Assembly: GCA_025350695.1 (NCBI GenBank)
Contig: JANXXI010000338.1
Span: forward strand, 62,001 to 126,000
Origin: Acidobacteriota bacterium
GTDB lineage: Bacteria; Acidobacteriota; Terriglobia; Bryobacterales; Bryobacteraceae
Reading direction: 5' to 3'
Length of the DNA stretch: 64,000 nt
Both the position numbers and the translations under genes were made by a program. The notes beneath the pieces were generated by a model that was given only the letters and a program-made list of their open reading frames with translations, did no database searches and was not told the origin of the DNA. Below are positions 1-64,000 of the stretch, one piece after another (positions within the stretch are counted from its first letter, which is position 1; each line of letters opens with the position of its first letter).

Positions 1-1
1 G

Positions 2-1798
2 TGGAGATCGCGAGAATTTAGCGGATACTTCAAGGACGACTACCGCTTGAAGCCAGGCGTGCTGCTGAACATCGGCGTGCGCTACGAATACTACGGCGTG
101 CCGTTTGAAGCTAATGGCAAGACGTCGACTCTTGTTGGCGGATCGCAAAGCATTTTCGGGATCTCCGGCACTACGTTTGGAGACATATTCAGTCCTGGCA
201 AAACAGCCGGCAGCTTGACGAACGTTGAACTTGGTAAGAGCTTGTTTCACGCCGACAAAAATAACTTCGCCCCGGCGGTGGGTATTAGTTGGAACTTACC
301 CAAGCGGCTGTTGCATGGTAAAACCGGGGTCTTTCGCTCGGGTTATGGCATGGGTTATGAAAGGCACTCGCTCCGTTTGGTGGATATTGTCTCCGGTGAC
401 GAGCCAGGTCTAAATACCGACGCCAGTTACCGTTCGGCCGGCATTATTACTCCATCAACCGGTGTGCTGCCGGCGCCTTTGGTAGGCAAGCCGCTGAGCA
501 CCGTTCCTCTCACAGAGCGCACACAAACCATTAAGACGTTCGATTCCGGCCTACGCCAACCCTACGTGCAAAACTGGAACGCCACTCTTGAGATTGAGAT
601 AGCCAAGGGGAGCACGCTTGATGTCCGTTACGTCGGGAGCAAGGGTACGCGCTTGTTACGCGGCACCAGCGTCAATGAAGTGAACATCGTGGAAAATGGC
701 GTGCTGGATGCATTTAGATCGCTGCAAACCGGCGGCTGCCCGGCTCTGATGAACCGCATTATTCCGAACTGTACCGGAGTGCAAAACAATTCCACCATCC
801 GAGATTTTCTGGCCAACAACAGTGTGGGTGATTTTGCAACCTGGCTCAATACCACGGCGTTCCAAACCGGAAACGTGGGAGGCCTGCTGACCCGCGCGGG
901 TCTGCCCAACAACTTCATCGTCGCCAACCCGCAATTCCTCCATGCGAATCTAATCGGCAACTTCTCCAATTCCATCTATCATTCCATGCAGGTTGAATAC
1001 GTCTACCAATTGAATTCGGGCTTCACACTGCAATCGAATCTAACTTGGTCCAAACTGTTGGGCGACGATGAGGGCGACTCGCAGGATCAAGTTAGTAACT
1101 ACCGCACGCTTCGCAACCTCCGGTTAGACCGCCGCATTCTTGATTCACATCGCGCCTATGTAATTCGCAACAGTGGCTATTGGGAACTTCCCATTGGTCC
1201 AGGAAAGAAGTTCCTTACCTCGACGACCTCCCTTGCCTCAAAGATGTTAGGTGGTTGGAGCACCGGTTTCATCCTCAACTTTTTCGCCGGCGCGCCAATG
1301 GATTTATCCACCAGTTACTACACCACCACATTCAATGACGCCGCGGGCAACACACCCGTTCCTCTCACCGCGATCAGCAAGAGCACAGGGCAAGTGACAA
1401 AAAATGGTAACGGAGTAATCTATTTTCCAGGCTGGACACAAATAGATGATCCTTCAATAAAGCTTCTGGCTACCGCCACCCAGCGCTTCAGCGTTATGCA
1501 AGCCATCGCCGATGCCTCCGGCAAAACGATCCTGGTGAATCCGCTTCCCGGTCAACTGGGTTCGCTCGCCCCTCGTTTCCTTACCGGTCCCCGCGGCTTG
1601 CGCTTCGACTTGAATCTCCGCAAGAAATTCCAGATCAGGGAAGGCATGTGGTTTGAACTGCGCGCCGATGCGCAGAATGCATCGAACACACCATACTTTG
1701 ATAATCCGACAACCGACATTAACGACCCGGACTTCGGGCGTATTACGTCGGCTTCGGGGAATCGCGTAATTGTGGTTGGGGCGCGGTTCCAGTTCTAA
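2..1798 (+). CDS. TonB-dependent receptor, C-terminal part (5' end outside window)
   Basis: The frame is open back to base 2, so the gene begins upstream of the window; the first internal TTG at 47 is not a real start. The visible ~598 residues form an outer-membrane beta-barrel of the TonB-dependent receptor family found in large numbers in Solibacter-like acidobacteria. Visible hallmarks are the strand motif NIGVRYEYYGVP near the start, the YVQNWN motif with RYVGSKGTRL after it, and the C-terminal strand ending in an aromatic residue (VIVVGARFQF), as outer-membrane barrels do. The plug and any N-terminal carboxypeptidase-regulatory domain would lie outside the window. Its substrate cannot be told. 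It converges on coaA with 18 bases between stops. Confidence 0.85.
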   Translation, partial: WRSREFSGYFKDDYRLKPGVLLNIGVRYEYYGVPFEANGKTSTLVGGSQSIFGISGTTFGDIFSPGKTAGSLTNVELGKSLFHADKNNFAPAVGISWNLPKRLLHGKTGVFRSGYGMGYERHSLRLVDIVSGDEPGLNTDASYRSAGIITPSTGVLPAPLVGKPLSTVPLTERTQTIKTFDSGLRQPYVQNWNATLEIEIAKGSTLDVRYVGSKGTRLLRGTSVNEVNIVENGVLDAFRSLQTGGCPALMNRIIPNCTGVQNNSTIRDFLANNSVGDFATWLNTTAFQTGNVGGLLTRAGLPNNFIVANPQFLHANLIGNFSNSIYHSMQVEYVYQLNSGFTLQSNLTWSKLLGDDEGDSQDQVSNYRTLRNLRLDRRILDSHRAYVIRNSGYWELPIGPGKKFLTSTTSLASKMLGGWSTGFILNFFAGAPMDLSTSYYTTTFNDAAGNTPVPLTAISKSTGQVTKNGNGVIYFPGWTQIDDPSIKLLATATQRFSVMQAIADASGKTILVNPLPGQLGSLAPRFLTGPRGLRFDLNLRKKFQIREGMWFELRADAQNASNTPYFDNPTTDINDPDFGRITSASGNRVIVVGARFQF

Positions 1799-1816
1799 AA
1801 TCAAGCCGGGCGCCGG

Positions 1817-2812
1817 TTACATCGTACGCAGTCGCACTTGCTCCACGCGATGGTCGGTTCCCTTGCGCAACACAAGCCGCGCCCGCTCGCGGGTCGGCAT
1901 TATGTTTTCCCGCAAATTCGGCCCGTTGATATCGCGCCAGATCGACTTCGCCTTATCCACCGCCTCCAGCTGGCTCAGGGCCGCATAGCGGTTAAAGTAA
2001 GAATCCGGGTTGGTAAACACGGTCTCGCGCAATTTCAAAAAACGGGACACGTACCAGCTTTCAATCAACTTTTCTTCCGCATCGATGTAAATAGAGAAAT
2101 CGAAGAAGTCACTGACGAACAGTTGAAGATCGCTTCCGAACAATTGGGTTTGACTACGAATCTTACGCGGCGGGCTGGTCTGAAGTACGTTAAGGCCCTC
2201 GACGATTAAGATGTCGGGCTGCGTCACCGTCTTTGTTTCGCCATCCAAAATGTCGTAAATCAGGTGCGAATAAACGGGTGAGACGACCTCGGCCTGTCCT
2301 CGTTTGATTTGCGCCAGGAACTTTAGAAGCGCACTGCGGTCATAACTTTCCGGAAATCCCTTGCGCTTCATCAAGCCGCGCTTTTCAAGGGCGCGGGTGG
2401 GCAGCAAGAATCCGTCCGTGGTAATCAAATCCACCTTTGGATGATCTGGCCAGCGCGATAACAACGCCTGCAGCACGCGGGCGATGGTGCTCTTGCCCAC
2501 CGCCACGGAACCGGCGATTCCGATGACATAGGGAATCTTCGCGGGCAGATGACCAAGAAATGTATCTGTCGCCTTGTTCATTGCCTGCACCGCGCTGACA
2601 TACAAATTCAACAAACGCGAAAGGGGGAGATAAATGTCGGATACTTCGTCCAGCGATAACTGTTCGTTGATGCCACGCAGCGTCACCAGGTCGCTTTCTT
2701 TTAGCGGTAAAGGCGTAAAGGCTCGCAGCCGGGACCATTCTTCCCGCGAAAAATTTAGATAGCCTATCTGCTCCGCTTCGTCCAACGCTAATTTGGTTGT
2801 GGCCGCCATCAA
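1817..2812 (-). CDS. coaA: type I pantothenate kinase
   Basis: Phosphorylates pantothenate with ATP, the first and regulated step of coenzyme A synthesis in the cytoplasm. The 331-residue product is close to the usual length of bacterial CoaA (about 316). The P-loop GSVAVGKST lies near residue 100, followed by the TTDGFLLP and KGFPESYD segments and the IVEGLNVLQ strand typical of this P-loop kinase family. The N-terminal region with [10 protein letters not shown] also fits. It stands alone, converging with the receptor gene on its 3' side; 125 bases separate its start from the divergent exported TIM-barrel gene. Confidence 0.95.
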
Positions 2813-2937
2813 GTGGAAGCTACTATTTTAGACTGTTGGAGGTCTGGAAATGTTAATGTTTAGTGACGCGTAAAAACCCACCTCCGCCATGTTCGGAATT
2901 ATCGTTTTGTCGCTATGTTCCCAAGTAAGGAGTCTGG

Positions 2938-3903
2938 ATGTATTCAAGAAGAGATTTTTCGAAACTGGCCATCGCGGCCGCTGGCGCGAGTAACGTTTTT
3001 GGAGCCATCAATTCCAAGATCAATGGCGTCCGAATAGGAATTCAAACTTATAGCTTCCGGCAGATGCCGCTGGATGAAGCCATTAAGGCTATGGCCGAAT
3101 GCGGCATTGGCGAATGCGAAGTGTTTGCCCAACACGTGGAAACTGCCGCTGGCGCCCCCAGCGCACGTCCTGCAGGTCCCCGTCCTCCGCAACCTCCACC
3201 AGCAGCAGCCGGCGAACAAAAAGGCGGCGAACAGAAAAAGAAGGGCGGTGGCTTTCGGCCAAATCCTGAATTCCGCGAGAACACACGTAAGTGGCGCCTC
3301 AGCGTGCCGCTTGAAAAATTCACGGCAATCCGCAAGCAGTTCGACGCCGCCGGTATCGTGCCGCACGCCTACAATCTGAGCTTCCGAGAAGATTTCACGC
3401 CTGAGGAAATCGACCGTGGCTTTGAGATGGCCAAGGCTCTGGGGGTGAAGTTTATCACCGCATCGTCCACCGTCAAAGCGGCGAAACTAGTGGCTCCGTT
3501 TGCCGACAAGCATAAGATGATTGTCGCGATGCACAACCATTCAAACCTGAATGACGACAACGAATTCGCCAAACCAGAAAGCTTCGCCGCAGCCATGGCG
3601 ATGTCGAAATATTTCCGCATCAACCTGGACATCGGCCACTTCACCGCCGCCGGCTTTGACCCGATCGACTACTTGAAGCAGCACCACAAGATGATCACTA
3701 ACCTGCATCTGAAAGATCGCAAAAAGAACGACGGGCCAAATACAGTTTGGGGAGAAGGCGAGACGCAGATTAAGGAAACACTGCAGTTAATGAAGAAGGA
3801 AAAGTACCCGATCCCCGCCGATATTGAATACGAGTATCAGGGGGCTGATTCAATTGTGGAAGTAAAGAAGTGTATGGCTTATTGCCGGGCTGCTCTGGCT
3901 TAG
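2938..3903 (+). CDS. Tat-exported sugar phosphate isomerase/epimerase-like TIM-barrel protein
   Basis: The 321-residue protein opens with SRRDFSKLA followed by an alanine-rich hydrophobic stretch, a twin-arginine signal peptide. The rest is a xylose isomerase-like TIM barrel (AP endonuclease 2 / IolE-like superfamily). Likely metal-site segments are MHNHSN (near 200), NLDIGHF (near 229), LHLKDR (near 257) and DIEYEYQG near the end. A proline/lysine-rich insert at about residues 73-107 is not part of the core fold. A strong AAGGAG ribosome site precedes the ATG by five bases. Family members act on sugars or cyclitols; the substrate here is unknown. It converges on the next minus-strand gene with 12 bases between. 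Confidence 0.85.
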
Positions 3904-3915
3904 GTTTATCGCCGA

Positions 3916-4680
3916 TTACTGAGCTGTGACATGCGAGGCGCCTTCGGGCGCCTTCAAGGCCGCCGCTTCCGCATCCACTTCAGGTATGGCATCGCGTGTG
4001 TAGTTGGAATAGTTGATGTCCAATTCCGCACGTCCCACTAAGCGCGTTTCAATAAAACTGCGAATCATCTTCGGAATAGCGATGCCATCCTGAATTACGT
4101 AATCGCGCACAAATTCTACTTTCTTCAAAAACACCGACGGGCTCTTTACTAAACGTCCACTTTCCCGGATGGGCATATACGTGGCGCTGTCGATCCACAA
4201 CTCACCCTTAAAGAGACCAACCCGTTTTTCCCGCGGCGTCAATTCGTAGAGATAGACTGGCCGGTCGCCGATATACGTCGACTTCTTGTATTTGAACTTG
4301 TAGTTCTTCTCGCTGATCGAAATGTCCGAACCTTTACCGCCACTGTCCTGTTCAAGCTGCAAGTAACGGGCAATCACTTCTTTCTTGATTGTGGTATCCC
4401 CGGTGAACGAGAGTGTATTGAAGGTGATTTTGCCCAATCTGGAGATGAACTTTAGGGCCTTCAGCTTGCCTTCTTTGTGCAACTTAGGCATCCGAGCATC
4501 AAAATTCATTTCCATTTGAAGGCCACGCAGCTTTTCGTCCTGCGCTCTAGAAGCCTCAAAATAGCGTTCTAGAATTTCCGGCCGACTGTCTCCGCCTGGT
4601 GCGTATTCTTCAGCGCGCAACTCGGGACCAACCACCAGCGATGCAGAAAGTACTAGCACGAAGTTTAAAGATTTGTTCAA
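3916..4680 (-). CDS. exported protein resembling outer-membrane lipoprotein-sorting (LolA-fold) proteins
   Basis: A 254-residue protein with a signal peptide (hydrophobic core at residues 7-18, then ELRAEE). The body is a run of beta strands with the pattern seen in LolA/DUF-type lipoprotein-sorting relatives: YLYELTPREKRVGLFKGELWID, then a strand and IRESGRLVK, and a late VEFVRDYVIQDG strand. These proteins usually bind a lipid or lipoprotein in a half-barrel in the periplasm. There is no lipobox. The assignment rests on overall pattern only, so treat the function as unproven. It is monocistronic. Confidence 0.55.
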   Translation of the reverse strand: MNKSLNFVLVLSASLVVGPELRAEEYAPGGDSRPEILERYFEASRAQDEKLRGLQMEMNFDARMPKLHKEGKLKALKFISRLGKITFNTLSFTGDTTIKKEVIARYLQLEQDSGGKGSDISISEKNYKFKYKKSTYIGDRPVYLYELTPREKRVGLFKGELWIDSATYMPIRESGRLVKSPSVFLKKVEFVRDYVIQDGIAIPKMIRSFIETRLVGRAELDINYSNYTRDAIPEVDAEAAALKAPEGASHVTAQ

Positions 4681-4847
4681 AAAATTCCTCAGCTACTTAT
4701 TAACAGAACAACAACTGTGGGGCGGCCAACGGAAGCGCATCTGGGTATTTTACCAGTTTCAGATTCACGCTATCAACACATAATGGTTTGTTCAATCATT
4801 AAAGACGTGTAGTTTTTGGATGGGGTTCCCTTAGAATAGGATGCAAG

Positions 4848-5255
4848 ATGCCTGCATATTCCCCAGCACTCACCCTTGGACTTAGACTTGAACATAGTAC
4901 CATCGTTACGGCGGACTTAGCCGTTAATTTTCTTGGACTTGACTCGGCCCGCATTCTGGGCACGCCTTTTATGATCATGCTAATGGAAATCACCTCTCGA
5001 AACTGCGTAAAGGGTCACCTGCCAGAAGGCTATGACACTGTGGGCACAGTAGTTAACGTCAAGCACGTTGCGGCTACGCCCATCGGAGCAAAAGTTCGGT
5101 TTACATCGGAGCTTATCGGTATTTCAGGGAAACGAGTGATGTTTAAGGTTGAGGCCTTTGACGAAACAGAGATGATCGGCGAAGGCGAGCATGAGCGGGC
5201 CATTATTGAAGTAGCTCGTTTCGCGCAGAGGGTATCAAAGAAACGGGACGGTTAG
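4848..5255 (+). CDS. hotdog-fold thioesterase, FlK-like
   Basis: 135 residues, the usual size of a single hotdog domain. The sequence follows the fluoroacetyl-CoA thioesterase (FlK) group: MIMLMEITS carries the conserved Glu, GTVVNVKH supplies the Thr and His, and VAATPIGAKV follows as in that family. Members hydrolyse short or unusual acyl-CoAs; nothing here indicates that fluoroacetate is the substrate. An AGGA ribosome site lies seven bases before the ATG. The comM-like gene follows 62 bases downstream in the same direction and could be co-transcribed. Confidence 0.8.
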   Translation: MPAYSPALTLGLRLEHSTIVTADLAVNFLGLDSARILGTPFMIMLMEITSRNCVKGHLPEGYDTVGTVVNVKHVAATPIGAKVRFTSELIGISGKRVMFKVEAFDETEMIGEGEHERAIIEVARFAQRVSKKRDG

Positions 5256-5317
5256 CGGTTACGGTAAACCTGAAAGAAGCGCGTGAGAACTTCCGACGTC
5301 AATCAGCACTACCCTAT

Positions 5318-6838
5318 GTGGGACTCTTTCGAACCCGTAGTGCAGCTGTATGCGGAATTGATGCGCATCTGGTAGACGTCGAAGTTGACTTGTTCAGTTC
5401 AGGCTCCGCGCGGGACTTCGTCACCGTCGGTATGCCGGATGCCTCCGTCCGCGAGAGTCGCGAGCGAATCAAGTCCGCCCTCTCCAATTCTGGCTTCGGG
5501 TACCCGGCCAAAGCCGTCACGATCAATCTTGCCCCCGCCAACCTGCGCAAAGAGGGCCCGGGGTTCGACCTGCCCATGGCGCTTGGGATTCTGGGCGCGA
5601 TGGGCGCGCTGAAACTCGCCGAACCGAGCCTCATTGTTGGCGAACTCAGCCTGGACGGAACGATCCGCGCGGTGCGTGGAGCCTTGTCCATCGCAGTCTG
5701 CGCTCGTCGAAATGGCATCAAACGGCTGATGGTGCCCCGGGCAAACGCCGCGGAAGCAGCGGTCGTGGAGGGCATTGATGTGTTTGGGGTCGAGCATATC
5801 GGCGAAGCCGTCCTGATGCTGAACCAGCCGGAAAAATTCGAACCGCAACGTCACATTCCCGTGGATTCGGTCAGCGCCGACGCCGCTTTTCCCGATTTCG
5901 CCGATGTGCGCGGCCAAGCCACCGCCAAACGAGCTCTCGAAGTCGCCGCTGCCGGTAATCATAATGTGCTGATGGTGGGTCCGCCTGGTTCTGGCAAGAC
6001 CATGCTTGCGCGGCGACTTGCCGGTATCCTGCCGCCGCTGACATTTGAAGAGGCGGTTGAATCAACCCAGGTGCATTCCGTATGCGGCGCACTGCCCGCC
6101 GGTAAGGCCCTATTGGAAGGAAGGCCGTTCCGCTCGCCGCATCACTCGGTCTCCGACGCCGGTTTGATTGGCGGAGGCAGCGGAACGGCAAGGCCCGGTG
6201 AAGTAAGCCTAGCGCACAACGGCATTCTGTTTCTGGATGAACTTCCCGAATTTTCGCGATACGTATTGGAACAACTTCGTCAACCGCTGGAGGAAGGGGC
6301 TGTGACTTTGGCGCGTTCGAACGCCAGCATGAAATTCCCTGCTCGGGTGATGCTGGTGACGGCGATGAACCCGTGCGCCTGCGGATTCTACGGTGACCCA
6401 ACACGTGAATGCCGCTGCACACCGGCGATGATTCAGCGCTACCTGGGTAAGATCAGTGGACCGTTGCTCGATCGCATTGACCTGCATATAGAGGTTCCGG
6501 CCGTACCCTTCAAAGATCTTCGTTCAAACGGACTGGCCACCAGTTCGACCGAAATGCGTGATCGCGTGTGCCGCGCGCGCGAGGTGCAACAGAAGCGAGG
6601 TTTCTATAACTCCGTGCTGCCCTCCGGTGAGTTGCGTAAGTGGTGCGCACTCGATGACGCTGGGGAAAGGACGCTTGAGATGGCGATTCGTAAACTTGGG
6701 TTATCGGCTCGGGCGCATGACCGGATTCTTCGTGTGGCCCGGACCGTGGCGGATCTGGGAGGGTCTGAAAACTTACTGGCGAAGCATGTTGCCGAGGCTG
6801 TGCAATATCGGAGCTTGGATCGCAGCTACTGGAATTAG
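5318..6838 (+). CDS. comM: YifB/ComM-family Mg chelatase-like AAA+ ATPase
   Basis: A 506-residue member of the ComM/YifB family (TIGR00368), hexameric helicases that promote branch migration during uptake and integration of DNA. The start is GTG; the N-terminal LonC-like domain (about 1-190) contains VGMPDASVRESRER and NLAPANLRKEG. Walker A is GPPGSGKTMLARR (near 220), Walker B is GILFLDELPEF (near 305), and the cysteine cluster MNPCACGFYGD with CRCTP follows. The C-terminal Mg-chelatase domain ends with AEAVQYRSLDR. The gene appears complete and of normal length. Confidence 0.93.
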   Translation: MGLFRTRSAAVCGIDAHLVDVEVDLFSSGSARDFVTVGMPDASVRESRERIKSALSNSGFGYPAKAVTINLAPANLRKEGPGFDLPMALGILGAMGALKLAEPSLIVGELSLDGTIRAVRGALSIAVCARRNGIKRLMVPRANAAEAAVVEGIDVFGVEHIGEAVLMLNQPEKFEPQRHIPVDSVSADAAFPDFADVRGQATAKRALEVAAAGNHNVLMVGPPGSGKTMLARRLAGILPPLTFEEAVESTQVHSVCGALPAGKALLEGRPFRSPHHSVSDAGLIGGGSGTARPGEVSLAHNGILFLDELPEFSRYVLEQLRQPLEEGAVTLARSNASMKFPARVMLVTAMNPCACGFYGDPTRECRCTPAMIQRYLGKISGPLLDRIDLHIEVPAVPFKDLRSNGLATSSTEMRDRVCRAREVQQKRGFYNSVLPSGELRKWCALDDAGERTLEMAIRKLGLSARAHDRILRVARTVADLGGSENLLAKHVAEAVQYRSLDRSYWN

Positions 6839-7040
6839 TGTGGGCTACAAACTGAAACCGGCGCGACATGCCTACCGCGTGCCTACCTATCAATCGCACC
6901 TCGATGCCGCCGTGCACCTTTGGCCTAAGTGCTTCCACATTTTTCAAATTAATGAGGTGCTTCAGGCTCGCCCGGGAAAACGTTGCCGAATCCAAGCGGC
7001 GGCCACAAATAGGGGAAAATATTGAAACCGCTGGACCACT

Positions 7041-8072
7041 TCATGAAGGGCGGTGATCCGTGGTGACGAATGGCATTTTGCGGCGATTTTGTAGGAATGA
7101 GGCGATGATGGAAACAGTAATCAGCCCCCCAATGATTCCCAGCGACCAGCCAATGGGAAACTTACCGCCAAAGGCATCGTTAAGCCAAACCATCTTTAAG
7201 CCCACGAACACCAACACAAACGCCAAGCCGTACTTCAGCAAGGAGAATTGTTCCACTGCGTTCGCCAATAAGAAGTAGAGGCTCCGTAGACCCAAAATTG
7301 CGAAGACGTTTGAGGTGAAAACGATCAACGGTTCCTTTGTAATTGCGAAGATCGCGGGAACTGAATCGATGGCGAAGACAATGTCGCTGATCTCTACAAC
7401 CAGCAGGGTGAGTAACAAAGGCGTGGCATGTAGAACACGGTCGATTGTCACAAAGAAGCGAGGACCGTGAAGATCCGCCGACACCGGCATAAACCGGCGC
7501 AGTAAGCGGACCAGCGGATTCTTATGTGGTTCAACCGGTTTATCTGGGGCGAATAACATTTTAAGTCCGGTAAGAATCAGAAAACCCCCGAAGACGAAAA
7601 TCACCCAATGATATTGCAGCAGTACTGACCCCAAGGCGATAAAGATAGACCGGAAAACAAGGGCCCCAAGGATGCCGTAAAATAGCACTCGATGCTGGTA
7701 AATGGCGGGTATTCCGAAGAAAGTGAACACAACGACAAAGACGAATAGATTATCCAGAGAGAGGGTCTTTTCAATTACGTATCCTGTTAAAAACTCCAGC
7801 CCCACCTGTTGCGCCGCGCCTTGCGGATCGAAGCCGGGAATGGCGAGCAACCTGGGGTCATGGGCAAATTTCCAAGCTGCATACTGAAAAAATCCGAAGT
7901 TGAACGTCAGCGCCATCAAGACCCATACTGCGCTCCAAACCGAAGCCTCTCGGAAGGAAACGCCATGCGCCTTGCGGTGAAACACCCCAAGATCGAGCGA
8001 CAGCACCAATAACACGAATGCAGTGAAGGCAAGATAAAACCACCAATATTCAGTAAGTGGAAAGTAAGTCAT
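7041..8072 (-). CDS. TerC/Alx-family integral membrane protein
   Basis: A 343-residue polytopic membrane protein of the TerC family, which in other bacteria exports metal ions such as manganese or is linked to tellurite and alkaline stress. Family marks are DLGVFHRKAHGVSFREA near residue 27, TGYVIEKTLSLDNLFVF near 95, and VEISDIVFAIDSVPAIFAI near 225 with its acidic residues within the membrane. About eight or nine hydrophobic segments are visible. Its start overlaps the stop of the preceding small membrane protein gene by four bases (ATGA), so the two are translationally coupled. Confidence 0.92.
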   Translation of the reverse strand: MTYFPLTEYWWFYLAFTAFVLLVLSLDLGVFHRKAHGVSFREASVWSAVWVLMALTFNFGFFQYAAWKFAHDPRLLAIPGFDPQGAAQQVGLEFLTGYVIEKTLSLDNLFVFVVVFTFFGIPAIYQHRVLFYGILGALVFRSIFIALGSVLLQYHWVIFVFGGFLILTGLKMLFAPDKPVEPHKNPLVRLLRRFMPVSADLHGPRFFVTIDRVLHATPLLLTLLVVEISDIVFAIDSVPAIFAITKEPLIVFTSNVFAILGLRSLYFLLANAVEQFSLLKYGLAFVLVFVGLKMVWLNDAFGGKFPIGWSLGIIGGLITVSIIASFLQNRRKMPFVTTDHRPS

Positions 8073-8254
8073 TTGGAAAGTATCCCTTTAGATTGCAGCC
8101 ATGTTTGACAGGAGCGGACAAGCTTATGATCGGAACCGAGCATCGCAACGCCTGCCGCAATCATTGGAATTCCCGGTATTATTGGGACGACTGTGCCTAT
8201 TGCGCCGGCAACAACCAGGGCGACCCCGCAAGCGTTCTTCAACTTCTTATTCAT
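8069..8254 (-). CDS. small PGPGW-type transmembrane protein
   Basis: A 61-residue protein with one or two hydrophobic stretches and the PIIPGIPMIAAG segment, matching the short PGPGW transmembrane family (Pfam PF09656-like) or the DUF454 core. Function unknown. The ATG at 8254 gives MNKKLKN; a TTG at 8266 in the same frame has a better placed GAGG ribosome site and would add four residues, so the start is uncertain. The stop overlaps the TerC-family start by four bases, making an operon of two membrane proteins; a role in envelope or ion stress is only inferred from this neighbour. Confidence 0.7.
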   Translation of the reverse strand: MNKKLKNACGVALVVAGAIGTVVPIIPGIPMIAAGVAMLGSDHKLVRSCQTWLQSKGILSK

Positions 8255-8266
8255 GGTTAGTGCCAA

Positions 8267-8684
8267 ACACTCACCTCTTCACGATAAGACGAGTTAGATA
8301 GATTGTCTAATTGATCTATTCGTTTGAAGACATCGGATTAAGCAATGGTTCATTGAGAGCGGAAATCAGAGTTGCGGGTTTGCACGCTGATCGATTCCAG
8401 AACTGGTGAGACTTAGAAAATCGACATGGCCGCATGCTACGCATTTAGCGGAAATCCCTGGGACTCAAGCAAATCAGATCAAAATCCGTTTGCGACACTC
8501 CCACTATTGCGCGCGTTGAGGCGGCCATGTTCCTAGGAAGGGGCCCGGGCTGGGGGGACAGCCACACTCCGTCGTGGAGTGAACCTGGGGTGAAGTCGGA
8601 CTCCTTCTATTCCTGATATTACGGCTAAGCTAAAAATTTGTCTAATAGATGTTTTGGAACTATTACATCGTATAAACAGATGCG
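8267..8684. other. intergenic region upstream of the PGPGW-TerC pair
   Basis: About 420 bases without a convincing gene. It must hold the promoter for the minus-strand PGPGW/TerC operon. A short GC-rich part (about 8530-8600) contains a six-base-pair hairpin CACTCC-GGAGTG at 8565-8581. No manganese (yybP-ykoY) riboswitch core could be recognised, although TerC genes often carry one. Confidence 0.5.
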
Positions 8685-9590
8685 TCAATTCACCGAAAAC
8701 AAGTTTTCCCGAGCGGCCTCCAGGATTGCCACCACAGCTGGATGCTTCAATTTCCGCTCAATAGAGATAGCGTATGTACGCTCCACGACGGAATCAATCG
8801 CGCCGACTAGTGAGACATGGTAGTGTTGGCGCGCTTCCTTTTCAATCACAGTGGGAACGGCAAACAGGCCAGCTCCTTCCTGCCCAAACGTATTCATCAT
8901 GGCGCTATCTTTGAATTCGCCGACCAGCCTGGGATGCACACCCACCGAATCAAACCATTGCTCAAGCGTGCGGCGTAAGCTTGCGCCTTCCATTGGCAAA
9001 AGAAAGGGGGCGCCATTGATTGATGCCGGAAAATTCTTGCGATATTTATTGGCTAAATCAGGTGAACCCAATACGGTAAGCGTGCATGATCCCAAGAGGT
9101 GATTGAAGGACTTAACGCGCAACATCGGCGGAATCGGGGCGTCGGAAAGAACGACGTCGAGGCGATGATCCGCCAACTGGGCCATTAACCGCTCCGGTGT
9201 GTCCTCATCACAGACGATTTGAACGGGCTGCGCCATCGACAAAGCAGGCTGGAGAATTCGCGAGGCGATCATCTTAGGCATCAAGTCAGAAATGCCGACC
9301 AGCAGGCGCAGTGGCCGGCCAAGCGGTTGACCTTTTAAAACATCCTGCAATTCCCGTCCAAGTCCAAAAATCTCCTCAGCGTAACGATAGACGACCTGCC
9401 CCACCTCTGTCATCGCCAAGCCACGGCCTTTTTTGGCAAACAGCTTTTCACCCAGAGTTTCTTCTAGCTGCTTTAGTTGACCACTAATTGTGGGCTGGGC
9501 GAGGTTTAGCTTTTCGCAGGCGCGAGCGATGCTGCCTTCCTTGGCGACGGTCCAGAAGTACAGCAGGTGATGATAGTTCAGCCACTCCAT
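8685..9590 (-). CDS. LysR-family transcriptional regulator, NhaR-like
   Basis: 301 residues from the ATG at 9590, which gives MEWLNYHHLLYFW, the N-terminal pattern of NhaR (NYNHLYYFW in E. coli). A GTG at 9605 would add five residues. The winged helix-turn-helix (about 1-62) includes the helix around QPTISGQLKQLEE and the NhaR-like KLFAKKGRGL stretch; the effector domain includes LLVGISDLMPK, the LDVVLSDAPI strand and GEFKDSAMMNTFG. NhaR regulates the sodium/proton antiporter NhaA in enterobacteria; no antiporter gene lies nearby, so the target is unknown. Confident as LysR, moderately so as NhaR-like. Confidence 0.88.
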   Translation of the reverse strand: MEWLNYHHLLYFWTVAKEGSIARACEKLNLAQPTISGQLKQLEETLGEKLFAKKGRGLAMTEVGQVVYRYAEEIFGLGRELQDVLKGQPLGRPLRLLVGISDLMPKMIASRILQPALSMAQPVQIVCDEDTPERLMAQLADHRLDVVLSDAPIPPMLRVKSFNHLLGSCTLTVLGSPDLANKYRKNFPASINGAPFLLPMEGASLRRTLEQWFDSVGVHPRLVGEFKDSAMMNTFGQEGAGLFAVPTVIEKEARQHYHVSLVGAIDSVVERTYAISIERKLKHPAVVAILEAARENLFSVN

Positions 9591-9705
9591 TGGGCCACTA
9601 TACACTGCCGTTGTCCCGCAAAGCCAAACAGCAATGAGACCTGGGAGTATATAATTTGGGAAGCAACTCGCCGAAATGGCAGTATCTCAAGGAGAGAACA
9701 TTCTA

Positions 9706-10332
9706 ATGAAGAACTACTTTATTGTTGGAGCCCTTACGTTGGCGGCGCTAACACCGCTTGCGGCACAAGCGCCGAAGGATTGGAAGATCCGCGTCGACCG
9801 CAGCACTACGGCATCCGATCCGGACGGCGCGGGCGACATCAAGTTCGTCACCATGGGAAAAGGCTTCCACGCCACCAATCCCAAGGCCGCTGTTTACTAC
9901 AACCCGGCGAACACGGCTACTGGCGCCTACACGCTCCAAGCCAGTTTCAAGCTGATGAAGCCCAGCGGCCACCCAAATTATTATGGGTTGGTGTTTGGCG
10001 GCAGTAACCTGGATGGCGCGCAGCAAAACTATCTATATTTTGTGGTTGCGCAGAATGGCATGTGGCTGATCAAGGGCCGCGATGGCGATGCGACCAGCAA
10101 CGTCGCGCCGAAAACAGCGAACGATGCGGTGAAGAAGCCGGACGCCGAAGGCCAATCGGTGAATGAACTGGAAGTGCGCGTTGGAGCGGACAAAGTGGAC
10201 TTCGTGGTAAACGGAGCAGTGGTGCATTCGGCGCCCAAGAGCGGGCCGCTCGCCAAGACCGATGGCATTTACGGCATCCGCGTGAATCATCAGCTTGAGG
10301 TTCACATTGAAGGATTGTCAATGAAGAAGTAA
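9706..10332 (+). CDS. exported protein of unknown function, lectin/DUF1080-like fold
   Basis: 208 residues from the ATG at 9706, chosen because it follows a GGAGAG ribosome site and opens with a clean signal peptide (MKNYFIVGALTLAALTPLAAQA). The mature part is strand-rich with the sequence of a concanavalin-like/DUF1080-type domain: ASFKLMKPSGHPNYYGLVFGG, a YFVVAQNGMWLIKGRDG stretch, and ELEVRVGADKVDFVVNGAVV, ending in GIYGIRVNHQLEVHIEG. Such domains bind carbohydrate in some secreted proteins. Only 21 bases separate it from the lipase gene, so they may be co-transcribed. A TATAAT hexamer lies at 9650-9655 without a good -35 element. Confidence 0.65.
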   Translation: MKNYFIVGALTLAALTPLAAQAPKDWKIRVDRSTTASDPDGAGDIKFVTMGKGFHATNPKAAVYYNPANTATGAYTLQASFKLMKPSGHPNYYGLVFGGSNLDGAQQNYLYFVVAQNGMWLIKGRDGDATSNVAPKTANDAVKKPDAEGQSVNELEVRVGADKVDFVVNGAVVHSAPKSGPLAKTDGIYGIRVNHQLEVHIEGLSMKK

Positions 10333-10353
10333 TCAACAAAAGGTGAAATAATC

Positions 10354-11292
10354 ATGCCGTCCCCCCTTAATCCAGACCTTTCCGGCTATAGCCATGACGC
10401 CGCTAAGTTGCTGTGCGATGCTTCCAACGTCGCGTATGGCAGCGAAGCGACTTGCCGCGCCTGGGCCATTGACAATGGCTTCAAAGAAGATTTTCAATTC
10501 ATCGACACATCCCATTTGGACCCGATGACTGACACGCAAGGCTTCGTCGCCCAGAGCGCCGACACGCTGCTAGTTGTGTTTCGCGGTACGGAGCCGAGGA
10601 AGATCGCCGATGTAACCAGCGATGCCGAAGCGATCGGGCTTGCGGTATGGGATAAGGACACGTTGGGCAGCGTGCACAAGGGGTTCTTCCGCGCCTTCTT
10701 TGCCGCTTGGGGAAAGCTATTCGGTGGCCGCAAAGTGTTCCCCGATATGCTGCGCAACGCGGCGCCGCGCAAGATCTGGATCACCGGTCACAGCCTGGGC
10801 GGAGCGCTGGCTCAAATTTGCGCGGCCCAAACCGCGTTGCGCGACGCCATTCCAGTGCATGCGGTGTACACCTTCGGGCAGCCGAGGGTTGGAGACGAAC
10901 AGTTTGCCGCAACGTTGCACGCCGCGCTGGGGATGCGTACGTTCCGGCTGGTGAACAATCAGGATGTTGTGCCGCGCGTGCCGTTCTACACCTTGCGCTA
11001 CCGGCACTTTGGGCAGGAGCTATTTTTTTCGGGCGGCCAACGGAGAGAGCAGCCGGACGCGGTGGAGAGCATGACGGTGGCTTTGGAATCGCTTCGTTCG
11101 ATGTCCGGTTTGCCCACTTTGGCTTCCGCCGTTAGCGGATTGTTGGACGGATTATTGTCCGGCGATCCGAAGGCAGGGTTCCTGATGATCGAAAAACATT
11201 TGGATCCGCGTAATTTGTTAAAGGCGGGGACTGTGAATATTTCGGACCACTTAATGAAGTCCGGATACTCCACGTTGTTCAAGTCCCAATAG
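10354..11292 (+). CDS. class 3 lipase-family alpha/beta hydrolase
   Basis: 312 residues. The nucleophile elbow GHSLGGAL (Ser near residue 146) within KIWITGHSLGGALAQ, the preceding LLVVFRGTEP strand with its oxyanion region, and YTFGQPRVGD followed by RLVNNQDVVPRVPF are the signatures of fungal-type class 3 lipases (Pfam lipase_3). The catalytic Asp is probably the one in NNQDVVPRVP and the His the one in YRHFGQE. No signal peptide is evident, so it would act in the cytoplasm or be released another way. AGGTGA precedes the ATG. The 3' end overlaps the convergent allC-like gene by 42 bases. Confidence 0.88.
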   Translation: MPSPLNPDLSGYSHDAAKLLCDASNVAYGSEATCRAWAIDNGFKEDFQFIDTSHLDPMTDTQGFVAQSADTLLVVFRGTEPRKIADVTSDAEAIGLAVWDKDTLGSVHKGFFRAFFAAWGKLFGGRKVFPDMLRNAAPRKIWITGHSLGGALAQICAAQTALRDAIPVHAVYTFGQPRVGDEQFAATLHAALGMRTFRLVNNQDVVPRVPFYTLRYRHFGQELFFSGGQRREQPDAVESMTVALESLRSMSGLPTLASAVSGLLDGLLSGDPKAGFLMIEKHLDPRNLLKAGTVNISDHLMKSGYSTLFKSQ

Positions 11293-12468
11293 AAACTGAC
11301 AGCCCACGTCAATCGCCGCTTGCACATCGCCCGGCAAAACGGTCTCATCGGGATGGTGACTAATGCCTCCGGGTGAGCGCACGAACAGCATGGCGATGGG
11401 AACCCGTTCGGCCATGATCATTGCATCGTGACCAGCCCCGCTGCCCATCTTGTGGACCGGATGACCTACCTTTTGCAGACTGGCCTCGAGTACTTCTGTA
11501 AGTACTGCGTCGCAGGGAACGGCTGGTTGATTGAGTAACTCAGTGGTTCTTACATCTATTGAGCGGCGCTGGCCGATTCTGCGGGCGGCTTCGATAATTT
11601 TAACCGTGCAATTCACTCGAATGGCGTCGTCTGAATGGCGCACATCTAAACTAAGGTAAGCTGCTCCGGGAATTACGTTGCCTGCTCCTGGAGTGACTGC
11701 GATGCGGCCCACAGTGGCGACAAGACCTGGTTCGGTTTGGCCCGTTCGTTCCACTTCCACGATCCATTCCGCAGCCGCGACCAGAGCATCGCGCCGAAGG
11801 TGCATCGGTGTGGTTCCAGCATGATTGGGTTGGCCTTGAAAAGTAAGTTCATGGCGGCTTTGCCCATTGATCGCTGTCACTAATCCCAATGGTAGATGTA
11901 AGCTTTCAAGCACCGGGCCTTGCTCAATGTGGAACTCAAGGTAGCCGATGGTTACAGCAACGTCGATGGCCGCTAACGGGATTTCGGTGGGATCCAGGCC
12001 GAAGGCGCGAATCGCTTCCGACACGGTGATGCCTTGCTTGTCCTTCGTGTTGAGCAATACTTCGTCTAGTGCACCCGTGAGCGCCCGGCTACCGATGAAG
12101 GGCACGCCGAAGCGAACGCCTTCTTCTTCGCTGAACGCCACGATCTCAACGCTGTAAGGGAGAAGCTCACCTTTCAACGCTTCAATAAGACTGATAGCCA
12201 GAGTGACGCCGAGCACACCGTCATACGCTCCCGCGTTGGGCACCGAATCGACGTGCGATCCAATGATAAGGCGTCGCCCGGTCTTGCCAGGATAAAGCCC
12301 GTGCAGGTTTCCGGCGTCATCGATCCAAACCCGCATGCCAAGCGGTTCCATCCATTCCCGAAGGTTATGGTGGACGTCGCGCATGGGCGGCGATAGAAAC
12401 GTGCGCGTGATGCAGCCGGGCGTTTCGCTGAAGCGCGCCAGTTCCAGGCACCTTTCGATGGCCGTCAT
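11251..12468 (-). CDS. allC: M20-family amidohydrolase, probable allantoate amidohydrolase
   Basis: 405 residues of the AllC/HyuC group of M20 peptidases. Metal-site segments are visible: GSHVDSVPNAGAYDG (near 71), FSEEEGVRFG (near 111), EFHIEQGP (near 176), and the C-terminal SPGGISHHPDE. PNHAGTTPM marks the dimerisation domain. AllC hydrolyses allantoate to ureidoglycine, ammonia and carbon dioxide; close relatives hydrolyse N-carbamoyl amino acids or ureidoglycolate. Being last in a purine-degradation operon and abutting uraH (stop TGA directly followed by ATG) favours allantoate or ureidoglycolate. The 3' end overlaps the convergent lipase gene. Confidence 0.85.
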   Translation of the reverse strand: MTAIERCLELARFSETPGCITRTFLSPPMRDVHHNLREWMEPLGMRVWIDDAGNLHGLYPGKTGRRLIIGSHVDSVPNAGAYDGVLGVTLAISLIEALKGELLPYSVEIVAFSEEEGVRFGVPFIGSRALTGALDEVLLNTKDKQGITVSEAIRAFGLDPTEIPLAAIDVAVTIGYLEFHIEQGPVLESLHLPLGLVTAINGQSRHELTFQGQPNHAGTTPMHLRRDALVAAAEWIVEVERTGQTEPGLVATVGRIAVTPGAGNVIPGAAYLSLDVRHSDDAIRVNCTVKIIEAARRIGQRRSIDVRTTELLNQPAVPCDAVLTEVLEASLQKVGHPVHKMGSGAGHDAMIMAERVPIAMLFVRSPGGISHHPDETVLPGDVQAAIDVGCQFLLGLEQRGVSGLH

Positions 12469-12810
12469 TCACGAACCCCGGTAGGTGCTGTAACCGTAGG
12501 GCGAGACGAGGAGCGGTACGTGATATTTGCCCATGCTCGTATCCAGCCCAAAGCGTACAACCACTTCTTCAAGGAAGGCCGGCATACTTGTCTCCAGGTC
12601 CTTGTCTCGAAAATACGCTCCTATGTGGAAAATAAGATCGTAGACGCCGTCTTTGAAATCTTCGCCCGAGAGCAGCGGCTGATCGGTGCGTCCATCGTGA
12701 TTGGTTTCTGCTTCTTTGAGTAACTTGCCTTCGCAAAAGAGCTCAATGCGAACCAATGAAGCTGGGCGGCCGGACGACTGATCTAGGACGTGCGTAGTAA
12801 GTTGACTCAT
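12469..12810 (-). CDS. uraH: 5-hydroxyisourate hydrolase
   Basis: 113 residues from the ATG at 12810 (MSQLTTHVLDQSSGRPA), the standard length of transthyretin-related HIU hydrolase. The N-terminal HVLD histidine motif and the C-terminal signature YRGS as the last four residues are both present, with VPLLVSPYGYSTYRGS conserved. The enzyme opens the uricase product 5-hydroxyisourate to OHCU. Its start lies two bases after the uricase stop and its stop abuts the amidohydrolase start, so expression is coupled. Confidence 0.95.
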   Translation of the reverse strand: MSQLTTHVLDQSSGRPASLVRIELFCEGKLLKEAETNHDGRTDQPLLSGEDFKDGVYDLIFHIGAYFRDKDLETSMPAFLEEVVVRFGLDTSMGKYHVPLLVSPYGYSTYRGS

Positions 12811-12812
12811 GG

Positions 12813-13664
12813 CTAACGCTTCATTGTAAGGCCAAGGCACCCATAGGGCGGGCGGGCGTCAGTATAGACGCCTAGCACGTCACCTTCTTCTGCAATCGTA
12901 TCCCAAGTACGGTTGTTGGCTTCGAGGTGGATCTCGGCAATCTCGGGGATATCGGCCAGCATTTTGGTTCCAAGTTGATAGATGACCTCTTGAATGCTAC
13001 CCGACTCAAAGCCTTGGAAGATCTCATGCACCATGCGTCGCACATGCGCGGTGAGGGCTCCAGCGGAGAATCCGGCGGAGTGGTTGGTGTACGACCAATC
13101 GAGATCAAGCCACATGTGGAGTGGACGGTTAGTAATATCGGGCAGCGTGGTGTAAGTATCGCGGACGAAGCCTTTGAAGGCGCTGCCGCCCAGCCGCAGT
13201 AGGCGGAATCCGGTGATGCCGGAACGAAGGTCCGTGATCCCTGTTCGACTAACTTCGATGCGAACGGTGGCGCGATCAGGTCCGGATGGCGCGAAGGCGA
13301 CGTGGCCGTCCACGATTCCCTCGTAAGGAATTTGTGAGGCGGAGATTTGTAACCCCTCCACCTGTGGATAGATGCCCAGAAACTTATCGCCCAGGAAGCG
13401 GACGTAGGCTTCCAGGTCGTAACCCACAAAGTTCATCGTCTCGCGTTGGATGAAGTTCTTCATCGAGTCGGTAGCAATGAGACTTGTGTTATCGCCGGTA
13501 GTGTAAGTGGGCCAGAATGAGTCGCCGTAGAGCAGCATCAGAACATTGGCGCCGAAGACCGGGTATTGGCCGGCGGGGGTCTTGCCGTCACGATTCAGCC
13601 GGTAGACAGTTACATCTCCCTTACCGTAATAGTTGCGCTTTTGGCCAGAGGCGAAAGTGTTCAT
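12813..13664 (-). CDS. uox: urate oxidase (factor-independent uricase)
   Basis: 283 residues from the ATG at 13664, which has an AAGGAG ribosome site six bases upstream. Two tandem T-fold domains are expected. NYYGKGDVTVYRL holds the Lys and IATDSMKNFI the Thr of the catalytic dyad; VRIEVSRTGI, GSAFKGFVRD and a C-terminal ARPPYGCLGL stretch also fit. It oxidises urate to 5-hydroxyisourate with oxygen and no cofactor. Where many uricases have Asn-Lys-His near the active site, this one has NRT in HLEANNRTWD, as in some bacterial uricases. The start overlaps the uraD stop by four bases. Confidence 0.93.
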   Translation of the reverse strand: MNTFASGQKRNYYGKGDVTVYRLNRDGKTPAGQYPVFGANVLMLLYGDSFWPTYTTGDNTSLIATDSMKNFIQRETMNFVGYDLEAYVRFLGDKFLGIYPQVEGLQISASQIPYEGIVDGHVAFAPSGPDRATVRIEVSRTGITDLRSGITGFRLLRLGGSAFKGFVRDTYTTLPDITNRPLHMWLDLDWSYTNHSAGFSAGALTAHVRRMVHEIFQGFESGSIQEVIYQLGTKMLADIPEIAEIHLEANNRTWDTIAEEGDVLGVYTDARPPYGCLGLTMKR

Positions 13665-14143
13665 GCGGACTCCTTGAATGTGTCTGATAAACGGAACCAC
13701 GCGATGTTAGCGATTTGTTCTAAGGCTGTTGCGTGTTCGGCAGCGGGCGTATTGTCGAGGCGGGCTTCGAGGGCTTGCAGGATGGCGTGCTTGGTGCTGC
13801 CTTTGACGGCGTAAATAAAGGGGAAGGCGAATTTCCTCTTGTATTCAGCGTTTAACCTGTTGAGCGTTGCAAATTCATCGGGCGTCAGTTGGTTCAACCC
13901 GGCGCCAGCTTGTTCCCCAACCGAGGCGTCGCTCATCTTGGCGCGCGCTCCCAGGTCAGGGTGAGCCTGGATCAACGCTAGTTGTTCGGCGGGCGCAGCC
14001 TGTCGGACCACGGCCACCATGGCGGCGTGCATTGTTTCAATGCTTGGAAAGGGCAACTCAGACGATGCCCTTTCGGCCACCCAGGGTGAGTGTTCAAATA
14101 CCCATCCGACCTTCTCAACGAAGGTGATCTGTTCTTTGGTCAT
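13661..14143 (-). CDS. uraD: 2-oxo-4-hydroxy-4-carboxy-5-ureidoimidazoline decarboxylase
   Basis: 160 residues from the ATG at 14143. The all-helical OHCU decarboxylase family is recognised by the VFEHSPWVAERA segment near the start, IQAHPDLGARAKM (with the HPDLG active-site motif), the central LNAEYKRKFAFPFIYAVKG segment, and IANIAWFRLSD at the end. It converts OHCU to (S)-allantoin, completing urate breakdown with uricase and uraH. Stop and start overlap neighbours by four bases on both sides (ATGA). Confidence 0.95.
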   Translation of the reverse strand: MTKEQITFVEKVGWVFEHSPWVAERASSELPFPSIETMHAAMVAVVRQAAPAEQLALIQAHPDLGARAKMSDASVGEQAGAGLNQLTPDEFATLNRLNAEYKRKFAFPFIYAVKGSTKHAILQALEARLDNTPAAEHATALEQIANIAWFRLSDTFKESA

Positions 14144-15420
14144 ACTTGACGCCCTGCCACCCAAGTGGACAAAATGCTCTCGGCGCCGCCCAGTGTGAAG
14201 ATTGCGGCCAACATTCGCTCCGGGCTTTCCGCGTTTTTCTGGACAGCTTGAAGCACGCTTCCCTCCGGAGCTTGAATACGAACAAAATCGGCTGACCGGC
14301 CAGGCGCGAAATCGCCTGCATTAGCGCCTAAAGCCTCTGCGCCCGCTCGGGTGGCCAAATAGAGTAAGTGCGCCGGAGTAAGTCCGTAACCATCGGGACA
14401 AAGCCGCTGCATGAGGTAAGCCTGCAAGCCTTCCTTCAACATGTCGAAGCCCGTGCCCGCCCCAACGTCAGTTCCAAGAGCGATGCGCACTCCGGCGTGA
14501 ACATGGCGCGTCATAGCGAACAAGCCGCTGCCAAGTGACGCATTGCTTACAGGGCAGTGCGCGACGGTGGCTCCGCTTGCTGCCAGGCGTTGTAATTCCG
14601 AGTTGCTTGCGTGAACGTTGTGGGCCAGTACCGAACGCTCTCCCACCAATCCGAACTTCTCGTAGACCGCCAAATAGTCCGAAGCCCAGGGAAACTCTCG
14701 AGCCACTGCCATGACCTCTTGTTGGTTTTCGTTTAAGTGCGTTTGGAATAGCAAGCTGGGCGTTTCGGCCATGATAGACCGGCAAACGTCGAGCATTGCG
14801 TCGGAGTTCGACAGGGCGAAACGTGGTGTGACGGCGTAAGTCAACAAGCCCTTCGCATGATGGCGACTAATCAGCGTTTGGCTTTGTTCGTAAGCTGCAT
14901 CCGGGCTGGTGTGTAACACAGGTAGTAAGTTGCGGTCGGAGAGCACAAGGCCGCTTGCAATGCGCAGCCCGCTTGAGCCGGCTTCTTCAAAGAATGCCTC
15001 CATTGCAGGGACGAAATGCGCGCCGAACACCAAGGCGGTAGTAGTTCCGTGCCGCGCCAGGGCGCTGAGGAATTCCCGGGCGATGAGGCGGGCATACGAA
15101 GCATCAGCCATGCGGGCCTCTTCTGGCAGGGCGCTATGCTTCAGCCAGTCGAGCAACGGTTCACCCAGTGCACCTATGATGCGGACCTGCGGGAAGTGAA
15201 CGTGCGTATCAACAAAACCTGGCAGCAGGAAACTGCCGCGCCAGTCGTGAATTTCCGCGTTGGGATTAGCGTTGGCAATGGCTGAGAACTCACCGCAGGC
15301 CTGGACTTGGCCATCGTTAACTAACAAGGCGCCATCGGCGAATGCTTCCAGCGCCCGCGCTTCCCGGAAAGGATTGCGGGGCGTTGCAAAGACGGTGGCT
15401 CTGTAGAGTCGCCTGGTCAA
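14140..15420 (-). CDS. guaD: guanine deaminase
   Basis: 426 residues of the amidohydrolase superfamily. The metal ligands are in PGFVDTHVHFPQ (HxH near residue 72), the QTHLNENQ motif and ALGTDVGAGTGFDM (Asp); FPQVRIIG and LAHNVHASNSE are typical of GuaD, as is TRHVHAGVRIALGTD. The enzyme deaminates guanine to xanthine, the substrate of the xdhAB product encoded just upstream. Overlap of four bases with xdhB and with uraD. Confidence 0.93.
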   Translation of the reverse strand: MTRRLYRATVFATPRNPFREARALEAFADGALLVNDGQVQACGEFSAIANANPNAEIHDWRGSFLLPGFVDTHVHFPQVRIIGALGEPLLDWLKHSALPEEARMADASYARLIAREFLSALARHGTTTALVFGAHFVPAMEAFFEEAGSSGLRIASGLVLSDRNLLPVLHTSPDAAYEQSQTLISRHHAKGLLTYAVTPRFALSNSDAMLDVCRSIMAETPSLLFQTHLNENQQEVMAVAREFPWASDYLAVYEKFGLVGERSVLAHNVHASNSELQRLAASGATVAHCPVSNASLGSGLFAMTRHVHAGVRIALGTDVGAGTGFDMLKEGLQAYLMQRLCPDGYGLTPAHLLYLATRAGAEALGANAGDFAPGRSADFVRIQAPEGSVLQAVQKNAESPERMLAAIFTLGGAESILSTWVAGRQV

Positions 15421-17684
15421 TTGCGAATCCTTTCGATGGCAAAGTAGATGCGTTCCGGCGTGGCAGGCGAGTCGATTTCAATCAAACGGGGAGCACCGAA
15501 CGCCGCGATGGCGTCGCGAATTGCTTCGCGCACGGAGATCGCGAGCATCAGCGGCGGCTCGCCGACTGCTTTACTGCCGAAGACCACTCCGGGCTCGGCG
15601 GCGCGTTCGAGCATCTTGACGTTGAATACTTCGGGTAGCTCGGCCCAGGAAGGTAGCTTGTAAGTGGATGCGCTGTTAGTGGCAAGGCGGCCTTTCGCGT
15701 CCCACACCAACTCTTCAAGCGTCAGCCAACCCGCGCCTTGGATGAACCCGCCCTCGATCTGCCCGCGATCGACGAGCGGAGAAAGCGACTGGCCGCAATC
15801 TTCGAGAATATCGACCCGGCGCAAGCGCATGGCCCCGGTGAAGCCGTCTAACTCTACTTCGGAAACAGCGGCTCCGTAGGCGTAATAGAAGAACGGTCGG
15901 CCTTGTCCGGTGGCTGGATCATAATGTATCTCCGGCGTGCGATAGTAGCCGCTGGCGAATAATGGTAGGCGCTGGCGATAGGCGCTCTCGACTAATTTGG
16001 CGAAGGCTATGACGGCGCCGTTGTCGCCATGGACTTCTCCGTTTTCGAACTTGACGGTGGCGCATTTCAGCAGTTCCACAGCCACCGTCGTAAGCGCGGA
16101 TTGTAGCTTGCGGCAAGCATCCAGCACCGCGGCTCCATTCAGGTCGCTACCCGCTGAGGCAGCTGTTGCCGACGTGTTCGGTACCTTGTCTGTTCGCGTT
16201 GGCATTAGGCGAATGGCACTGGCTTCAACACCGAGCCCATCGGCGGCAATTTGACGGATTTTGGTTTGCAGGCCTTGTCCCATCTCCGTTCCGCCATGAT
16301 TCACTTGGACACTGCCATCGCGGTAAATCAGCACCATGGCGCCGGCCTGATTGAACATTGTCGCGGTAAACGAAATGCCGAATTTTACGGACGTGATGGC
16401 GATCCCACGCTTGGTATGCCGATGCCTCGAATTGAAATCGGAGATGGCAGTGCGCCTCGCCGCAAACTCGCTTGATTCTTTCAATTCCGCCCAAATCCGC
16501 GAGATTCGCGCGGCGTCCTTCACCGGCTGGCCGTAGTGGGTCACGTCGCCTTCGCGATAAAAATTGCGCTCGCGCACAACCTCCGGCGCAAGACCCAGCG
16601 TGCGCGCAATGCGGTCGGCGATGTCCTCAATGACCAGCATGCCCTGCGGACCACCGAATCCTCGAAATGCGGTCTGCGAGGTTTTGTGCGTCTTCACCAC
16701 ATAGCCAGTCAGGTCGATGGCCGGGATGTTGTAGCAATTGTCGGCGTGAAACATAGCGCGCCAAACGATTGGTTCCGATAGATCGAGACTCCAACCCGCA
16801 TCGGCGTAGAGGGACATCTTCGCCGCTTCAATCTTTCCTTGGCTCGAAAAGCCCGCCTCGAACTTGGCGAGGAACGGGTGACGCTTTCCGGTAAGAATCA
16901 TGTCAAGCTTGCGCGGTAAGCGAACGCTGACGGGTCTGCCGGTTTTAAGCGCGCCCAGCGCCGCCACGGCAGCCCAACAATTGGCCTGCACCTCTTTGCC
17001 GCCGAACGCGCCGCCCATGCGTAGGCACTCCACAATCACGCGGTTCTTAGGCCAGCCCAGCACCCGCGCTACAATTTCCTGCGTCTCACTTGGATGCTGC
17101 GTGGAACAATGCAGAGATACTCCGCCCGATTCATCCAACCATGCCAAGGCGCATTGTGTTTCCAGATAAAAGTGTTCTTGTCCCCCGATTCGCAGCTCGC
17201 CTGTCAGTTTGTGCGTGCAAGCCGCAATTGCCTCAGTGGCATCGCCACGATTCATTCGCAGTGGAGGTGAGTGCAGGCTGTCGGCTGCAATAGCATCGTC
17301 CAGAGTAACTAGCGCGGGTAACTGGTTGTAAGTTACGTTTACAGCGGCAGCCCCTAAGCGCGCAGCCTCGAGAGTCTCAGCAAGCACCCACACAACTGGT
17401 TGGCTGTAGAAGAGGATTTCAGTGGGGAACAGAGGCTCGTCATGACGATTCGGGCCAGAATCGGCTTCGCCTGGGGCTTCGGTTAGCGTGGCTATTACCC
17501 CCGGAATCGTAAGTGCCGGAATAACATCGATGGCTGTCACGGTGGCGTGCGCATGAGGCGACATTACAGGCCATGCATGTAACACCCCAGGGAATCGATT
17601 GAGTAGATCATTCGTGTAGAGAGCCTCACCGGTGACGTGCCCACGCGCGCTTTCGTGAGGCTGAGGTTGGCCGACGTTGCTCAA
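15417..17684 (-). CDS. xdhB: xanthine dehydrogenase, molybdopterin-binding subunit
   Basis: 755 residues, the normal size of bacterial XdhB. Molybdopterin-binding segments are visible: GGAFGGKEVQAN (near 228), FRGFGGPQGMLVIED (near 340), GGTEMGQGLQTKIRQ (near 460), SAGSDLNGAAV (near 508), GGFIQGAGWLTLEE and KAVGEPPLML, whose Glu is the catalytic base in XDH. The protein hydroxylates hypoxanthine and xanthine to urate, passing electrons to the FeS/FAD subunit. Its start overlaps the xdhA stop by four bases. No xdhC gene for sulfuration of the cofactor is in the operon. Confidence 0.95.
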   Translation of the reverse strand: MSNVGQPQPHESARGHVTGEALYTNDLLNRFPGVLHAWPVMSPHAHATVTAIDVIPALTIPGVIATLTEAPGEADSGPNRHDEPLFPTEILFYSQPVVWVLAETLEAARLGAAAVNVTYNQLPALVTLDDAIAADSLHSPPLRMNRGDATEAIAACTHKLTGELRIGGQEHFYLETQCALAWLDESGGVSLHCSTQHPSETQEIVARVLGWPKNRVIVECLRMGGAFGGKEVQANCWAAVAALGALKTGRPVSVRLPRKLDMILTGKRHPFLAKFEAGFSSQGKIEAAKMSLYADAGWSLDLSEPIVWRAMFHADNCYNIPAIDLTGYVVKTHKTSQTAFRGFGGPQGMLVIEDIADRIARTLGLAPEVVRERNFYREGDVTHYGQPVKDAARISRIWAELKESSEFAARRTAISDFNSRHRHTKRGIAITSVKFGISFTATMFNQAGAMVLIYRDGSVQVNHGGTEMGQGLQTKIRQIAADGLGVEASAIRLMPTRTDKVPNTSATAASAGSDLNGAAVLDACRKLQSALTTVAVELLKCATVKFENGEVHGDNGAVIAFAKLVESAYRQRLPLFASGYYRTPEIHYDPATGQGRPFFYYAYGAAVSEVELDGFTGAMRLRRVDILEDCGQSLSPLVDRGQIEGGFIQGAGWLTLEELVWDAKGRLATNSASTYKLPSWAELPEVFNVKMLERAAEPGVVFGSKAVGEPPLMLAISVREAIRDAIAAFGAPRLIEIDSPATPERIYFAIERIRN

Positions 17685-19066
17685 GCAGTGGCCTCGCTTT
17701 GCTCGTGCCAGAATTTCGCGAGTAAGGATTGGGTCATGGCCAGCCGATACGCCGCGCTGCCACGGTGGTCGTCAAGCGGCTTCAAGGCGGTGGCGACTAT
17801 CGTCTGCGCCTGCTCCATGGACTTCTGGTTCCATTGCTTTCCAACCAACCATTGTTCGGCGGCAGTAACTCGTACCGGCGTCGCGGCCACTCCGCCGTAA
17901 GCTATTCCGGCTCTCTCAATCTGTCCGGCCGCGTTGCAAGCCAGAGCAAAGCAGGCCGCCACGGTACTTATGTCGTCTAACTGACGCTTGGCTACTTTGA
18001 AGAAACGGGCCAGTTGCGGGAAGGGCTTTGGAATCGTGATCGAAACAATCAATTGCCCTGGAGCCAACAGAGTCTTTCGATATGCCAGGAAGAAATCGGA
18101 TAGCTTCACCTGACGGCGCCCAGAAGGTCCGGCGATAGTTAGCGAGGCGTCGAAGGCAAGTAGCAACGGAGCAGCGTCGCCGATAGGGGAGCCCGTCGCC
18201 AAGTTTCCGCCCAGTGTCGCGCGATTGCGTACCAGCGGTGAGGCGAACAGGGGGAACCACTCCTTGAAAGCCCGTGGGGCCGTTAGCCAAGGGCTCTCGA
18301 TTTCAGAAAGTGACAGGCCGGCTCCGATTTCGATTTGGCCAGTAGTCTCGGTGAACACCTGCAGTTCCACCAAGGCTTCTGTGCTGATCAATAGCGGCCA
18401 ACGTAAGTCTCGCAAATTCGATTCGACGGCGACATCCGTAGCCCCAGCCACGTATCGAGCCCCTGGGTTGGCCGCCATCAGTTGGAAGCATTCGGCCAAT
18501 GTTCCCGGACGATGGAACCTTTTGCTAGCAAATGGAATCGCGGTAGGCGCCGGTTGGTCTAGCCGGGCGCGGAAGGCATCGTCAGGAGCAGGTCCTATTG
18601 ATAGAGCTGCGTCCTGAATTGGCCGGTAACCGGTACATCGGCATAGGTTTCCGCCCATGGAATGTGGGTCGCATGGACCCACTCGGCCAGGCCGGTACTG
18701 TTCCGCAAAAAGGCTCATCACGAACCCCGGCGTGCAGTAACCGCATTGGGATCCACCGCCTTCAGCAATGGCGCGTTGCACTTCGCACATCCCAGCGGTG
18801 GTGGCCAAAGCCTCCACAGTGAATACTTCTTGACCCGCCAACATGGGCAACATCAGCAGGCAGCTGTTCATCGGAACGTACTGGCTTAGGGTTTTCTTTT
18901 CAGCCGTGCGAGGGCGGACCAGAAGCACCGTGCAGGCCCCACATTCCCCTTCGGCGCATCCTTCCTTAGATCCGGTCAGACCTTCAGCGCGCAACCAGTC
19001 GAGAAGTGTGGTTTGTGGATCGCCTTCCGGCAACTGGGTTTTTCGACCGTTAAGGATAAAATCCAT
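17681..19066 (-). CDS. xdhA: xanthine dehydrogenase, FeS/FAD subunit
   Basis: 461 residues from the ATG at 19066, which gives MDFILNGR as in XdhA homologues; a TTG at 19117 would add 17 unlikely residues. The plant-type [2Fe-2S] ferredoxin cysteines are in GCAEGECGACTV (near 40) and the second cluster in GSQCGYCTPGF and GGNLCRCTGYRP. The FAD domain follows with ARYVAGATDVAVE and NRATLGGNLATGSPIGDAAP, then a CO dehydrogenase flavoprotein C-terminal domain. First gene of the seven-gene purine operon; the promoter must lie in 19067-19241, shared with the divergent DUF421 gene. Confidence 0.95.
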   Translation of the reverse strand: MDFILNGRKTQLPEGDPQTTLLDWLRAEGLTGSKEGCAEGECGACTVLLVRPRTAEKKTLSQYVPMNSCLLMLPMLAGQEVFTVEALATTAGMCEVQRAIAEGGGSQCGYCTPGFVMSLFAEQYRPGRVGPCDPHSMGGNLCRCTGYRPIQDAALSIGPAPDDAFRARLDQPAPTAIPFASKRFHRPGTLAECFQLMAANPGARYVAGATDVAVESNLRDLRWPLLISTEALVELQVFTETTGQIEIGAGLSLSEIESPWLTAPRAFKEWFPLFASPLVRNRATLGGNLATGSPIGDAAPLLLAFDASLTIAGPSGRRQVKLSDFFLAYRKTLLAPGQLIVSITIPKPFPQLARFFKVAKRQLDDISTVAACFALACNAAGQIERAGIAYGGVAATPVRVTAAEQWLVGKQWNQKSMEQAQTIVATALKPLDDHRGSAAYRLAMTQSLLAKFWHEQSEATA

Positions 19067-19241
19067 CGGACCCGTTCGGTTGCTCCTTAATACGGATGCT
19101 GCGAAGCGCGGCAACAAGGGAGCTTCAGCGAAGTAGTATTTCTCTATTGTAGCAATGCCCGTGGAAATCGAACCGTGTGCCGCGTTGGCATCAAAATAGC
19201 TGGTATGAGCAAGAGACTGATTTAGTTAGTCATAATAGGCC

Positions 19242-19835
19242 ATGGACCTGATCTCACAAGCCTTTGCTGGTATGACCGCGCTGCACCTTTCGCTACTGGA
19301 GAAAATTCTCCGGCCAATCATCGTCTATATCGCCATCATCATAATGCTGCGCATTTTCGGCAAGCGGCAACTGGCGCAACTGAACCCGTTTGACCTTACT
19401 GTGCTGCTTTGCCTTTCGAATACTTTGCAGAACGCGATCATTGGGGAAGATAATTCCGTAACTGGGGGCATTGTTGGGGCCGTTTCACTCCTGACGATCA
19501 ACTATTTCACGGTTCGCTTCTTTTTCCGTCATCGTAGCCTTGACCAAATTGTTTCTGGGCTACCTACGGTATTAATCGAACATGGCAAGCTCAGTCACGC
19601 TGCCCTGGCTAAGGAGATGCTCACCGAAAGCGAACTCACCGGCGCTGCCCACAGGCAAGGGTTTTCCAGCTTGAAAGATGTTGACCGGTGCGTGCTGGAG
19701 CCTGGCGGAGTGTTCTCCATCAGCTCCAAGGATGGCAACGCCCAAGCCAAGCATCAGAAGGAATTGTTGAATCGGCTGGAAGGGCTTTCAGCCCAAATTC
19801 GGGACTTAGAGAAACGGCTGCCGAAACCTATTTAG
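19242..19835 (+). CDS. DUF421 family membrane protein (YetF/YcaP-like)
   Basis: 197 residues with three predicted transmembrane segments in the first 95 residues, then a cytoplasmic domain. The family signature is visible: RIFGKRQLAQLNPFDLTVLL followed by SNTLQNAIIGEDNSVTGG and the LSHAALAKEMLTESEL motif of the soluble domain. The C-terminal 35 residues (LLNRLEGLSAQIRDLEKRL) look like a coiled coil. Function unknown in the family. It is divergent from the purine operon; a direct link to it is not suggested. Confidence 0.88.
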   Translation: MDLISQAFAGMTALHLSLLEKILRPIIVYIAIIIMLRIFGKRQLAQLNPFDLTVLLCLSNTLQNAIIGEDNSVTGGIVGAVSLLTINYFTVRFFFRHRSLDQIVSGLPTVLIEHGKLSHAALAKEMLTESELTGAAHRQGFSSLKDVDRCVLEPGGVFSISSKDGNAQAKHQKELLNRLEGLSAQIRDLEKRLPKPI

Positions 19836-20280
19836 AGAAATACCTAGAAAGGTTTGCTCGGTATTCATGTTCGTTCAACGTCCTTCAATTCAACCGTATG
19901 TCTCCGCTCGTGTGTGCGCGAAAAACAGAGCTCTTCTATTGCCTCTAGTAGCCCCCGGATTCTAAAGCCTGCCAAACCGGACCTTCGCGTCGAAGGCTTT
20001 AATCAAATCGCCGGCGATGATCATGCTGGGTTGGCATCATACGTAAGCCCAGCTACTGGCCAGATGGTACGTTTTTAATTGGACGAATTTTGGACGTCGT
20101 GACAGATCTGATCGGGATCCATGCGCAACACACTCGCAAGCGATCCCGCGCGAGAACTGTCTGTCGCCAAAGTGTCGCCAGAGCCGAATCGTCGACGACC
20201 GGAATAACTGGAATGTATGTTCTGAGCCGTCCCTGCCAATTTTGACCCTCATCACACCGTTAATTTAGTAGAATCATGGT
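19836..20280. other. intergenic region with hairpins
   Basis: About 445 bases with no convincing gene. It contains a perfect hairpin CCTTCG-CGT-CGAAGG at 19982-19996 and an overlapping alternative pairing of TAAAGCCT (19963-19970) with AGGCTTTA (19994-20001). These could form part of a terminator for the DUF421 gene, though no run of T follows. The 3' part must carry the promoter of the TPM gene. Confidence 0.4.
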
Positions 20281-21054
20281 TTGACCACTTTCCGTCAAGT
20301 CGCGAGGGCGGCGGCCCTCGTTACGCTGTCCACCATCGCGTTCCCGTTTGACTTCTCCGCTCTGAAGCCGGAGGGGTACGTCAGCGATTTCGCACGGGTG
20401 CTGGATCCGGAAACCAAAGCCAAAGTGGAGCGCTACTGCACTGCCGTTGAGCAATCCACCGGAGCGCAACTGGCTGTGGTCACCATCGAAACCCTTGAGG
20501 GTGAGCCGGTCGAAGAGGTAGCCAACCTTATATACCGCACCTGGAAAATTGGGTCGAAGAAGTCGAACGAAGGCGCGCTACTGCTGCTGGCCGTTAAAGA
20601 TCATAAAATGCGGCTTGAGGTTGGTTATGGCCTGGAACCGATTCTGCCGGATGGTTACACGGGGCGCGTGCTGGACGCGATGCGGCCTGCATTAAAGGAA
20701 AATCACTTTTCCGACGCAATCATCTCGGGAATAACGACTGTTGGCCAGCGCATCGCCCAAGCCAAGGGCGTGACCATTCAGTATCCGCGCGGGTCGCGGC
20801 AACGGCCTTCGAGCGATGGCATTCCAATTCCGCTAATCGTTCTTGGCGTCATCTTCCTTTTCATTTTGCTATCGTCGGGTGGCGGCGGAGGCGGCTGGTT
20901 GATCTTTAACATTTTGGGTATGATGAGCGGTGGTGGCGGCCGACGCGGCGGCGGATGGGGTAGCGGCGGCGGATTCGGCGGTTCTGATGGTGGTGGATTT
21001 GGCGGTTTCGGCGGTGGCGATTCAGGCGGCGGCGGAGCGTCGCGAGACTGGTAA
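20281..21054 (+). CDS. TPM domain membrane protein (YgcG family)
   Basis: 257 residues. The start is TTG at 20281; an in-frame TAG at 20269 and no ATG upstream leave little choice. After a short hydrophobic leader comes the TPM domain (about 30-155): GYVSDFARVLDPETKAKVE, AQLAVVTIETLEGEPVEEVA, and EVGYGLEPILPDGYTGRVLD. A transmembrane segment lies near residues 180-205, and the tail is a glycine/serine-rich run ending GGGGASRDW, typical of this family. TPM proteins occur with LemA in many bacteria, as here, and are thought to act at the membrane; the exact role is unclear. Confidence 0.88.
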   Translation: MTTFRQVARAAALVTLSTIAFPFDFSALKPEGYVSDFARVLDPETKAKVERYCTAVEQSTGAQLAVVTIETLEGEPVEEVANLIYRTWKIGSKKSNEGALLLLAVKDHKMRLEVGYGLEPILPDGYTGRVLDAMRPALKENHFSDAIISGITTVGQRIAQAKGVTIQYPRGSRQRPSSDGIPIPLIVLGVIFLFILLSSGGGGGGWLIFNILGMMSGGGGRRGGGWGSGGGFGGSDGGGFGGFGGGDSGGGGASRDW

Positions 21055-21071
21055 GAGGCTGATTGGAAGCT

Positions 21072-21782
21072 ATGGACAAGACTCTCGTACAACTGCTTGA
21101 AAAGATCAACAAAGCCTTTGGAGCCAAAGTGGTTTCCGTGATTCTCTACGGTTCCGGGGCCGACGGGGATTACGTGAAGGACTATTCGGACCTGAATGTT
21201 CTTTGCGTGTTGAGCCAACTGACTTCGGCCGAGTTCAGCGTGGCCGGTGGCATCTTTCGTTTTTGGCGCGAGAAGGGAAATCCCGCGCCGCTGTTGATGA
21301 GCCTCGAAGAAGTGCAACGCTCCACCGACGCGTTTCCTATTGAGTTTCACGATATGCAAGCCAATCGCAAGGTGTTGGCAGGCCAAGACGTGATTGCGCC
21401 GTTAGTGGTATCGGACACGAATTACCGCACCCAAATCGAACACGAACTGCGCGCCAAGATGCTGAGGCTTCGTCAAAAAGCGGCAGGGGTTTGGGACGAT
21501 GACGATCTGCTGGGCCGTCTGATGGTGGATTCTTCGGCAACGTTCCTGGTGTTAGCGCGTCACGCGTTAACGGTCTGTGGACATCCCGTGGAGTGGCGCA
21601 AAAGGCCGGCGATTGAACAGATGAAGATCCAATTCGGTGTTGATCCCGAGCCCTTCCTAACCTTGATGGATCTGCGCGAGGGATTGACCAAAAAGCTTCC
21701 CATGGCGGCGACGCAGTTGTTTGAACGGTATTTGAAACAGATTCAGATTCTGGTGGATGCTGTGGACCGGTTGGGCGCATAA
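21072..21782 (+). CDS. nucleotidyltransferase-like protein of unknown function
   Basis: 236 residues from the ATG at 21072, 17 bases after the TPM stop. The N-terminal region has the pattern of the nucleotidyltransferase superfamily: VVSVILYGSGADGDYVKDYSDLNVL. The GS pair is at 27-28 and the metal-site Asp at 40, but the second position of the usual DxD is Asn (SDLN), so catalysis may be changed or lost. The C-terminal half is helical (LRAKMLRLRQKAAG, DLREGLTKKLPM), as in HEPN-like partners. Its place between the TPM and lemA genes suggests it is part of the same unit, role unknown. Confidence 0.65.
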   Translation: MDKTLVQLLEKINKAFGAKVVSVILYGSGADGDYVKDYSDLNVLCVLSQLTSAEFSVAGGIFRFWREKGNPAPLLMSLEEVQRSTDAFPIEFHDMQANRKVLAGQDVIAPLVVSDTNYRTQIEHELRAKMLRLRQKAAGVWDDDDLLGRLMVDSSATFLVLARHALTVCGHPVEWRKRPAIEQMKIQFGVDPEPFLTLMDLREGLTKKLPMAATQLFERYLKQIQILVDAVDRLGA

Positions 21783-21846
21783 CGCCTTAATTTGACGAGT
21801 TTGCTAGAGTAGTAGGGATTTAAAGAATAACGAGGAGCAACTGTTT

Positions 21847-22422
21847 ATGAAAGTTGGATTAATCGCACTGGCTGTAATTGCTTTGTTGGTGTTCATGGTG
21901 GGTGGCCAGGTAATGGGAGCCCGCAATACGATGGTGACGGAAAAAGAAGCCATCGCCGGGGCGTTTGCGCAAGTGGATGTGGTTATGCAACGCCGCGCGG
22001 ATTTGATTCCGAATTTGGTCTCAACCGCGAAGGGCTTCGCCACGCAGGAAAAAGAAGTGTTCGGCGCCATCGCCAATGCTCGCGCGGCTATGGCTGGAGC
22101 CAGAACGCCGGCCGAAAAAATTAATGCAAACGACCAGTTGGGCGGCGCGCTTAGCCGTCTTCTTGTCGTGCAGGAGAACTATCCGGAACTGAAGTCAAAT
22201 ACGCAGTTCAAACAGGTAATGGACGAATTGGCCGGAGCGGAAAACCGCATCAGCATCGAACGCCAGAAGTACAACAAGGCAGTGCAGACTTACAATACCG
22301 ACATTGCCTTGTTTCCAAACAACATCGCCGCCAGCATCTTCGGTTTTACTCGCGAAGAAGCATACTTTAAGACTGATGCGTCCGGCCGCCAAGTGCCGAA
22401 AGTGGATTTCTCGAACAAATAG
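21847..22422 (+). CDS. lemA: LemA family protein
   Basis: 191 residues: an N-terminal transmembrane helix (2-22), then the LemA helical-bundle domain. Typical segments are QVDVVMQRRADLIPNLVSTAKGFA (near 48), then VFGAIANARAAMAGA, LVVQENYPELKSN and ISIERQKYNKAVQTYN. A GAGGAGC ribosome site precedes the ATG. LemA proteins are membrane-anchored with the bulk outside the cytoplasm and often pair with TPM-domain proteins, as here. Function is not established. A hairpin follows at 22442-22471. Confidence 0.93.
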   Translation: MKVGLIALAVIALLVFMVGGQVMGARNTMVTEKEAIAGAFAQVDVVMQRRADLIPNLVSTAKGFATQEKEVFGAIANARAAMAGARTPAEKINANDQLGGALSRLLVVQENYPELKSNTQFKQVMDELAGAENRISIERQKYNKAVQTYNTDIALFPNNIAASIFGFTREEAYFKTDASGRQVPKVDFSNK

Positions 22423-22441
22423 AGGAATACTTGAACCCGTT

Positions 22442-22471
22442 AGTCCGCCGGCCGCACACGCGAGGCGGACT
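22442..22471 (+). terminator. possible terminator hairpin after lemA
   Basis: AGTCCGCC (22442-22449) pairs perfectly with GGCGGACT (22464-22471) across a 14-base loop, followed by a weakly T-rich stretch. It sits between lemA and the aldehyde dehydrogenase gene. The same stem core recurs at 43451-43474. Confidence 0.45.
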
Positions 22472-22494
22472 TCATTCTTCAACCTAAGGACATC

Positions 22495-23937
22495 ATGAGC
22501 GAAACGTTCCGCAATTATATTAATGGTGAGTGGGTCGGTGGACCTACCTTTGAGAATCGCAATCCGGCCAATACCGACGAGGTGGTTGGACTTTTCGTGA
22601 AAGGCTCCAAGGCCGATATGGACGCGGCTATGGATGCGGCGCACGCGGCATTCCCAGCTTGGTCTAACATGCCCGGCCCTTCGCGCGGCGCGCTGCTGTT
22701 CAAAGTAGCCGATATCCTGGATAAGAAGTTTGAATCCATCGCCGCCGAAATGACACGCGAGGAAGGCAAGACGCTGCCTGAGGCAAAAGGCGAAGTGCGG
22801 CGCGCGATCAACATCTTTAGATATTTCGGCAGCGAAGGTTCTCGCCTGCCGGGGCATTTGGTCCCGTCCGAACGTGACCGGGTCCACCTGTTCGCCATCC
22901 GCAAGCCGATTGGCGTGGTGGGTCTGATCACTCCCTGGAACTTCCCGATTGCGATTCCGGCTTGGAAACTGGCCCCGGCGCTGGTGTGCGGAAACACCGT
23001 TGTGATCAAGCCTGCAAGCGTTTCACCGCTTAGCGCCTGGCGCATCGTCGAAGCCTGTCATGAGGCTGGTATCCCTAAGGGCGTGGTGAATTTCGTAGCC
23101 GGATCGGGCGCCACGCTGGGCGACGCGATGGTTGACTCGAAGCACTTGAAAGCAATTTCCTTCACCGGATCCTGCAGCGTTGGCGAACATCTGCACACCA
23201 AGGCATCGAAGCGCCGCTTACGCATTCAACTTGAGATGGGCGGCAAGAACCCTACCATCGTGCTGGCTGATTGCGACTTCGGCTCGGCCGTTGAAAACGT
23301 GGTGAACGCCGCGATGTTCTCCACCGGCCAGAAGTGCACGGCCACCAGCCGCGTCATCGTGGAAGAAGCGATTTACGACAAGTTTGTAGCCGCCGTGGTG
23401 GAACGTACGAAGAAATTGAACGTGGGCAACGGCATGGAAGCGGGTATCGACATTGGCCCGGCTGTCGACCAGGCACAGCTTGAAACGAACCTGCGCTACA
23501 TTGAAACCGCTAAGAAGCAGCATGGCGAGCCATTGTGCGGCGGCAATCGCTTAACTGGGGGCGCCTACGACAAAGGTTACTTCGTGGAGCCAACCGTTTT
23601 CGCCGATGTAAAAGAAGAGCACACGCTTGCCCAGGAAGAAGTATTCGGACCGGTACTAGCTATCATGAAGGCCAAAGACTTCGCCGATTGCCTGCGAATT
23701 GCGAACAACATTCCGTTCGGTCTCTCGGCGTCGATCCAAACCTCAAACCTATCGCGTGTATTCGAGTTTATCCATGGAATGGAAGCTGGCCTGTTGACGA
23801 TCAACCTGCCCAGCGCCGGCGTGGAATATCAACTGCCCTTCGGCGGAACCAAAGATTCTAGCTTTGGTCCCAAAGAGCAAGGTCCGGCGGCGATGGACTT
23901 CTATAGCGATTACAAAACCGTGTATCTCAAGTACTAA
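22495..23937 (+). CDS. aldehyde dehydrogenase family protein, probably 2,5-dioxopentanoate (alpha-ketoglutarate semialdehyde) type
   Basis: 480 residues, full-length NAD(P)-dependent aldehyde dehydrogenase. Catalytic parts are visible: ITPWNFPIAIPAWK (Asn), LEMGGKNPTIVLADCD (Glu), and STGQKCTATSRV (nucleophile Cys near 280). The C-terminal LPFGGTKDSSFGPKEQG is typical of the alpha-ketoglutaric semialdehyde dehydrogenase branch. The FAH-family gene starts 15 bases after the stop, and the pair matches the last two steps of non-phosphorylating pentose or sugar-acid oxidation, in which a 2-keto-3-deoxy acid is dehydrated and then oxidised to 2-oxoglutarate. The substrate call is inferred from this pairing. 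Confidence 0.88.
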   Translation: MSETFRNYINGEWVGGPTFENRNPANTDEVVGLFVKGSKADMDAAMDAAHAAFPAWSNMPGPSRGALLFKVADILDKKFESIAAEMTREEGKTLPEAKGEVRRAINIFRYFGSEGSRLPGHLVPSERDRVHLFAIRKPIGVVGLITPWNFPIAIPAWKLAPALVCGNTVVIKPASVSPLSAWRIVEACHEAGIPKGVVNFVAGSGATLGDAMVDSKHLKAISFTGSCSVGEHLHTKASKRRLRIQLEMGGKNPTIVLADCDFGSAVENVVNAAMFSTGQKCTATSRVIVEEAIYDKFVAAVVERTKKLNVGNGMEAGIDIGPAVDQAQLETNLRYIETAKKQHGEPLCGGNRLTGGAYDKGYFVEPTVFADVKEEHTLAQEEVFGPVLAIMKAKDFADCLRIANNIPFGLSASIQTSNLSRVFEFIHGMEAGLLTINLPSAGVEYQLPFGGTKDSSFGPKEQGPAAMDFYSDYKTVYLKY

Positions 23938-23952
23938 TATTCAGGACATCAA

Positions 23953-24798
23953 ATGCGAATTGGACAAATCCGTTGGAATAATGAAATCACGGCGGCCGTT
24001 TTTGAAAACGGCCATGCCCGTCCGGTGCCTGGGCACACGCTGCTTGATCTGATTGTGCGCAGCGAGGTGGAGAACACGACGCTTTCGCAGCTGGCGACAA
24101 GCTTAGCCAGCCAGCAACGCGTGCAGGCCAATCCTATCATTCCCATCAAGCCGGTGGAAGTGTGGGCCTGCGGTTGCACTTACGAAATGTCCGCCAGCTT
24201 CCGCGATGCCGAACATGGCACGCGCGAAGGATTCTATGCCTACGTGTTCGATAAAGCGCATCGGCCAGAAGTGTTTTTCAAGGGCACGGCGCGCGTTTGT
24301 GTTGGACCGGGGAAAAATATCGGTATCCGATCTGACTCAAAGTTCACAGCGCCCGAGCCTGAACTAGGCGTAGTGCTGGGCAGCAAGGGTTCGGTGGTCG
24401 GCTATACGCTGGCGAACGATGTTTCGGCTTGGGATATCGAAAAGGAAAACCCGCTGTACCTGCCGCAATCAAAGGTTTACACGGCGTGCTGCGCGTTGGG
24501 TCCGGTGATCATTACGGCGGACGAACTGAAGGATCCCTACAAGCTTGAGATACGTCTGGTGGTCAAGCGCGGCGACAAGACGACGTTTGAGGGAAGCACT
24601 TCAACGTCGAAGCTTGGCCGCAAGATTGAGTTGCTGATCGAGTACTTGATGATGTCGAACCCGGTGCCGGCGGGGTCGGTGCTGCTGACGGGCACTGGCA
24701 TCATTGTGACTGAGGTCTCAGCGTTGGCCCCTGGCGACGTTTGCACGATTAGCGTTCCGGAGTTCGGCGAGCTTTCGAATCCTTGCGTCATCGTTTAG
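23953..24798 (+). CDS. fumarylacetoacetate hydrolase-family protein, AraD1/2-keto-3-deoxy-arabinonate dehydratase-like
   Basis: 281 residues. The FAH fold's metal ligands are seen in APEPELGVVLG (Glu-x-Glu near 134) and NDVSAWDIEKENP (Asp near 158). The VWACGCTYEMSASFRDAEHG segment and YLPQSKVYTACCALGP match the AraD1 subgroup rather than acylpyruvases. In this subgroup the enzyme dehydrates 2-dehydro-3-deoxy-pentonates to alpha-ketoglutarate semialdehyde. The upstream aldehyde dehydrogenase would oxidise that product. Regulators or sugar dehydrogenases of the pathway are not in the window. Confidence 0.82.
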   Translation: MRIGQIRWNNEITAAVFENGHARPVPGHTLLDLIVRSEVENTTLSQLATSLASQQRVQANPIIPIKPVEVWACGCTYEMSASFRDAEHGTREGFYAYVFDKAHRPEVFFKGTARVCVGPGKNIGIRSDSKFTAPEPELGVVLGSKGSVVGYTLANDVSAWDIEKENPLYLPQSKVYTACCALGPVIITADELKDPYKLEIRLVVKRGDKTTFEGSTSTSKLGRKIELLIEYLMMSNPVPAGSVLLTGTGIIVTEVSALAPGDVCTISVPEFGELSNPCVIV

Positions 24799-24856
24799 CA
24801 TCGCCGCGAAGGCTGGGCGTCAAGCCGCCCGGCCTGAATCACCGCGAATAATTGGA

Positions 24857-25438
24857 CTACGTGCGAGCTTTGCGGCGAAGTAAGGCCAAGCCAGCCAGGG
24901 CTCCACTCATTAAGACGAAAGTGGCTGGTTCAGGAGCAGGAACAAGGAAGCCTCGAATTTCGCCACCAGCAAAGGCGCTGGTATGGATATTCAAATACGC
25001 CTTGCCCGCCGCGATTCCTGCAAACAGGGCTGCTTCCGCAGATGTGGGGGTTCCGCCATTAGCAGTCACAAATGATGGGTTGTAACTGCTTGCTAGAGTC
25101 ATATCTAGAGTTATGGCGTAAGACCCACTGGTTACGCCCAAGGGAAAGCCGGAAAAAGTTGGCGTTGTTGTCGCCACTCCGGCGGTTCCCGTCCCGGCAA
25201 CAGCCGTAGCACTGTGAATGTGAGCAGCGCTGGTGGCGCCAACTAGGTTTGAAAAAATGACATTGACTGACATTTGATGCAGTACATCATCGGTGGTTAC
25301 CGTTGCGGTTCCAGTTCCAGGAGATCCGTTAACGGGGCTTTCATTGGCTCCAGTCATACTGACGGTGTAGTAGTTGAGTACGGCCGCAGGTGAAGTGGCA
25401 GCAGTGAGGAGGAACACAAAGGCAATATTTTTGACCAT
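24857..25438 (-). CDS. CHRD domain protein with PEP-CTERM sorting signal
   Basis: 193 residues: signal peptide (about 1-18), a CHRD (chordin-like) domain at about 22-165 with LVGATSAAHIHSA and the AYLNIHTSAFAGGEIRGFL motif, and a C-terminal PEP-CTERM signal: PAPEPATF, a transmembrane helix and RRKART. PEP-CTERM proteins are cut and anchored by an exosortase, which must be encoded elsewhere. Function unknown, exported. The start is divergent from the large sensor kinase gene with 285 bases between. Confidence 0.9.
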   Translation of the reverse strand: MVKNIAFVFLLTAATSPAAVLNYYTVSMTGANESPVNGSPGTGTATVTTDDVLHQMSVNVIFSNLVGATSAAHIHSATAVAGTGTAGVATTTPTFSGFPLGVTSGSYAITLDMTLASSYNPSFVTANGGTPTSAEAALFAGIAAGKAYLNIHTSAFAGGEIRGFLVPAPEPATFVLMSGALAGLALLRRKART

Positions 25439-25723
25439 GAGTTAAGATATCACCAACACAACCACGAGGCCACGAAAAAAGCGGTGAGCGGAAGGTTGTT
25501 AACACTGTGATCAACTCACGGAAACAGTCTGACCTGTTTATAACCGTTGCTGCTCTTCACTCTTACTTCGACTTCGCCCTCTTCCCGCCCGGGAGTTGAG
25601 GGTGACGGCGAGTCAGGCATTCCAAGCAATGCCCACCGATTCGACTCTTTCTAATCCAGGAACTTGCTGAATATACGGGTTATTCAAGGCGCGTTTAGGG
25701 CATAATGAACACACTGAGTTCTC

Positions 25724-28700
25724 ATGTGCGCGGATTCAAATTACCGCTTGTGCTTCCCTAGGTTTGGCGTTGCCCTCTGGCTGATCTTGCTCGCCCCTGT
25801 TTCTGTCGCAGAACGAAACTACTTTCGAACATTTGGAGAGCGTCAAGGGCTGATGAATCCTTTGATTCGGCAGATCAGTCAGGACACAGCGGGCTATCTT
25901 TGGGTTACAACGGCGCACGGGCTATATCGATTTGATGGTGAAGATTTCGAATACATGGCCCACCAAGGACTTACTGCGAACGACATTGCCTGGACCCATG
26001 GGGCCACGGACGGAAGCATATGGGTAGTTGACTCAAAAGGGATTGGCCGGTACAAGGACAAACACTATAAGAAAATTTTTAAGTTTGAAGGGCAACGCGA
26101 ATTTGAAAAATTCCCTCAACGGATCACTTCCGACAAAGAGGGATATCTTTGGTTTATTCGGGGCGCTAACCAATTAGAAAGAACGCCGCTTAAAGGCGAA
26201 GGCGGAGCACAGATGGTGGCCAAGGAACCAGCCGGGTTATGGAGTCTGCTTGCCTTAAGTGACGGATCCATCCTGGCCGGCTGCGGTGAAACACTGTGCA
26301 CTTTCAACAACGGAAGTTGGTCACGGGTGACCACGCCGCTGGGCCGTTATGCGATGCTTCACCAGGCCAAGGACGGGAGTGTCTATGCCAGAAGTAGTTT
26401 TCGCATCTTGAGGCGCGCCCGAGGCGAAGCAGAATTCATGGATATCACGGCTGGGCTTGCGCCACTTAGCGCGGATCAACCTGTTCCGGCTCTCACCACC
26501 GATTTCAATCGTCACTTGATCACCAATACGGCTAAGGGAATTGCCAGACGGAACGGCGAGCGCTGGGAAGTTATTTCAGAAGGTGACGGGTTGAACAACG
26601 AAGTGATTACCGCCGCCTTCACGGATAAAGACGGCGGTATTTGGATTGGAACCTCCAATGGTTTACGGCGCTGGTTGGGTGACGGCGCCTGGCGTGTAAT
26701 CGGAGCCGAAGAGGGTTTGCCACGCCGAGGAGTGGAGAGCGTCGTCGAGGGGCGCGGTCAGGTATGGGTTGGGGCTGGCGTCGCCGGAGTTTATCGGGGC
26801 ACACAGCGGAATAATTCATGGCGATTTGAAGAACTGGAAGGGTCGCTTGCGGCTAATGCGGTTCTGCCGGTGCGGGGCTCACTTTGGATCGGGCTACTTG
26901 CGGGCGGCATCGTTAGTTATGGCCCCGATGCGAGGATTACGAGCGTCAAAGGCGTTGACGCCTCTGCTCGCGTCTACGATTTTTCCATGGACAATGAAGG
27001 GCGAGTGCTTGCCGCCACCACTAAGGGTTTCTATCGTGAGGATTCACCCGGCGTCATGACTGCCCTGCTATCGGGTCAGGAAGTTTACACGATTAGTTAC
27101 AGCTCGAATGGGGACTTCTGGCTTGGTCTCGAAGCCGGTACGGCCCGCCTGCGGAACGGGAAGCTGGAAACCTTCAAAACTGACGATGGACCGGAAAAGC
27201 GCGGCGTCCGGGCCATTCATGGAGCTGCTGACGGTACTGTTTGGATGGGAGCTTGGCGCCAGGACGGACTGCGTGCATACCGCCTGGAAAATGGCGTTTT
27301 GCGGGCGCAAAATTACGAGACTCCATCTGGCGCAAAACTGAGTACGTTCTTCATTCGTAGCGACCACAACAATCGCATGTGGGCTGGTAGCGTTCGTGGA
27401 TTGAACGCGCTTGAAGAAGGGCAATGGCGCAGCTACGGCACAGGACAGGGCTTGGGCGGCGATCAATGCACTGCCGCATGTTTTCTTCGCAATGGCTCAA
27501 TTTGGTTTGCAACTAGCGGAGGCATAGCGCTATTTGAACCGCCCAAAGAAAAACCGTCCTACGATCCTCCGGCCGTTGTGATTAAGAACGCTACCGCGAG
27601 GTTTGGGAAGGAAATCCCTTTAACCGGCGCCGAAATTCCAGCCAATGAGAGCGACGTCAGTGTCGGCTACGCGGTGCTATCCACTGCGCTTGACGCGCCG
27701 CCCGAAGTTCGCTTCCGCTTGGGGCCGAATGAAGCGTGGCGCTGGGCGAAGAATCGGAGGCTGGAATTCCTCAATCTTGCTCCCGGAATGTACCAATTGG
27801 AAATGCAAGCCCACGGTAGGAACGGAAAATGGAGCGGGCAGCCAGCGAGTTTATCCTTTCGGATTCTCCCGCCCTGGTGGCGCACACTTTGGTTCCGCCT
27901 CTTCATCGGGCTTCTGGGTGTTGCCGGGTTCGCCTTGGCGATGCGGCTCAAAGCGCGGCAGGCCGAACGGCAAAACCTGGAACGTTTGAAGGAACTGTTC
28001 GATCAATTTCCTGGGTTTTGTTTCATCGTGGATCCCGCGGGCCGCTTCCTGATGGCGAACAAGGCCTTCCTGACTTGGGCCAAGCTTCGCGAAGAAGAAT
28101 TGATTGGCCACACCTCGCAACAGGTTTTGAAGCCCACGATAGCCGATCACTTTCAGAAGCATCTCGATCTGGCGCGCAAAGGGCAAGAGCCGATGGAGTA
28201 CCTTGACGAATATCATTTCAAGACTGGACTAATTGTTTTGGACGTCACGCTGTTTCCGTTGCGTTCGAAAGGAGCGCGCATTGAAGCGTTCTGTTTGCTC
28301 GCCATTGATATTACGGCCCGCCGCAAGCTAGAACTCGAACGGGAAAACATTTTGAAAGAACTTTCAGCGGCCGATCAGCGCTATCAATTGTTCGTTAAAA
28401 ATAGCACCGAGCAGATCTGGCGGGTCGAACTGGAGCCGCCGATATCCATGCACATGTCAATGCAAGAGTGCATCGACGCAGTTTACGAGCGTGGAATTGT
28501 TCGTGAAGTTAATGAGTCGGCTGCGAAAAGATATGGACTTACACCAGAAGAACTAGTCGGCCGCCCGATGAATCAGGTGCGAGACAAAAACAATCCCGAA
28601 AACGCGGAATCCGACAGGCAATGGTATCGCAGTGGATTTAACATGAAGGATCACGTTGCGGTCAACAAGGATCCTTCCGGCCGCAGGATGGTGCTATTAA

Positions 28701-29938
28701 CCAACACGATTGGGATTGTTGAAGACGGGTTATTGGTGCGCATCTGGGGCATTTCGAGGGATATCACGCAAAGCCGCCGGCTTTCAGAGATGATTGCAAT
28801 CACCGCGGGAGGCGTTGCCGGCGAAATCGAAGGCCGCTTGCTTGACGTGCTTGTGGGGCGATTGGCAACTGTGCTTGAAGCCCAATGCTCCTTTGTGGCG
28901 AAGTTGAATCAAACAAATGAGCGCCTGGAAATCATTTCGGTGTGGGGTGGAGTGCAACCACAGCGGCTCGGCCAACCGCTGACTGGTGAGCCTTCGGACC
29001 GGTTGCTTAATCTAAAGAAAGGGGAAATGTTCACCGGCGAAGCTGCGCGGGCGTTCGACTTCGCAGAGACTTTGCTGGGTTGTCCGCCGAATGCGTGTTG
29101 GGTTGAGCCTTTGGTTACCGCCTCTGGTGAATTGGCCGGCGTCTTGGCGCTTCTTTACGAAACAATGCCAACCGTCGACACCGAGTCGATGGAGGTCCTT
29201 CGTATCTTCGCCACCCGCGCCGCAACCGAATTAGAGAGGTTGAAGGCGGCTGCGGAAGTGCTGCGATACCAGGAACAGCTGCGTGCTTTGACCTCGCGAA
29301 ATCACCAGTTGGTTGAAAAGGAACGGGGGCGCCTAGCGCGTGAGATCCACGACGAACTCGGCCAACATCTCACTGCCATCAAGATAGGCCTGTCCTCCTT
29401 AGGTGGAAAGATAAAGAAGGGCGAGGCGACATCCGCCTTGCCGCTAGTAGACGAATTGAAGGGGTTAATTGACGAGACAGTTACGAGCATCCGGCGCATT
29501 GCAACTGAGCTGCGGCCGCCTGTTCTGGACAATCTTGGTTTGGGGGCCGCTGTTCAATGGCAAGCCAAGGAAACAGAAAAGAGATTGGGAATTCCCGTGG
29601 ATTGCCAGATCACAAGAGTCGATGTTGCCGGCATAATAGCCACAACTGCGTTTCGGATTTTGCAGGAAAGCTTGACCAATGTGTCTCGGCACGCCGACGC
29701 CGCACTGATCGAGGTAGGCTTGACCCAGAGCGACGGAATTTTGCGATTAACGGTTCGCGATGATGGTAAAGGCTTCGATCCGTTAATCTGGAGGCATTCG
29801 TTAGGTTTACTGGGAATGAAGGAAAGAGCCGCGGCCGTTGGTGGTTCCGTGCGGATTACTAGCAGGTTTGGAGAGGGTTCCATTGTCGTCGCGGAATTAC
29901 CCTGCCAACCCCCGAGGGATAATGAGGACGAATGGTGA
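25724..29938 (+). CDS. propeller-type two-component sensor histidine kinase (NarX-like catalytic core)
   Basis: 1404 residues. After a signal sequence (about 12-30) come two seven-bladed Reg_prop propellers (to about 620) with many repeats such as DTAGYLWVTTAHGLYRFDG and KDGGIWIGTSNGLRRW. A Y_Y_Y domain (640-710) ends at a transmembrane helix (FRLFIGLLGVAGFALAM, near 725). The cytoplasmic part has a PAS domain (FPGFCFIVDPAGRF), a second PAS (about 880-1010), a GAF domain (about 1020-1170), a HisKA_3 dimerisation helix with the phospho-His in REIHDELGQHL (near 1209) and a HATPase domain with ESLTNVSRHADA and DDGKGFDP. The stop overlaps the regulator gene by seven bases. The ligand is probably an extracellular glycan or its fragment, by analogy with other Reg_prop sensors. 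Confidence 0.95.
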   Translation: MCADSNYRLCFPRFGVALWLILLAPVSVAERNYFRTFGERQGLMNPLIRQISQDTAGYLWVTTAHGLYRFDGEDFEYMAHQGLTANDIAWTHGATDGSIWVVDSKGIGRYKDKHYKKIFKFEGQREFEKFPQRITSDKEGYLWFIRGANQLERTPLKGEGGAQMVAKEPAGLWSLLALSDGSILAGCGETLCTFNNGSWSRVTTPLGRYAMLHQAKDGSVYARSSFRILRRARGEAEFMDITAGLAPLSADQPVPALTTDFNRHLITNTAKGIARRNGERWEVISEGDGLNNEVITAAFTDKDGGIWIGTSNGLRRWLGDGAWRVIGAEEGLPRRGVESVVEGRGQVWVGAGVAGVYRGTQRNNSWRFEELEGSLAANAVLPVRGSLWIGLLAGGIVSYGPDARITSVKGVDASARVYDFSMDNEGRVLAATTKGFYREDSPGVMTALLSGQEVYTISYSSNGDFWLGLEAGTARLRNGKLETFKTDDGPEKRGVRAIHGAADGTVWMGAWRQDGLRAYRLENGVLRAQNYETPSGAKLSTFFIRSDHNNRMWAGSVRGLNALEEGQWRSYGTGQGLGGDQCTAACFLRNGSIWFATSGGIALFEPPKEKPSYDPPAVVIKNATARFGKEIPLTGAEIPANESDVSVGYAVLSTALDAPPEVRFRLGPNEAWRWAKNRRLEFLNLAPGMYQLEMQAHGRNGKWSGQPASLSFRILPPWWRTLWFRLFIGLLGVAGFALAMRLKARQAERQNLERLKELFDQFPGFCFIVDPAGRFLMANKAFLTWAKLREEELIGHTSQQVLKPTIADHFQKHLDLARKGQEPMEYLDEYHFKTGLIVLDVTLFPLRSKGARIEAFCLLAIDITARRKLELERENILKELSAADQRYQLFVKNSTEQIWRVELEPPISMHMSMQECIDAVYERGIVREVNESAAKRYGLTPEELVGRPMNQVRDKNNPENAESDRQWYRSGFNMKDHVAVNKDPSGRRMVLLTNTIGIVEDGLLVRIWGISRDITQSRRLSEMIAITAGGVAGEIEGRLLDVLVGRLATVLEAQCSFVAKLNQTNERLEIISVWGGVQPQRLGQPLTGEPSDRLLNLKKGEMFTGEAARAFDFAETLLGCPPNACWVEPLVTASGELAGVLALLYETMPTVDTESMEVLRIFATRAATELERLKAAAEVLRYQEQLRALTSRNHQLVEKERGRLAREIHDELGQHLTAIKIGLSSLGGKIKKGEATSALPLVDELKGLIDETVTSIRRIATELRPPVLDNLGLGAAVQWQAKETEKRLGIPVDCQITRVDVAGIIATTAFRILQESLTNVSRHADAALIEVGLTQSDGILRLTVRDDGKGFDPLIWRHSLGLLGMKERAAAVGGSVRITSRFGEGSIVVAELPCQPPRDNEDEW

Positions 29939-30561
29939 TTCGAGTTCTGATGGCCGATGATCACCCGATTGTGCGCAAGGGCCTGGAAATGATTCTTTCG
30001 GAACAGCTCGATTTCGTCGTACATGGTGTGGGGACATTTCCGGAGCTTCGCGCCGAGTTGATGCATCAAGCTCCCGATGTGCTTCTGCTGGACGTGAATA
30101 TGCCCGGCGGCAGCGGTCTGGAAATGATTGGCGAAGCAAAAAAGCTTTACCCCAATCTACCCGTTCTGGTTCTGAGCATCTATTCAGAAGATCAGTTTGG
30201 CGTACGAGCAATTCTTGCGGGCGCCAGCGGTTACCTCACAAAAGAGAGCGCTCCGGATCAAATGGTGAACGCCATCAAGGCTTTGAAGAATGGAAAGCGC
30301 TTCATTAGCCCGGAGTTGGCGGAGGCCTTAGCTGATTATGTGCAAAGGCCAGATGGCAAAAAGGAGCGACACGATACCTTGTCGGAGCGAGAGCTTTCTG
30401 TCTTAAAAATGATCGCCTCGGGAATGTCCACCGGCGACATCGCCAAATCGCTAAACCTCAGTCCTAAGACCGTAAGCACATACCGGTCCCGAATTTTAGA
30501 AAAAATGCGGCTGCATTCGAATGCCGACCTCACACGGTACGTAATAGACAATAAATTATGA
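29932..30561 (+). CDS. NarL/FixJ-family response regulator
   Basis: 209 residues: a receiver domain with the acidic pair D9-D10, phosphoacceptor D54 (VLLLDVNMPGG) and Lys in YLTKES near 103, then a LuxR-type helix-turn-helix (about 143-205) with LSERELSVLKMIASGMST and the recognition helix LSPKTVSTYRSRI. Its start lies inside the kinase gene's end, so the two are translationally coupled and form a cognate pair. DNA targets are unknown; nearby exported proteins or receptors are candidates. Confidence 0.95.
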   Translation: MVIRVLMADDHPIVRKGLEMILSEQLDFVVHGVGTFPELRAELMHQAPDVLLLDVNMPGGSGLEMIGEAKKLYPNLPVLVLSIYSEDQFGVRAILAGASGYLTKESAPDQMVNAIKALKNGKRFISPELAEALADYVQRPDGKKERHDTLSERELSVLKMIASGMSTGDIAKSLNLSPKTVSTYRSRILEKMRLHSNADLTRYVIDNKL

Positions 30562-30643
30562 CGGAATAGGTCGGCACTTTCCTACACAATACGAAGGCAA
30601 GTAAGACTAGGTCGAAGATCGAATCTGGCATCCACTATCCTAA

Positions 30644-30878
30644 ATGGCAAGCCGTGCCGTAGTTGACCTGCAGCTGGACGAAGGGTCCGGTTGGGTCGTA
30701 TTGGATGGATGGGACGTTGGGAGCGCGGACGCGGGTCATTCTAACCAACCACGATTCAGAACCCTTTCGCGCTAAGGCCAAACGACGGGGTGTGACCCAT
30801 TTTTTCGACAAGTCCAATGAATTTGATTTATTTCTGGATACCTTGAAAGCGTTGTCAGTGGAATCTGAGACTGCCTAG
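30644..30878 (+). pseudogene. frameshifted remnant of a response-regulator receiver domain
   Basis: Two frames together encode the second half of a receiver domain. The first (from ATG 30644) reads VVDLQLDEGSGWVVLD, matching the phosphoacceptor loop. The second (open from about 30663 to the TAG at 30878) reads RVILTNHDSEPFRAKAKRRG, then VTHFFDKSNEFDLFLDTLKAL, matching the rest with the conserved Lys. The join needs a frameshift near 30700. The N-terminal half of the domain (first ~45 residues) is absent. It lies just after the active regulator, so it is probably a decayed gene of the same signalling locus, not a duplicate of it (the sequence differs). Confidence 0.7.
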
Positions 30879-31060
30879 GCATATTCCCGCAAGCAGATCG
30901 TCCATTGCAGCCCTGTCATCAAGCCTCAGCCTTCGGTTATTCTCGAGCCATACTCCGTTACTGCCGAGGTGCGTCCTAGGTAGGTTGTTGGGCTAGATTG
31001 GCGGCGCACTTCGAGTCGCCCCTCTAATTTTTCCACGTTTGGTTCCTTTGCTTTGTCGAA

Positions 31061-34000
31061 CTAAAAGTTAAGTTTCAACGCCAACTGAATTACTCGCCAG
31101 CTTTCCCCGTTCTGATTCGTTGTCGCCGAACTTGCCGTTGACAAAGTGACACAACAGGCTTGCCCAAAAACGCCCGAAGTGATTGCCGGGCTCCCTACAC
31201 TGGCATCGCGCGGATTGCGGAAGTTCGGGTGGTTCAGCGCGTTAAACAGTTCGGTGCGAAATACCATTTTCACGCGCTCGGTCAGCCGAAATCCCTTCGT
31301 AATGCCCGCATCCAAATTCCAGTACGACGGGCCTTGGAAGATGTTGCGGCCAAGCCCGACGTCGCCGGGATTGGGGAACGTGAACGCATCGGCGTTGGCG
31401 AAGTACACTGGGCCAACCACGCCTTCCTTGCTCTGTAGTTGAGCAACGGGAAGCGACGCGCCAGGCTTCAGCGCCGCCCGCGATTGTGACGAGTTGTTCG
31501 CTGTCAATGCACCGGACCGAACACTAAATGGCTCGCCCGATTGGTAAGTGTAAATACCGTTCCAGCTCCACCCGCCGATCACCATATCCACGGCGCGAGG
31601 GGCGCTCGAAAACATCTTCTTACCCTTACCGAACGGCAGTTCGTAAATACCTGTGACATTCAAAACATGGCGTTGGTCGAAGTCCGAACGGGCGCGTTCA
31701 TTGCGGTAATTTCGGCCGTCAACAGGCGTGCGGGAATTGGTTGTAGTGAGACCGCCCCCCACGGTGGAGCCGACAGGATCGATGGAAAGATTGTCGATCG
31801 ACTTACTCAGCGTGTAAGAACCACCGAGGAGCAACCCCGCCGCATCGTAACGCTTGCGGAAGGTGAACTGCGCGGCATGGTAGTTCGAATCGCCGCCATT
31901 GTCGATGACCAAGATCTGGTTGAACTGTTGATTGGGGCGCAGCTTTGCCGCAACGGTTGTCTGCTCCACGCGTCCGGCAAAGCTTCCTGCTGCATTCTGG
32001 CTCAGTTCGGTTGCGGTATTGGACGCGGTAAGGAATGCCTGGTTGACTATGCCTTGCTGCAAAATCGGCACGGCTACTGCGCCAGTGCAAGCGCCGCCGC
32101 CAACGGTAAGTGTTCCGTCGGCCCGGCAGCCGGCGATGGCAACGTTCTTCTGCATGGCAAGGAAGGATGGCAGGATGGGTTTTGCGTCGATTTGATTGGC
32201 ATCCCACGAACGGTACAAGCGAACGCCACGACGGCCAACATAACCCGCTGAGACAACGTAACCCATCGGCAGTTCGCGTTGAATCGTTAAGTTCCATTGA
32301 TGTACGGTGGGCAGCTTCATGTATGGATCAAACACGCGCACGTTTGGCGAGTTGGTTAACGTCTGCACGGGTGGAGTCAAGAACGTGGAAGGCTTCTGTG
32401 TAGGCGCCGTCATTTCGTTCGGAAAGCCCGAACCAAGACGGACATCTTTTACTGGCTGGCATCCTGCGGTGGTACTCAGTGCTCCGTTTGCGCCGGAGAA
32501 TGACGAGTTGCAAGTGAACGTCTGCCCTGGTACGGAGGCCGCAACGGAAGTGACGGAGAAGCTGCTCAGCGGGTCGAACGAAATTCCGTAGCCGGAGCGG
32601 ATCACTGTCTTCGTGGAATTGCGAGGAGACCAAGTGAAGCCGAAGCGCGGTGCAATGGCGCCGGCATTAAAGTTCTGGAACCAACGGTCTGCGTTGACGA
32701 AAGTCACCGGACCTTGGCTGCCGTCAATGGCCTTGTTCGGTACATAGGCGCGGCCGCCAGCCTCGCTGGGCGGAGGATTCAGTTCCCAGCGGAAACCATA
32801 GTTCAAAGTGAAGTTTGGGCGGAATTTGAATTCGTCCTGAGCGAACACGTTGTATTGCTTCGAACGCTGGCCCTGCGCCCATAGTGTGACGCCTTCGCCG
32901 GAACGGAACGGCAGGAAGGTGTCGTTTCTTAAGTCGCCCAAGAACACTTGGGTGAGTCCAGCGGGTATGCCCAATAAGTCATTAACCGTCCCTTGCAGCC
33001 GGTTCAAATCGGTGGAAGAGATACCGGCTGCGGTGGCCGAGGCCAGCGCCGGAAGATTGAAAGCGGCCGAAGGGGCGCGCGTCGTTCGCGACAGCGAAAT
33101 GGCTGGGGTCAAGCTGGTGCCGCCAACGTCCCCGCGCTGATCGTTATGTTGGTACATACGGATATTTAGGCCGAAACGCATCACATGTTTGCCATTCAGG
33201 TAGCTGAGGTTTTCCACAATCTGTGGCGTGTTCACCGCGCGATAAGTGCGTGGGTTGGACGTGTAATCCACCGTTGAGTTGTTGAATGTGAAACGAGGCG
33301 TGTTGGGGAACAGCGGATTGGTTTCGCCTTGCGTAAACAGAAACTGCCAACGTGAGAAGCCCAAAGTCAGCTCGTTCACCAATCGCGGCGACAGAACGCT
33401 CCGGAAGCCAAGCGCCACGTTGTTAGCCGGACGAAACACTTCGCCGCGCGCCGGATAGCCTGGGATCACAACAGGGCGGCTGTTGGCCGGATCGCCATTC
33501 AGGCTGTTCTGTTCGGCGCCAAGCCAGCGGAAGAATGCCGAATGCTTTTCGCTGATCGTGTGATCGACTCGTAACATGTATTGCGGACCACGAACGCGAA
33601 CCGGCGTATTCCATTGATAGTTGCCGAGGTTGAGGCCGTCACCGGAGTTGTAGGAATTTGGCGCAGGGTAGCCGCCGAGCACCTTGTTCACCGCCGAATC
33701 AATCCCCGCCTTCGCAGGATCATTGGCGAAAATGTTGTACGTCGCAATGCAGTTCACATCGCCCGCGCCGCCGCAATTGCGAACGCCCGCCGCGTATTGA
33801 CCGGTGCGAGGATCAACCAATAGCGATGAATTCTGCGTGATCCTCTGTCCGCCAATCACTAGCGGAGTTTTCGGGTCAGCCACAAAGTAGCGGTACAGCC
33901 CGGAGAGTGCTGACGGGCTATAGAGATTGACAGGGCCGAAGATCTTGTCAACTGGATCGGCGAAGTTCACTTGCTGCCCTTGCCAGCTTCCAAAAAAGAA

Positions 34001-34873
34001 CGTCTTATTGCGCCGCACAGGTCCGCCAATTTCAAATCCATACTGGTTCAGTTGAATAATCGGCTTCGTAGCGCCTTGTGCGTTTGAATAGAACTCCTGT
34101 GCATTTAGCGCTGTGTTGCGAAAAAACTCAAAGACCGAACCATGAAAGGCATTTGTGCCGGAGCGTGTGGCGATGGAAACATTCGCTCCGGAGTTGCGCC
34201 CCTCTTCCGAGGTTGGGTTGGACGTGGTTACCTTGAACTCCTGGACGTTATCGGGGTTCAGCCGGAAGATGTTGTTAGTTGGATTTGGGTTAGTGGATTC
34301 GTTGGCTTCAATACCATCGATGGTGACGTTCACCGCGCCGGATCGAGCTCCGTTCACATTCACCGTATTCCCGGAGCGCTGCACCACGCCTGGTTCATAG
34401 ATCAACAAATTTAGAGGATTGCGGCCATTCAAAGGCAGGCTGACGATTGCCCGCTGCTCAATCACGTTGCCGATACTTGCATTGGCGGTTTGCAGCGTTT
34501 CAGCCGAGGCGACCACAGAGACGCTTTCGCTGGCCGCGCCCACTTCAAGCGCCACATCGACCACGATCGGTGTATTGATTTGCACCGTGTTTCCACTGCG
34601 CGTGAAGCTCTTGAAACCGGCGGACTCCACCTTAACGGAATAAGAGCCCACGTTGATGGCCGGAAATACGAAGACGCCAGCGTTGGTTGTACTCTGGCGT
34701 TGAACGATGCCCGTGGCATCGTTGAGAAGTGTGACCTGGGCGCCTGCGACGACGGCGCCGGAGGCGTCGCGAACGGTACCAGAAAGTTGTGATGTCGATG
34801 TTTGAGCTGCCGTATACGTAGCAGTGATCAGCAATGCGACCGTAAGGCGCAAGGCGTTCTGAAGAGTAGGCAT
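31061..34873 (-). CDS. TonB-dependent receptor with N-terminal carboxypeptidase-regulatory domain
   Basis: 1270 residues, complete. Signal peptide (about 1-23), then a carboxypeptidase regulatory-like (CarboxypepD_reg) domain (about 28-115: GTVRDASGAVVAGAQVTLLN), a plug domain with RAIVSLPLNGRNPLNLLIY and a SGAVNVTIDGIEANES stretch, and a large beta-barrel from about 250 ending RVIQLALKLNF. It imports an unknown large solute across the outer membrane with TonB. The exported cupin and lipoxygenase-family genes lie upstream on the same strand, with 90 bases between this start and the cupin stop. Confidence 0.93.
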   Translation of the reverse strand: MPTLQNALRLTVALLITATYTAAQTSTSQLSGTVRDASGAVVAGAQVTLLNDATGIVQRQSTTNAGVFVFPAINVGSYSVKVESAGFKSFTRSGNTVQINTPIVVDVALEVGAASESVSVVASAETLQTANASIGNVIEQRAIVSLPLNGRNPLNLLIYEPGVVQRSGNTVNVNGARSGAVNVTIDGIEANESTNPNPTNNIFRLNPDNVQEFKVTTSNPTSEEGRNSGANVSIATRSGTNAFHGSVFEFFRNTALNAQEFYSNAQGATKPIIQLNQYGFEIGGPVRRNKTFFFGSWQGQQVNFADPVDKIFGPVNLYSPSALSGLYRYFVADPKTPLVIGGQRITQNSSLLVDPRTGQYAAGVRNCGGAGDVNCIATYNIFANDPAKAGIDSAVNKVLGGYPAPNSYNSGDGLNLGNYQWNTPVRVRGPQYMLRVDHTISEKHSAFFRWLGAEQNSLNGDPANSRPVVIPGYPARGEVFRPANNVALGFRSVLSPRLVNELTLGFSRWQFLFTQGETNPLFPNTPRFTFNNSTVDYTSNPRTYRAVNTPQIVENLSYLNGKHVMRFGLNIRMYQHNDQRGDVGGTSLTPAISLSRTTRAPSAAFNLPALASATAAGISSTDLNRLQGTVNDLLGIPAGLTQVFLGDLRNDTFLPFRSGEGVTLWAQGQRSKQYNVFAQDEFKFRPNFTLNYGFRWELNPPPSEAGGRAYVPNKAIDGSQGPVTFVNADRWFQNFNAGAIAPRFGFTWSPRNSTKTVIRSGYGISFDPLSSFSVTSVAASVPGQTFTCNSSFSGANGALSTTAGCQPVKDVRLGSGFPNEMTAPTQKPSTFLTPPVQTLTNSPNVRVFDPYMKLPTVHQWNLTIQRELPMGYVVSAGYVGRRGVRLYRSWDANQIDAKPILPSFLAMQKNVAIAGCRADGTLTVGGGACTGAVAVPILQQGIVNQAFLTASNTATELSQNAAGSFAGRVEQTTVAAKLRPNQQFNQILVIDNGGDSNYHAAQFTFRKRYDAAGLLLGGSYTLSKSIDNLSIDPVGSTVGGGLTTTNSRTPVDGRNYRNERARSDFDQRHVLNVTGIYELPFGKGKKMFSSAPRAVDMVIGGWSWNGIYTYQSGEPFSVRSGALTANNSSQSRAALKPGASLPVAQLQSKEGVVGPVYFANADAFTFPNPGDVGLGRNIFQGPSYWNLDAGITKGFRLTERVKMVFRTELFNALNHPNFRNPRDASVGSPAITSGVFGQACCVTLSTASSATTNQNGESWRVIQLALKLNF

Positions 34874-34963
34874 AGTGAACCTTCCTGAAGAATAACGATG
34901 CTTAATGGTAGCGCGACTTTGCCTCCAAGATCAGCGATCCCAGGTTCACAATCGACCAACTCC

Positions 34964-35386
34964 CTATTTCGGAGTGGACCCTGTAACTGAGCGAATCACA
35001 TAGTAAGTGGCCCTTGTCGCGCCAACGTTTTTCATTCCATGTTCATCGTTCGATGCAAAGAACAATATAGAACCGGGTCCGGCGCGCTCAGTCTTACCGC
35101 CGTGCAACACCTCCAGTACGCCTTCTTTGAGGATCACGATCTCCTCATCCGGGTGCCGGTGCGGGGCATGGGGCGACAGGCCCGCTTCGATGGTTGTTAT
35201 GTGGGCTTCGAAGTTTGTGAACGTGGCGGTTGGTCCGTCCGTCACTTCGCGCCGTTCCCCGGTTTTGGTGGCTTTCGCGGCCAACTGGGTCCATTCAAAT
35301 ACAGTGCTGCCCAAGGGCGCGGTGCGCTTGGCCGATTGCGCGGCAACAACCAGCGCACCGATTGAGAATATGATTATGGATCTCAC
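34964..35386 (-). CDS. exported cupin domain protein
   Basis: 140 residues from the GTG at 35386, which gives a good signal peptide (MRSIIIFSIGALVVAAQSA); a TTG at 35404 would add six residues. The cupin barrel has the first metal motif in PHAPHRHPDEEIVILKEG (His, His, Glu) and the second His in NDEHGMKNVG, so a metal site is likely. The substrate is unknown. It is 53 bases downstream of the lipoxygenase-family gene in the same direction, and may share its transcript. Confidence 0.8.
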   Translation of the reverse strand: MRSIIIFSIGALVVAAQSAKRTAPLGSTVFEWTQLAAKATKTGERREVTDGPTATFTNFEAHITTIEAGLSPHAPHRHPDEEIVILKEGVLEVLHGGKTERAGPGSILFFASNDEHGMKNVGATRATYYVIRSVTGSTPK

Positions 35387-35439
35387 GCATGCAAGTATAC
35401 ACAACCTGGCATGCTTATCCGCTTGCCCGCAACATTATT

Positions 35440-37479
35440 CTAAAGCTCAATATTGCGTGGCCACTGGCCAGTCTGAACCCAGTCCGGTTGCAACCACTTA
35501 ATGAAGCTCTCAATTTCTTTACGGAAACCGATTAGCGCCTGGTTTGCGGCCGGGAATTTGGCATTGTCGAAGAACAATTCGGCGTCCGGGCCTTTCTCCG
35601 GCACTACCGGAACATAGGGCGCGTTGTAGGCAAAGATGTAGTAGAACGACACCAGCTTGCCCAGCGTGCCCGTATTCGGCAGGTACTTCAGCAGCTCGTT
35701 GGTAAGCAGCGGGGCCGTTGGGTCGGGGATGTTGGTCTTCTGCAGGCAGGGAGGATAATTGGTCGCAAAGGGCGGTTCAGGCGTGCCCACGCTTCGCAAA
35801 CGCCCCATACCGTGGAAGGTTATGCGATAAAGAACGCTGGTCACTACGTCTTTCAAAGCCTGCTTCGACTTCATGGCGGGCAGCCCAGCCACATTTCCTG
35901 TTGTAGACGCGTACTGAATCCAGTTGGCAAGATCCGTGTCGGCCGCCACCGCCGCGTCGCTTGCATAACCGGCATCGACAACAGCGCCGACGTAGCTTGC
36001 CACCATTGCCCACACTTTCTTGACAACCTGAACATTCGGGTACAAATTCCACTGCTTGCCGCCGTCGATCGCCGGATCGGTAAAATCGGCTGGATCGAGA
36101 TTCATGTTGGCCAGCATACTGTCCGGATCTGTAGAGAAGAAATCGTGCGTCGCGGAAAACTTATTGCATAAGGAAAGGAACTTGCCGGAGTCGCTGATGG
36201 AAGTCGGCGGGGAAAGGTTGGGCCATCCCAGCATCAGCACCAGATCGAACGGGATGGTGTAGTTCGATTGTGGCGCGATCAGCTGATAGACGATGTTTGT
36301 CTTGGGCAGTACATTTATAGTGGACATCTGCATAGCCGCCGTGACTATGTGCAGTGTGTAAACGTGTCCCAGCCAGATGCCGTAAACGGTCAGCGAGGTC
36401 TTAGCGGCCATCAATGCATAAACCCAAGCCGGGGACGCCTGCGTGTATATCTTGGCGGTGTTAACGTCTTGCGGATCGGCCACGTATACGGCAATCGGGT
36501 TTACATTTTTCGCTCCATCCATTTCCAGCAACACCATTGTTGACGGGGTGAAACGGGCCGTGCCATTGTCCAACTGCGGATCCAGGCCCTCAAAGACGGT
36601 CATGTCGATGCCATACAGCTTCCCCGCGCTCAGAAGGTTGTTGTATTGGGGGAGCCACGCATTGCCAAAATTGATTTGGTAGTTCGCCACGGTTGCAGCC
36701 GTGAGGCGCCGCATCACGAACAGATTGTAAGGCAACGCAGTGCTTCGAATCATCGGCCAAAAGGCCCGCGTCGCCTCAGCAGGGTCCGTAACGGCCTTCA
36801 CGTATTCGGGTATGCGTGGATAACCGTGGCGAAAGCCGTCTTGAAGTGTGGTCCAAGCCATGGAGAACTGTTCCGGGCTTTCGAGAGAAAGCTTTGTGTA
36901 ATCCGCCGCCGCGGCAGCAAGCGCCGGGCCTTGCCCGCCATGACCGAACAGGTGAGCTAAACGCTGCTGCTCTTCGCTCGCCAGGTGAATCAACCCGGTC
37001 CAGGCATCCCCGATCAAGTGCGCCACGCCTGAAGCCTGTCCAACCGCCTTCGTGCGGGCTGTCGCGACAGCGGTTGAAGCCGCTTGCATCTTCAAACGGA
37101 TCGGTGCGAAAACTTCGTCGATGCGGGATGCGTGGGCCGGAAGATTAAAGATGGAGCGCAGAAACGCTTCGATCTGCGTAATCAGAACCTCTAGTTGGGC
37201 CGCTTGTTCCACCTGTTCATGAGTGCCCAGCATGAAGCGCTCCGCCGTGGCGGTAATGCCGTTCAACGTGTATTCGATAGAGAGCCCATCCTTAGCCTGG
37301 ATCAAATATTGCGCCCTGGCAAGCAGCTTGTTCAAGGTGTCGAAAATCTGCTCGAGGCCCGCTTGGCCATCCGGCCTGGGCAGTGCTGGACCGTTCCACT
37401 GGGGCGCCTTGAATCCTTCCAGTAGACCGATCAAATTCAATTCGAGTTGGGTGAGTTTTGTGTATGGGGGGGTACTCAT
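35440..37479 (-). CDS. divergent lipoxygenase-family protein
   Basis: 679 residues from the ATG at 37479 (MSTPPYTKLTQLELN); an upstream in-frame ATG at 37626 would add 49 residues with no domain character. The C-terminal two thirds follow the lipoxygenase catalytic domain: WVYALMAAKTSLTVYGIW, then H372-x4-H377 (iron ligands), NVLPKTNIVYQLIAPQSNYT, WNLYPNVQ..VW.MVASYVGAVV and FHGMGR with H556 as third histidine. Two ligand positions differ from classical enzymes: the residue four after H556 is Arg rather than Asn/His/Ser, and the protein ends in Leu rather than Ile (PRNIEL). Lipoxygenases add oxygen to polyunsaturated fatty acids; whether this one does is open. No PLAT domain or signal peptide is seen. 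Confidence 0.78.
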   Translation of the reverse strand: MSTPPYTKLTQLELNLIGLLEGFKAPQWNGPALPRPDGQAGLEQIFDTLNKLLARAQYLIQAKDGLSIEYTLNGITATAERFMLGTHEQVEQAAQLEVLITQIEAFLRSIFNLPAHASRIDEVFAPIRLKMQAASTAVATARTKAVGQASGVAHLIGDAWTGLIHLASEEQQRLAHLFGHGGQGPALAAAAADYTKLSLESPEQFSMAWTTLQDGFRHGYPRIPEYVKAVTDPAEATRAFWPMIRSTALPYNLFVMRRLTAATVANYQINFGNAWLPQYNNLLSAGKLYGIDMTVFEGLDPQLDNGTARFTPSTMVLLEMDGAKNVNPIAVYVADPQDVNTAKIYTQASPAWVYALMAAKTSLTVYGIWLGHVYTLHIVTAAMQMSTINVLPKTNIVYQLIAPQSNYTIPFDLVLMLGWPNLSPPTSISDSGKFLSLCNKFSATHDFFSTDPDSMLANMNLDPADFTDPAIDGGKQWNLYPNVQVVKKVWAMVASYVGAVVDAGYASDAAVAADTDLANWIQYASTTGNVAGLPAMKSKQALKDVVTSVLYRITFHGMGRLRSVGTPEPPFATNYPPCLQKTNIPDPTAPLLTNELLKYLPNTGTLGKLVSFYYIFAYNAPYVPVVPEKGPDAELFFDNAKFPAANQALIGFRKEIESFIKWLQPDWVQTGQWPRNIEL

Positions 37480-37709
37480 GGGACTGAGTCTATCACAGGG
37501 CCATGAATATTTCCCCCTCAGAAGGAGGTCGATCTTTCTTGCCACCAAGTCAGTAGAGTAGAGTTGGCTTTGGTGGTTGACGCCGCCAGGATGATGTGAG
37601 CCCATGCCGGTTGGCGAGAATTCCATTGACGTGAGGCAGTCCGGCGCTCTGGCCTGCTAGGCAATGTTATCCTCGAATCGTTGCAGGGTTTCGGAGGAGG
37701 CTCATAGAA

Positions 37710-38660
37710 ATGGCTAGAACGCTTCATTCAACTTCCAAATATGAATTATCTATCCGCTGGAGGCCCGAAGATTCTGCATTCACGGTTACTATTCCTGAGC
37801 TACCAGGGTGCGTAACACATGGTGATAGCGTTGAAGCGGCTGCTGCCTATGCTCAAGAAGCTATTGCCGCCTACGTGGAAAGTCTCACGGAGCGAGGTCT
37901 GCCTGTTCCAACGCCGCTTTCATTGACTAACCGGAGTAGCGCGAAGCAGTCGTCCGCGGCGCATCCGATTCAGTCCGCGAATTACCGCGACCCATCAGCC
38001 CTTCCATCAAAACTGGAACTTCGCCGACACCTGCGCAAACCTCGGGAAATTCAGCTGCGACTTCGGCAACACTCCGAAATCCGGGCTCGTCAGGCTGGTA
38101 TTCGGACCCGGCCGGATTGGCGTATTCGTCACGTTGAACATCTCACCGCGGAACTGCACGCGAAACCGCTCATTGATCGGAATCGTCTTCTCCACCGAGG
38201 CATTCAACTGCGGACGCTGCGGATCGCGGATGTCCTTCGCGAAGCGATCCGGCACGGAGCGCAACGTGTTCGACGCACGCTGGGTGTAACACGATTTATC
38301 GTTGTTGAAATAATGATTCTCATCCTGCGCCGGGGCCGTCCACGCCGCGCACTTGTTGATCAAATCGGGCCACGCTGTCGGATAACCGGAAACATACTGG
38401 AAGATACCCGTAACACGCCAACCGCCCGCCACCATATCCAAAGCTTTGTTTTGAATATTGATCAACTGCTTACCCCTGCCGATGGGCAGATCCCACACGC
38501 CATGCAAGCTGAAGTTGTGCGTCTTATCGGTGTTGCTCAATTCTTTGATCAACGGCTGCGTGGTATCCCAACCGGCGGTGATGCGGTGGTTCTGTTCAAA
38601 CTCCTTGCCGAAGGTCCAAGCCAGCACCCAAGTCATCGCGCCACCTTTGGTATCGCCTAG
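37710..38660 (+). CDS. HicB-like antitoxin domain with anomalous extension antisense to a receptor gene
   Basis: The frame encodes 316 residues but only the first ~75 look like a protein family: YELSIRWRPEDSAFTVTIPE, LPGCVTHGDSVEAAAAYAQEA and IAAYVESLTERGLPVP are a HicB/type II antitoxin domain. A strong GGAGGAGG ribosome site precedes the ATG at 37710. From about residue 99 the frame runs opposite the coding strand of the TonB-receptor gene (from 38007) and is basic and low in structure, so the natural stop was probably lost. HicB domains usually pair with the RNase toxin HicA; no hicA-like gene is visible beside it. The antitoxin role is therefore doubtful. Confidence 0.55.
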   Translation: MARTLHSTSKYELSIRWRPEDSAFTVTIPELPGCVTHGDSVEAAAAYAQEAIAAYVESLTERGLPVPTPLSLTNRSSAKQSSAAHPIQSANYRDPSALPSKLELRRHLRKPREIQLRLRQHSEIRARQAGIRTRPDWRIRHVEHLTAELHAKPLIDRNRLLHRGIQLRTLRIADVLREAIRHGAQRVRRTLGVTRFIVVEIMILILRRGRPRRALVDQIGPRCRITGNILEDTRNTPTARHHIQSFVLNIDQLLTPADGQIPHAMQAEVVRLIGVAQFFDQRLRGIPTGGDAVVLFKLLAEGPSQHPSHRATFGIA

Positions 38661-41564
38661 CATGCGTCTTTCCACTTTCGTCTGTAACTCATCGGAACGA
38701 TAGTGGGCCGCTTGAATGCTATTGTTCGTCATGCCTCCCCACAAGGGGAATTGCTGCATCAAGCCATTGCGCGAAATCGTCGGGCTACCGCCGCGCCCCG
38801 ATGTCGCCGGCAGGATTCCGAAGAAAGGATTCGTAATGGTGGTGCTGTAGAAGGTGGGGTCGGCAATCGCCTGGTTCTGCAATGCAAGCCCGGCCTGTCC
38901 TGCCGGCCAGTTCATATCAAAACCGTAAGTTTCAAATATCTGATAATTGCCCGAGTAAGAAACTTCCGCCACAATGCCGCCCGGCACTTCGCGCTGGAAG
39001 CCGAACGAATATTGGTAGGTGCGCGGAATTTTGTAATGCCGCGATTCAAACCCAACGCCGTTTCCGATGTTCACCAACGGCCCGCCAGCGGCTTGCAGAG
39101 GCGCTGCTAGACCTTGCGGGAAGGGATTCACCAGAGAGTATGGCCCAGTCGGCGCGCCATTGGTACAACCGCCGTTTGCACAAGCCGATGGAGTGCGGCC
39201 GCCGTCGAGCGAACTCACATAGTTAGTTGTCTGACTGAAACCGTTCGCCGTCTGGGTTCCCGTGGGTGACTTAAAGAACACACCCGCTCCAGTGCGCAGC
39301 ACCGTTTTCGGCGTCATCCGATAGGCCAATCCAATGCGAGGAGCCAAGTTGGTCCAATCCGTATCGTAGAACCGCTCCGACTGTCCATTCTTGCCGAGGA
39401 ACAGCCACTGGCCATTCAACTGCGCAGGCGCATCCGGATAAGGGTACTTAGGATTAGTCGCATCATACGCCGCCTTATTCGCCTTCCATTGAGAAATGAT
39501 CTGATCGCTCAGCGGGTTCTTGGTCGTTGTGTCGAAGGTGGCGTTACGCCGGTTGTAACGCTCTTTGAACGGAATCTGCACGTCATACCGGATGCCCAAA
39601 TTCAGCGTCAGCTTTTTGGAAATCTTCCAATCGTCATTGATATAGAAGCCGAAGTAAGGACGCGTCCAATAGTAAGTATCGTTGTAATCAATGCTGGCCG
39701 CGGTGGGAATGCCCAGTAACACTGTGGCGATGCTGTTGAATCCGTCGGTGGAAGTCAACGAACGGCCGGAAGCTTGGCGCGTTGGAGAAGAATCGAACGT
39801 GAACACGCCGTTCGAATTCCCCACACCGCCGTTGCCAACCGCATAGTACAGGTATTCAAAACCGGCGCGAATCGTATGCACGCCGCGGGTCATGGTAAGC
39901 GACGGAGTGAAATCCCAGGTGCTGCGCGGCGACCATGTCGAAAGCGGTCCTCCACTGCCGAACAAAGTCTGGTAGCTGCTAACGGTGAAGCGCGGCACTA
40001 AGTCCTTTGAGTAAGTGGGGGCATGAATCATTTGTGTCATGCCGAAGTCTTTCGCCGTGAACTGCAATGCTTGATCGTTGTAACCGGGAGTCAACTGAGT
40101 AAACCGGCCCCATGATGCTTTCAAATCAAGCACGGTAGTCGGGCTCAGAATCTTTGTGTAGGACATGATCACGTTGCTATCCGTTCGTTCGTTATCGGTG
40201 TTGCCTTGCGCGGCGGGCTTCGGATAGCCGCTTGAGGAACGATATTCGTACCCATGCTGGAAGGTATACAGCACGTTCAATTTGTCGTTGATGCCGAACA
40301 CATGGTCCCAACGCACCATGGGCTGGTTGTACCAGTAACGTCCCAGGTTATTGCTGGCCACGAAGTTATTCACTAACTGGCCCGTCACGTTCTCACTCGG
40401 GTAGTAAGACAAAATCTTCTGTCCAATGGGGCTGATCCGGCTCTTCGGAAGAACATTGCCCGGGAAAGGATTTCGCCAGTAAGTTGACCCAGTGTTGCCG
40501 CCGCAGGGTTCGAAAGTACCCGTGGGCTGGCAATCGTGCGTGGTCAAAGGATCATAAATCTGCATGCCGAAATCGGTGAAATGCTGTCCATCGCGTAAAA
40601 GCACATTGGGCGTCGCGGTGGTCGCGGGGAAAGGCACCACTTCCTGCCATCCTTCGAAGCTGAAGAAAACGAAATCCTTATTTTTCTTGATTGGCCCGCC
40701 GCCCGCTCCGCCGAACTGATGTTGATTGTGGAACCCTGGCTTTGCGCCAATGATATTGTTCTGAAAACTGTTGGCGTCGAAAATGCGATTGCGCCAAAAC
40801 TCATACAGGCTGCCGTGCCAAGCGTTCGTACCGGCCTTCAACGTCGTGTTGACCACGCCGCCCTGAAAGCGACCGTACGAGGCATCATAGGTATTGGTCA
40901 TCACCTTGAACTCCTGCACTGCTTCAATGTTCGGAGCGACCTGCCAACTGCCTCCGTTATCACTGATCGGCGCGCCGTTCAGCAGGAAAAGATTGCCACC
41001 GGGCCGTGCGCCGTTGATCTTGTAACTGCTATTCACGTCCCAACCGCGGGTTCCGGAAAAGCCACTGGCCCCAAACTGTTCCTGCGTGAAGATCACACCA
41101 GGGGTTAGCGACATCAACATGTAAGTCTGACGCCCATTCAAGGGATAGGATTCCGTCTTAGTCGAATCGAATACCAGGCCACGGTTGGCGTCCGCGGTTT
41201 CAATCAACTCCTGCTGTCCAGTGACCGTTATTTCGTTAGAAGTTTGCCCAACCGTCATTTGCGCGCTTAGATTTAGATGTTGCGCCACCTGCAATGTAAT
41301 ATTCTCGCGCCGCAATCCTTGAAAGCCGCTGGCGTTCACCTCCACCGTATACAGTCCCGGTTCCAGATAAGGAATCGTGTAGATACCATCGTTGGTGGTC
41401 TTCACTTCTTTAGCGGCATTTGTGGCCCCATTCGTCGCGCGCACAACCGCGTTCGGAATGGCCGCGCCGCTCGGATCGGTCACCGTTCCAGTCAAAGTGG
41501 CGCGGAAATCTTGCGCAAAAAGTCCCAGTGATGACGCAAGTATGAAAAAAAATCCAGTCTTCAT
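38007..41564 (-). CDS. TonB-dependent receptor with carboxypeptidase-regulatory domain
   Basis: 1185 residues, complete. Signal peptide (1-18), CarboxypepD_reg domain (about 20-105: GTVTDPSGAAIPNAVVRATN), plug domain with ESYPLNGRQTYMLMSLTPGV near 135 and RPGGNLFLLNGAPISDNGG near 185, then a beta-barrel from about 235 ending FPRFAQVSAKFQF. It is of the same class as the receptor at 31061-34873 but a different paralogue. The solute is unknown. The start is preceded by a short leader; the nearest upstream gene is the divergent ammonium transporter. Confidence 0.93.
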   Translation of the reverse strand: MKTGFFFILASSLGLFAQDFRATLTGTVTDPSGAAIPNAVVRATNGATNAAKEVKTTNDGIYTIPYLEPGLYTVEVNASGFQGLRRENITLQVAQHLNLSAQMTVGQTSNEITVTGQQELIETADANRGLVFDSTKTESYPLNGRQTYMLMSLTPGVIFTQEQFGASGFSGTRGWDVNSSYKINGARPGGNLFLLNGAPISDNGGSWQVAPNIEAVQEFKVMTNTYDASYGRFQGGVVNTTLKAGTNAWHGSLYEFWRNRIFDANSFQNNIIGAKPGFHNQHQFGGAGGGPIKKNKDFVFFSFEGWQEVVPFPATTATPNVLLRDGQHFTDFGMQIYDPLTTHDCQPTGTFEPCGGNTGSTYWRNPFPGNVLPKSRISPIGQKILSYYPSENVTGQLVNNFVASNNLGRYWYNQPMVRWDHVFGINDKLNVLYTFQHGYEYRSSSGYPKPAAQGNTDNERTDSNVIMSYTKILSPTTVLDLKASWGRFTQLTPGYNDQALQFTAKDFGMTQMIHAPTYSKDLVPRFTVSSYQTLFGSGGPLSTWSPRSTWDFTPSLTMTRGVHTIRAGFEYLYYAVGNGGVGNSNGVFTFDSSPTRQASGRSLTSTDGFNSIATVLLGIPTAASIDYNDTYYWTRPYFGFYINDDWKISKKLTLNLGIRYDVQIPFKERYNRRNATFDTTTKNPLSDQIISQWKANKAAYDATNPKYPYPDAPAQLNGQWLFLGKNGQSERFYDTDWTNLAPRIGLAYRMTPKTVLRTGAGVFFKSPTGTQTANGFSQTTNYVSSLDGGRTPSACANGGCTNGAPTGPYSLVNPFPQGLAAPLQAAGGPLVNIGNGVGFESRHYKIPRTYQYSFGFQREVPGGIVAEVSYSGNYQIFETYGFDMNWPAGQAGLALQNQAIADPTFYSTTITNPFFGILPATSGRGGSPTISRNGLMQQFPLWGGMTNNSIQAAHYRSDELQTKVERRMLGDTKGGAMTWVLAWTFGKEFEQNHRITAGWDTTQPLIKELSNTDKTHNFSLHGVWDLPIGRGKQLINIQNKALDMVAGGWRVTGIFQYVSGYPTAWPDLINKCAAWTAPAQDENHYFNNDKSCYTQRASNTLRSVPDRFAKDIRDPQRPQLNASVEKTIPINERFRVQFRGEMFNVTNTPIRPGPNTSLTSPDFGVLPKSQLNFPRFAQVSAKFQF

Positions 41565-41881
41565 AAATACCCCCAGATGATTATCTATAGCAACTAAACC
41601 TTATATCACAGTCGATTACGAAGCCGCTGCCACGCCGCTGCGCGTAAGGTCATAGCAAACTTGAATCAACGCGATAAGAAATTCCGTCTTGCGGGGATGC
41701 CCTCCTTTTCGTTACTGTCTAGTTTCAAGCTCTCACCGTGCCTTGACTCCGTCCCGTCAGCGCATCCATTTCCGCTCCCTGTCCTAGCGGCCGTCAGCAT
41801 TCGACAAATAAGCGATTTGAACCGCCTTTGCCGCGGTGAGCTCGAACTCTGTCCATTCCAATTCGAAGGAGCGTATTTTTC
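41565..41881. other. divergent intergenic region before the ammonium transporter
   Basis: About 317 bases between the TonB-receptor start and the transporter start. No gene seen. It holds an AAGGAG ribosome site at about 41867-41872 for the transporter, but no recognisable sigma-54 -24/-12 element, which is often found before amt-glnK pairs. Confidence 0.45.
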
Positions 41882-43438
41882 ATGACCAACAGCCAGCTAC
41901 CCATTGCGGGCAAGATTACCCGATTCAGTGAGAGGCTCCGTGACCCGGAATGGCGGCAGTATGGAAAACTGCTTTTGATGGGAAAGATATCGGGCATCGG
42001 CCTGCTAGCGTTGATCGCACTCCTCTCGAATCCGGCTCTCATGAACTTCCGGGCCTTCGCGGCTGATCCGGTACTGAAGGGCAATGACATCGTGAACCCC
42101 CTAAACACGGTTTGGACGCTGCTTGCCGCCTTCCTTGTCTTCGGTATGCAGGTTGGTTTCACCATGCTCGAAGCCGGCTTCTGCCGCTCGCGTGAAACAG
42201 TCAACGTGTTGATGGAATGTATCGTGGATACTTGCCTTTGCGGCCTCCTGTTTTATGCATTCGGCTTCGCCTTTATGTTCAGCCACGGCAACGGATGGAT
42301 CGGCCTAAACTGGTTCTTCCTCGATGGTGTCCCAGCCACCTACGAAGGAACCGGCGTTGCGTTTCTCGCTTTCTGGCTTTTCCAGTTTGCCTTCGCCGAT
42401 ACCTGCTCAACAATCACATCGGGCGCAATGATCGGCCGCACCGGCTTCGTTGGCGATCTTATCTACAGCTTCGCCGTCTCCGGCTTCATCTATCCCATCA
42501 TCGGCCACTGGGCTTGGGGTCCGGATGGATTCCTCGCCACCATGGGCGCCAAAGATATGTTCCTTCCCTGGGTCGGCACCGGCTTCCGCGATTTCGCCGG
42601 TTCCACGGTAGTCCATACCATCGGCGGCTTTGTCGCTCTGGCGGGCGCAATAGTCCTTGGCCCACGCCTCGGCCGCAAGTTCAAACGCGATGGCGGCGGA
42701 CCCATGATGCCGCACGATTTGACCATCGCCGCTTCCGGTGGCCTGCTCCTTTGGTTCGGCTGGTACGGATTCAACCCCGGTTCCACACTCTCAGCCATGG
42801 ACTTTGAAGGCATCGGCCGTGTCGCGGCCAACACGACTCTCGCTGCCTGCGGCGGCGGTCTCTCCGCCATGTTCGCTGCTTACTTCTTCTGTAAGAAGTG
42901 GGACGTTAGCTTCACCGTCAACGGCTTCCTGGCTGGACTTGTGGCCATCACCTGTCCCTGTTATTGGGTTAGCCCCGGGGGCGCGATACTCATCGGTGCG
43001 ATCGGCGGCGTGATTGTAGTTCTCGGCGTCGAACTGCTCGAGTATCTGCGCATCGATGATCCCATCGGCGCTGTCCCGGTTCACGGCTTCAACGGGATTT
43101 GGGGTACGTTGTCGCTCGGCCTCTTTGCTTGTGGCAAGTACGGCGCCACCGGCCAGTTCGCGGCCGACAACGCCGCTCCCGTCAAAGGTTTACTATACGG
43201 TGGCGGTATGCAAATCCTCATCGCCCAATGCATCGGCAGCTTGATTGTTACTGTCGCCACTTTCGTCTCGGCCTATATCGTCATGTACGCCGTGAACGCA
43301 GTTGGCTTGCTACGTGTCTCTAAAGAAGGCGAACAATACGGCATCGATCTGCACGAACACGGTATCAGCGCCTACCCGGAGTACGTCATCTCCTCAACCG
43401 GCCGGCCCGCGGGCATGGCTTACCCTTCCGACAAGTAG
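41882..43438 (+). CDS. amtB: ammonium transporter
   Basis: 518 residues, Amt/Mep/Rh family. The first ~70 residues are an extension with one hydrophobic segment ending in AFAAD, possibly a signal peptide; the core then begins NPLNTVWTLLAAFLVFGMQVGFTMLEAGFCR. Other marks are FADTCSTITSGAMIGR, HTIGGFVALAGAIVLGPR (with a pore histidine), LLWFGWYGFNPGS, and VPVHGFNGIWGTLSLGLFA (second pore histidine). Eleven transmembrane helices are expected. The PII-type gene follows 97 bases downstream, as in most amt operons, with a hairpin between them. Confidence 0.95.
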   Translation: MTNSQLPIAGKITRFSERLRDPEWRQYGKLLLMGKISGIGLLALIALLSNPALMNFRAFAADPVLKGNDIVNPLNTVWTLLAAFLVFGMQVGFTMLEAGFCRSRETVNVLMECIVDTCLCGLLFYAFGFAFMFSHGNGWIGLNWFFLDGVPATYEGTGVAFLAFWLFQFAFADTCSTITSGAMIGRTGFVGDLIYSFAVSGFIYPIIGHWAWGPDGFLATMGAKDMFLPWVGTGFRDFAGSTVVHTIGGFVALAGAIVLGPRLGRKFKRDGGGPMMPHDLTIAASGGLLLWFGWYGFNPGSTLSAMDFEGIGRVAANTTLAACGGGLSAMFAAYFFCKKWDVSFTVNGFLAGLVAITCPCYWVSPGGAILIGAIGGVIVVLGVELLEYLRIDDPIGAVPVHGFNGIWGTLSLGLFACGKYGATGQFAADNAAPVKGLLYGGGMQILIAQCIGSLIVTVATFVSAYIVMYAVNAVGLLRVSKEGEQYGIDLHEHGISAYPEYVISSTGRPAGMAYPSDK

Positions 43439-43450
43439 CCCTATCCTTTA

Positions 43451-43474
43451 CAGGCGGACTTCAGGGTCCGCCTG
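43451..43474 (+). terminator. hairpin between amt and the PII gene
   Basis: CAGGCGGAC (43451-43459) and GTCCGCCTG (43466-43474) form a perfect nine-base-pair stem with a six-base loop, 12 bases after the transporter stop. No T-run follows, so it may attenuate rather than end transcription, or stabilise the upstream message. Its core stem recurs after lemA (22442-22471). Confidence 0.5.
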
Positions 43475-43535
43475 CCCAAATCCCTATCCAAGCTCCTAAG
43501 TCGACGGTGCGCGAATAACAAACGTTGAGGCCGCC

Positions 43536-43838
43536 ATGCAACTCATTGAAGCCATCATCAATCCCGCCAAACTGACGGCTGTCGAAGCTGCCCTCTCTGA
43601 AGCCGGATTCTACGATATAACCGTCACCTCCGTTCTTGGCCGAGGCCACTTTCATCAGGCGCCGGTCTATTTTCAAGGCAGTATCTACGAATGGGATCTC
43701 GACCAGCGGCTGAAAGTGGAGTTCGTCATAGAAGACAACCAAACCGAACAAGCCGTCGGCCTCATCGAACGTTCAGCCTGGAGCGGCCGTCATGGCGATG
43801 GAAGTATTTTCGTGATCCCCGTCGCCAACGTCATTTAA
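43536..43838 (+). CDS. glnK: short atypical PII-family nitrogen regulator
   Basis: 100 residues against about 112 for GlnB/GlnK. The fold signature is clear: MQLIEAIINPAKLTAVEAAL, the T-loop with Tyr at position 51 (GSIYEWDLD), and SGRHGDGSIFVIPV in the nucleotide-binding B-loop (G84, G87, D88, G89). Canonical contact residues are missing: position 39 is Phe instead of Gln, position 90 is Ser instead of Lys, and the chain ends at residue 100 before the usual R101/R103. It lies downstream of the ammonium transporter and probably binds or gates it. Whether it still senses ATP/ADP and 2-oxoglutarate is open. Confidence 0.88.
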   Translation: MQLIEAIINPAKLTAVEAALSEAGFYDITVTSVLGRGHFHQAPVYFQGSIYEWDLDQRLKVEFVIEDNQTEQAVGLIERSAWSGRHGDGSIFVIPVANVI

Positions 43839-43899
43839 CATCGCGCAATTTCAAAATAAGCAAGCGCTCAAATCGTATACCTGCTACGCTTAGAGTACA

Positions 43900-44031
43900 A
43901 TGTCAGCCTATTGTGGAGATAAAGCGCGGCACAACGCCGCAAAGAAACGCAGAGCGATCCGTAGAGCTGCCGTGAAGATCATGCGTGATGCTGCAAAACC
44001 TGCCCCCGTGGTTCCGACACCCGCCGCTTAG
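43900..44031 (+). CDS. possible small basic protein (43 residues)
   Basis: An ATG at 43900 opens a 43-residue frame ending at the TAG at 44031. The product is basic, with the run RHNAAKKRRAIRRAAVKIMR in its middle, an early Cys in SAYCGDK and a proline/alanine-rich end. The organised charge pattern suggests a nucleic-acid- or ribosome-binding peptide, but there is no strong ribosome site and no family is recognised. It lies 61 bases after the PII gene. Confidence 0.35.
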   Translation: MSAYCGDKARHNAAKKRRAIRRAAVKIMRDAAKPAPVVPTPAA

Positions 44032-44354
44032 TTAAACATTCTCAACCTTACAGAACGTATTCGGTCTGTATTTCGGTGCCTTAGTCCCCTTCGCCCCACT
44101 CAAGACGCGATTCGAAACACTATTGCCACATTTGTGGCAATACCCTCAAATTAGGCACCGTACCACCCTCTTCTTACCCGCCCTCAACACGCCCCTCAGC
44201 ATAGGTATTTAGCCAGAAATAGGCTATAAACGAAGGTACCCTTGCTTTACAAACGTATAGTACCGAAGTTTATCGCTGAAAAAGGTATAACTTCAGAGAA
44301 TTTAGGTTGTTACAAACTCGGTACTAAGCGCATTTCCCCAGGAGAAACATTTAG
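44032..44354. promoter_or_regulatory. AT-richer leader region with a palindrome before the Asp-box protein gene
   Basis: This stretch is AT-richer than its surroundings. It holds a palindrome of two nine-base arms, ATTGCCACA (44122-44130) and TGTGGCAAT (44133-44141), with a two-base spacer. It lies within a wider, non-concentric repeat pair CGGTGCCT (44074-44081) and AGGCACCG (44153-44160). The 20-bp palindrome has the size of an operator for a dimeric regulator. AGGAGA (44340-44345) is the ribosome site for the next gene. Confidence 0.45.
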
Positions 44355-47273
44355 ATGTTCAAACGCTTGATCTTGTTGTCTGCCTTATCCAGTGTCGCTT
44401 TAGCCCAGGAAGACCCAGACATTCCCCCACGATTCCGGAACCTGATTACTTCGGAACAGTATCACGTATTACGCGATGCTCACATCAACCTGCTCCGTGG
44501 CCAGCCGGCCGACCCAAACTTAAGAGAGCAGGCCATCCAGCAGATGCTGGTGAGGCGCGGATTCGCCTTGGCGGGACCCATTGCCCCCGTCACCTGGAGG
44601 CCTCTCGGCCCAACTCCTATCCCAAATGGTCAAACGCAGGGAGTCACCTCGTCGGTTAGCGGACGCGTTACCGCGATCGCGATCGACCCGCTCGATGAGA
44701 ATAAAGTTTATGTTGGAACCGCGCAAGGCGGAGTTTATCGGACGCTCAATGGCGCCACCACCTGGACCCAGATTTTCGACAACAATAAGACTTCGGCGAT
44801 CGGTGCGTTGGCGCTTGATTCAGCCAACGGCAGACTCTATGTCGGTACAGGCGAAGCCAACGGTTCGTTGGACAGTTTTGCCGGAGTCGGGCTTTTCCGC
44901 ATCGACAGTGTGAACTCGGTGGTGCCGGCGCAGGTCGGCCCCATCAATCCTGTACGCAACTATCTTGACGCGGCTAGCGCGGCGCAAAGTGTGGCCGTAT
45001 TCACCGGCCGCTCTATCGCGAGCATCGTTATTGTCCCCAACGACCCCACCACGCTGTTTGTCGGTACTGCCGGCGGCGTGATTGGCAGTGGCGGAGATGC
45101 GCCGTTTGGCGGCACCGTGCCTCCACTTGGTTTGCGCGGACTTTACAAGCTGACCAGTGTGACTGGCGACCCGGCCTCGGTGGGTGTGCTTCGAATCGGA
45201 GTGCGCAGCGGCGGCGGAATCGAGGGTTGCTTCGACACTCCATGCACCGGCAACCGTAACGTCAACAGCATTGTTCTCGATCCAGGCGACCTCACAGGCA
45301 ATACTTTGATCCTCTGGCTGAACGGCACGAACCTGGCCAACGACGGGGGCATCTGGCGGACCACGAACGCCTTGGCTGCCACGCCAACCTTCGCGCAGTC
45401 TTTTGCGACCACGTCTACGAGCGCCAGCAACGGGCGTGGGCACCTATCTATCTATAAGCAAGGCGCGAACGCGGCGGTTGTTTATGCTGCGTCGGGCGAA
45501 CCGGTAGTCAATAACGGCACGACTTCTTGCATTTCAGCCTCACAATCCGGCGCGATGCGTGTCTCCACCGACGGCGGAATTACGTTCGGCGCCAAACTAC
45601 TCGGTAGCGGCGGATTCTGCGGCGGTCAGTGTTTCTACAACATCGGAATGGATGTGATCCCTGGCGGGACGGCGGCGCAAAACGATGACATCATCATGCT
45701 GGGTGGCAACGTGAGAAGCGCTACGAACTGCGCCAGGCTGGGCGCGCGCAGCACCGACGGCGGGTCAACCTTTACCGACTCCGTCACTAGTGGTTTGCAC
45801 GCCGACACGCACTTCATCAAGTTCGCTCCGAGTAACTCGAACGTTGTCTACCATGGCAACGACGGCGGCGTCTTCAAATCAACCGACGGTGGCCTCACGT
45901 GGACCAGTGTCAATCCCGGTTTCAACACTGTGCAATTCAGTGGCCTTGCGGTACATCCGACTGACCAGAATTTCACCATCGGCGGAACGCAAGACAACGG
46001 CACTAATAATCTGCTTGCGAACGGTACGACCTGGAACCGGGTGGATTTCGGCGATGGCGGCTATGCAATGATCGACCAGAACTCTACCGATACATCCAAC
46101 GTGACGATGTATCACACCTACTTCAATCAGCAGAATAGCCTGCTTGGGTATGCTCAAGTCGACACCGTCGCCGCGGCCTTTGATGGCAACTGGAACTTCT
46201 TCGGGTGCGGTAGCGGCAATCCCGGCAACAATGGAATCGGTTGTGCAGACTTCGTGCTGTTCTACGCGCCTCTGGCGCAGGGGCCAGGCAATCCGAACAC
46301 TACCTACTATGGCAGTGATCGGCTCTACCGTTCGACTAACAAGGGTGTAAGCCATACTGTGGTGAGCCAGGCGCCAATCACAGCAAGCACGCCCATCAGC
46401 AGCATCGCCATTTCGCCACAGGATGACAACTACCGCCTGGTTGGCCTTAGCAACGGCGGGTTGTTTTTCACCACTACGGGCAGCAGTTCTCTCACTTCAC
46501 TCGATCCGGTCGGGGCCGGTAGCGTTATTCCCGATCGGTTTGTCGGAAGGGTCATGTTCGACCCCTCCAATAAAAACACGGCCTACGTCGCCTTGGGCGG
46601 TTACGCCGGCAGCACGACAACTCCAAACTCCCACATGTGGAAGATTACGAACCTCAACACCGTACCGGTTATCACCGGCATGCCCGGGCTACCCGATGTT
46701 CCAATGCAGGCCATCGCTGTCGATTCAACCGACGGCAACCGGGTTTACGTCGGTACCGATATTGGCGTTTATGCCACAACGGATGGCGGCGTCAGTTGGA
46801 ACCCCTTCGGCACCGGCCTGCCTGTAGTCTCGGTGTTCGACGCCAAGATCCAGCCAAGCTCCGGCGTGCTGCGCATCGCAACGCACGGACGTGGCCTGTG
46901 GGAAACAACGCCCGCTCCCTTGTTCGGCACTACTAACGTTGCCAGCATTATTTCCGGCAAGACGGGCTCGCTTCCCGGTACCAGAACTTGGACCATTCAG
47001 GTCAGCAACCAAGGACCCTCCCCGGCCAATGCCGCTCAAATCAATGGCCTGACCTTTGCGCTGACGGCCGGTCCGGCATGCATCCCCACCGTGGTTTCCC
47101 CACTCCCGGTTTTTGTTGGGAATATCGCCAGTGGCGCCAATGCCAGTGCGGGTGTAGCTATCAACTTTCCGGCGGGATGTACCATCTCCTCCCGCTTTAC
47201 CGTCAACATCAGCCTATCGGCTAATAACGGAAACGCTTCGGCGATAGCCGTGCGTAACAATGAACGGCCTTAA
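44355..47273 (+). CDS. secreted Asp-box (BNR-like) beta-propeller protein
   Basis: 972 residues: signal peptide (1-17), a short N-terminal region (IPPRFRNLITSEQYHVLRDA), then one or two large propellers carrying repeated Asp-box motifs such as STDGGITF, STDGGSTF, STDGGLTW and TTDGGVSW, with repeats like NKVYVGTAQGGVYRTLNG and NRVYVGTDIGVYATTDGG. The last ~110 residues (SGKTGSLPGTRTWTIQVSNQ on) form a DUF11-like Ig domain. Such proteins resemble sortilin/sialidase-type propellers but the catalytic residues of sialidases are not evident. Exported; role unknown. The PEP-CTERM gene follows 26 bases downstream, and a strong terminator ends the pair. Confidence 0.85.
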   Translation: MFKRLILLSALSSVALAQEDPDIPPRFRNLITSEQYHVLRDAHINLLRGQPADPNLREQAIQQMLVRRGFALAGPIAPVTWRPLGPTPIPNGQTQGVTSSVSGRVTAIAIDPLDENKVYVGTAQGGVYRTLNGATTWTQIFDNNKTSAIGALALDSANGRLYVGTGEANGSLDSFAGVGLFRIDSVNSVVPAQVGPINPVRNYLDAASAAQSVAVFTGRSIASIVIVPNDPTTLFVGTAGGVIGSGGDAPFGGTVPPLGLRGLYKLTSVTGDPASVGVLRIGVRSGGGIEGCFDTPCTGNRNVNSIVLDPGDLTGNTLILWLNGTNLANDGGIWRTTNALAATPTFAQSFATTSTSASNGRGHLSIYKQGANAAVVYAASGEPVVNNGTTSCISASQSGAMRVSTDGGITFGAKLLGSGGFCGGQCFYNIGMDVIPGGTAAQNDDIIMLGGNVRSATNCARLGARSTDGGSTFTDSVTSGLHADTHFIKFAPSNSNVVYHGNDGGVFKSTDGGLTWTSVNPGFNTVQFSGLAVHPTDQNFTIGGTQDNGTNNLLANGTTWNRVDFGDGGYAMIDQNSTDTSNVTMYHTYFNQQNSLLGYAQVDTVAAAFDGNWNFFGCGSGNPGNNGIGCADFVLFYAPLAQGPGNPNTTYYGSDRLYRSTNKGVSHTVVSQAPITASTPISSIAISPQDDNYRLVGLSNGGLFFTTTGSSSLTSLDPVGAGSVIPDRFVGRVMFDPSNKNTAYVALGGYAGSTTTPNSHMWKITNLNTVPVITGMPGLPDVPMQAIAVDSTDGNRVYVGTDIGVYATTDGGVSWNPFGTGLPVVSVFDAKIQPSSGVLRIATHGRGLWETTPAPLFGTTNVASIISGKTGSLPGTRTWTIQVSNQGPSPANAAQINGLTFALTAGPACIPTVVSPLPVFVGNIASGANASAGVAINFPAGCTISSRFTVNISLSANNGNASAIAVRNNERP

Positions 47274-47299
47274 GAATTGGAGCTAACTAGCGAATAATC

Positions 47300-47863
47300 A
47301 TGCATAAACTGAAATCGGTTGTAAACGTATTTTGTCTGGCGGCCATGATGGCCGCCGCCGCGGCCGCGGCGCCCACCCTGACTCTGACTCCCGGCGGCAA
47401 TCTTACCGGCGCTCCAGGTGCAACTGTCGGTTGGGGATACACGTTAACAAATAACGTGAATTGGATTGAGGTGGTTCAGGCGCAGTTTTGCCTGGATGCC
47501 GTAGTTGGGAATCCTTGCTTCGTTGCCTCCACAAGATTCACCGACTTTATCAGCCCTCCCGATGTGATCGTGGGACCAGCCGGATCCGCCACACTGGCAT
47601 TTAACCTCGGTCTAAGCCAGGGCTTGGGTAAGTACATCATCGATCCCGCAGCTCTCCCCGGATCTGTCGTTAGCGGTAAAATTCTGCTGACTTACAATAC
47701 CTTCGACAACGATCCGAATACCACCGGCAATCAAATCGCGTTCAACGACGCCATAACGGCGAACGCAAGCGTTACTGTGTCCGGCGTGCCTGAACCGGCA
47801 AGCTTGGGGTTGGTAGGCTTGGCGCTTATAGGCTTGGGTGTGAGGTCGCGGCGGTCAAGTTAA
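47300..47863 (+). CDS. PEP-CTERM sorting-domain protein
   Basis: 187 residues. The signal peptide has an alanine run (AAMMAAAAAAAP). The body (about 25-160) is strand-rich with no recognised enzyme domain; it contains NWIEVVQAQFCLDAVVGNPC, giving two cysteines that may form a disulfide. The C-terminus is a PEP-CTERM signal: GVPEPASLGLVGLALIGLG then RSRRSS. It would be processed by an exosortase that is not encoded here. Likely co-transcribed with the propeller gene. Confidence 0.9.
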   Translation: MHKLKSVVNVFCLAAMMAAAAAAAPTLTLTPGGNLTGAPGATVGWGYTLTNNVNWIEVVQAQFCLDAVVGNPCFVASTRFTDFISPPDVIVGPAGSATLAFNLGLSQGLGKYIIDPAALPGSVVSGKILLTYNTFDNDPNTTGNQIAFNDAITANASVTVSGVPEPASLGLVGLALIGLGVRSRRSS

Positions 47864-47904
47864 TCCCAGCCCGCTTGAAAACCTATAGCAGCGAGTGAAA
47901 ACTG

Positions 47905-47940
47905 ACAGGGGGGAGCATCGAGGCTCCCCCCCTGTTTTGT
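47905..47940 (+). terminator. strong rho-independent terminator
   Basis: GGGGGGAGC (47908-47916) pairs with GCTCCCCCC (47923-47931), loop of six; with one bulged C the stem extends further to ACA/TGT. TTTTGTTT follows. It closes the propeller/PEP-CTERM transcript and argues against any upstream start of the BLUF gene. Confidence 0.85.
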
Positions 47941-48002
47941 TTGTGCTGCCTTGCATGATGTTTCTTGCGAATCGGTCGATAAGCCACTCAGTGACGCCCT
48001 TG

Positions 48003-48464
48003 ATGCTCCAAATCATTTATACATGCGCTGCCGTGGATCCTTTTTCGACCGATCAATTGGTTGCTTTGCTTCAGGGCGCGCGGTGGCGCAACGAAGCGGC
48101 GGGTATCACTGGCATGTTGCTTTATCACGAAGGCTCGTTTCTACAGGTGATGGAAGGTCCTGACGACAAAGTGGAGAGCCTGTTTGGGAAGATCCAGAAG
48201 GACCCGCGGATTATTCATGTCTTGCTACTGTGGCGAGAAACGATTCAACGGAAAGAATTTGAACATTGGTCGATGGGGTTTGTGGATACAGCCCACGTAG
48301 CCGAACACTTCGAAGGCTTTGTGGACTACACCGCGCAACTGAAAAGCAAAACGATTTGCAGCACAAAAGCACGCATGCTCTTGAAGCGATTTCAGCAAGG
48401 AGAATGGCACGGCTTCGCTTGCGGATCGGAACCGTTGTTACGGAATAGTTCGTCGGGCTATTGA
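48003..48464 (+). CDS. BLUF-domain blue-light sensor
   Basis: 153 residues from the ATG at 48003 (MLQIIYTCAAVDPFS); the frame opens earlier but that part overlaps the terminator. The BLUF domain has the flavin-site residues: Tyr6 (IIYTC), Asn30 (RWRNEAAGITG), Gln48 (GSFLQVMEGP) and the HWSMGF region near 88 with Trp89/Met91. The usual Ser two after the Tyr is Cys here. About 50 residues after the domain carry no known output, so this is a short BLUF that acts through a partner. The photocycle binds FAD and senses blue light or redox state. No cyclase, EAL or MerR partner is adjacent. Confidence 0.88.
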   Translation: MLQIIYTCAAVDPFSTDQLVALLQGARWRNEAAGITGMLLYHEGSFLQVMEGPDDKVESLFGKIQKDPRIIHVLLLWRETIQRKEFEHWSMGFVDTAHVAEHFEGFVDYTAQLKSKTICSTKARMLLKRFQQGEWHGFACGSEPLLRNSSSGY

Positions 48465-48509
48465 GCGTTTAGAATTCACAGGTGGCATTCGAGGTAAGAT
48501 CAGTTGATT

Positions 48510-48544
48510 GATTAACGAGTCATTCCAAACATGACTCGTTAATC
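48510..48544. promoter_or_regulatory. perfect 14-bp inverted repeat upstream of the esterase gene
   Basis: GATTAACGAGTCAT (48510-48523) and ATGACTCGTTAATC (48531-48544) are exact reverse complements around a seven-base centre. The repeat ends 30 bases before the esterase start at 48575. It can be an operator for a dimeric regulator or, if transcribed, a stable 14-base-pair hairpin in the leader. There is no T-run directly after it, so it is not an ordinary terminator of the BLUF gene. Confidence 0.7.
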
Positions 48545-48574
48545 TCCAGAAACTAAATCAACATGGAGTCCCTT

Positions 48575-49711
48575 ATGCACCGTCTTCTAAGTACCGCGTT
48601 TCTCATCGGACTGCTCACCAGCCCGGCAATTGCCCAAGCTCCGGCTACACCAGCAACTCCGGCCGCGCCAGCGCGTCCAGCGCGCACCCCTGCTCCTACT
48701 CGCGACCCGCACACACCCGGTTATGTACAAGCGAAAGAGTTGCCCGATGGAACGAACGCACCAATCAACGTCGACGGAAATTTCATAATCGGTCCGACGC
48801 ATCCCGCCGCGCCGGAGTCCATCGTGCAAGAAGGCGTCCCGCAGGGAACAATCTTCAACTTCACAATGGAATCGGCAGAGAGCAAGTTCTACCCCGGCAT
48901 CGCGCGTGAGGCCGGTCCTCCAAAGGCAGACCCCAACGATCCCACTAAGATGGTCATCTCCAGCCATCCCGCCCCTTACACACGGAAGGTAGCCGTGTAT
49001 GTTCCTAAGCAATACGTGCCTGGCACTGTGGCGCCCTTCATCGTCGGCGCGGATGGACCGGATCCGACGCTGTTCAAGGTGCTGGATAATCTGATCGCTC
49101 AACGCCGCGTGCCGGTGATGATCGCCATCTCCATCGGCAACGGTTCGGGAGACGCGCAGGGCAGCGAACGGGGCCTCGAATACGACACGATGTCAGGCAA
49201 GTACGCCGAGTTCGTTGAGGCGGAAGTGTTGTCTCTTGTCGAAAAGCAAGCTAGCGTGAAACTAACGAAAGACCCCGAGGGTCGCGCTACGATGGGCGGA
49301 AGCTCCGGCGGCTCAGCGGCATTGATCATGTCCTGGTATCACCCGGAATTGTATCATCGCGTTCTGACTTACTCCGGCACTTACGTGTACCAACAGTGGC
49401 CCTATAACCCAGAGACCCCACACGGCGCATGGGATTTCCATGAAAAGCTGATTCCTAACTCCCCGAAGAAGCCGTTGCGAATCTGGATGCAGGTGGGAGA
49501 TCGGGATAACCTCAATACCCGTGATGGATATCATGATTGGGTGTTGGCCAATGAGCTGATGGCCAAGGCTCTGGCTGCCAAGGGCTACAACTATCAGTTT
49601 GTGTTTTCTCAGAACTGCGGCCATACGGACCGTACGGTGAAGGCGCAGACGCTGCCCCAGGCGTTGGAATATGTATGGCAGGGCTATCCTATTGCTGGTG
49701 CGAAGAAATAG
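48575..49711 (+). CDS. exported alpha/beta-hydrolase, enterochelin-esterase-like
   Basis: 378 residues from the ATG at 48575, chosen for the GGAG six bases upstream; an ATG at 48563 would add four residues. Signal peptide (about 1-20), a proline/alanine/threonine-rich linker (22-45), then an alpha/beta-hydrolase of the putative esterase/Fes group. The nucleophile elbow is MGGSSGGSAA (near 247), and the catalytic His is probably in SQNCGHTDR near the C-terminus. Family members cleave ester bonds in siderophores, acetyl-xylans or feruloyl esters. It is preceded by a perfect inverted repeat and its end overlaps the convergent DUF309 gene. Confidence 0.88.
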   Translation: MHRLLSTAFLIGLLTSPAIAQAPATPATPAAPARPARTPAPTRDPHTPGYVQAKELPDGTNAPINVDGNFIIGPTHPAAPESIVQEGVPQGTIFNFTMESAESKFYPGIAREAGPPKADPNDPTKMVISSHPAPYTRKVAVYVPKQYVPGTVAPFIVGADGPDPTLFKVLDNLIAQRRVPVMIAISIGNGSGDAQGSERGLEYDTMSGKYAEFVEAEVLSLVEKQASVKLTKDPEGRATMGGSSGGSAALIMSWYHPELYHRVLTYSGTYVYQQWPYNPETPHGAWDFHEKLIPNSPKKPLRIWMQVGDRDNLNTRDGYHDWVLANELMAKALAAKGYNYQFVFSQNCGHTDRTVKAQTLPQALEYVWQGYPIAGAKK

Positions 49712-50058
49712 TTAGCGGAAGAAATGGTTAGCAAAGGATATGGGAGCTCCACCACCCACTCATAAAGCTCCCGCGTCGCCACGCCCTCGAACTCCGGCAG
49801 GTAGCCCGCAAGCCGCTTCCTGCCCTTCGTTATCTGCTTCTCAAACCCCTCCATATTCCCACGCGAGTGATGATGGAACGCCACCGCGAAATGAATTAGC
49901 CCTTGTAGGAAGTAACGATAGCGGACCGGCGCGTGGGTCCAACTCTCTTCCCAAACCTCATGCGCCTCGAAGTATTCGCCGCGATTGAAATGCTCCGCTC
50001 CGCGAGCAAGCGCGCGGCGCATGTTAGACTGACTCCATTCCATGTTAGGTTGGCTCAA
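49684..50058 (-). CDS. DUF309 domain protein
   Basis: 124 residues with the DUF309 helical domain: HFNRGEYFEAHEVWEESW near 22-39, RYFLQGLIHFAVAFHHHSRG near 48-67 and LPEFEGVATRELYEWV. The start may be the TTG at 50058, which has a strong GAGGAG site, or the ATG at 50043. Function unknown; the conserved His and Glu suggest metal binding. Its start region overlaps the divergent gene at 50042, and its 3' end overlaps the esterase gene by 28 bases. Confidence 0.85.
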   Translation of the reverse strand: MSQPNMEWSQSNMRRALARGAEHFNRGEYFEAHEVWEESWTHAPVRYRYFLQGLIHFAVAFHHHSRGNMEGFEKQITKGRKRLAGYLPEFEGVATRELYEWVVELPYPLLTISSANYFFAPAIG

Positions 50059-50458
50059 GCAACGGTTCTCCTCACAATCCCAGCCGCCGCTTGCAGGCGC
50101 CCCCAGCGTTCGCCGCCAGAAAACCTACCAGAGTCATTGCGGCTTTGTCTACCAATACTACTTCGCCGGCTCACGGCGCGCCCACAGCGATCTGGGGCCG
50201 GGGTACGAATTCATCTTCCCCGTAAGTGCGGATCGTAAGACCGAATTCCTTGTGGCGGTTCACATCAGTGATCACGGCGTGGCGGATTGGGAGTCGAACA
50301 AAGGGCGCGAATTGCTGAGCAAGGAACGTTACGCCATTGCCAAGATGGCGCTGTTCGCAGCCTTCGACGCGCGTGAAAGCGTGGCTGAAATGGCTAAGCC
50401 GGTGCATGCTGGCAGCAGTGAAATACGAGAGTATCTGGAACAACTCGGCCGCGATTAA
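50042..50458 (+). CDS. hypothetical protein
   Basis: 138 residues with no family recognised. Visible features are a basic N-terminus, a beta-rich middle (CGFVYQYYFAGSRRAHSDLG, then YEFIFPVSADRKTEFLVAV) and a helical C-terminus (LSKERYAIAKMALFAAFDAR). No signal peptide or membrane helix. The ATG overlaps the start region of the divergent DUF309 gene. The gene for a membrane protein follows seven bases downstream, so the two are likely co-expressed. Confidence 0.65.
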   Translation: MLGWLKQRFSSQSQPPLAGAPSVRRQKTYQSHCGFVYQYYFAGSRRAHSDLGPGYEFIFPVSADRKTEFLVAVHISDHGVADWESNKGRELLSKERYAIAKMALFAAFDARESVAEMAKPVHAGSSEIREYLEQLGRD

Positions 50459-50464
50459 CCCCTC

Positions 50465-50938
50465 ATGACCAATCATCTCACCAACGTTATCCTAGGCTTT
50501 CGAGTAGCCAGCCTCACCCTGGGCATTCCCTCTTTATTCGTCTTCCTGTTTTCTTCACTTGCGTTCCTTGGCCTGTACTTTCGAGGTGGACAGCCAGCCA
50601 CAGGCTACAGCGGAGGTCCGGCCTCGCTGGTCGACTTCATTGTTGCTGGAGCCCGCATGATGGGGTCGGTTTTTGACTTCTTTTCCGAAGTAGCGATGAT
50701 CGCCAGCGCCGCAGTGGCTGGGATTTCGCTGGCGCTACTCACCCTCTCTATCGCGATGTTCTACACCGGCCGAGCCTTGGACGCGCACCAACCATGGGCT
50801 CGCATCGCGGGCATGGTATTGATTTCAATCTTGCTGCTAATCTCTCTCGGCGCAATGATGGTGGTGGGACGTACCGTGGCCTTCGCTGCGATACTCGCTT
50901 GCTGCTATGCGCTGTGGGTGCTTGGGTGGCACTACTAG
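50465..50938 (+). CDS. hypothetical membrane protein with four transmembrane segments
   Basis: 157 residues. Four hydrophobic segments are visible, at about 15-37 (SLTLGIPSLFVFLFSSLAFL), 75-97, 115-137 and 138-155. The loop between the first two contains RGGQPATGYSGGPASLVDF. No family recognised. It is seven bases downstream of the preceding unknown gene and ends at a bidirectional terminator shared with the cytochrome gene. Confidence 0.7.
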   Translation: MTNHLTNVILGFRVASLTLGIPSLFVFLFSSLAFLGLYFRGGQPATGYSGGPASLVDFIVAGARMMGSVFDFFSEVAMIASAAVAGISLALLTLSIAMFYTGRALDAHQPWARIAGMVLISILLLISLGAMMVVGRTVAFAAILACCYALWVLGWHY

Positions 50939-50946
50939 ACTAAAAG

Positions 50947-50976
50947 AAAAGAGGCCCATTTGCAGGGCCTCTTTTC
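50947..50976. terminator. bidirectional rho-independent terminator
   Basis: AAAAGAGGCCC (50947-50957) pairs with GGGCCTCTTTT (50965-50975) around a seven-base loop. Read on either strand the stem is followed by T residues, so it ends both the plus-strand membrane-protein transcript and the minus-strand decaheme cytochrome transcript. Confidence 0.85.
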
Positions 50977-50995
50977 AAAAACTACATCGAATTAC

Positions 50996-53134
50996 TTACT
51001 TAGCAGCAGCACCCTTATCCACGGTATTCGCCGCAGCATGCAACTTCGTTGCCGCGAAATCGCCGGTTGGCCCATGACATGTTCCGCACGACTCGCCCAA
51101 CGGTGACGTCTGCGTCAATGCATGCGACAACATTTGCTTCGAATCGTGACATCCATAGCAAGCTGTCGTCGTGGGGGCCATTGGATTCAACGGATACCTT
51201 GGCGTCTTCACATTCGCAGCCGTCTCAAGCCCCGGACCGGGATTCTCCGATCCATTCACATGGCACTTGAAACAGTCGCTTGTAACGCCCGGAAACCGGA
51301 CTTCCTTGAAACTGTTCACCGATCCGCCGAAGCCATACACGGTGTAATCCGTGCCAAACTGCTTGTTCATCTCCTCGCCACCATGAATGCGATGCACTAG
51401 GAACTTGAAGTCGATAGTTTGCGCCGCGCCAGCTGCGGCGGGTCGCCGCGCCACATCACTTTCCACCGGGTTGTGGCAGAACTGGCAGTATTCAGTGTTA
51501 TTGATGCGGTTCTCACCGTGCAGTGATAAGCGGTAATGGCACGCCTGGCAATTGGCCATGGCAGTGGGCGCCCGCCTTGGCTGCATTTTTGATCCATCCA
51601 CGGAGAAGTACAGAACCGGGTTCGTGGCCCCATATTGTACCGACCGTTGCTTCACCGTATTGGCCAGCAGCGTTTCCACACGCCTTCCCTCCAACCCTAC
51701 CGCGAAAGTGCCTGTCGCATTCGCGGGAATTGCATTCGTGAAAGTATAAAGGTACCGGCCATTCGATCCAGTCGCCTTGCTGATATCTTCCTGCACGTAG
51801 CCATTGGAGAACGACGTATAGTCGGTCGTCGGCCCGGCAATTGTAGCCGCGATCCGCCCGAAGTCAGTAGGCGCAAGCGGCGCATCGTTCTTGTCCGCCA
51901 AGGTGAACGTGATAGTAGGTTTCTGTCCGGCTGCGTTATTCGCGATTCCTTCAATCTTCCACTTGATGCCGCCTAGCAATGTAGACTCTTGCGGCACGGC
52001 GTGCGCCCCGCCAATCGAGGCATCAAAATCGTCACCTTTTGGTGCATGGCAGATAGAGCACTGCGCATCCGACACTTGCGGATACCCGCCGGCGTGGTTC
52101 GCGCCTGAGGCAAAGTTCACATTGTCATGACATGCTCCACAAGCCGCCCGGCTCGGCTTAGCCACGTGGGCATTAGCGTTGGCCGCTTTCGTCCCCTGTT
52201 CGTGACAAACCTCGCACTTCATCATCGGGGCGGGGAAGCCTACCGTCGAAAAGTCGTTCAGGCTTTGGGCGTTGCCAATAATCTGGTACGGCTTACCGTC
52301 AATTACGCTGGGCAGGTTCTTGCCCATATGGATCTTATGCACCATCACCTTCAGATCAACCGTATTCCCGGTGTCTGGATCAGTGGTCTGTTGGGTGTGG
52401 CACAGGTTGCACATTTGTACGCTGGAACGACCGGTGGTTCCATGGAACGCCATATTCGGCCCATGGCATTTCTGGCAAGTAGCCGTCTTAATTTCGTCGA
52501 TGGGGTCAGCCGCCACCTTGTTGTCGACCGGAGTGAAGTACAAAACGTCGTCCCCCATCTGGATCCCCATATCGAATTCCGTCAAATTTCGGTTGGCGTA
52601 GACGCCGACCGCATGAACCGCTTTGGTGTCGAACCCAGCGGTGGCCTTGGTTCCAAATGTGTAGGTGTAGGAGCCGTCAGCGGCTTGTGTACTCCATCTG
52701 CCACCGGTGTCAGCTCCGGCCTGGACTGCCGATACCTTTGTGATAGGGCTGGTCTGGACACGAGTCGTATAGGCAACAAACTGATTCTTATCTTGCTGGA
52801 ATACTGCGGCTACAACTCCGGGGCTACCGTTCGAAATCTTGCCTGGCGAGACGATGCCGTCCTTATCGAGCGGCGCGCCTAGCGGGTCCGTAAACAGCAC
52901 TTTGGCCGAAATGGTTCCATCGGCGGCAATACTGGCCGATTGGACCTTTACTACCAACCCTGGCCGGGAGAAATTCAGGGCTTCCTGACTGGCGTAGTAG
53001 GCCTTGTCGTGCGCCGTGAAGGGCCATTTTTTCTGCACGCCCGTGAAGCCCACAACCGAGGCTACGAGGAAAAGAATTAAAAATAGAACCGACGAGTGCC
53101 TGGCGCGGGCCGGGATCCATGAAATCAGACGCAT
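50996..53134 (-). CDS. decaheme c-type cytochrome, OmcA/MtrC family
   Basis: 712 residues from the ATG at 53134, which has a GAGGAGG site; the frame runs 36 residues further upstream without signal character. An N-terminal hydrophobic segment (SVLFLILFLVASVVGFTGV) directs export; there is no lipobox. Ten CxxCH haem motifs are present: CQKCH, CNLCH, CEVCH, CGACH and CSICH in the first cluster; CQACH, CQFCH, CFKCH, CYGCH and CGTCH in the second. Each cluster is preceded by a beta-rich domain, the OmcA/MtrC plan. Such proteins move electrons to extracellular acceptors. No porin or periplasmic partner (MtrA/MtrB type) lies in the window, so its electron route is unknown. Confidence 0.93.
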   Translation of the reverse strand: MRLISWIPARARHSSVLFLILFLVASVVGFTGVQKKWPFTAHDKAYYASQEALNFSRPGLVVKVQSASIAADGTISAKVLFTDPLGAPLDKDGIVSPGKISNGSPGVVAAVFQQDKNQFVAYTTRVQTSPITKVSAVQAGADTGGRWSTQAADGSYTYTFGTKATAGFDTKAVHAVGVYANRNLTEFDMGIQMGDDVLYFTPVDNKVAADPIDEIKTATCQKCHGPNMAFHGTTGRSSVQMCNLCHTQQTTDPDTGNTVDLKVMVHKIHMGKNLPSVIDGKPYQIIGNAQSLNDFSTVGFPAPMMKCEVCHEQGTKAANANAHVAKPSRAACGACHDNVNFASGANHAGGYPQVSDAQCSICHAPKGDDFDASIGGAHAVPQESTLLGGIKWKIEGIANNAAGQKPTITFTLADKNDAPLAPTDFGRIAATIAGPTTDYTSFSNGYVQEDISKATGSNGRYLYTFTNAIPANATGTFAVGLEGRRVETLLANTVKQRSVQYGATNPVLYFSVDGSKMQPRRAPTAMANCQACHYRLSLHGENRINNTEYCQFCHNPVESDVARRPAAAGAAQTIDFKFLVHRIHGGEEMNKQFGTDYTVYGFGGSVNSFKEVRFPGVTSDCFKCHVNGSENPGPGLETAANVKTPRYPLNPMAPTTTACYGCHDSKQMLSHALTQTSPLGESCGTCHGPTGDFAATKLHAAANTVDKGAAAK

Positions 53135-53947
53135 GACTGCCTCCTCAGAAGTATTTGGATAGCTTGGGCGCCAACCGGGATTGGGGTGGGTGAAGAGACC
53201 CAACTGCGCGGGACTTGCCCCCATCGTCTCTCGATTTTCCATTTGTTATCAATCAAATGCATGCCAGTTAACCAATGTTTCGGATTACCAAGATGCATTT
53301 CAATTGCCAATGGAAGATTCCTCGTATCGCGAAGTCCCGCAGGTCACCTTTCCCGAACCGGCGGAAATGGCAACCGCTTTCTGTTCGTTAGAATACACTA
53401 CGGCTTTGGGTTCGTTCTTCGAAACTTGAAAATTGGCGAGACCGACCGCACTTCACCCGTTTTCGCGGCTGCCCGGCCGCTCTACAAGCTCCATGCCACT
53501 GCTAACCACAAACTGGGACAGGTTTTCGAGGATTCGGTACGACTGGCCACCATATGCCATTCCCATAGAAACGAAATTCCCTAACCCCCACCCCTGCAAC
53601 ATATGGAAATCTAAAACCCCAAGAACCACTTCCCCCCACCTGCTACGCTTTTCACAAGATAGATTCTGCGCCTTTATGTCTTGGGTTCGATGCCGGTTGG
53701 AGGTAGAGACGGTTCACGGCTAGGGGAGGTTGGATTCTGAGCCGCCGATTCACGCCCGATTCACGCCGATGTGCTTTTTTCTTCGATTGGGTTCGTTCTT
53801 CCTTTCGGATTCGTTGCGGCGGACTTCCAGTCAGGTTTGTTTCGAGGCGGTTAGCAGCGCGCGGAGCCGCAGGATTAATTCAAAAGTTTTTTAGATTTCT
53901 GTTCCGTTAAGCTTTTGCAACTGTCCTAATAAACGTGCAGCGCTATA
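53135..53947. other. long intergenic region between cytochrome and sigma-factor genes
   Basis: Over 800 bases in which no frame has protein-like composition. It must hold the promoters of the divergent decaheme cytochrome and ECF sigma genes. A TATAAT hexamer lies at 53944-53949 but overlaps the sigma gene's first ATG, and no -35 element is at the right distance. A short tandem GATTCACGCC repeat is seen near 53747-53769. A decayed gene or small RNA could be here but nothing supports one. Confidence 0.4.
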
Positions 53948-54547
53948 ATGCCAGCTATGGAATCTCTCTCGGACGAGGAACTCATCAGTCAGTTCCGCGG
54001 CCAGGGGTGTCAAGCCGGCGACAAGCGGATCGACATCCTATTCGAACGTCATTATCCGCGAGTATCTCTTTGGTGTCTTCGTTTTACGGGGAACAGGGAT
54101 ACTGCCGCCGACCTGTCTCAGGAAATTTTCCTCAACGTTCACAAGCACTTGGACTCTTTCCGGGGGGATGCCAAGTTCTCGACGTGGCTGTATACGATTA
54201 CCAGAAATCAGTGCCGCAACAAGTGGCGGGCAACCCAGGCGACGCCGGAAGAATCCATGGAGCCCATTATCGAAGCCTCGGCGGCAGATTCGGCGCCCGA
54301 CGCGTACTCGCTGCTCGAAACCTCAGAATTGGCTGGCCGGATGAAACAGTTGATGCAGGACGCACTCGAACCCATCGAGCAGCGTGTGATGACACTACAT
54401 TATGTGGACGAAATGCCTTTGGAGTCGATAACGCGTCTGCTTGGGTTGACCAACGCGAGCGGAGCGAAAGCCTATATTGTAAGTGCGCGGCGCAAGTTGA
54501 ATGCGGCCGCTGCACGGTCCAAGGGGGGACCCAATGTCCACAAGTAA
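53948..54547 (+). CDS. ECF-type RNA polymerase sigma factor
   Basis: 199 residues. Region 2 is at about 28-95 (LFERHYPRVSLWCLRFTGNR, the DTAADLSQEIFLNVHKHL core-binding helix, and KFSTWLYTITRNQCRN) and region 4 at about 135-185 (LEPIEQRVMTLHYVDEMPLE, then the recognition helix around LGLTNASGAKAYIVSARRKL). Starts at 53948 or 53957 are both possible. It redirects RNA polymerase to a set of envelope or stress promoters. The stop overlaps the anti-sigma gene by 14 bases. Confidence 0.93.
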   Translation: MPAMESLSDEELISQFRGQGCQAGDKRIDILFERHYPRVSLWCLRFTGNRDTAADLSQEIFLNVHKHLDSFRGDAKFSTWLYTITRNQCRNKWRATQATPEESMEPIIEASAADSAPDAYSLLETSELAGRMKQLMQDALEPIEQRVMTLHYVDEMPLESITRLLGLTNASGAKAYIVSARRKLNAAAARSKGGPNVHK

Positions 54548-55241
54548 CTGGGAGCGGGAAGTGATGCGGCGCGCTCTTGAACAAACAGCTGATTGTCCGG
54601 TCTTGGACGAATTGACCGCTGAGTCGCGCTCCGTGGTGGTCGAGGCTCATTTGAAGTCCTGCGCTCATTGCCAAAATGAATTGGCTTTGTTTTCCGAATT
54701 CTCAACGGCTGATGTCAGACCCCAAGAGGCAGGCGATGTTAGCTGGGTTGCCGTCAAGACGGCTGAAAGGGTTAAGGCGGCGCTTAGCCCCGCTCCCTGG
54801 TGGAAAACGATCTTTGCGCCTCAATTCGTGAAGCAAGCTTCGTTCGGAATGGCTGCCCTGCTGATGGTTGCGTCTGGCGCCTTTTACGCTTCTCGTACTA
54901 GCACCGAACCGGCATTCCCAAGTGAAACGCCTACGGCTTCCACCTTACGCGCCAGTAGCATCCAACTGATAGAGCCACTTGAAGATATTAATTCCACTCC
55001 ATCTTCATTTCAGTGGGAGGAATTTACAAATTGCTCCGACTATCAAGTGATAGTATCTGAAGTAGACCGGATGCAGATTTGGAGCAGTCGGACTACCAAG
55101 TCGGGAATGCCAATCCCCGAGCAACTTAAAAAGCAAGTCCTACCTGGAAAAACACTGTTGTGGAAAGTGATCGCCTACGATGCGGCAGGTAAGCAGTTAG
55201 CCGAATCTGAAACACGGAAGTTTCGGGTCGCTGTGAAATAA
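54534..55241 (+). CDS. membrane-anchored zinc-finger anti-sigma factor
   Basis: 235 residues from the ATG at 54534, inside the sigma gene's end. The N-terminal part has the anti-sigma zinc motif: VVVEAHLKSCAHCQNEL (HxxxCxxC near 41-48). One transmembrane helix follows (SFGMAALLMVASGAFYA, near 105-122), then an extracytoplasmic domain of about 110 residues with strand-rich FQWEEFTNCSDYQVIVSE and TLLWKVIAYDAAGK, resembling a fibronectin-like fold. It would hold the ECF sigma factor inactive until an envelope signal. The next gene follows 27 bases downstream. Confidence 0.88.
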   Translation: MSTSNWEREVMRRALEQTADCPVLDELTAESRSVVVEAHLKSCAHCQNELALFSEFSTADVRPQEAGDVSWVAVKTAERVKAALSPAPWWKTIFAPQFVKQASFGMAALLMVASGAFYASRTSTEPAFPSETPTASTLRASSIQLIEPLEDINSTPSSFQWEEFTNCSDYQVIVSEVDRMQIWSSRTTKSGMPIPEQLKKQVLPGKTLLWKVIAYDAAGKQLAESETRKFRVAVK

Positions 55242-55268
55242 ACGAATTATCTTCGGAGAAACAAAATA

Positions 55269-56438
55269 ATGAACATTAAAAACCTCGTCCTATCGTCCAT
55301 TCTCACCGGATGGCTCGCGTTTGCTTCAGGAGGAATTTCAGGCGGCGGCGGTGGTGGAGGAGTCGCGACTCCCGGCGTACTTTCTTTGCGTCTCAGCAGC
55401 GAATCGGTTCCCGCCGGCGGCATAATTCAAGTGAAACTCTTGTTGACCGAGCCTACTCCCGTGGCCACGGGAAAGATGGATTTCGCCTACGATAGCGCTG
55501 TGTTTAGCGATGTTATGGGGATCAATTTGATCGCTCCTGGTGGGGACGTTAGTGGAACGGCGATTGTTTCCGATGGACGCCTCAGCCTGCACTTCACTTC
55601 CCCCAAAGGGACGTTTGGCTCCATTGCCGGTTACCCCATAATGACGATGGCGATGAAGCTTCGTCCTGGTTTACTTCCCGGAACAAGAACCACGGTGACG
55701 ATGGATACCAACACCTCGGTGTTCTCCGCTTTGCTTGGTGTTCCCCTAGCCTATGCCATCAAGCCTGGAGTGATTACAATCTCGAACACAGTGGCCGCAA
55801 TCTACAACGTGTTACCTGGCGGCGGAAAGATTAAGGCTGGGCAGCCTTTCACGATCGTAGGGGCGAATTTTAATGCTGGATCAAAGCTTTTTGTCGAGTC
55901 ACTTGCCAGGATCCGGATCCAAGCGTGGGATGCGAATAGCATGACAGTAATTCCCGATGCGGACATGCTGTTGGACGGTACCCGGCTTAGAATTACGAAC
56001 CCCGATAAGAGCCTGATTGAATATTACTCTTATCTTCGCGCTTCCTCTTCAGGGAAAAGCTTTAACGCAACCATGGGGAAAGTTGTGCCGCTATTTTCCA
56101 CCAAGGGCTACACGGATGCAAGTTTCAATACGCCCGACCCCGTACAGAACCCAAATCTTGTATCAGGCTTAGGCATCGAGAACGCGAGTGGTGTGGATGC
56201 ATCGGTTACGCTAACGATGACCAACTCGTTTGGCGCCGACCTGGGTTCCATTCAAGTAGTTGTTCCCGCCTATATGAAATTCACCCGTACGGTGCTGGAT
56301 CTTTTCGGAATCGATCCCACGATGGTTAGCACCGTGCGCGCGCAATCCACTTCGCCCATCCGCTTCATGGGAGTCGCCTTGGATAGCGTCGCAAATGACG
56401 TGTTTCCCATTAGCGTTTCCGGCGTAGTAACGCCATAA
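55269..56438 (+). CDS. exported protein with cohesin-like and TIG-like domains
   Basis: 389 residues with a signal peptide (about 1-19), a glycine-rich run (GGGGGGG near 26-31), then a cohesin/dockerin-type beta domain (about 36-170: LSLRLSSESVPAGGIIQVKL) and an IPT/TIG-like region (YNVLPGGGKIKAGQPFTIVG, near 180). The last ~120 residues (SGLGIENASGVDASVTLTMT on) form another beta domain. No enzyme motif. Its position right after the sigma/anti-sigma pair suggests it belongs to that regulon. Its 3' end overlaps the convergent CHAT gene by 29 bases. GGAGAAA precedes the start. Confidence 0.75.
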   Translation: MNIKNLVLSSILTGWLAFASGGISGGGGGGGVATPGVLSLRLSSESVPAGGIIQVKLLLTEPTPVATGKMDFAYDSAVFSDVMGINLIAPGGDVSGTAIVSDGRLSLHFTSPKGTFGSIAGYPIMTMAMKLRPGLLPGTRTTVTMDTNTSVFSALLGVPLAYAIKPGVITISNTVAAIYNVLPGGGKIKAGQPFTIVGANFNAGSKLFVESLARIRIQAWDANSMTVIPDADMLLDGTRLRITNPDKSLIEYYSYLRASSSGKSFNATMGKVVPLFSTKGYTDASFNTPDPVQNPNLVSGLGIENASGVDASVTLTMTNSFGADLGSIQVVVPAYMKFTRTVLDLFGIDPTMVSTVRAQSTSPIRFMGVALDSVANDVFPISVSGVVTP

Positions 56439-58608
56439 GCAACCCGGGAAGCCAAACCAGGCACGCCATTGCGGCTAAGATCTGCGGCAACGTAACTACC
56501 CTCCCCATGGGGCTAAAACCTTCTCCGGTTAGTACAAAACCTGCCCAATATTGGGGCTTAGCCCATTCGCTGCCGGAACGCAGAAAGCGCAGTTTCGCTT
56601 CGCGGAGGGCATGGGCCTTTGTCTCGCCACGGCTCAGAAAATAATAGAAAAACCGCATGAACTGGGCCGTAGCCGCATCATCCACTCGCCACAAGGTGGT
56701 CAGAGTCGTGCGCGCCCCGGCCGTAAGAAACGCCCGGCCGAGACTTTGAACGCCTTCCCCTTTCACAAAGCGGCCGCGTTCTGTTTCGCAAGCCGACAGC
56801 GTGGCCAACTCCAATCCCTCCAACTTGAGTGCGTAGATTTCATTCAAGAATAGATACTGCCCATGGGCGAACAACAAACGGGAGCGGTCGGGCTCTTCTT
56901 CGTTTGCAGCTCCATGAGTTGCGATGTGCAGGATCCTTGCTTTCCCGGCCCGAGACAAATAGGACTTGTCGGCGTCTGCTCCCGTGTGGATTTCGGTTCT
57001 GCCTTTTAGTAATCGCTTAAGATCGGCTGTCTCTTTGCTTGCGTAGTTAAGAGACGAGTTAGGTTGCGACCAACTTTCATCGCCGGGGAGCAATTCAGCC
57101 CGGCCGGCTGCGGGATTTGAAAATGCCAGCGCCTGTTGCTTCCATGGCCAAAGCCACTTGGCCGGCTGCTGTGCCGCCGTCAAGATAGAAATAGCCGGGG
57201 CATGGGAAATCTCAAATCGCTCAATCAACATCTTTCCCGGTTTCCATGGCAAAGTATCCATCGATTTGGACGCCATTGGTCCGTCATTCAGCACCCACAG
57301 CCTTTCGATGCCTTGATCGGGAAACTGCGGTGTCATGCCGTGGCTCAAACCTGCCTGGTTCCGTGTGATCCAGACAATCACTGGTTCAGGATCGCGCCAC
57401 CAATAGGCCCACAAAGCCGTCTTGCCATCGAGTGATTTTTGAACGTCAGCGATCTTCACCGACGGCATCGTCACGGCGCGGCGCAACTGATCCTGAAACA
57501 TGCGCGCCCGCGCTCGTTCCATCAATTCCAAAATACGTTCGAGCGGAGGTTGCGGCAAATCGATCAACCTGGAAATTAGCCCGTCGTAAACATCGCGCTT
57601 ATCAGCCAGGAATTCGGGCCGCAACACCCGAGATTCAAGACCCGACCGCATCCCTTCGATGATGGCTAGCGCTTGCGTCTCATATTCAATCGCTGCCTGT
57701 GATTGGGCGGTGCGCGCCAGGCCATGCAGGGCTTTCCACAGCTCATCGGGCGTATGGATTTCCGTGGCTAGAATCCGCGACTGCTCCCAATCGGAAGCGG
57801 CTCCGCTTGAATCTTTCATTTGGAATTTTATCTCAGCGCGGTAAAGATAGGCTTGCATCAACTCGCGCTTGCTGTTGGTGGAGGAAGACAAAGCCACCAG
57901 TTGGTCGAAGCCTTTGAGGGCGGCCGGATAATCTTTCAAATCCAGCGCCTGAGCGATCGCGGAATTCTTTTCAACTACTATCTGCCCATCTTTGTGAGCC
58001 TGCCGCCGGTACAATTCCCGCGCTTTGGCGTAACTGGCAAGCGCCTTGTATGGGTCACCCATGCGGCGGTAAAGCGTACCTTCATTCACCAGGATTCGCG
58101 CTTCTTCGTTTGGCCTTAGCTGCCCTTGCCGATTGTGCCCCTCGCGGTACAGAGCAAGCGCGGCTTCAAAGCGTCCAAGGCGCTGATAGAGCACGGCGAG
58201 ATTCGCACTGGTAAGCGGCAGTTTTTCCACCAGATCGGCCGCCTGATAGGCGGCAAGCGCATCTTGGTAGCGGCCTTCTAAATATCTCGCGGTAGCAATG
58301 TTATTCCAACGGCGAACTTGGTATGTTTTTTGGCCGGTAACCTTATCGAGGGCCAGCGCCTGTTCGAAGTTAGTGACCGCTCGCTCGTAGTCGCTTGAAT
58401 ATAGACGGGCGAGGCCAATGGCATTCCAGGCCGTGGCTTCGTTTTTCTTATCTTGAGACGCAAGGCACAACTCCACGGCTTTCGCGCCTAGCTCCTTAGC
58501 TTTGGCATACTGCCCAGCGGCGATTTGCTTATCCGCATCGTCGGCCAATTGCGCGCAATTTTGCGCGCCAATAGGGAGGGACATGAGCAGGATAAGGACA
58601 TGACGCAC
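56410..58608 (-). CDS. exported TPR-CHAT (caspase-like) protease
   Basis: 732 residues: signal peptide (1-15, LILLMSLPIGAQ), TPR repeats over about 20-320 (AWNAIGLARLYSSDYERAVT, WNNIATARYLEGRYQDALAA, YQRLGRFEAALALYREG and others), then a CHAT domain at about 390-690 with the caspase-type dyad His565 (HIATHG) and Cys607 (LSACETERG), and GEGVQSLGRAFLTAGARTTL after it. A C-terminal transmembrane helix (705-727, LPQILAAMACLVWLPGLLMA) with a basic tail anchors it, so the protease domain probably faces the periplasm. CHAT proteases act in separase-like and defence roles; exported ones are less understood. It is 33 bases downstream of the NHL gene in the same direction. Confidence 0.9.
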   Translation of the reverse strand: MRHVLILLMSLPIGAQNCAQLADDADKQIAAGQYAKAKELGAKAVELCLASQDKKNEATAWNAIGLARLYSSDYERAVTNFEQALALDKVTGQKTYQVRRWNNIATARYLEGRYQDALAAYQAADLVEKLPLTSANLAVLYQRLGRFEAALALYREGHNRQGQLRPNEEARILVNEGTLYRRMGDPYKALASYAKARELYRRQAHKDGQIVVEKNSAIAQALDLKDYPAALKGFDQLVALSSSTNSKRELMQAYLYRAEIKFQMKDSSGAASDWEQSRILATEIHTPDELWKALHGLARTAQSQAAIEYETQALAIIEGMRSGLESRVLRPEFLADKRDVYDGLISRLIDLPQPPLERILELMERARARMFQDQLRRAVTMPSVKIADVQKSLDGKTALWAYWWRDPEPVIVWITRNQAGLSHGMTPQFPDQGIERLWVLNDGPMASKSMDTLPWKPGKMLIERFEISHAPAISILTAAQQPAKWLWPWKQQALAFSNPAAGRAELLPGDESWSQPNSSLNYASKETADLKRLLKGRTEIHTGADADKSYLSRAGKARILHIATHGAANEEEPDRSRLLFAHGQYLFLNEIYALKLEGLELATLSACETERGRFVKGEGVQSLGRAFLTAGARTTLTTLWRVDDAATAQFMRFFYYFLSRGETKAHALREAKLRFLRSGSEWAKPQYWAGFVLTGEGFSPMGRVVTLPQILAAMACLVWLPGLLMALLRRKR

Positions 58609-58641
58609 ATTTCATTTTACGCGGACGCCATGGGAGGCGTC

Positions 58642-61089
58642 TTACTCTATCCAAAGATCGACGCTTTCCGAAGTAGCTTCGTTTACTCTGACAGTTAGCG
58701 GCTGTTTGCCTCCCGCTAGATATCCGGCCGGAACTCGAAACAACGTGGTGGTAACCCCGGTGCTTGTTAAAGAGTCGGTGGAGAGCACCAATTCCCGCCC
58801 ACCTAGCGAAAGGGAAAGGCTTGTGTACTTGCCAAGTCCGGAAGCAAATACCGTGATCAAGCTGGCACGCGCCGCTGGATTGTCTGGACCGTTCACTCGT
58901 CCGTCGCCGTTTACCGCCGCGGTGAATAAGGCCGGCGCCGATGCGGCTACCTCGACTTGGCGTTTCGTCACTTGGCCGCTATCGTGAAGCTCGAAGTTGA
59001 CAGTTGGTTTTGGCATCACCTCGTCCGGCACAACCGCATTGACCTGATTCGCCGATTGATAAACTACCGCTGCCTGCAAACCGTCGAACCATAGGGTGGG
59101 AGACTTAAGGGGTTCAACGGAATAGATTGTGATCAATTCTCCAGGCGCAAGCGTGCCTTCGCGATTGGACGCGGCTTTGAAGATTACTAGGGGTGCGGCG
59201 GCAATGTCGGACACTTGGCCACCCGAGAGTTTCCGAATATGATGATTGGCCGTGTCGGCCACTAGCAAACCGCCATTGGCTGATGACCATAGCGATGTGG
59301 GATTATTCAATTGCGCTGACCGTGCGGGCCCCCCATCCCCATCAAAGCCGGGCGCGCCAGTCCCGGCGATCACACTGAACCCGTCCACGGCAATTCGTAC
59401 GATGCGATGCTTGCCTGGTTCGGTAACGGTGATCGACCCATCCTTGTTCGCAACCAGGCCACGCGGGTTCTCCGCGGCCGCCGCCACGTTCAAGCGGCCA
59501 TTCGATTCCAGTTTCATCACGCGGTCGCCACCAGATTCAGCAATCAGCAGAGCTCCGTTTGAATCGAAGGTGATTGCTTGAGGCAAAGCCAAACCTGCGG
59601 CCTCGGTGGAAATCTGCCCCAATGAGTTTATCTTGCGAACCGCCCCGTTGCCGGCATCGGCAATGAATAGCTCGGCTTTGGCATTGAGCGCCAATGCGGA
59701 CGGTTCATGCAATCGCGAAGTTGTGGCAGCGCCTCCGTCACCTCGATACCCGGAGTTACCGTCGCCGGCTATGGTGCTGATAAATCCCGAGGGGTTGATC
59801 TTCCTGACTGTATGGTTGCCGGCTTCGGCAACATATACGTAACCAAACCTATCGGCCACGACGGCGCGCGGCCTATTCATTCTTGCTTCCGTGGCGAGAC
59901 CCCCATCGCCGGAATAGCCCGGCATGCCAAACCCGGCAAAGGTGGTTATCACCCCTTGTGGAGAAATGCGCCGCACCCTGTGATTGCGCTCGTCGGCGAT
60001 GTAAATGTTACCGGAAGCATCCTCGGCGATACCGGAGGGTTCAAACAAGTGCGCGTTCGTTGCTGCTCCTTCATCGCCACTGAATCCGTAGCCACCATTG
60101 CCGGCGAAGAAGCTGACTGCACGGTTATTTTTGGCATCGGCCACGGCAACCATGCGCACCAGGCCGCCGGAGGCGACATAAAGGCTGTTCTTTGAATCGA
60201 CGCCCAGGGAACGTCCGCTCACGGGGATAAAAATAACATCTCCGTTGAGGGAGCGCACAAGGGTGCTCGCACGGTCATCGGCGACATAAAAATTCCCTAG
60301 TCCGTCAAAGGCAATATCAGTTGGGGAGTAGAGGGGCGTGGGCCGGTTTGGGGAATGCGCATAGGTGCTCACGGTATTGGCGAAGAGGCGACGGATCAGA
60401 TTATTCCCACTGTCGGCAACCAGGATTCCACCTCGCGGATCAAAAGCCATTCCGGCTGGCGAACGAAGAGGGGCTGAGGCTATAGTCTGAATAGTTCCCT
60501 GGCGGTCGACGTAGTAGATCCTGTTGGCGTCGAAGTCTGAAAAATAGAAGCCCCCAAGGTTGTCGGCCAGAACATTTCGGGGGGCAAGGAGATTGACGAG
60601 CGTTGCCGGGCCGCCGTCACCTGCTGGTCCGGTGGGAATAGATCCGCCACCAGCCACCGTGGTTATCGTTCCGTTGGCGGAAATTCGACGAATTCTTCTG
60701 TTCCCAATGTCTGCCACATAGAGGTTACCGGCAGCATCCGCGGAAAGGCCGTAGGGGGAGCGGAACTGCGCTTTTATGGCCGGGCCACCATCTCCTGAAA
60801 AACCCGGCGACCCGGTTCCCGCCAAGGTTTGTATGGCGCCGTCGGGCAGAACACAGCGAATCCGATGATCGCCAGCGTCGGCGATGTAAATTTTGCTGTT
60901 GTTTGATCCAAAGGCTAGTCCTTCTGCCTGAGCTAGGCTGGCGGATCGGGCAGATCCTGAACCGCCGACCAGGTTCGAACCGGCAATGGATTGAATTGAA
61001 TAGACTTGCTCAGCCAGTACCGCACCAATCAGAAGGCCCGAATAAGCAATCAGCCATTTTGAGAATCTAAAAATAGTAAGTTTCACCAT
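58642..61089 (-). CDS. secreted NHL-repeat propeller protein with Solibacter C-terminal domain
   Basis: 815 residues: signal peptide (about 1-26), then a long series of NHL-type repeats such as SKIYIADAGDHRIRCVLPDG, GNLYVADIGNRRIRRISANG and GYVYVAEAGNHTVRKINPSG, separated by segments like GDGGPA, over about 40-600. The last ~200 residues (LAPGELITIYSVEPLKSP, then ASAPALFTAAVNGDGRVNG and LITVFASGLG) match the C-terminal domain TIGR03437 named from Solibacter. The protein is exported and probably binds a partner or glycan; it has no catalytic motif. It starts 60 bases from the divergent matrixin gene and is probably co-transcribed with the CHAT protease gene. Confidence 0.88.
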   Translation of the reverse strand: MVKLTIFRFSKWLIAYSGLLIGAVLAEQVYSIQSIAGSNLVGGSGSARSASLAQAEGLAFGSNNSKIYIADAGDHRIRCVLPDGAIQTLAGTGSPGFSGDGGPAIKAQFRSPYGLSADAAGNLYVADIGNRRIRRISANGTITTVAGGGSIPTGPAGDGGPATLVNLLAPRNVLADNLGGFYFSDFDANRIYYVDRQGTIQTIASAPLRSPAGMAFDPRGGILVADSGNNLIRRLFANTVSTYAHSPNRPTPLYSPTDIAFDGLGNFYVADDRASTLVRSLNGDVIFIPVSGRSLGVDSKNSLYVASGGLVRMVAVADAKNNRAVSFFAGNGGYGFSGDEGAATNAHLFEPSGIAEDASGNIYIADERNHRVRRISPQGVITTFAGFGMPGYSGDGGLATEARMNRPRAVVADRFGYVYVAEAGNHTVRKINPSGFISTIAGDGNSGYRGDGGAATTSRLHEPSALALNAKAELFIADAGNGAVRKINSLGQISTEAAGLALPQAITFDSNGALLIAESGGDRVMKLESNGRLNVAAAAENPRGLVANKDGSITVTEPGKHRIVRIAVDGFSVIAGTGAPGFDGDGGPARSAQLNNPTSLWSSANGGLLVADTANHHIRKLSGGQVSDIAAAPLVIFKAASNREGTLAPGELITIYSVEPLKSPTLWFDGLQAAVVYQSANQVNAVVPDEVMPKPTVNFELHDSGQVTKRQVEVAASAPALFTAAVNGDGRVNGPDNPAARASLITVFASGLGKYTSLSLSLGGRELVLSTDSLTSTGVTTTLFRVPAGYLAGGKQPLTVRVNEATSESVDLWIE

Positions 61090-61149
61090 TAATAAGTAAG
61101 TGGATTTGTAACCGGAAAGGTCTCAGCTGTTTGGCGATAAGAACAGGGA

Positions 61150-63075
61150 ATGAAACAGTTTGTGGCTGGTTACTCGGTGGCCCGGGGCATTTCGCGCCTG
61201 AGCCTATGGTGCACGCTTGTTAGCGCGATGGCTTTGGCGCAGCCTGCCATACATTTGAAGAACAGAACGTTTACGGCGGGCCGGGATCCGCAGGCATTTC
61301 GAGGCTTGTCGGCAAAATCGAGAGGTGGGCAGGGCGGGCACTATATCGTGCAGTTCGATCAGCCTCCGCAACCGGATCAAGTAGAGTCGCTGAAGCAACG
61401 GGGTGCGGCGATTCTTGGATATGTCCCGGAAAATGCGTTGATGATCTCTACTCGTGGCCCGCTTTCCCTGGATGGACTCAACGCCCGCTGGGCCGGAAGG
61501 CTTGATAGAGAAGACAAAATTAGTCCGGCTTTATCTCTTTTAGGGTTGGCTTCCTCAGAGCTTGGTGAATTATCCACAGCTTCGTCCTCGGCATTTTTGA
61601 TTGAGTTTGGGGCAGACGTCAGCCAGGAGGAAATGGCGGCTCTGGCGAGGGAATACAATCTGGAACCCATGGGCAATCCTTATCTGCTCGATAACCATTT
61701 GCTTGTCTCGGGCTTATTGCCGGATGTGATACGCATGGCGGAATGGGATGAAGTGCTGTACATTTTTCCCGCAAGCGAAGATTTGGTCAAAGGCAACCCA
61801 GTGGTCGCATGCGCCGGCGCACTGACAGCGATGGGCGCTGTTGGACAATATGTGGCAAAAGTTAGTGAGGGCTGGGACGGTCCTGGGCGGGGAAGCGCGG
61901 AAGTGGGTTATGTATTTAGCCAGCTGACCAGCAAGTTAGGGGTTGATACACAGAAGGCGGAGATACTGCGGGCAATGAAGGAGTGGGAGCGAGTTGTGGG
62001 TGTCAAGTTTAACGCAGGGACCAATGCCAAGGCAGCAAAGACGGTGAACATTTTGTTTGCGACCGGCGACCACGCTGATGGGTATCCGTTTGATGGCAAG
62101 AATGGCACACTGGCGCACACGTTTTATCCGGCACCGCCGAATGATGAACCCATAGCCGGAGACATGCATTTTGACGATGCTGAAAACTGGCAGATTGGGG
62201 CGGACACAGATTTGTATAGTGTGGCCGTGCACGAATTGGGCCATGCGCTGGGACTGGGTCACTCCGATAAATCCGGCGCCGTGATGTATCCATACTATCG
62301 CCGGGCAACATCTTTGACCAGCGAGGACATCAGTGCGATTCTTCTGATCTATGCAGATCCGATTTCGGCGACACTCACTCCAACGACCCCTCCCTCAACG
62401 CCTACGCCAACGCCAACGCCGGTTCCTACTCCAACACCAAAACTGCCCACAACGTTGCCGGCTGCTCCACCATCTCCGTTCAGTTTATCGTTGAGCACGC
62501 CGTTGACAGATACCACCCAAGGGGCGCTTTCGATTTGGGGGGCGCTGAATGCGGGCACAGGGCCCTGGCGAATGAACTGGTACATAAGCGGTGGCCTGAA
62601 TGGAAGTGTTGTCGTAAACGGAACTGGCGCATCGACGAGTTGGAACATTAACAGCATTCCACTGGCAATAGGCGTCAACAACGTGGTTGTTCTGGCGGCG
62701 GATTCGGCACAGCGGTATGCGACGGCCAGCTTTTCCGTCACGCGGAAGGCGGGAAGTAACCCCGGATCAACGGCTCCAGCAACACCCACTGCGGCGTCGA
62801 GCGCGCCACCGGCTCTGGCCATCACCACGCCTTCTAGTTCCAATACACAAGTGACTCAAGCGGCTGCCACGGTGAAGGGCACGGCTAAGAGCGATATTGC
62901 CTTGGCGGAAGTCAGCTGGAGCACGAATGCCGGCAACACAGGGGTCTGCACCGGTACAACGGATTGGACCTGCCAGGATGTCCCGATGCTGGTTGGGACA
63001 AACACAGTTACGATTCGCGTGAAAGATGCGATGGGCGCGACAAGTTGGAAAGCAGTTACGATTACGCGCCGCTAG
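61150..63075 (+). CDS. secreted matrixin-type zinc metalloprotease
   Basis: 641 residues: signal segment (about 16-31), a propeptide-like domain (about 55-200: HYIVQFDQPPQPDQVESLKQ, then AILGYVPENALMIS) resembling the fervidolysin/subtilisin-type prodomain, then a matrixin catalytic domain (about 230-410) with the zinc motif HELGHALGLGH at 361-371 and Met-turn VMYPYY at 378-383. A Thr/Pro-rich linker (about 415-440, TPTPTPTPVPTPTP) joins two Ig-like domains (about 445-540 and 555-641). The layout is that of an exported, self-activating protease. It diverges from the NHL/CHAT pair with 60 bases between starts. Confidence 0.9.
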   Translation: MKQFVAGYSVARGISRLSLWCTLVSAMALAQPAIHLKNRTFTAGRDPQAFRGLSAKSRGGQGGHYIVQFDQPPQPDQVESLKQRGAAILGYVPENALMISTRGPLSLDGLNARWAGRLDREDKISPALSLLGLASSELGELSTASSSAFLIEFGADVSQEEMAALAREYNLEPMGNPYLLDNHLLVSGLLPDVIRMAEWDEVLYIFPASEDLVKGNPVVACAGALTAMGAVGQYVAKVSEGWDGPGRGSAEVGYVFSQLTSKLGVDTQKAEILRAMKEWERVVGVKFNAGTNAKAAKTVNILFATGDHADGYPFDGKNGTLAHTFYPAPPNDEPIAGDMHFDDAENWQIGADTDLYSVAVHELGHALGLGHSDKSGAVMYPYYRRATSLTSEDISAILLIYADPISATLTPTTPPSTPTPTPTPVPTPTPKLPTTLPAAPPSPFSLSLSTPLTDTTQGALSIWGALNAGTGPWRMNWYISGGLNGSVVVNGTGASTSWNINSIPLAIGVNNVVVLAADSAQRYATASFSVTRKAGSNPGSTAPATPTAASSAPPALAITTPSSSNTQVTQAAATVKGTAKSDIALAEVSWSTNAGNTGVCTGTTDWTCQDVPMLVGTNTVTIRVKDAMGATSWKAVTITRR

Positions 63076-63148
63076 GCCTTCGACCGGGAGGAATCCGACC
63101 GGAATATCGAGCATATCTCTGATGAAAGCTCAGGCTCGAAAATAGTGC

Positions 63149-63195
63149 TTGACAAACTTGAGCGTTCGCTCAACAATACTTGAGTGACCGCTCAA
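63149..63195 (+). promoter_or_regulatory. TetR gene promoter with two operator-like palindromes
   Basis: A -35-like TTGACA lies at 63149-63154. Then come two 16-bp palindromes spaced 22 bases start to start: TTGAGCG-TT-CGCTCAA at 63158-63173 (perfect arms) and TTGAGTG-AC-CGCTCAA at 63180-63195 (one mismatch). The second covers the GTG start codon at 63184. The first lies where RNA polymerase would bind, so the TetR protein probably represses its own gene. A weak -10 (AATACT, 63175-63180, long spacer) would make the message nearly leaderless. Confidence 0.75.
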
Positions 63196-63849
63196 GCGCC
63201 ATCTTCTCCCGAACCGGAAACTAAGGAACGCATCCTCCGTACCGCTTTTCAACTGTTCCACGAACAGGGCTTTCACGCAACTGGCGTCGCTACCATCGTC
63301 CGGGAGGCGGGGATCAATCCGGGGAGCCTCTACCACTTCTTTCCAGGCAAAGATCAGCTACTGCTGCAGGTGCTGGAATTCGCCACCCACTACCTAGGCC
63401 CCGCAGTTATGGAGCCTGTGGAGCAACTAACCGCCGATCCAATTAATCGTGTCTTCGCGCTGCTCGACCAATACCGCGAAGGCATGTTGCAGCATGGTTG
63501 CCGGATGGGCTGCCCAATTGGGAATCTTGCGCTTGAGGTTAGTGATGGCAATCCTGATGCGCGGCTGCTGATTCATCGGAATTTTGAAAATTGGGCCGCT
63601 CGCGTGGAAAGTTGGTTGGTTGAGGCGGGGGACCGGTTGCCGAATGATTTGGATCGAGGCCGGTTGGCGCACTTCGTATTGACGGTCATGGAAGGCGGAC
63701 TGATGCAGGCCCGGGCGGCCAACGATCTTGGGGTGTTTGACCAATCGGTTGGAGTCCTCCGCGATCATTTCGATTTGCTTGAAAGGCGCGCCCAGAAACT
63801 TAAGAAACAGCAGAAGAGTGGCAAGAAAGCCAAGGAGAAAGTTCGATGA
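63184..63849 (+). CDS. TetR-family transcriptional repressor
   Basis: 221 residues, GTG start. The N-terminal TetR helix-turn-helix (about 12-60) has ILRTAFQLFHEQGFHATGVA, VREAGINPGSLYHFFPGKDQ and the following helix. The ligand domain includes CRMGCPIGNLALEVSDGNP, a pattern seen in the LmrA/YxaF-like branch. The tail (residues 200-221) is lysine-rich. Its promoter carries two palindromes (63158-63195) that are probable operators. The stop overlaps the next gene by four bases (ATGA), so it controls or is co-expressed with an SRPBCC protein. Confidence 0.92.
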   Translation: MTAQAPSSPEPETKERILRTAFQLFHEQGFHATGVATIVREAGINPGSLYHFFPGKDQLLLQVLEFATHYLGPAVMEPVEQLTADPINRVFALLDQYREGMLQHGCRMGCPIGNLALEVSDGNPDARLLIHRNFENWAARVESWLVEAGDRLPNDLDRGRLAHFVLTVMEGGLMQARAANDLGVFDQSVGVLRDHFDLLERRAQKLKKQQKSGKKAKEKVR

Positions 63850-64000
63850 AACGCACACTGGTTTTACAGGTAATGTTCGTGGCTGGAGCGCTGGCGCAAT
63901 TTCCGCGGAACGACGCGCCAAGCTTCGTGAACGAAGCGGACATAAACGCGCCTCTTCGGGCGGTGTGGAATATCTGGAGCACTGGCGATGGGTATAAGGC
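63846..64000 (+). CDS. SRPBCC/START-like protein, N-terminal part (3' end outside window)
   Basis: The ATG at 63846 overlaps the TetR stop by four bases; the frame is open to the window edge (51 residues seen). It begins with a short hydrophobic stretch (TLVLQVMFVAGALAQ), probably a signal peptide. FVNEADINAPLRAVWNIWST and the GDGYK after it match the start of SRPBCC-fold proteins (AHSA1/polyketide-cyclase type, usual pattern INAPVxxVWxxWTTxxG). Ligand and function cannot be told from this fragment. Confidence 0.6.
   Translation, partial: MKRTLVLQVMFVAGALAQFPRNDAPSFVNEADINAPLRAVWNIWSTGDGYK

Follow-up and report, generated by a model that had tools for sequence, protein, structure and literature searches.

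Positions 35440-37479 of the 64-kb window, which is the whole stretch of soil acidobacterial DNA that was analyzed, are filled by a single open reading frame on the minus strand. The frame lies at the coordinates given in the first-pass annotation, runs from an ATG to a stop codon and encodes a protein of 679 residues, designated P0001. Plus-strand frame 1 over the same positions is interrupted by stops. The coding frame stays open upstream as far as an ATG at 37626, and the start of the related protein of Acidobacteriaceae bacterium KBS 96 (MSKY) corresponds to the P0001 start at 37479. The G+C content of the gene (0.559 overall, 0.679 at third codon positions) is close to that of its neighbors and of the window (0.550), and the gene is thus without compositional sign of recent import. 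No signal peptide was seen by eye in the first residues of P0001, which is therefore read as a protein probably located in the cytosol. A search of NCBIfam returned no family, and a Pfam scan detected no domain besides a subthreshold match to the lipoxygenase profile PF00305. The gene, its predicted active-site codons and its neighbors are as follows.

35440..37479, minus strand: lipoxygenase-related protein P0001, 679 residues, ATG at 37479 and stop at 35440
36349..36366, minus strand: codons H372 to H377, a His-x4-His motif with the first and second of the predicted metal ligands, shared by all four complete clade proteins and by a fifth, fragmentary one
35812..35814, minus strand: codon of H556, the best candidate for the third metal ligand, invariant in all five clade members
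35800..35802, minus strand: codon of Arg560, at the usual Asn/His/Ser position if H556 is the third ligand, Arg in all five members
35443..35445, minus strand: codon of Leu679, the last residue, predicted from the tail pattern to supply a carboxylate oxygen as metal ligand
34964..35386, minus strand: Cupin_2 protein with a signal-like N terminus, 140 residues from a GTG, downstream of P0001
31061..34873, minus strand: OMP_b-brl_4 or TonB-type receptor by Pfam, 1270 residues, beyond the cupin gene, downstream of P0001
38007..41564, minus strand: second OMP_b-brl_4 receptor by Pfam, 1185 residues, upstream of P0001

The clade to which P0001 belongs has four further members. The protein of KBS 96 (locus L004) shares 64% identity with P0001 in the best tblastn segment and 67% in the alignment, and that of G471, a genome of the same family as the source genome, shares 61%. 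The acidobacterial metagenome-assembled genome (MAG) CP_BM_ER_R9_6 holds a broken copy, either truncated and frame-shifted or misassembled, that yields a 311-residue fragment with 76% identity. The fifth member is encoded on plasmid pAT1 of the bacteroidete Aureibacter tunicatorum (E 3e-99, with 38% identity across 71% of P0001). A search of 61 relatives matched the source genome and one other. Of the 237 genomes of the source family, 3 had an intact copy and a fourth, G485, a remnant; the same three were the only carriers among 399 genomes of the class. In G001, the single listed genome of the genus, no relative was found. Single-sequence searching of 396 genomes of the phylum recovered the gene itself and two weak matches. 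A match in G318 from the phylum search (4e-4) was set aside as chance, as it falls in a stop-rich stretch away from the lipoxygenase-like gene of that genome. The plasmid search with P0001 returned one record, that of Aureibacter. Relatives were absent from the phage search and from scans of the viral_contigs set, for which the queries included ordinary lipoxygenases and the clade profile.

This very patchy occurrence (intact in 3 of 237 family genomes and not found in same-genus G001), together with the damaged or misassembled MAG copy, is what would be said for regarding P0001 as a classical lipoxygenase whose gene is decaying or dispensable. However, full-length frames with matching motifs are kept in three acidobacteria and on one Bacteroidota plasmid, and codon positions 1 and 2 are much more conserved than position 3. 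Between the P0001 and KBS 96 genes, the differences at codon positions 1, 2 and 3 were 0.25, 0.19 and 0.61; that third positions differ most indicates that the protein is under constraint. We therefore consider decay very improbable.

Evidence of homology to lipoxygenases, enzymes that oxygenate fats, came from several profile and sequence searches. Against PF00305, P0001 scored 19.0 bits (E 5.5e-4), below the gathering cutoff of 23.6; the KBS 96 and G471 proteins scored 21.2 and 23.2, and only that of Aureibacter, at 56.9 bits, exceeded the cutoff. The PF00305 search found nothing in the source genome, with control genomes likewise silent, and reached threshold in four of the 396 phylum genomes. 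Thus, this profile works elsewhere in the phylum yet overlooked P0001 in its own genome, and it can miss real relatives. When P0001 was searched against the PDB, all 27 matches at E<=1 were lipoxygenases or lipoxygenase fusions; 23 of these had E<0.1, the best being ALOX15B (2.3e-9). A profile of four relatives gave 53 distinct PDB matches, 52 of them lipoxygenases (best E 5.3e-13) and one a weak match to interferon gamma (8.4e-4). Profile-profile comparison of the clade with seven bacterial lipoxygenases by hhalign gave a probability of 98.6 and an E value of 1e-15 over 365 columns. Finally, a profile built from nine lipoxygenase-family proteins scored 55-98 bits on the four complete clade proteins, as compared with a best score of 7.0 bits for 1000 composition-preserving shuffles of the clade proteins, and the resemblance is thus not due to chance. 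The lipoxygenase assignment of the first-pass annotation was accordingly not carried by the Pfam profile (19.0 versus 23.6 bits) but was upheld by the other profile searches. At the level of sequence, P0001 is a remote homologue of lipoxygenases, with 15-18% identity to the five lipoxygenase-family proteins compared, and homology can be taken as settled. We class it by homology as lipoxygenase-related rather than as a classical lipoxygenase, because both the Pfam score and the residue at the fourth position after the third histidine depart from that membership.

Structure prediction was less informative. AlphaFold models made with the P0001, KBS 96 and MAG fragment sequences were poor (pLDDT 38.2 and 43.7). 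Foldseek with the catalytic-domain model gave 87 matches at E<=0.001, and the 50 listed were all lipoxygenases (E 3.5e-7 to 3.7e-6). For the matches listed, this low-pLDDT model had a query TM score of 0.24-0.29 and an rmsd of 25.7-28.4 Å, with no global fit, and the matches rest partly on sequence. The Foldseek result supports a local resemblance to lipoxygenases and does not bear out the metal site, the convergence of H372, H377 and H556 included.

The relationship of the clade to other lipoxygenases was examined in a 14-sequence tree of the five clade members and nine lipoxygenase-family proteins. Support for the grouping of the five clade members was 100/100, and their stem, measured to the midpoint root as drawn, has a length of 4.36 changes per column. 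Four of the 11 inner branches were well supported, that of the clade included; G318 and the Burkholderia domain lay on very long branches, the MAG row filled 48% of the columns, and the Aureibacter sequence has an unusual amino acid makeup. On these alignments, the clade is a small, sharply separated and strongly diverged one within the lipoxygenase superfamily, and the position of Aureibacter within it suggests transfer between phyla. The first-pass proposal of a separate lipoxygenase-related branch is supported by this grouping, by the PDB matches, by the Aureibacter score over the Pfam cutoff and by an arginine common to all five members.

According to a 2026 review (PMC13059375), three histidines and the C-terminal carboxylate make up the first coordination sphere of lipoxygenases, and an Asn or His belongs as a rule to the second. 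The same source allows His, Asn or Ser at this fourth position and a C-terminal Ile, very occasionally Val, and its wording is not uniform, as another sentence counts this residue as a metal ligand. P0001 contains 11 histidines. Just three of them, H372, H377 and H556, are shared by every complete protein of the clade (four in all), and the 311-residue MAG fragment has these three histidines and no other. The three invariant histidines and the C terminus would fit a 3-His-1-carboxylate site. The residues named by the first-pass annotation, H372-x4-H377, H556, Arg560 four residues further on and C-terminal Leu679, are all present, as is its YP...VW..V..YV block. Its "W..AK" block was correct in part: W352-x-x-A355 fits the lipoxygenase W-x-x-A, with both residues invariant in an eight-sequence alignment, but Leu356 comes next and the AK is A359-K360, out of register.

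The C-terminal tail was evidently kept in length. All five clade members end in P-x-x-I-E-[L/T]-COOH, which is equal in length to the P-x-S-[IT]-N-[IV]-COOH of six of the nine comparison proteins. Retention of the length and of P-x-x-I would be in line with a terminal carboxylate that continues to reach the metal. The final residue is Leu in four members and Thr in Aureibacter, and the penultimate residue (Glu678 in P0001) is Glu in all five, as compared with Asn in seven, Ser in one and Gln in one of the comparison proteins. In the spacing pattern H-x4-H-x4-H-x17-H-x8-H, all five positions are His in 6/9 comparison proteins; P0001, KBS 96 and G471 read G,H,H,N,Q and Aureibacter reads G,H,H,H,Q. 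The x17 and x8 spacings from the H-x4-H to the next two motif positions are the same as in lipoxygenases.

The register of the third histidine was less certain, with alignments differing by one to five residues in the placement of H556 against the canonical third His. MAFFT and hhalign inserted four residues near H556, HMMER placed G557 opposite the canonical His, and phmmer against ALOX15B placed G559 there. In a custom averaged-BLOSUM pair model with nine comparison rows, H556 ranked first for the canonical His in 8/8 settings, with a posterior of 0.17-0.35 that is slightly weakened by keeping the G318 row, whose His sits one column off; G557 nearly tied with H556 in one setting. The segment from the conserved Leu542 to Asn574, counted on the alignment rows, differs in length by one residue from the compared lipoxygenases, so that no more would be needed than a one-residue helix deletion before H556 and a short loop insertion beyond it. 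For Myxococcus fulvus MF-LOX1, another low-identity bacterial lipoxygenase, the second ligand cluster is likewise reported to have aligned with a relative only with difficulty (PMC6612559).

These discrepancies bear on a reading in which H556 is not the third ligand and G557, G559, L561 or a nearby residue aligns instead, leaving a two-His-plus-carboxylate site or a lost site in a pseudoenzyme. That phmmer, MAFFT, hhalign and HMMER all put the canonical His elsewhere, and that the posterior for H556 is low, speak for it. Set against these are the standing of H556 as one of just three histidines kept in every member and as the first choice of every pair-model setting, the near-equal length of Leu542-Asn574, and a codon pattern of purifying selection. 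We judge this reading unlikely, and H556 is taken below as the candidate third ligand.

With H556 so placed, the fourth residue after the third His is Arg in 5/5 clade members. In the comparison proteins it is Asn in 7/9 and Gly in 2/9 (G318 and Nostoc), and since both Gly-bearing proteins exceed the Pfam cutoff, the Asn/His/Ser rule is not strict in bacteria. That the position varies is shown also by mammalian ALOX15B, which has Ser there. Thus, among the clade members the Arg singled out by the first-pass annotation proved fixed, whereas the C-terminal Leu did not, being Thr in Aureibacter. The first-pass description of two altered iron-ligand positions was right in that the residues differ but was overstated, because the Arg replaces a mostly second-sphere residue, Leu in place of Ile leaves the carboxylate, and each part of the first sphere has a candidate in P0001. 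The clade appears to differ at a second-sphere position and in the last side chain, and not evidently in the first-sphere ligands.

Comparison with known lipoxygenases placed these differences in context. Like the bacterial branch of PF00305, which includes Pseudomonas aeruginosa LoxA and Myxococcus LOX, the clade has the catalytic domain by profile, the His-x4-His, a candidate third His and a tail of equal length, and P0001 has no extra Pfam domain. Unlike that branch, it has Arg for Asn, a C-terminal Leu or Thr, a five-His pattern changed at two to three positions and an altered PH[FY] block, and three of its four complete members fall under the Pfam cutoff. The Aureibacter protein (WP_309942117.1), already recorded as "Lipoxygenase family protein," shares HGxxR and the P-x-x-I-E tail with P0001 and differs in its C-terminal Thr and in its neighbors, an AraC regulator and hmpA. 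Among solved structures, mammalian ALOX15B and ALOX12 (PDB 4nre and 3d3l) were the best sequence matches of P0001 and the clade profile. These mammalian enzymes are characterized fatty acid oxygenases that end in Ile and carry a PLAT domain. G318 (P0008) and Nostoc pANSO36A (P0010) likewise have unusual residues four positions after the His and at the C terminus (Gly/Ala and Gly/Gly, respectively) but score over the Pfam cutoff (43.4 and 197.5 bits) and lie outside the Arg clade.

Several other lipoxygenase-family genes were encountered. The divergent G318 protein (L011:1300-2808, minus strand) has 502 residues, a Gly in place of the usual Asn, and a C-terminal Ala. The gene on the Nostoc cf. 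commune plasmid (L024:401-1837; the part scanned against PF00305 scored 197.5 bits) has a fourth-position Gly and a C-terminal Gly, and at its 3' end it overlaps with a replication gene annotated on the opposite strand. On a Burkholderia stagnalis plasmid (L026:1-3078), a lipoxygenase-like domain ending in Thr follows an FAD-dependent oxidoreductase in one frame; the annotation names the oxidoreductase only. G443:C5 carries two codirectional lipoxygenase genes (L012:1090-2841 and L010:1072-2892) with a catalase-like gene between them (L012:2838-3857, equal to L010:42-1061) that encodes 339 residues and matches PF00199 at E 1.2e-4 and 21.8 bits, under the cutoff of 25. This arrangement recalls catalase-related allene oxide synthase with lipoxygenase.

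The genomic surroundings of P0001 were compared with those of its relatives. As first described, the cupin gene lies downstream on the same strand, 53 bases away when read from the GTG at 35386 (35 bases from a TTG at 35404), and is followed by the TonB-type receptor. The functional link between P0001 and these genes at which that description hinted finds no support in the relatives examined, to which the arrangement is not common: cupin homologues in G009, G471 and G485 lie on other contigs or ~1.5 Mb away. The KBS 96 gene neighbors an NmrA-type reductase and a PadR regulator, and the G471 gene a DHDPS-family protein. The Aureibacter gene adjoins the AraC regulator and flavohemoprotein hmpA, with a TonB-dependent receptor past the AraC regulator on the opposite strand, and the broken MAG copy adjoins a vanadium bromoperoxidase-like gene. 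No substrate, partner gene or pathway common to the clade loci was found among those neighbors that were identified. The P0001 gene seems to stand alone.

The bromoperoxidase-like protein beside the MAG copy (L021:1861-3438; L005 3025-4602, minus strand) matched the PDB at 4.4e-60 and had no Pfam match at 0.01. A 47% identical homologue is encoded elsewhere in the source genome (G000:C260:4419-5978). The gene occurs in two of the four clade-bearing genomes tested and in none of eight others, numbers too few to mean much.

Collectively, these data lead us to favor, with some confidence, the reading that P0001 is a lipoxygenase-related, non-heme metal oxygenase of the cytosol, belonging to a small scattered clade and having a mononuclear site with a second-sphere Arg. 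We infer the metal, the geometry of the site, the role of the Arg and the reaction as follows. One Fe (or Mn) would most likely be bound by His372, His377, His556 and the carboxylate of Leu679. Abstraction of hydrogen at this site, from an activated C-H bond of an unsaturated lipid or of some other molecule, would precede the addition of O2 to the substrate radical. Arg560 is probably not metal binding and would sit beside the metal, where it may pair with an acid. This acid could be the terminal carboxylate of the same chain, the Glu678 specific to the clade, or a peroxide or acidic substrate; such pairing could tune the redox potential or the choice of substrate. As to substrate class, an unsaturated lipid or similar molecule is a guess. 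The source genome has one fatty acid desaturase over the cutoff, which neither shows nor excludes polyunsaturated lipids.

A different reading, not fully exclusive of the one just given, is that the lipoxygenase fold and metal site were kept while the chemistry shifted away from dioxygenation of polyunsaturated fatty acids, for example to a hydroperoxide-converting, decarboxylating or non-lipid oxygenase in which Arg560 and a remodeled pocket hold a different acidic substrate. It draws on the replacement of the PHFEGT-x-IN segment of the compared bacterial lipoxygenases by PQSNY..FD..LML.W..LSPPTSI, which is well conserved within the clade, and on Arg560 and Glu678, each fixed in 5/5 clade members and in none of the nine comparison proteins. 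The very long clade stem would also be in keeping with it, but a long branch is by itself no proof of new chemistry, and the neighborhoods share nothing that points to a particular substrate, partner or pathway. We consider such a shift possible, at a clearly lower probability than the lipoxygenase-related oxygenase that we favor.

The lipoxygenase literature searched, mostly non-subscription, yielded no description of an Arg at the fourth position or of the P0001 clade. The clade thus has a conserved Arg at a position where none was found described in those sources, and it departs from the fourth-position and C-terminal residues given in the consulted passages of the review while apparently keeping the three histidines and the tail. 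Only tentatively do we propose that it represents a separate class of lipoxygenase-fold enzymes in which an invariant Arg beside the metal is paired with the C-terminal carboxylate or Glu678. If so, the metal of this class would work at an altered redox potential, or on a substrate that is a peroxide or bears a carboxylate, a chemistry not seen in known lipoxygenases. The clade would be a natural test of the effect of the second sphere on lipoxygenase redox chemistry.
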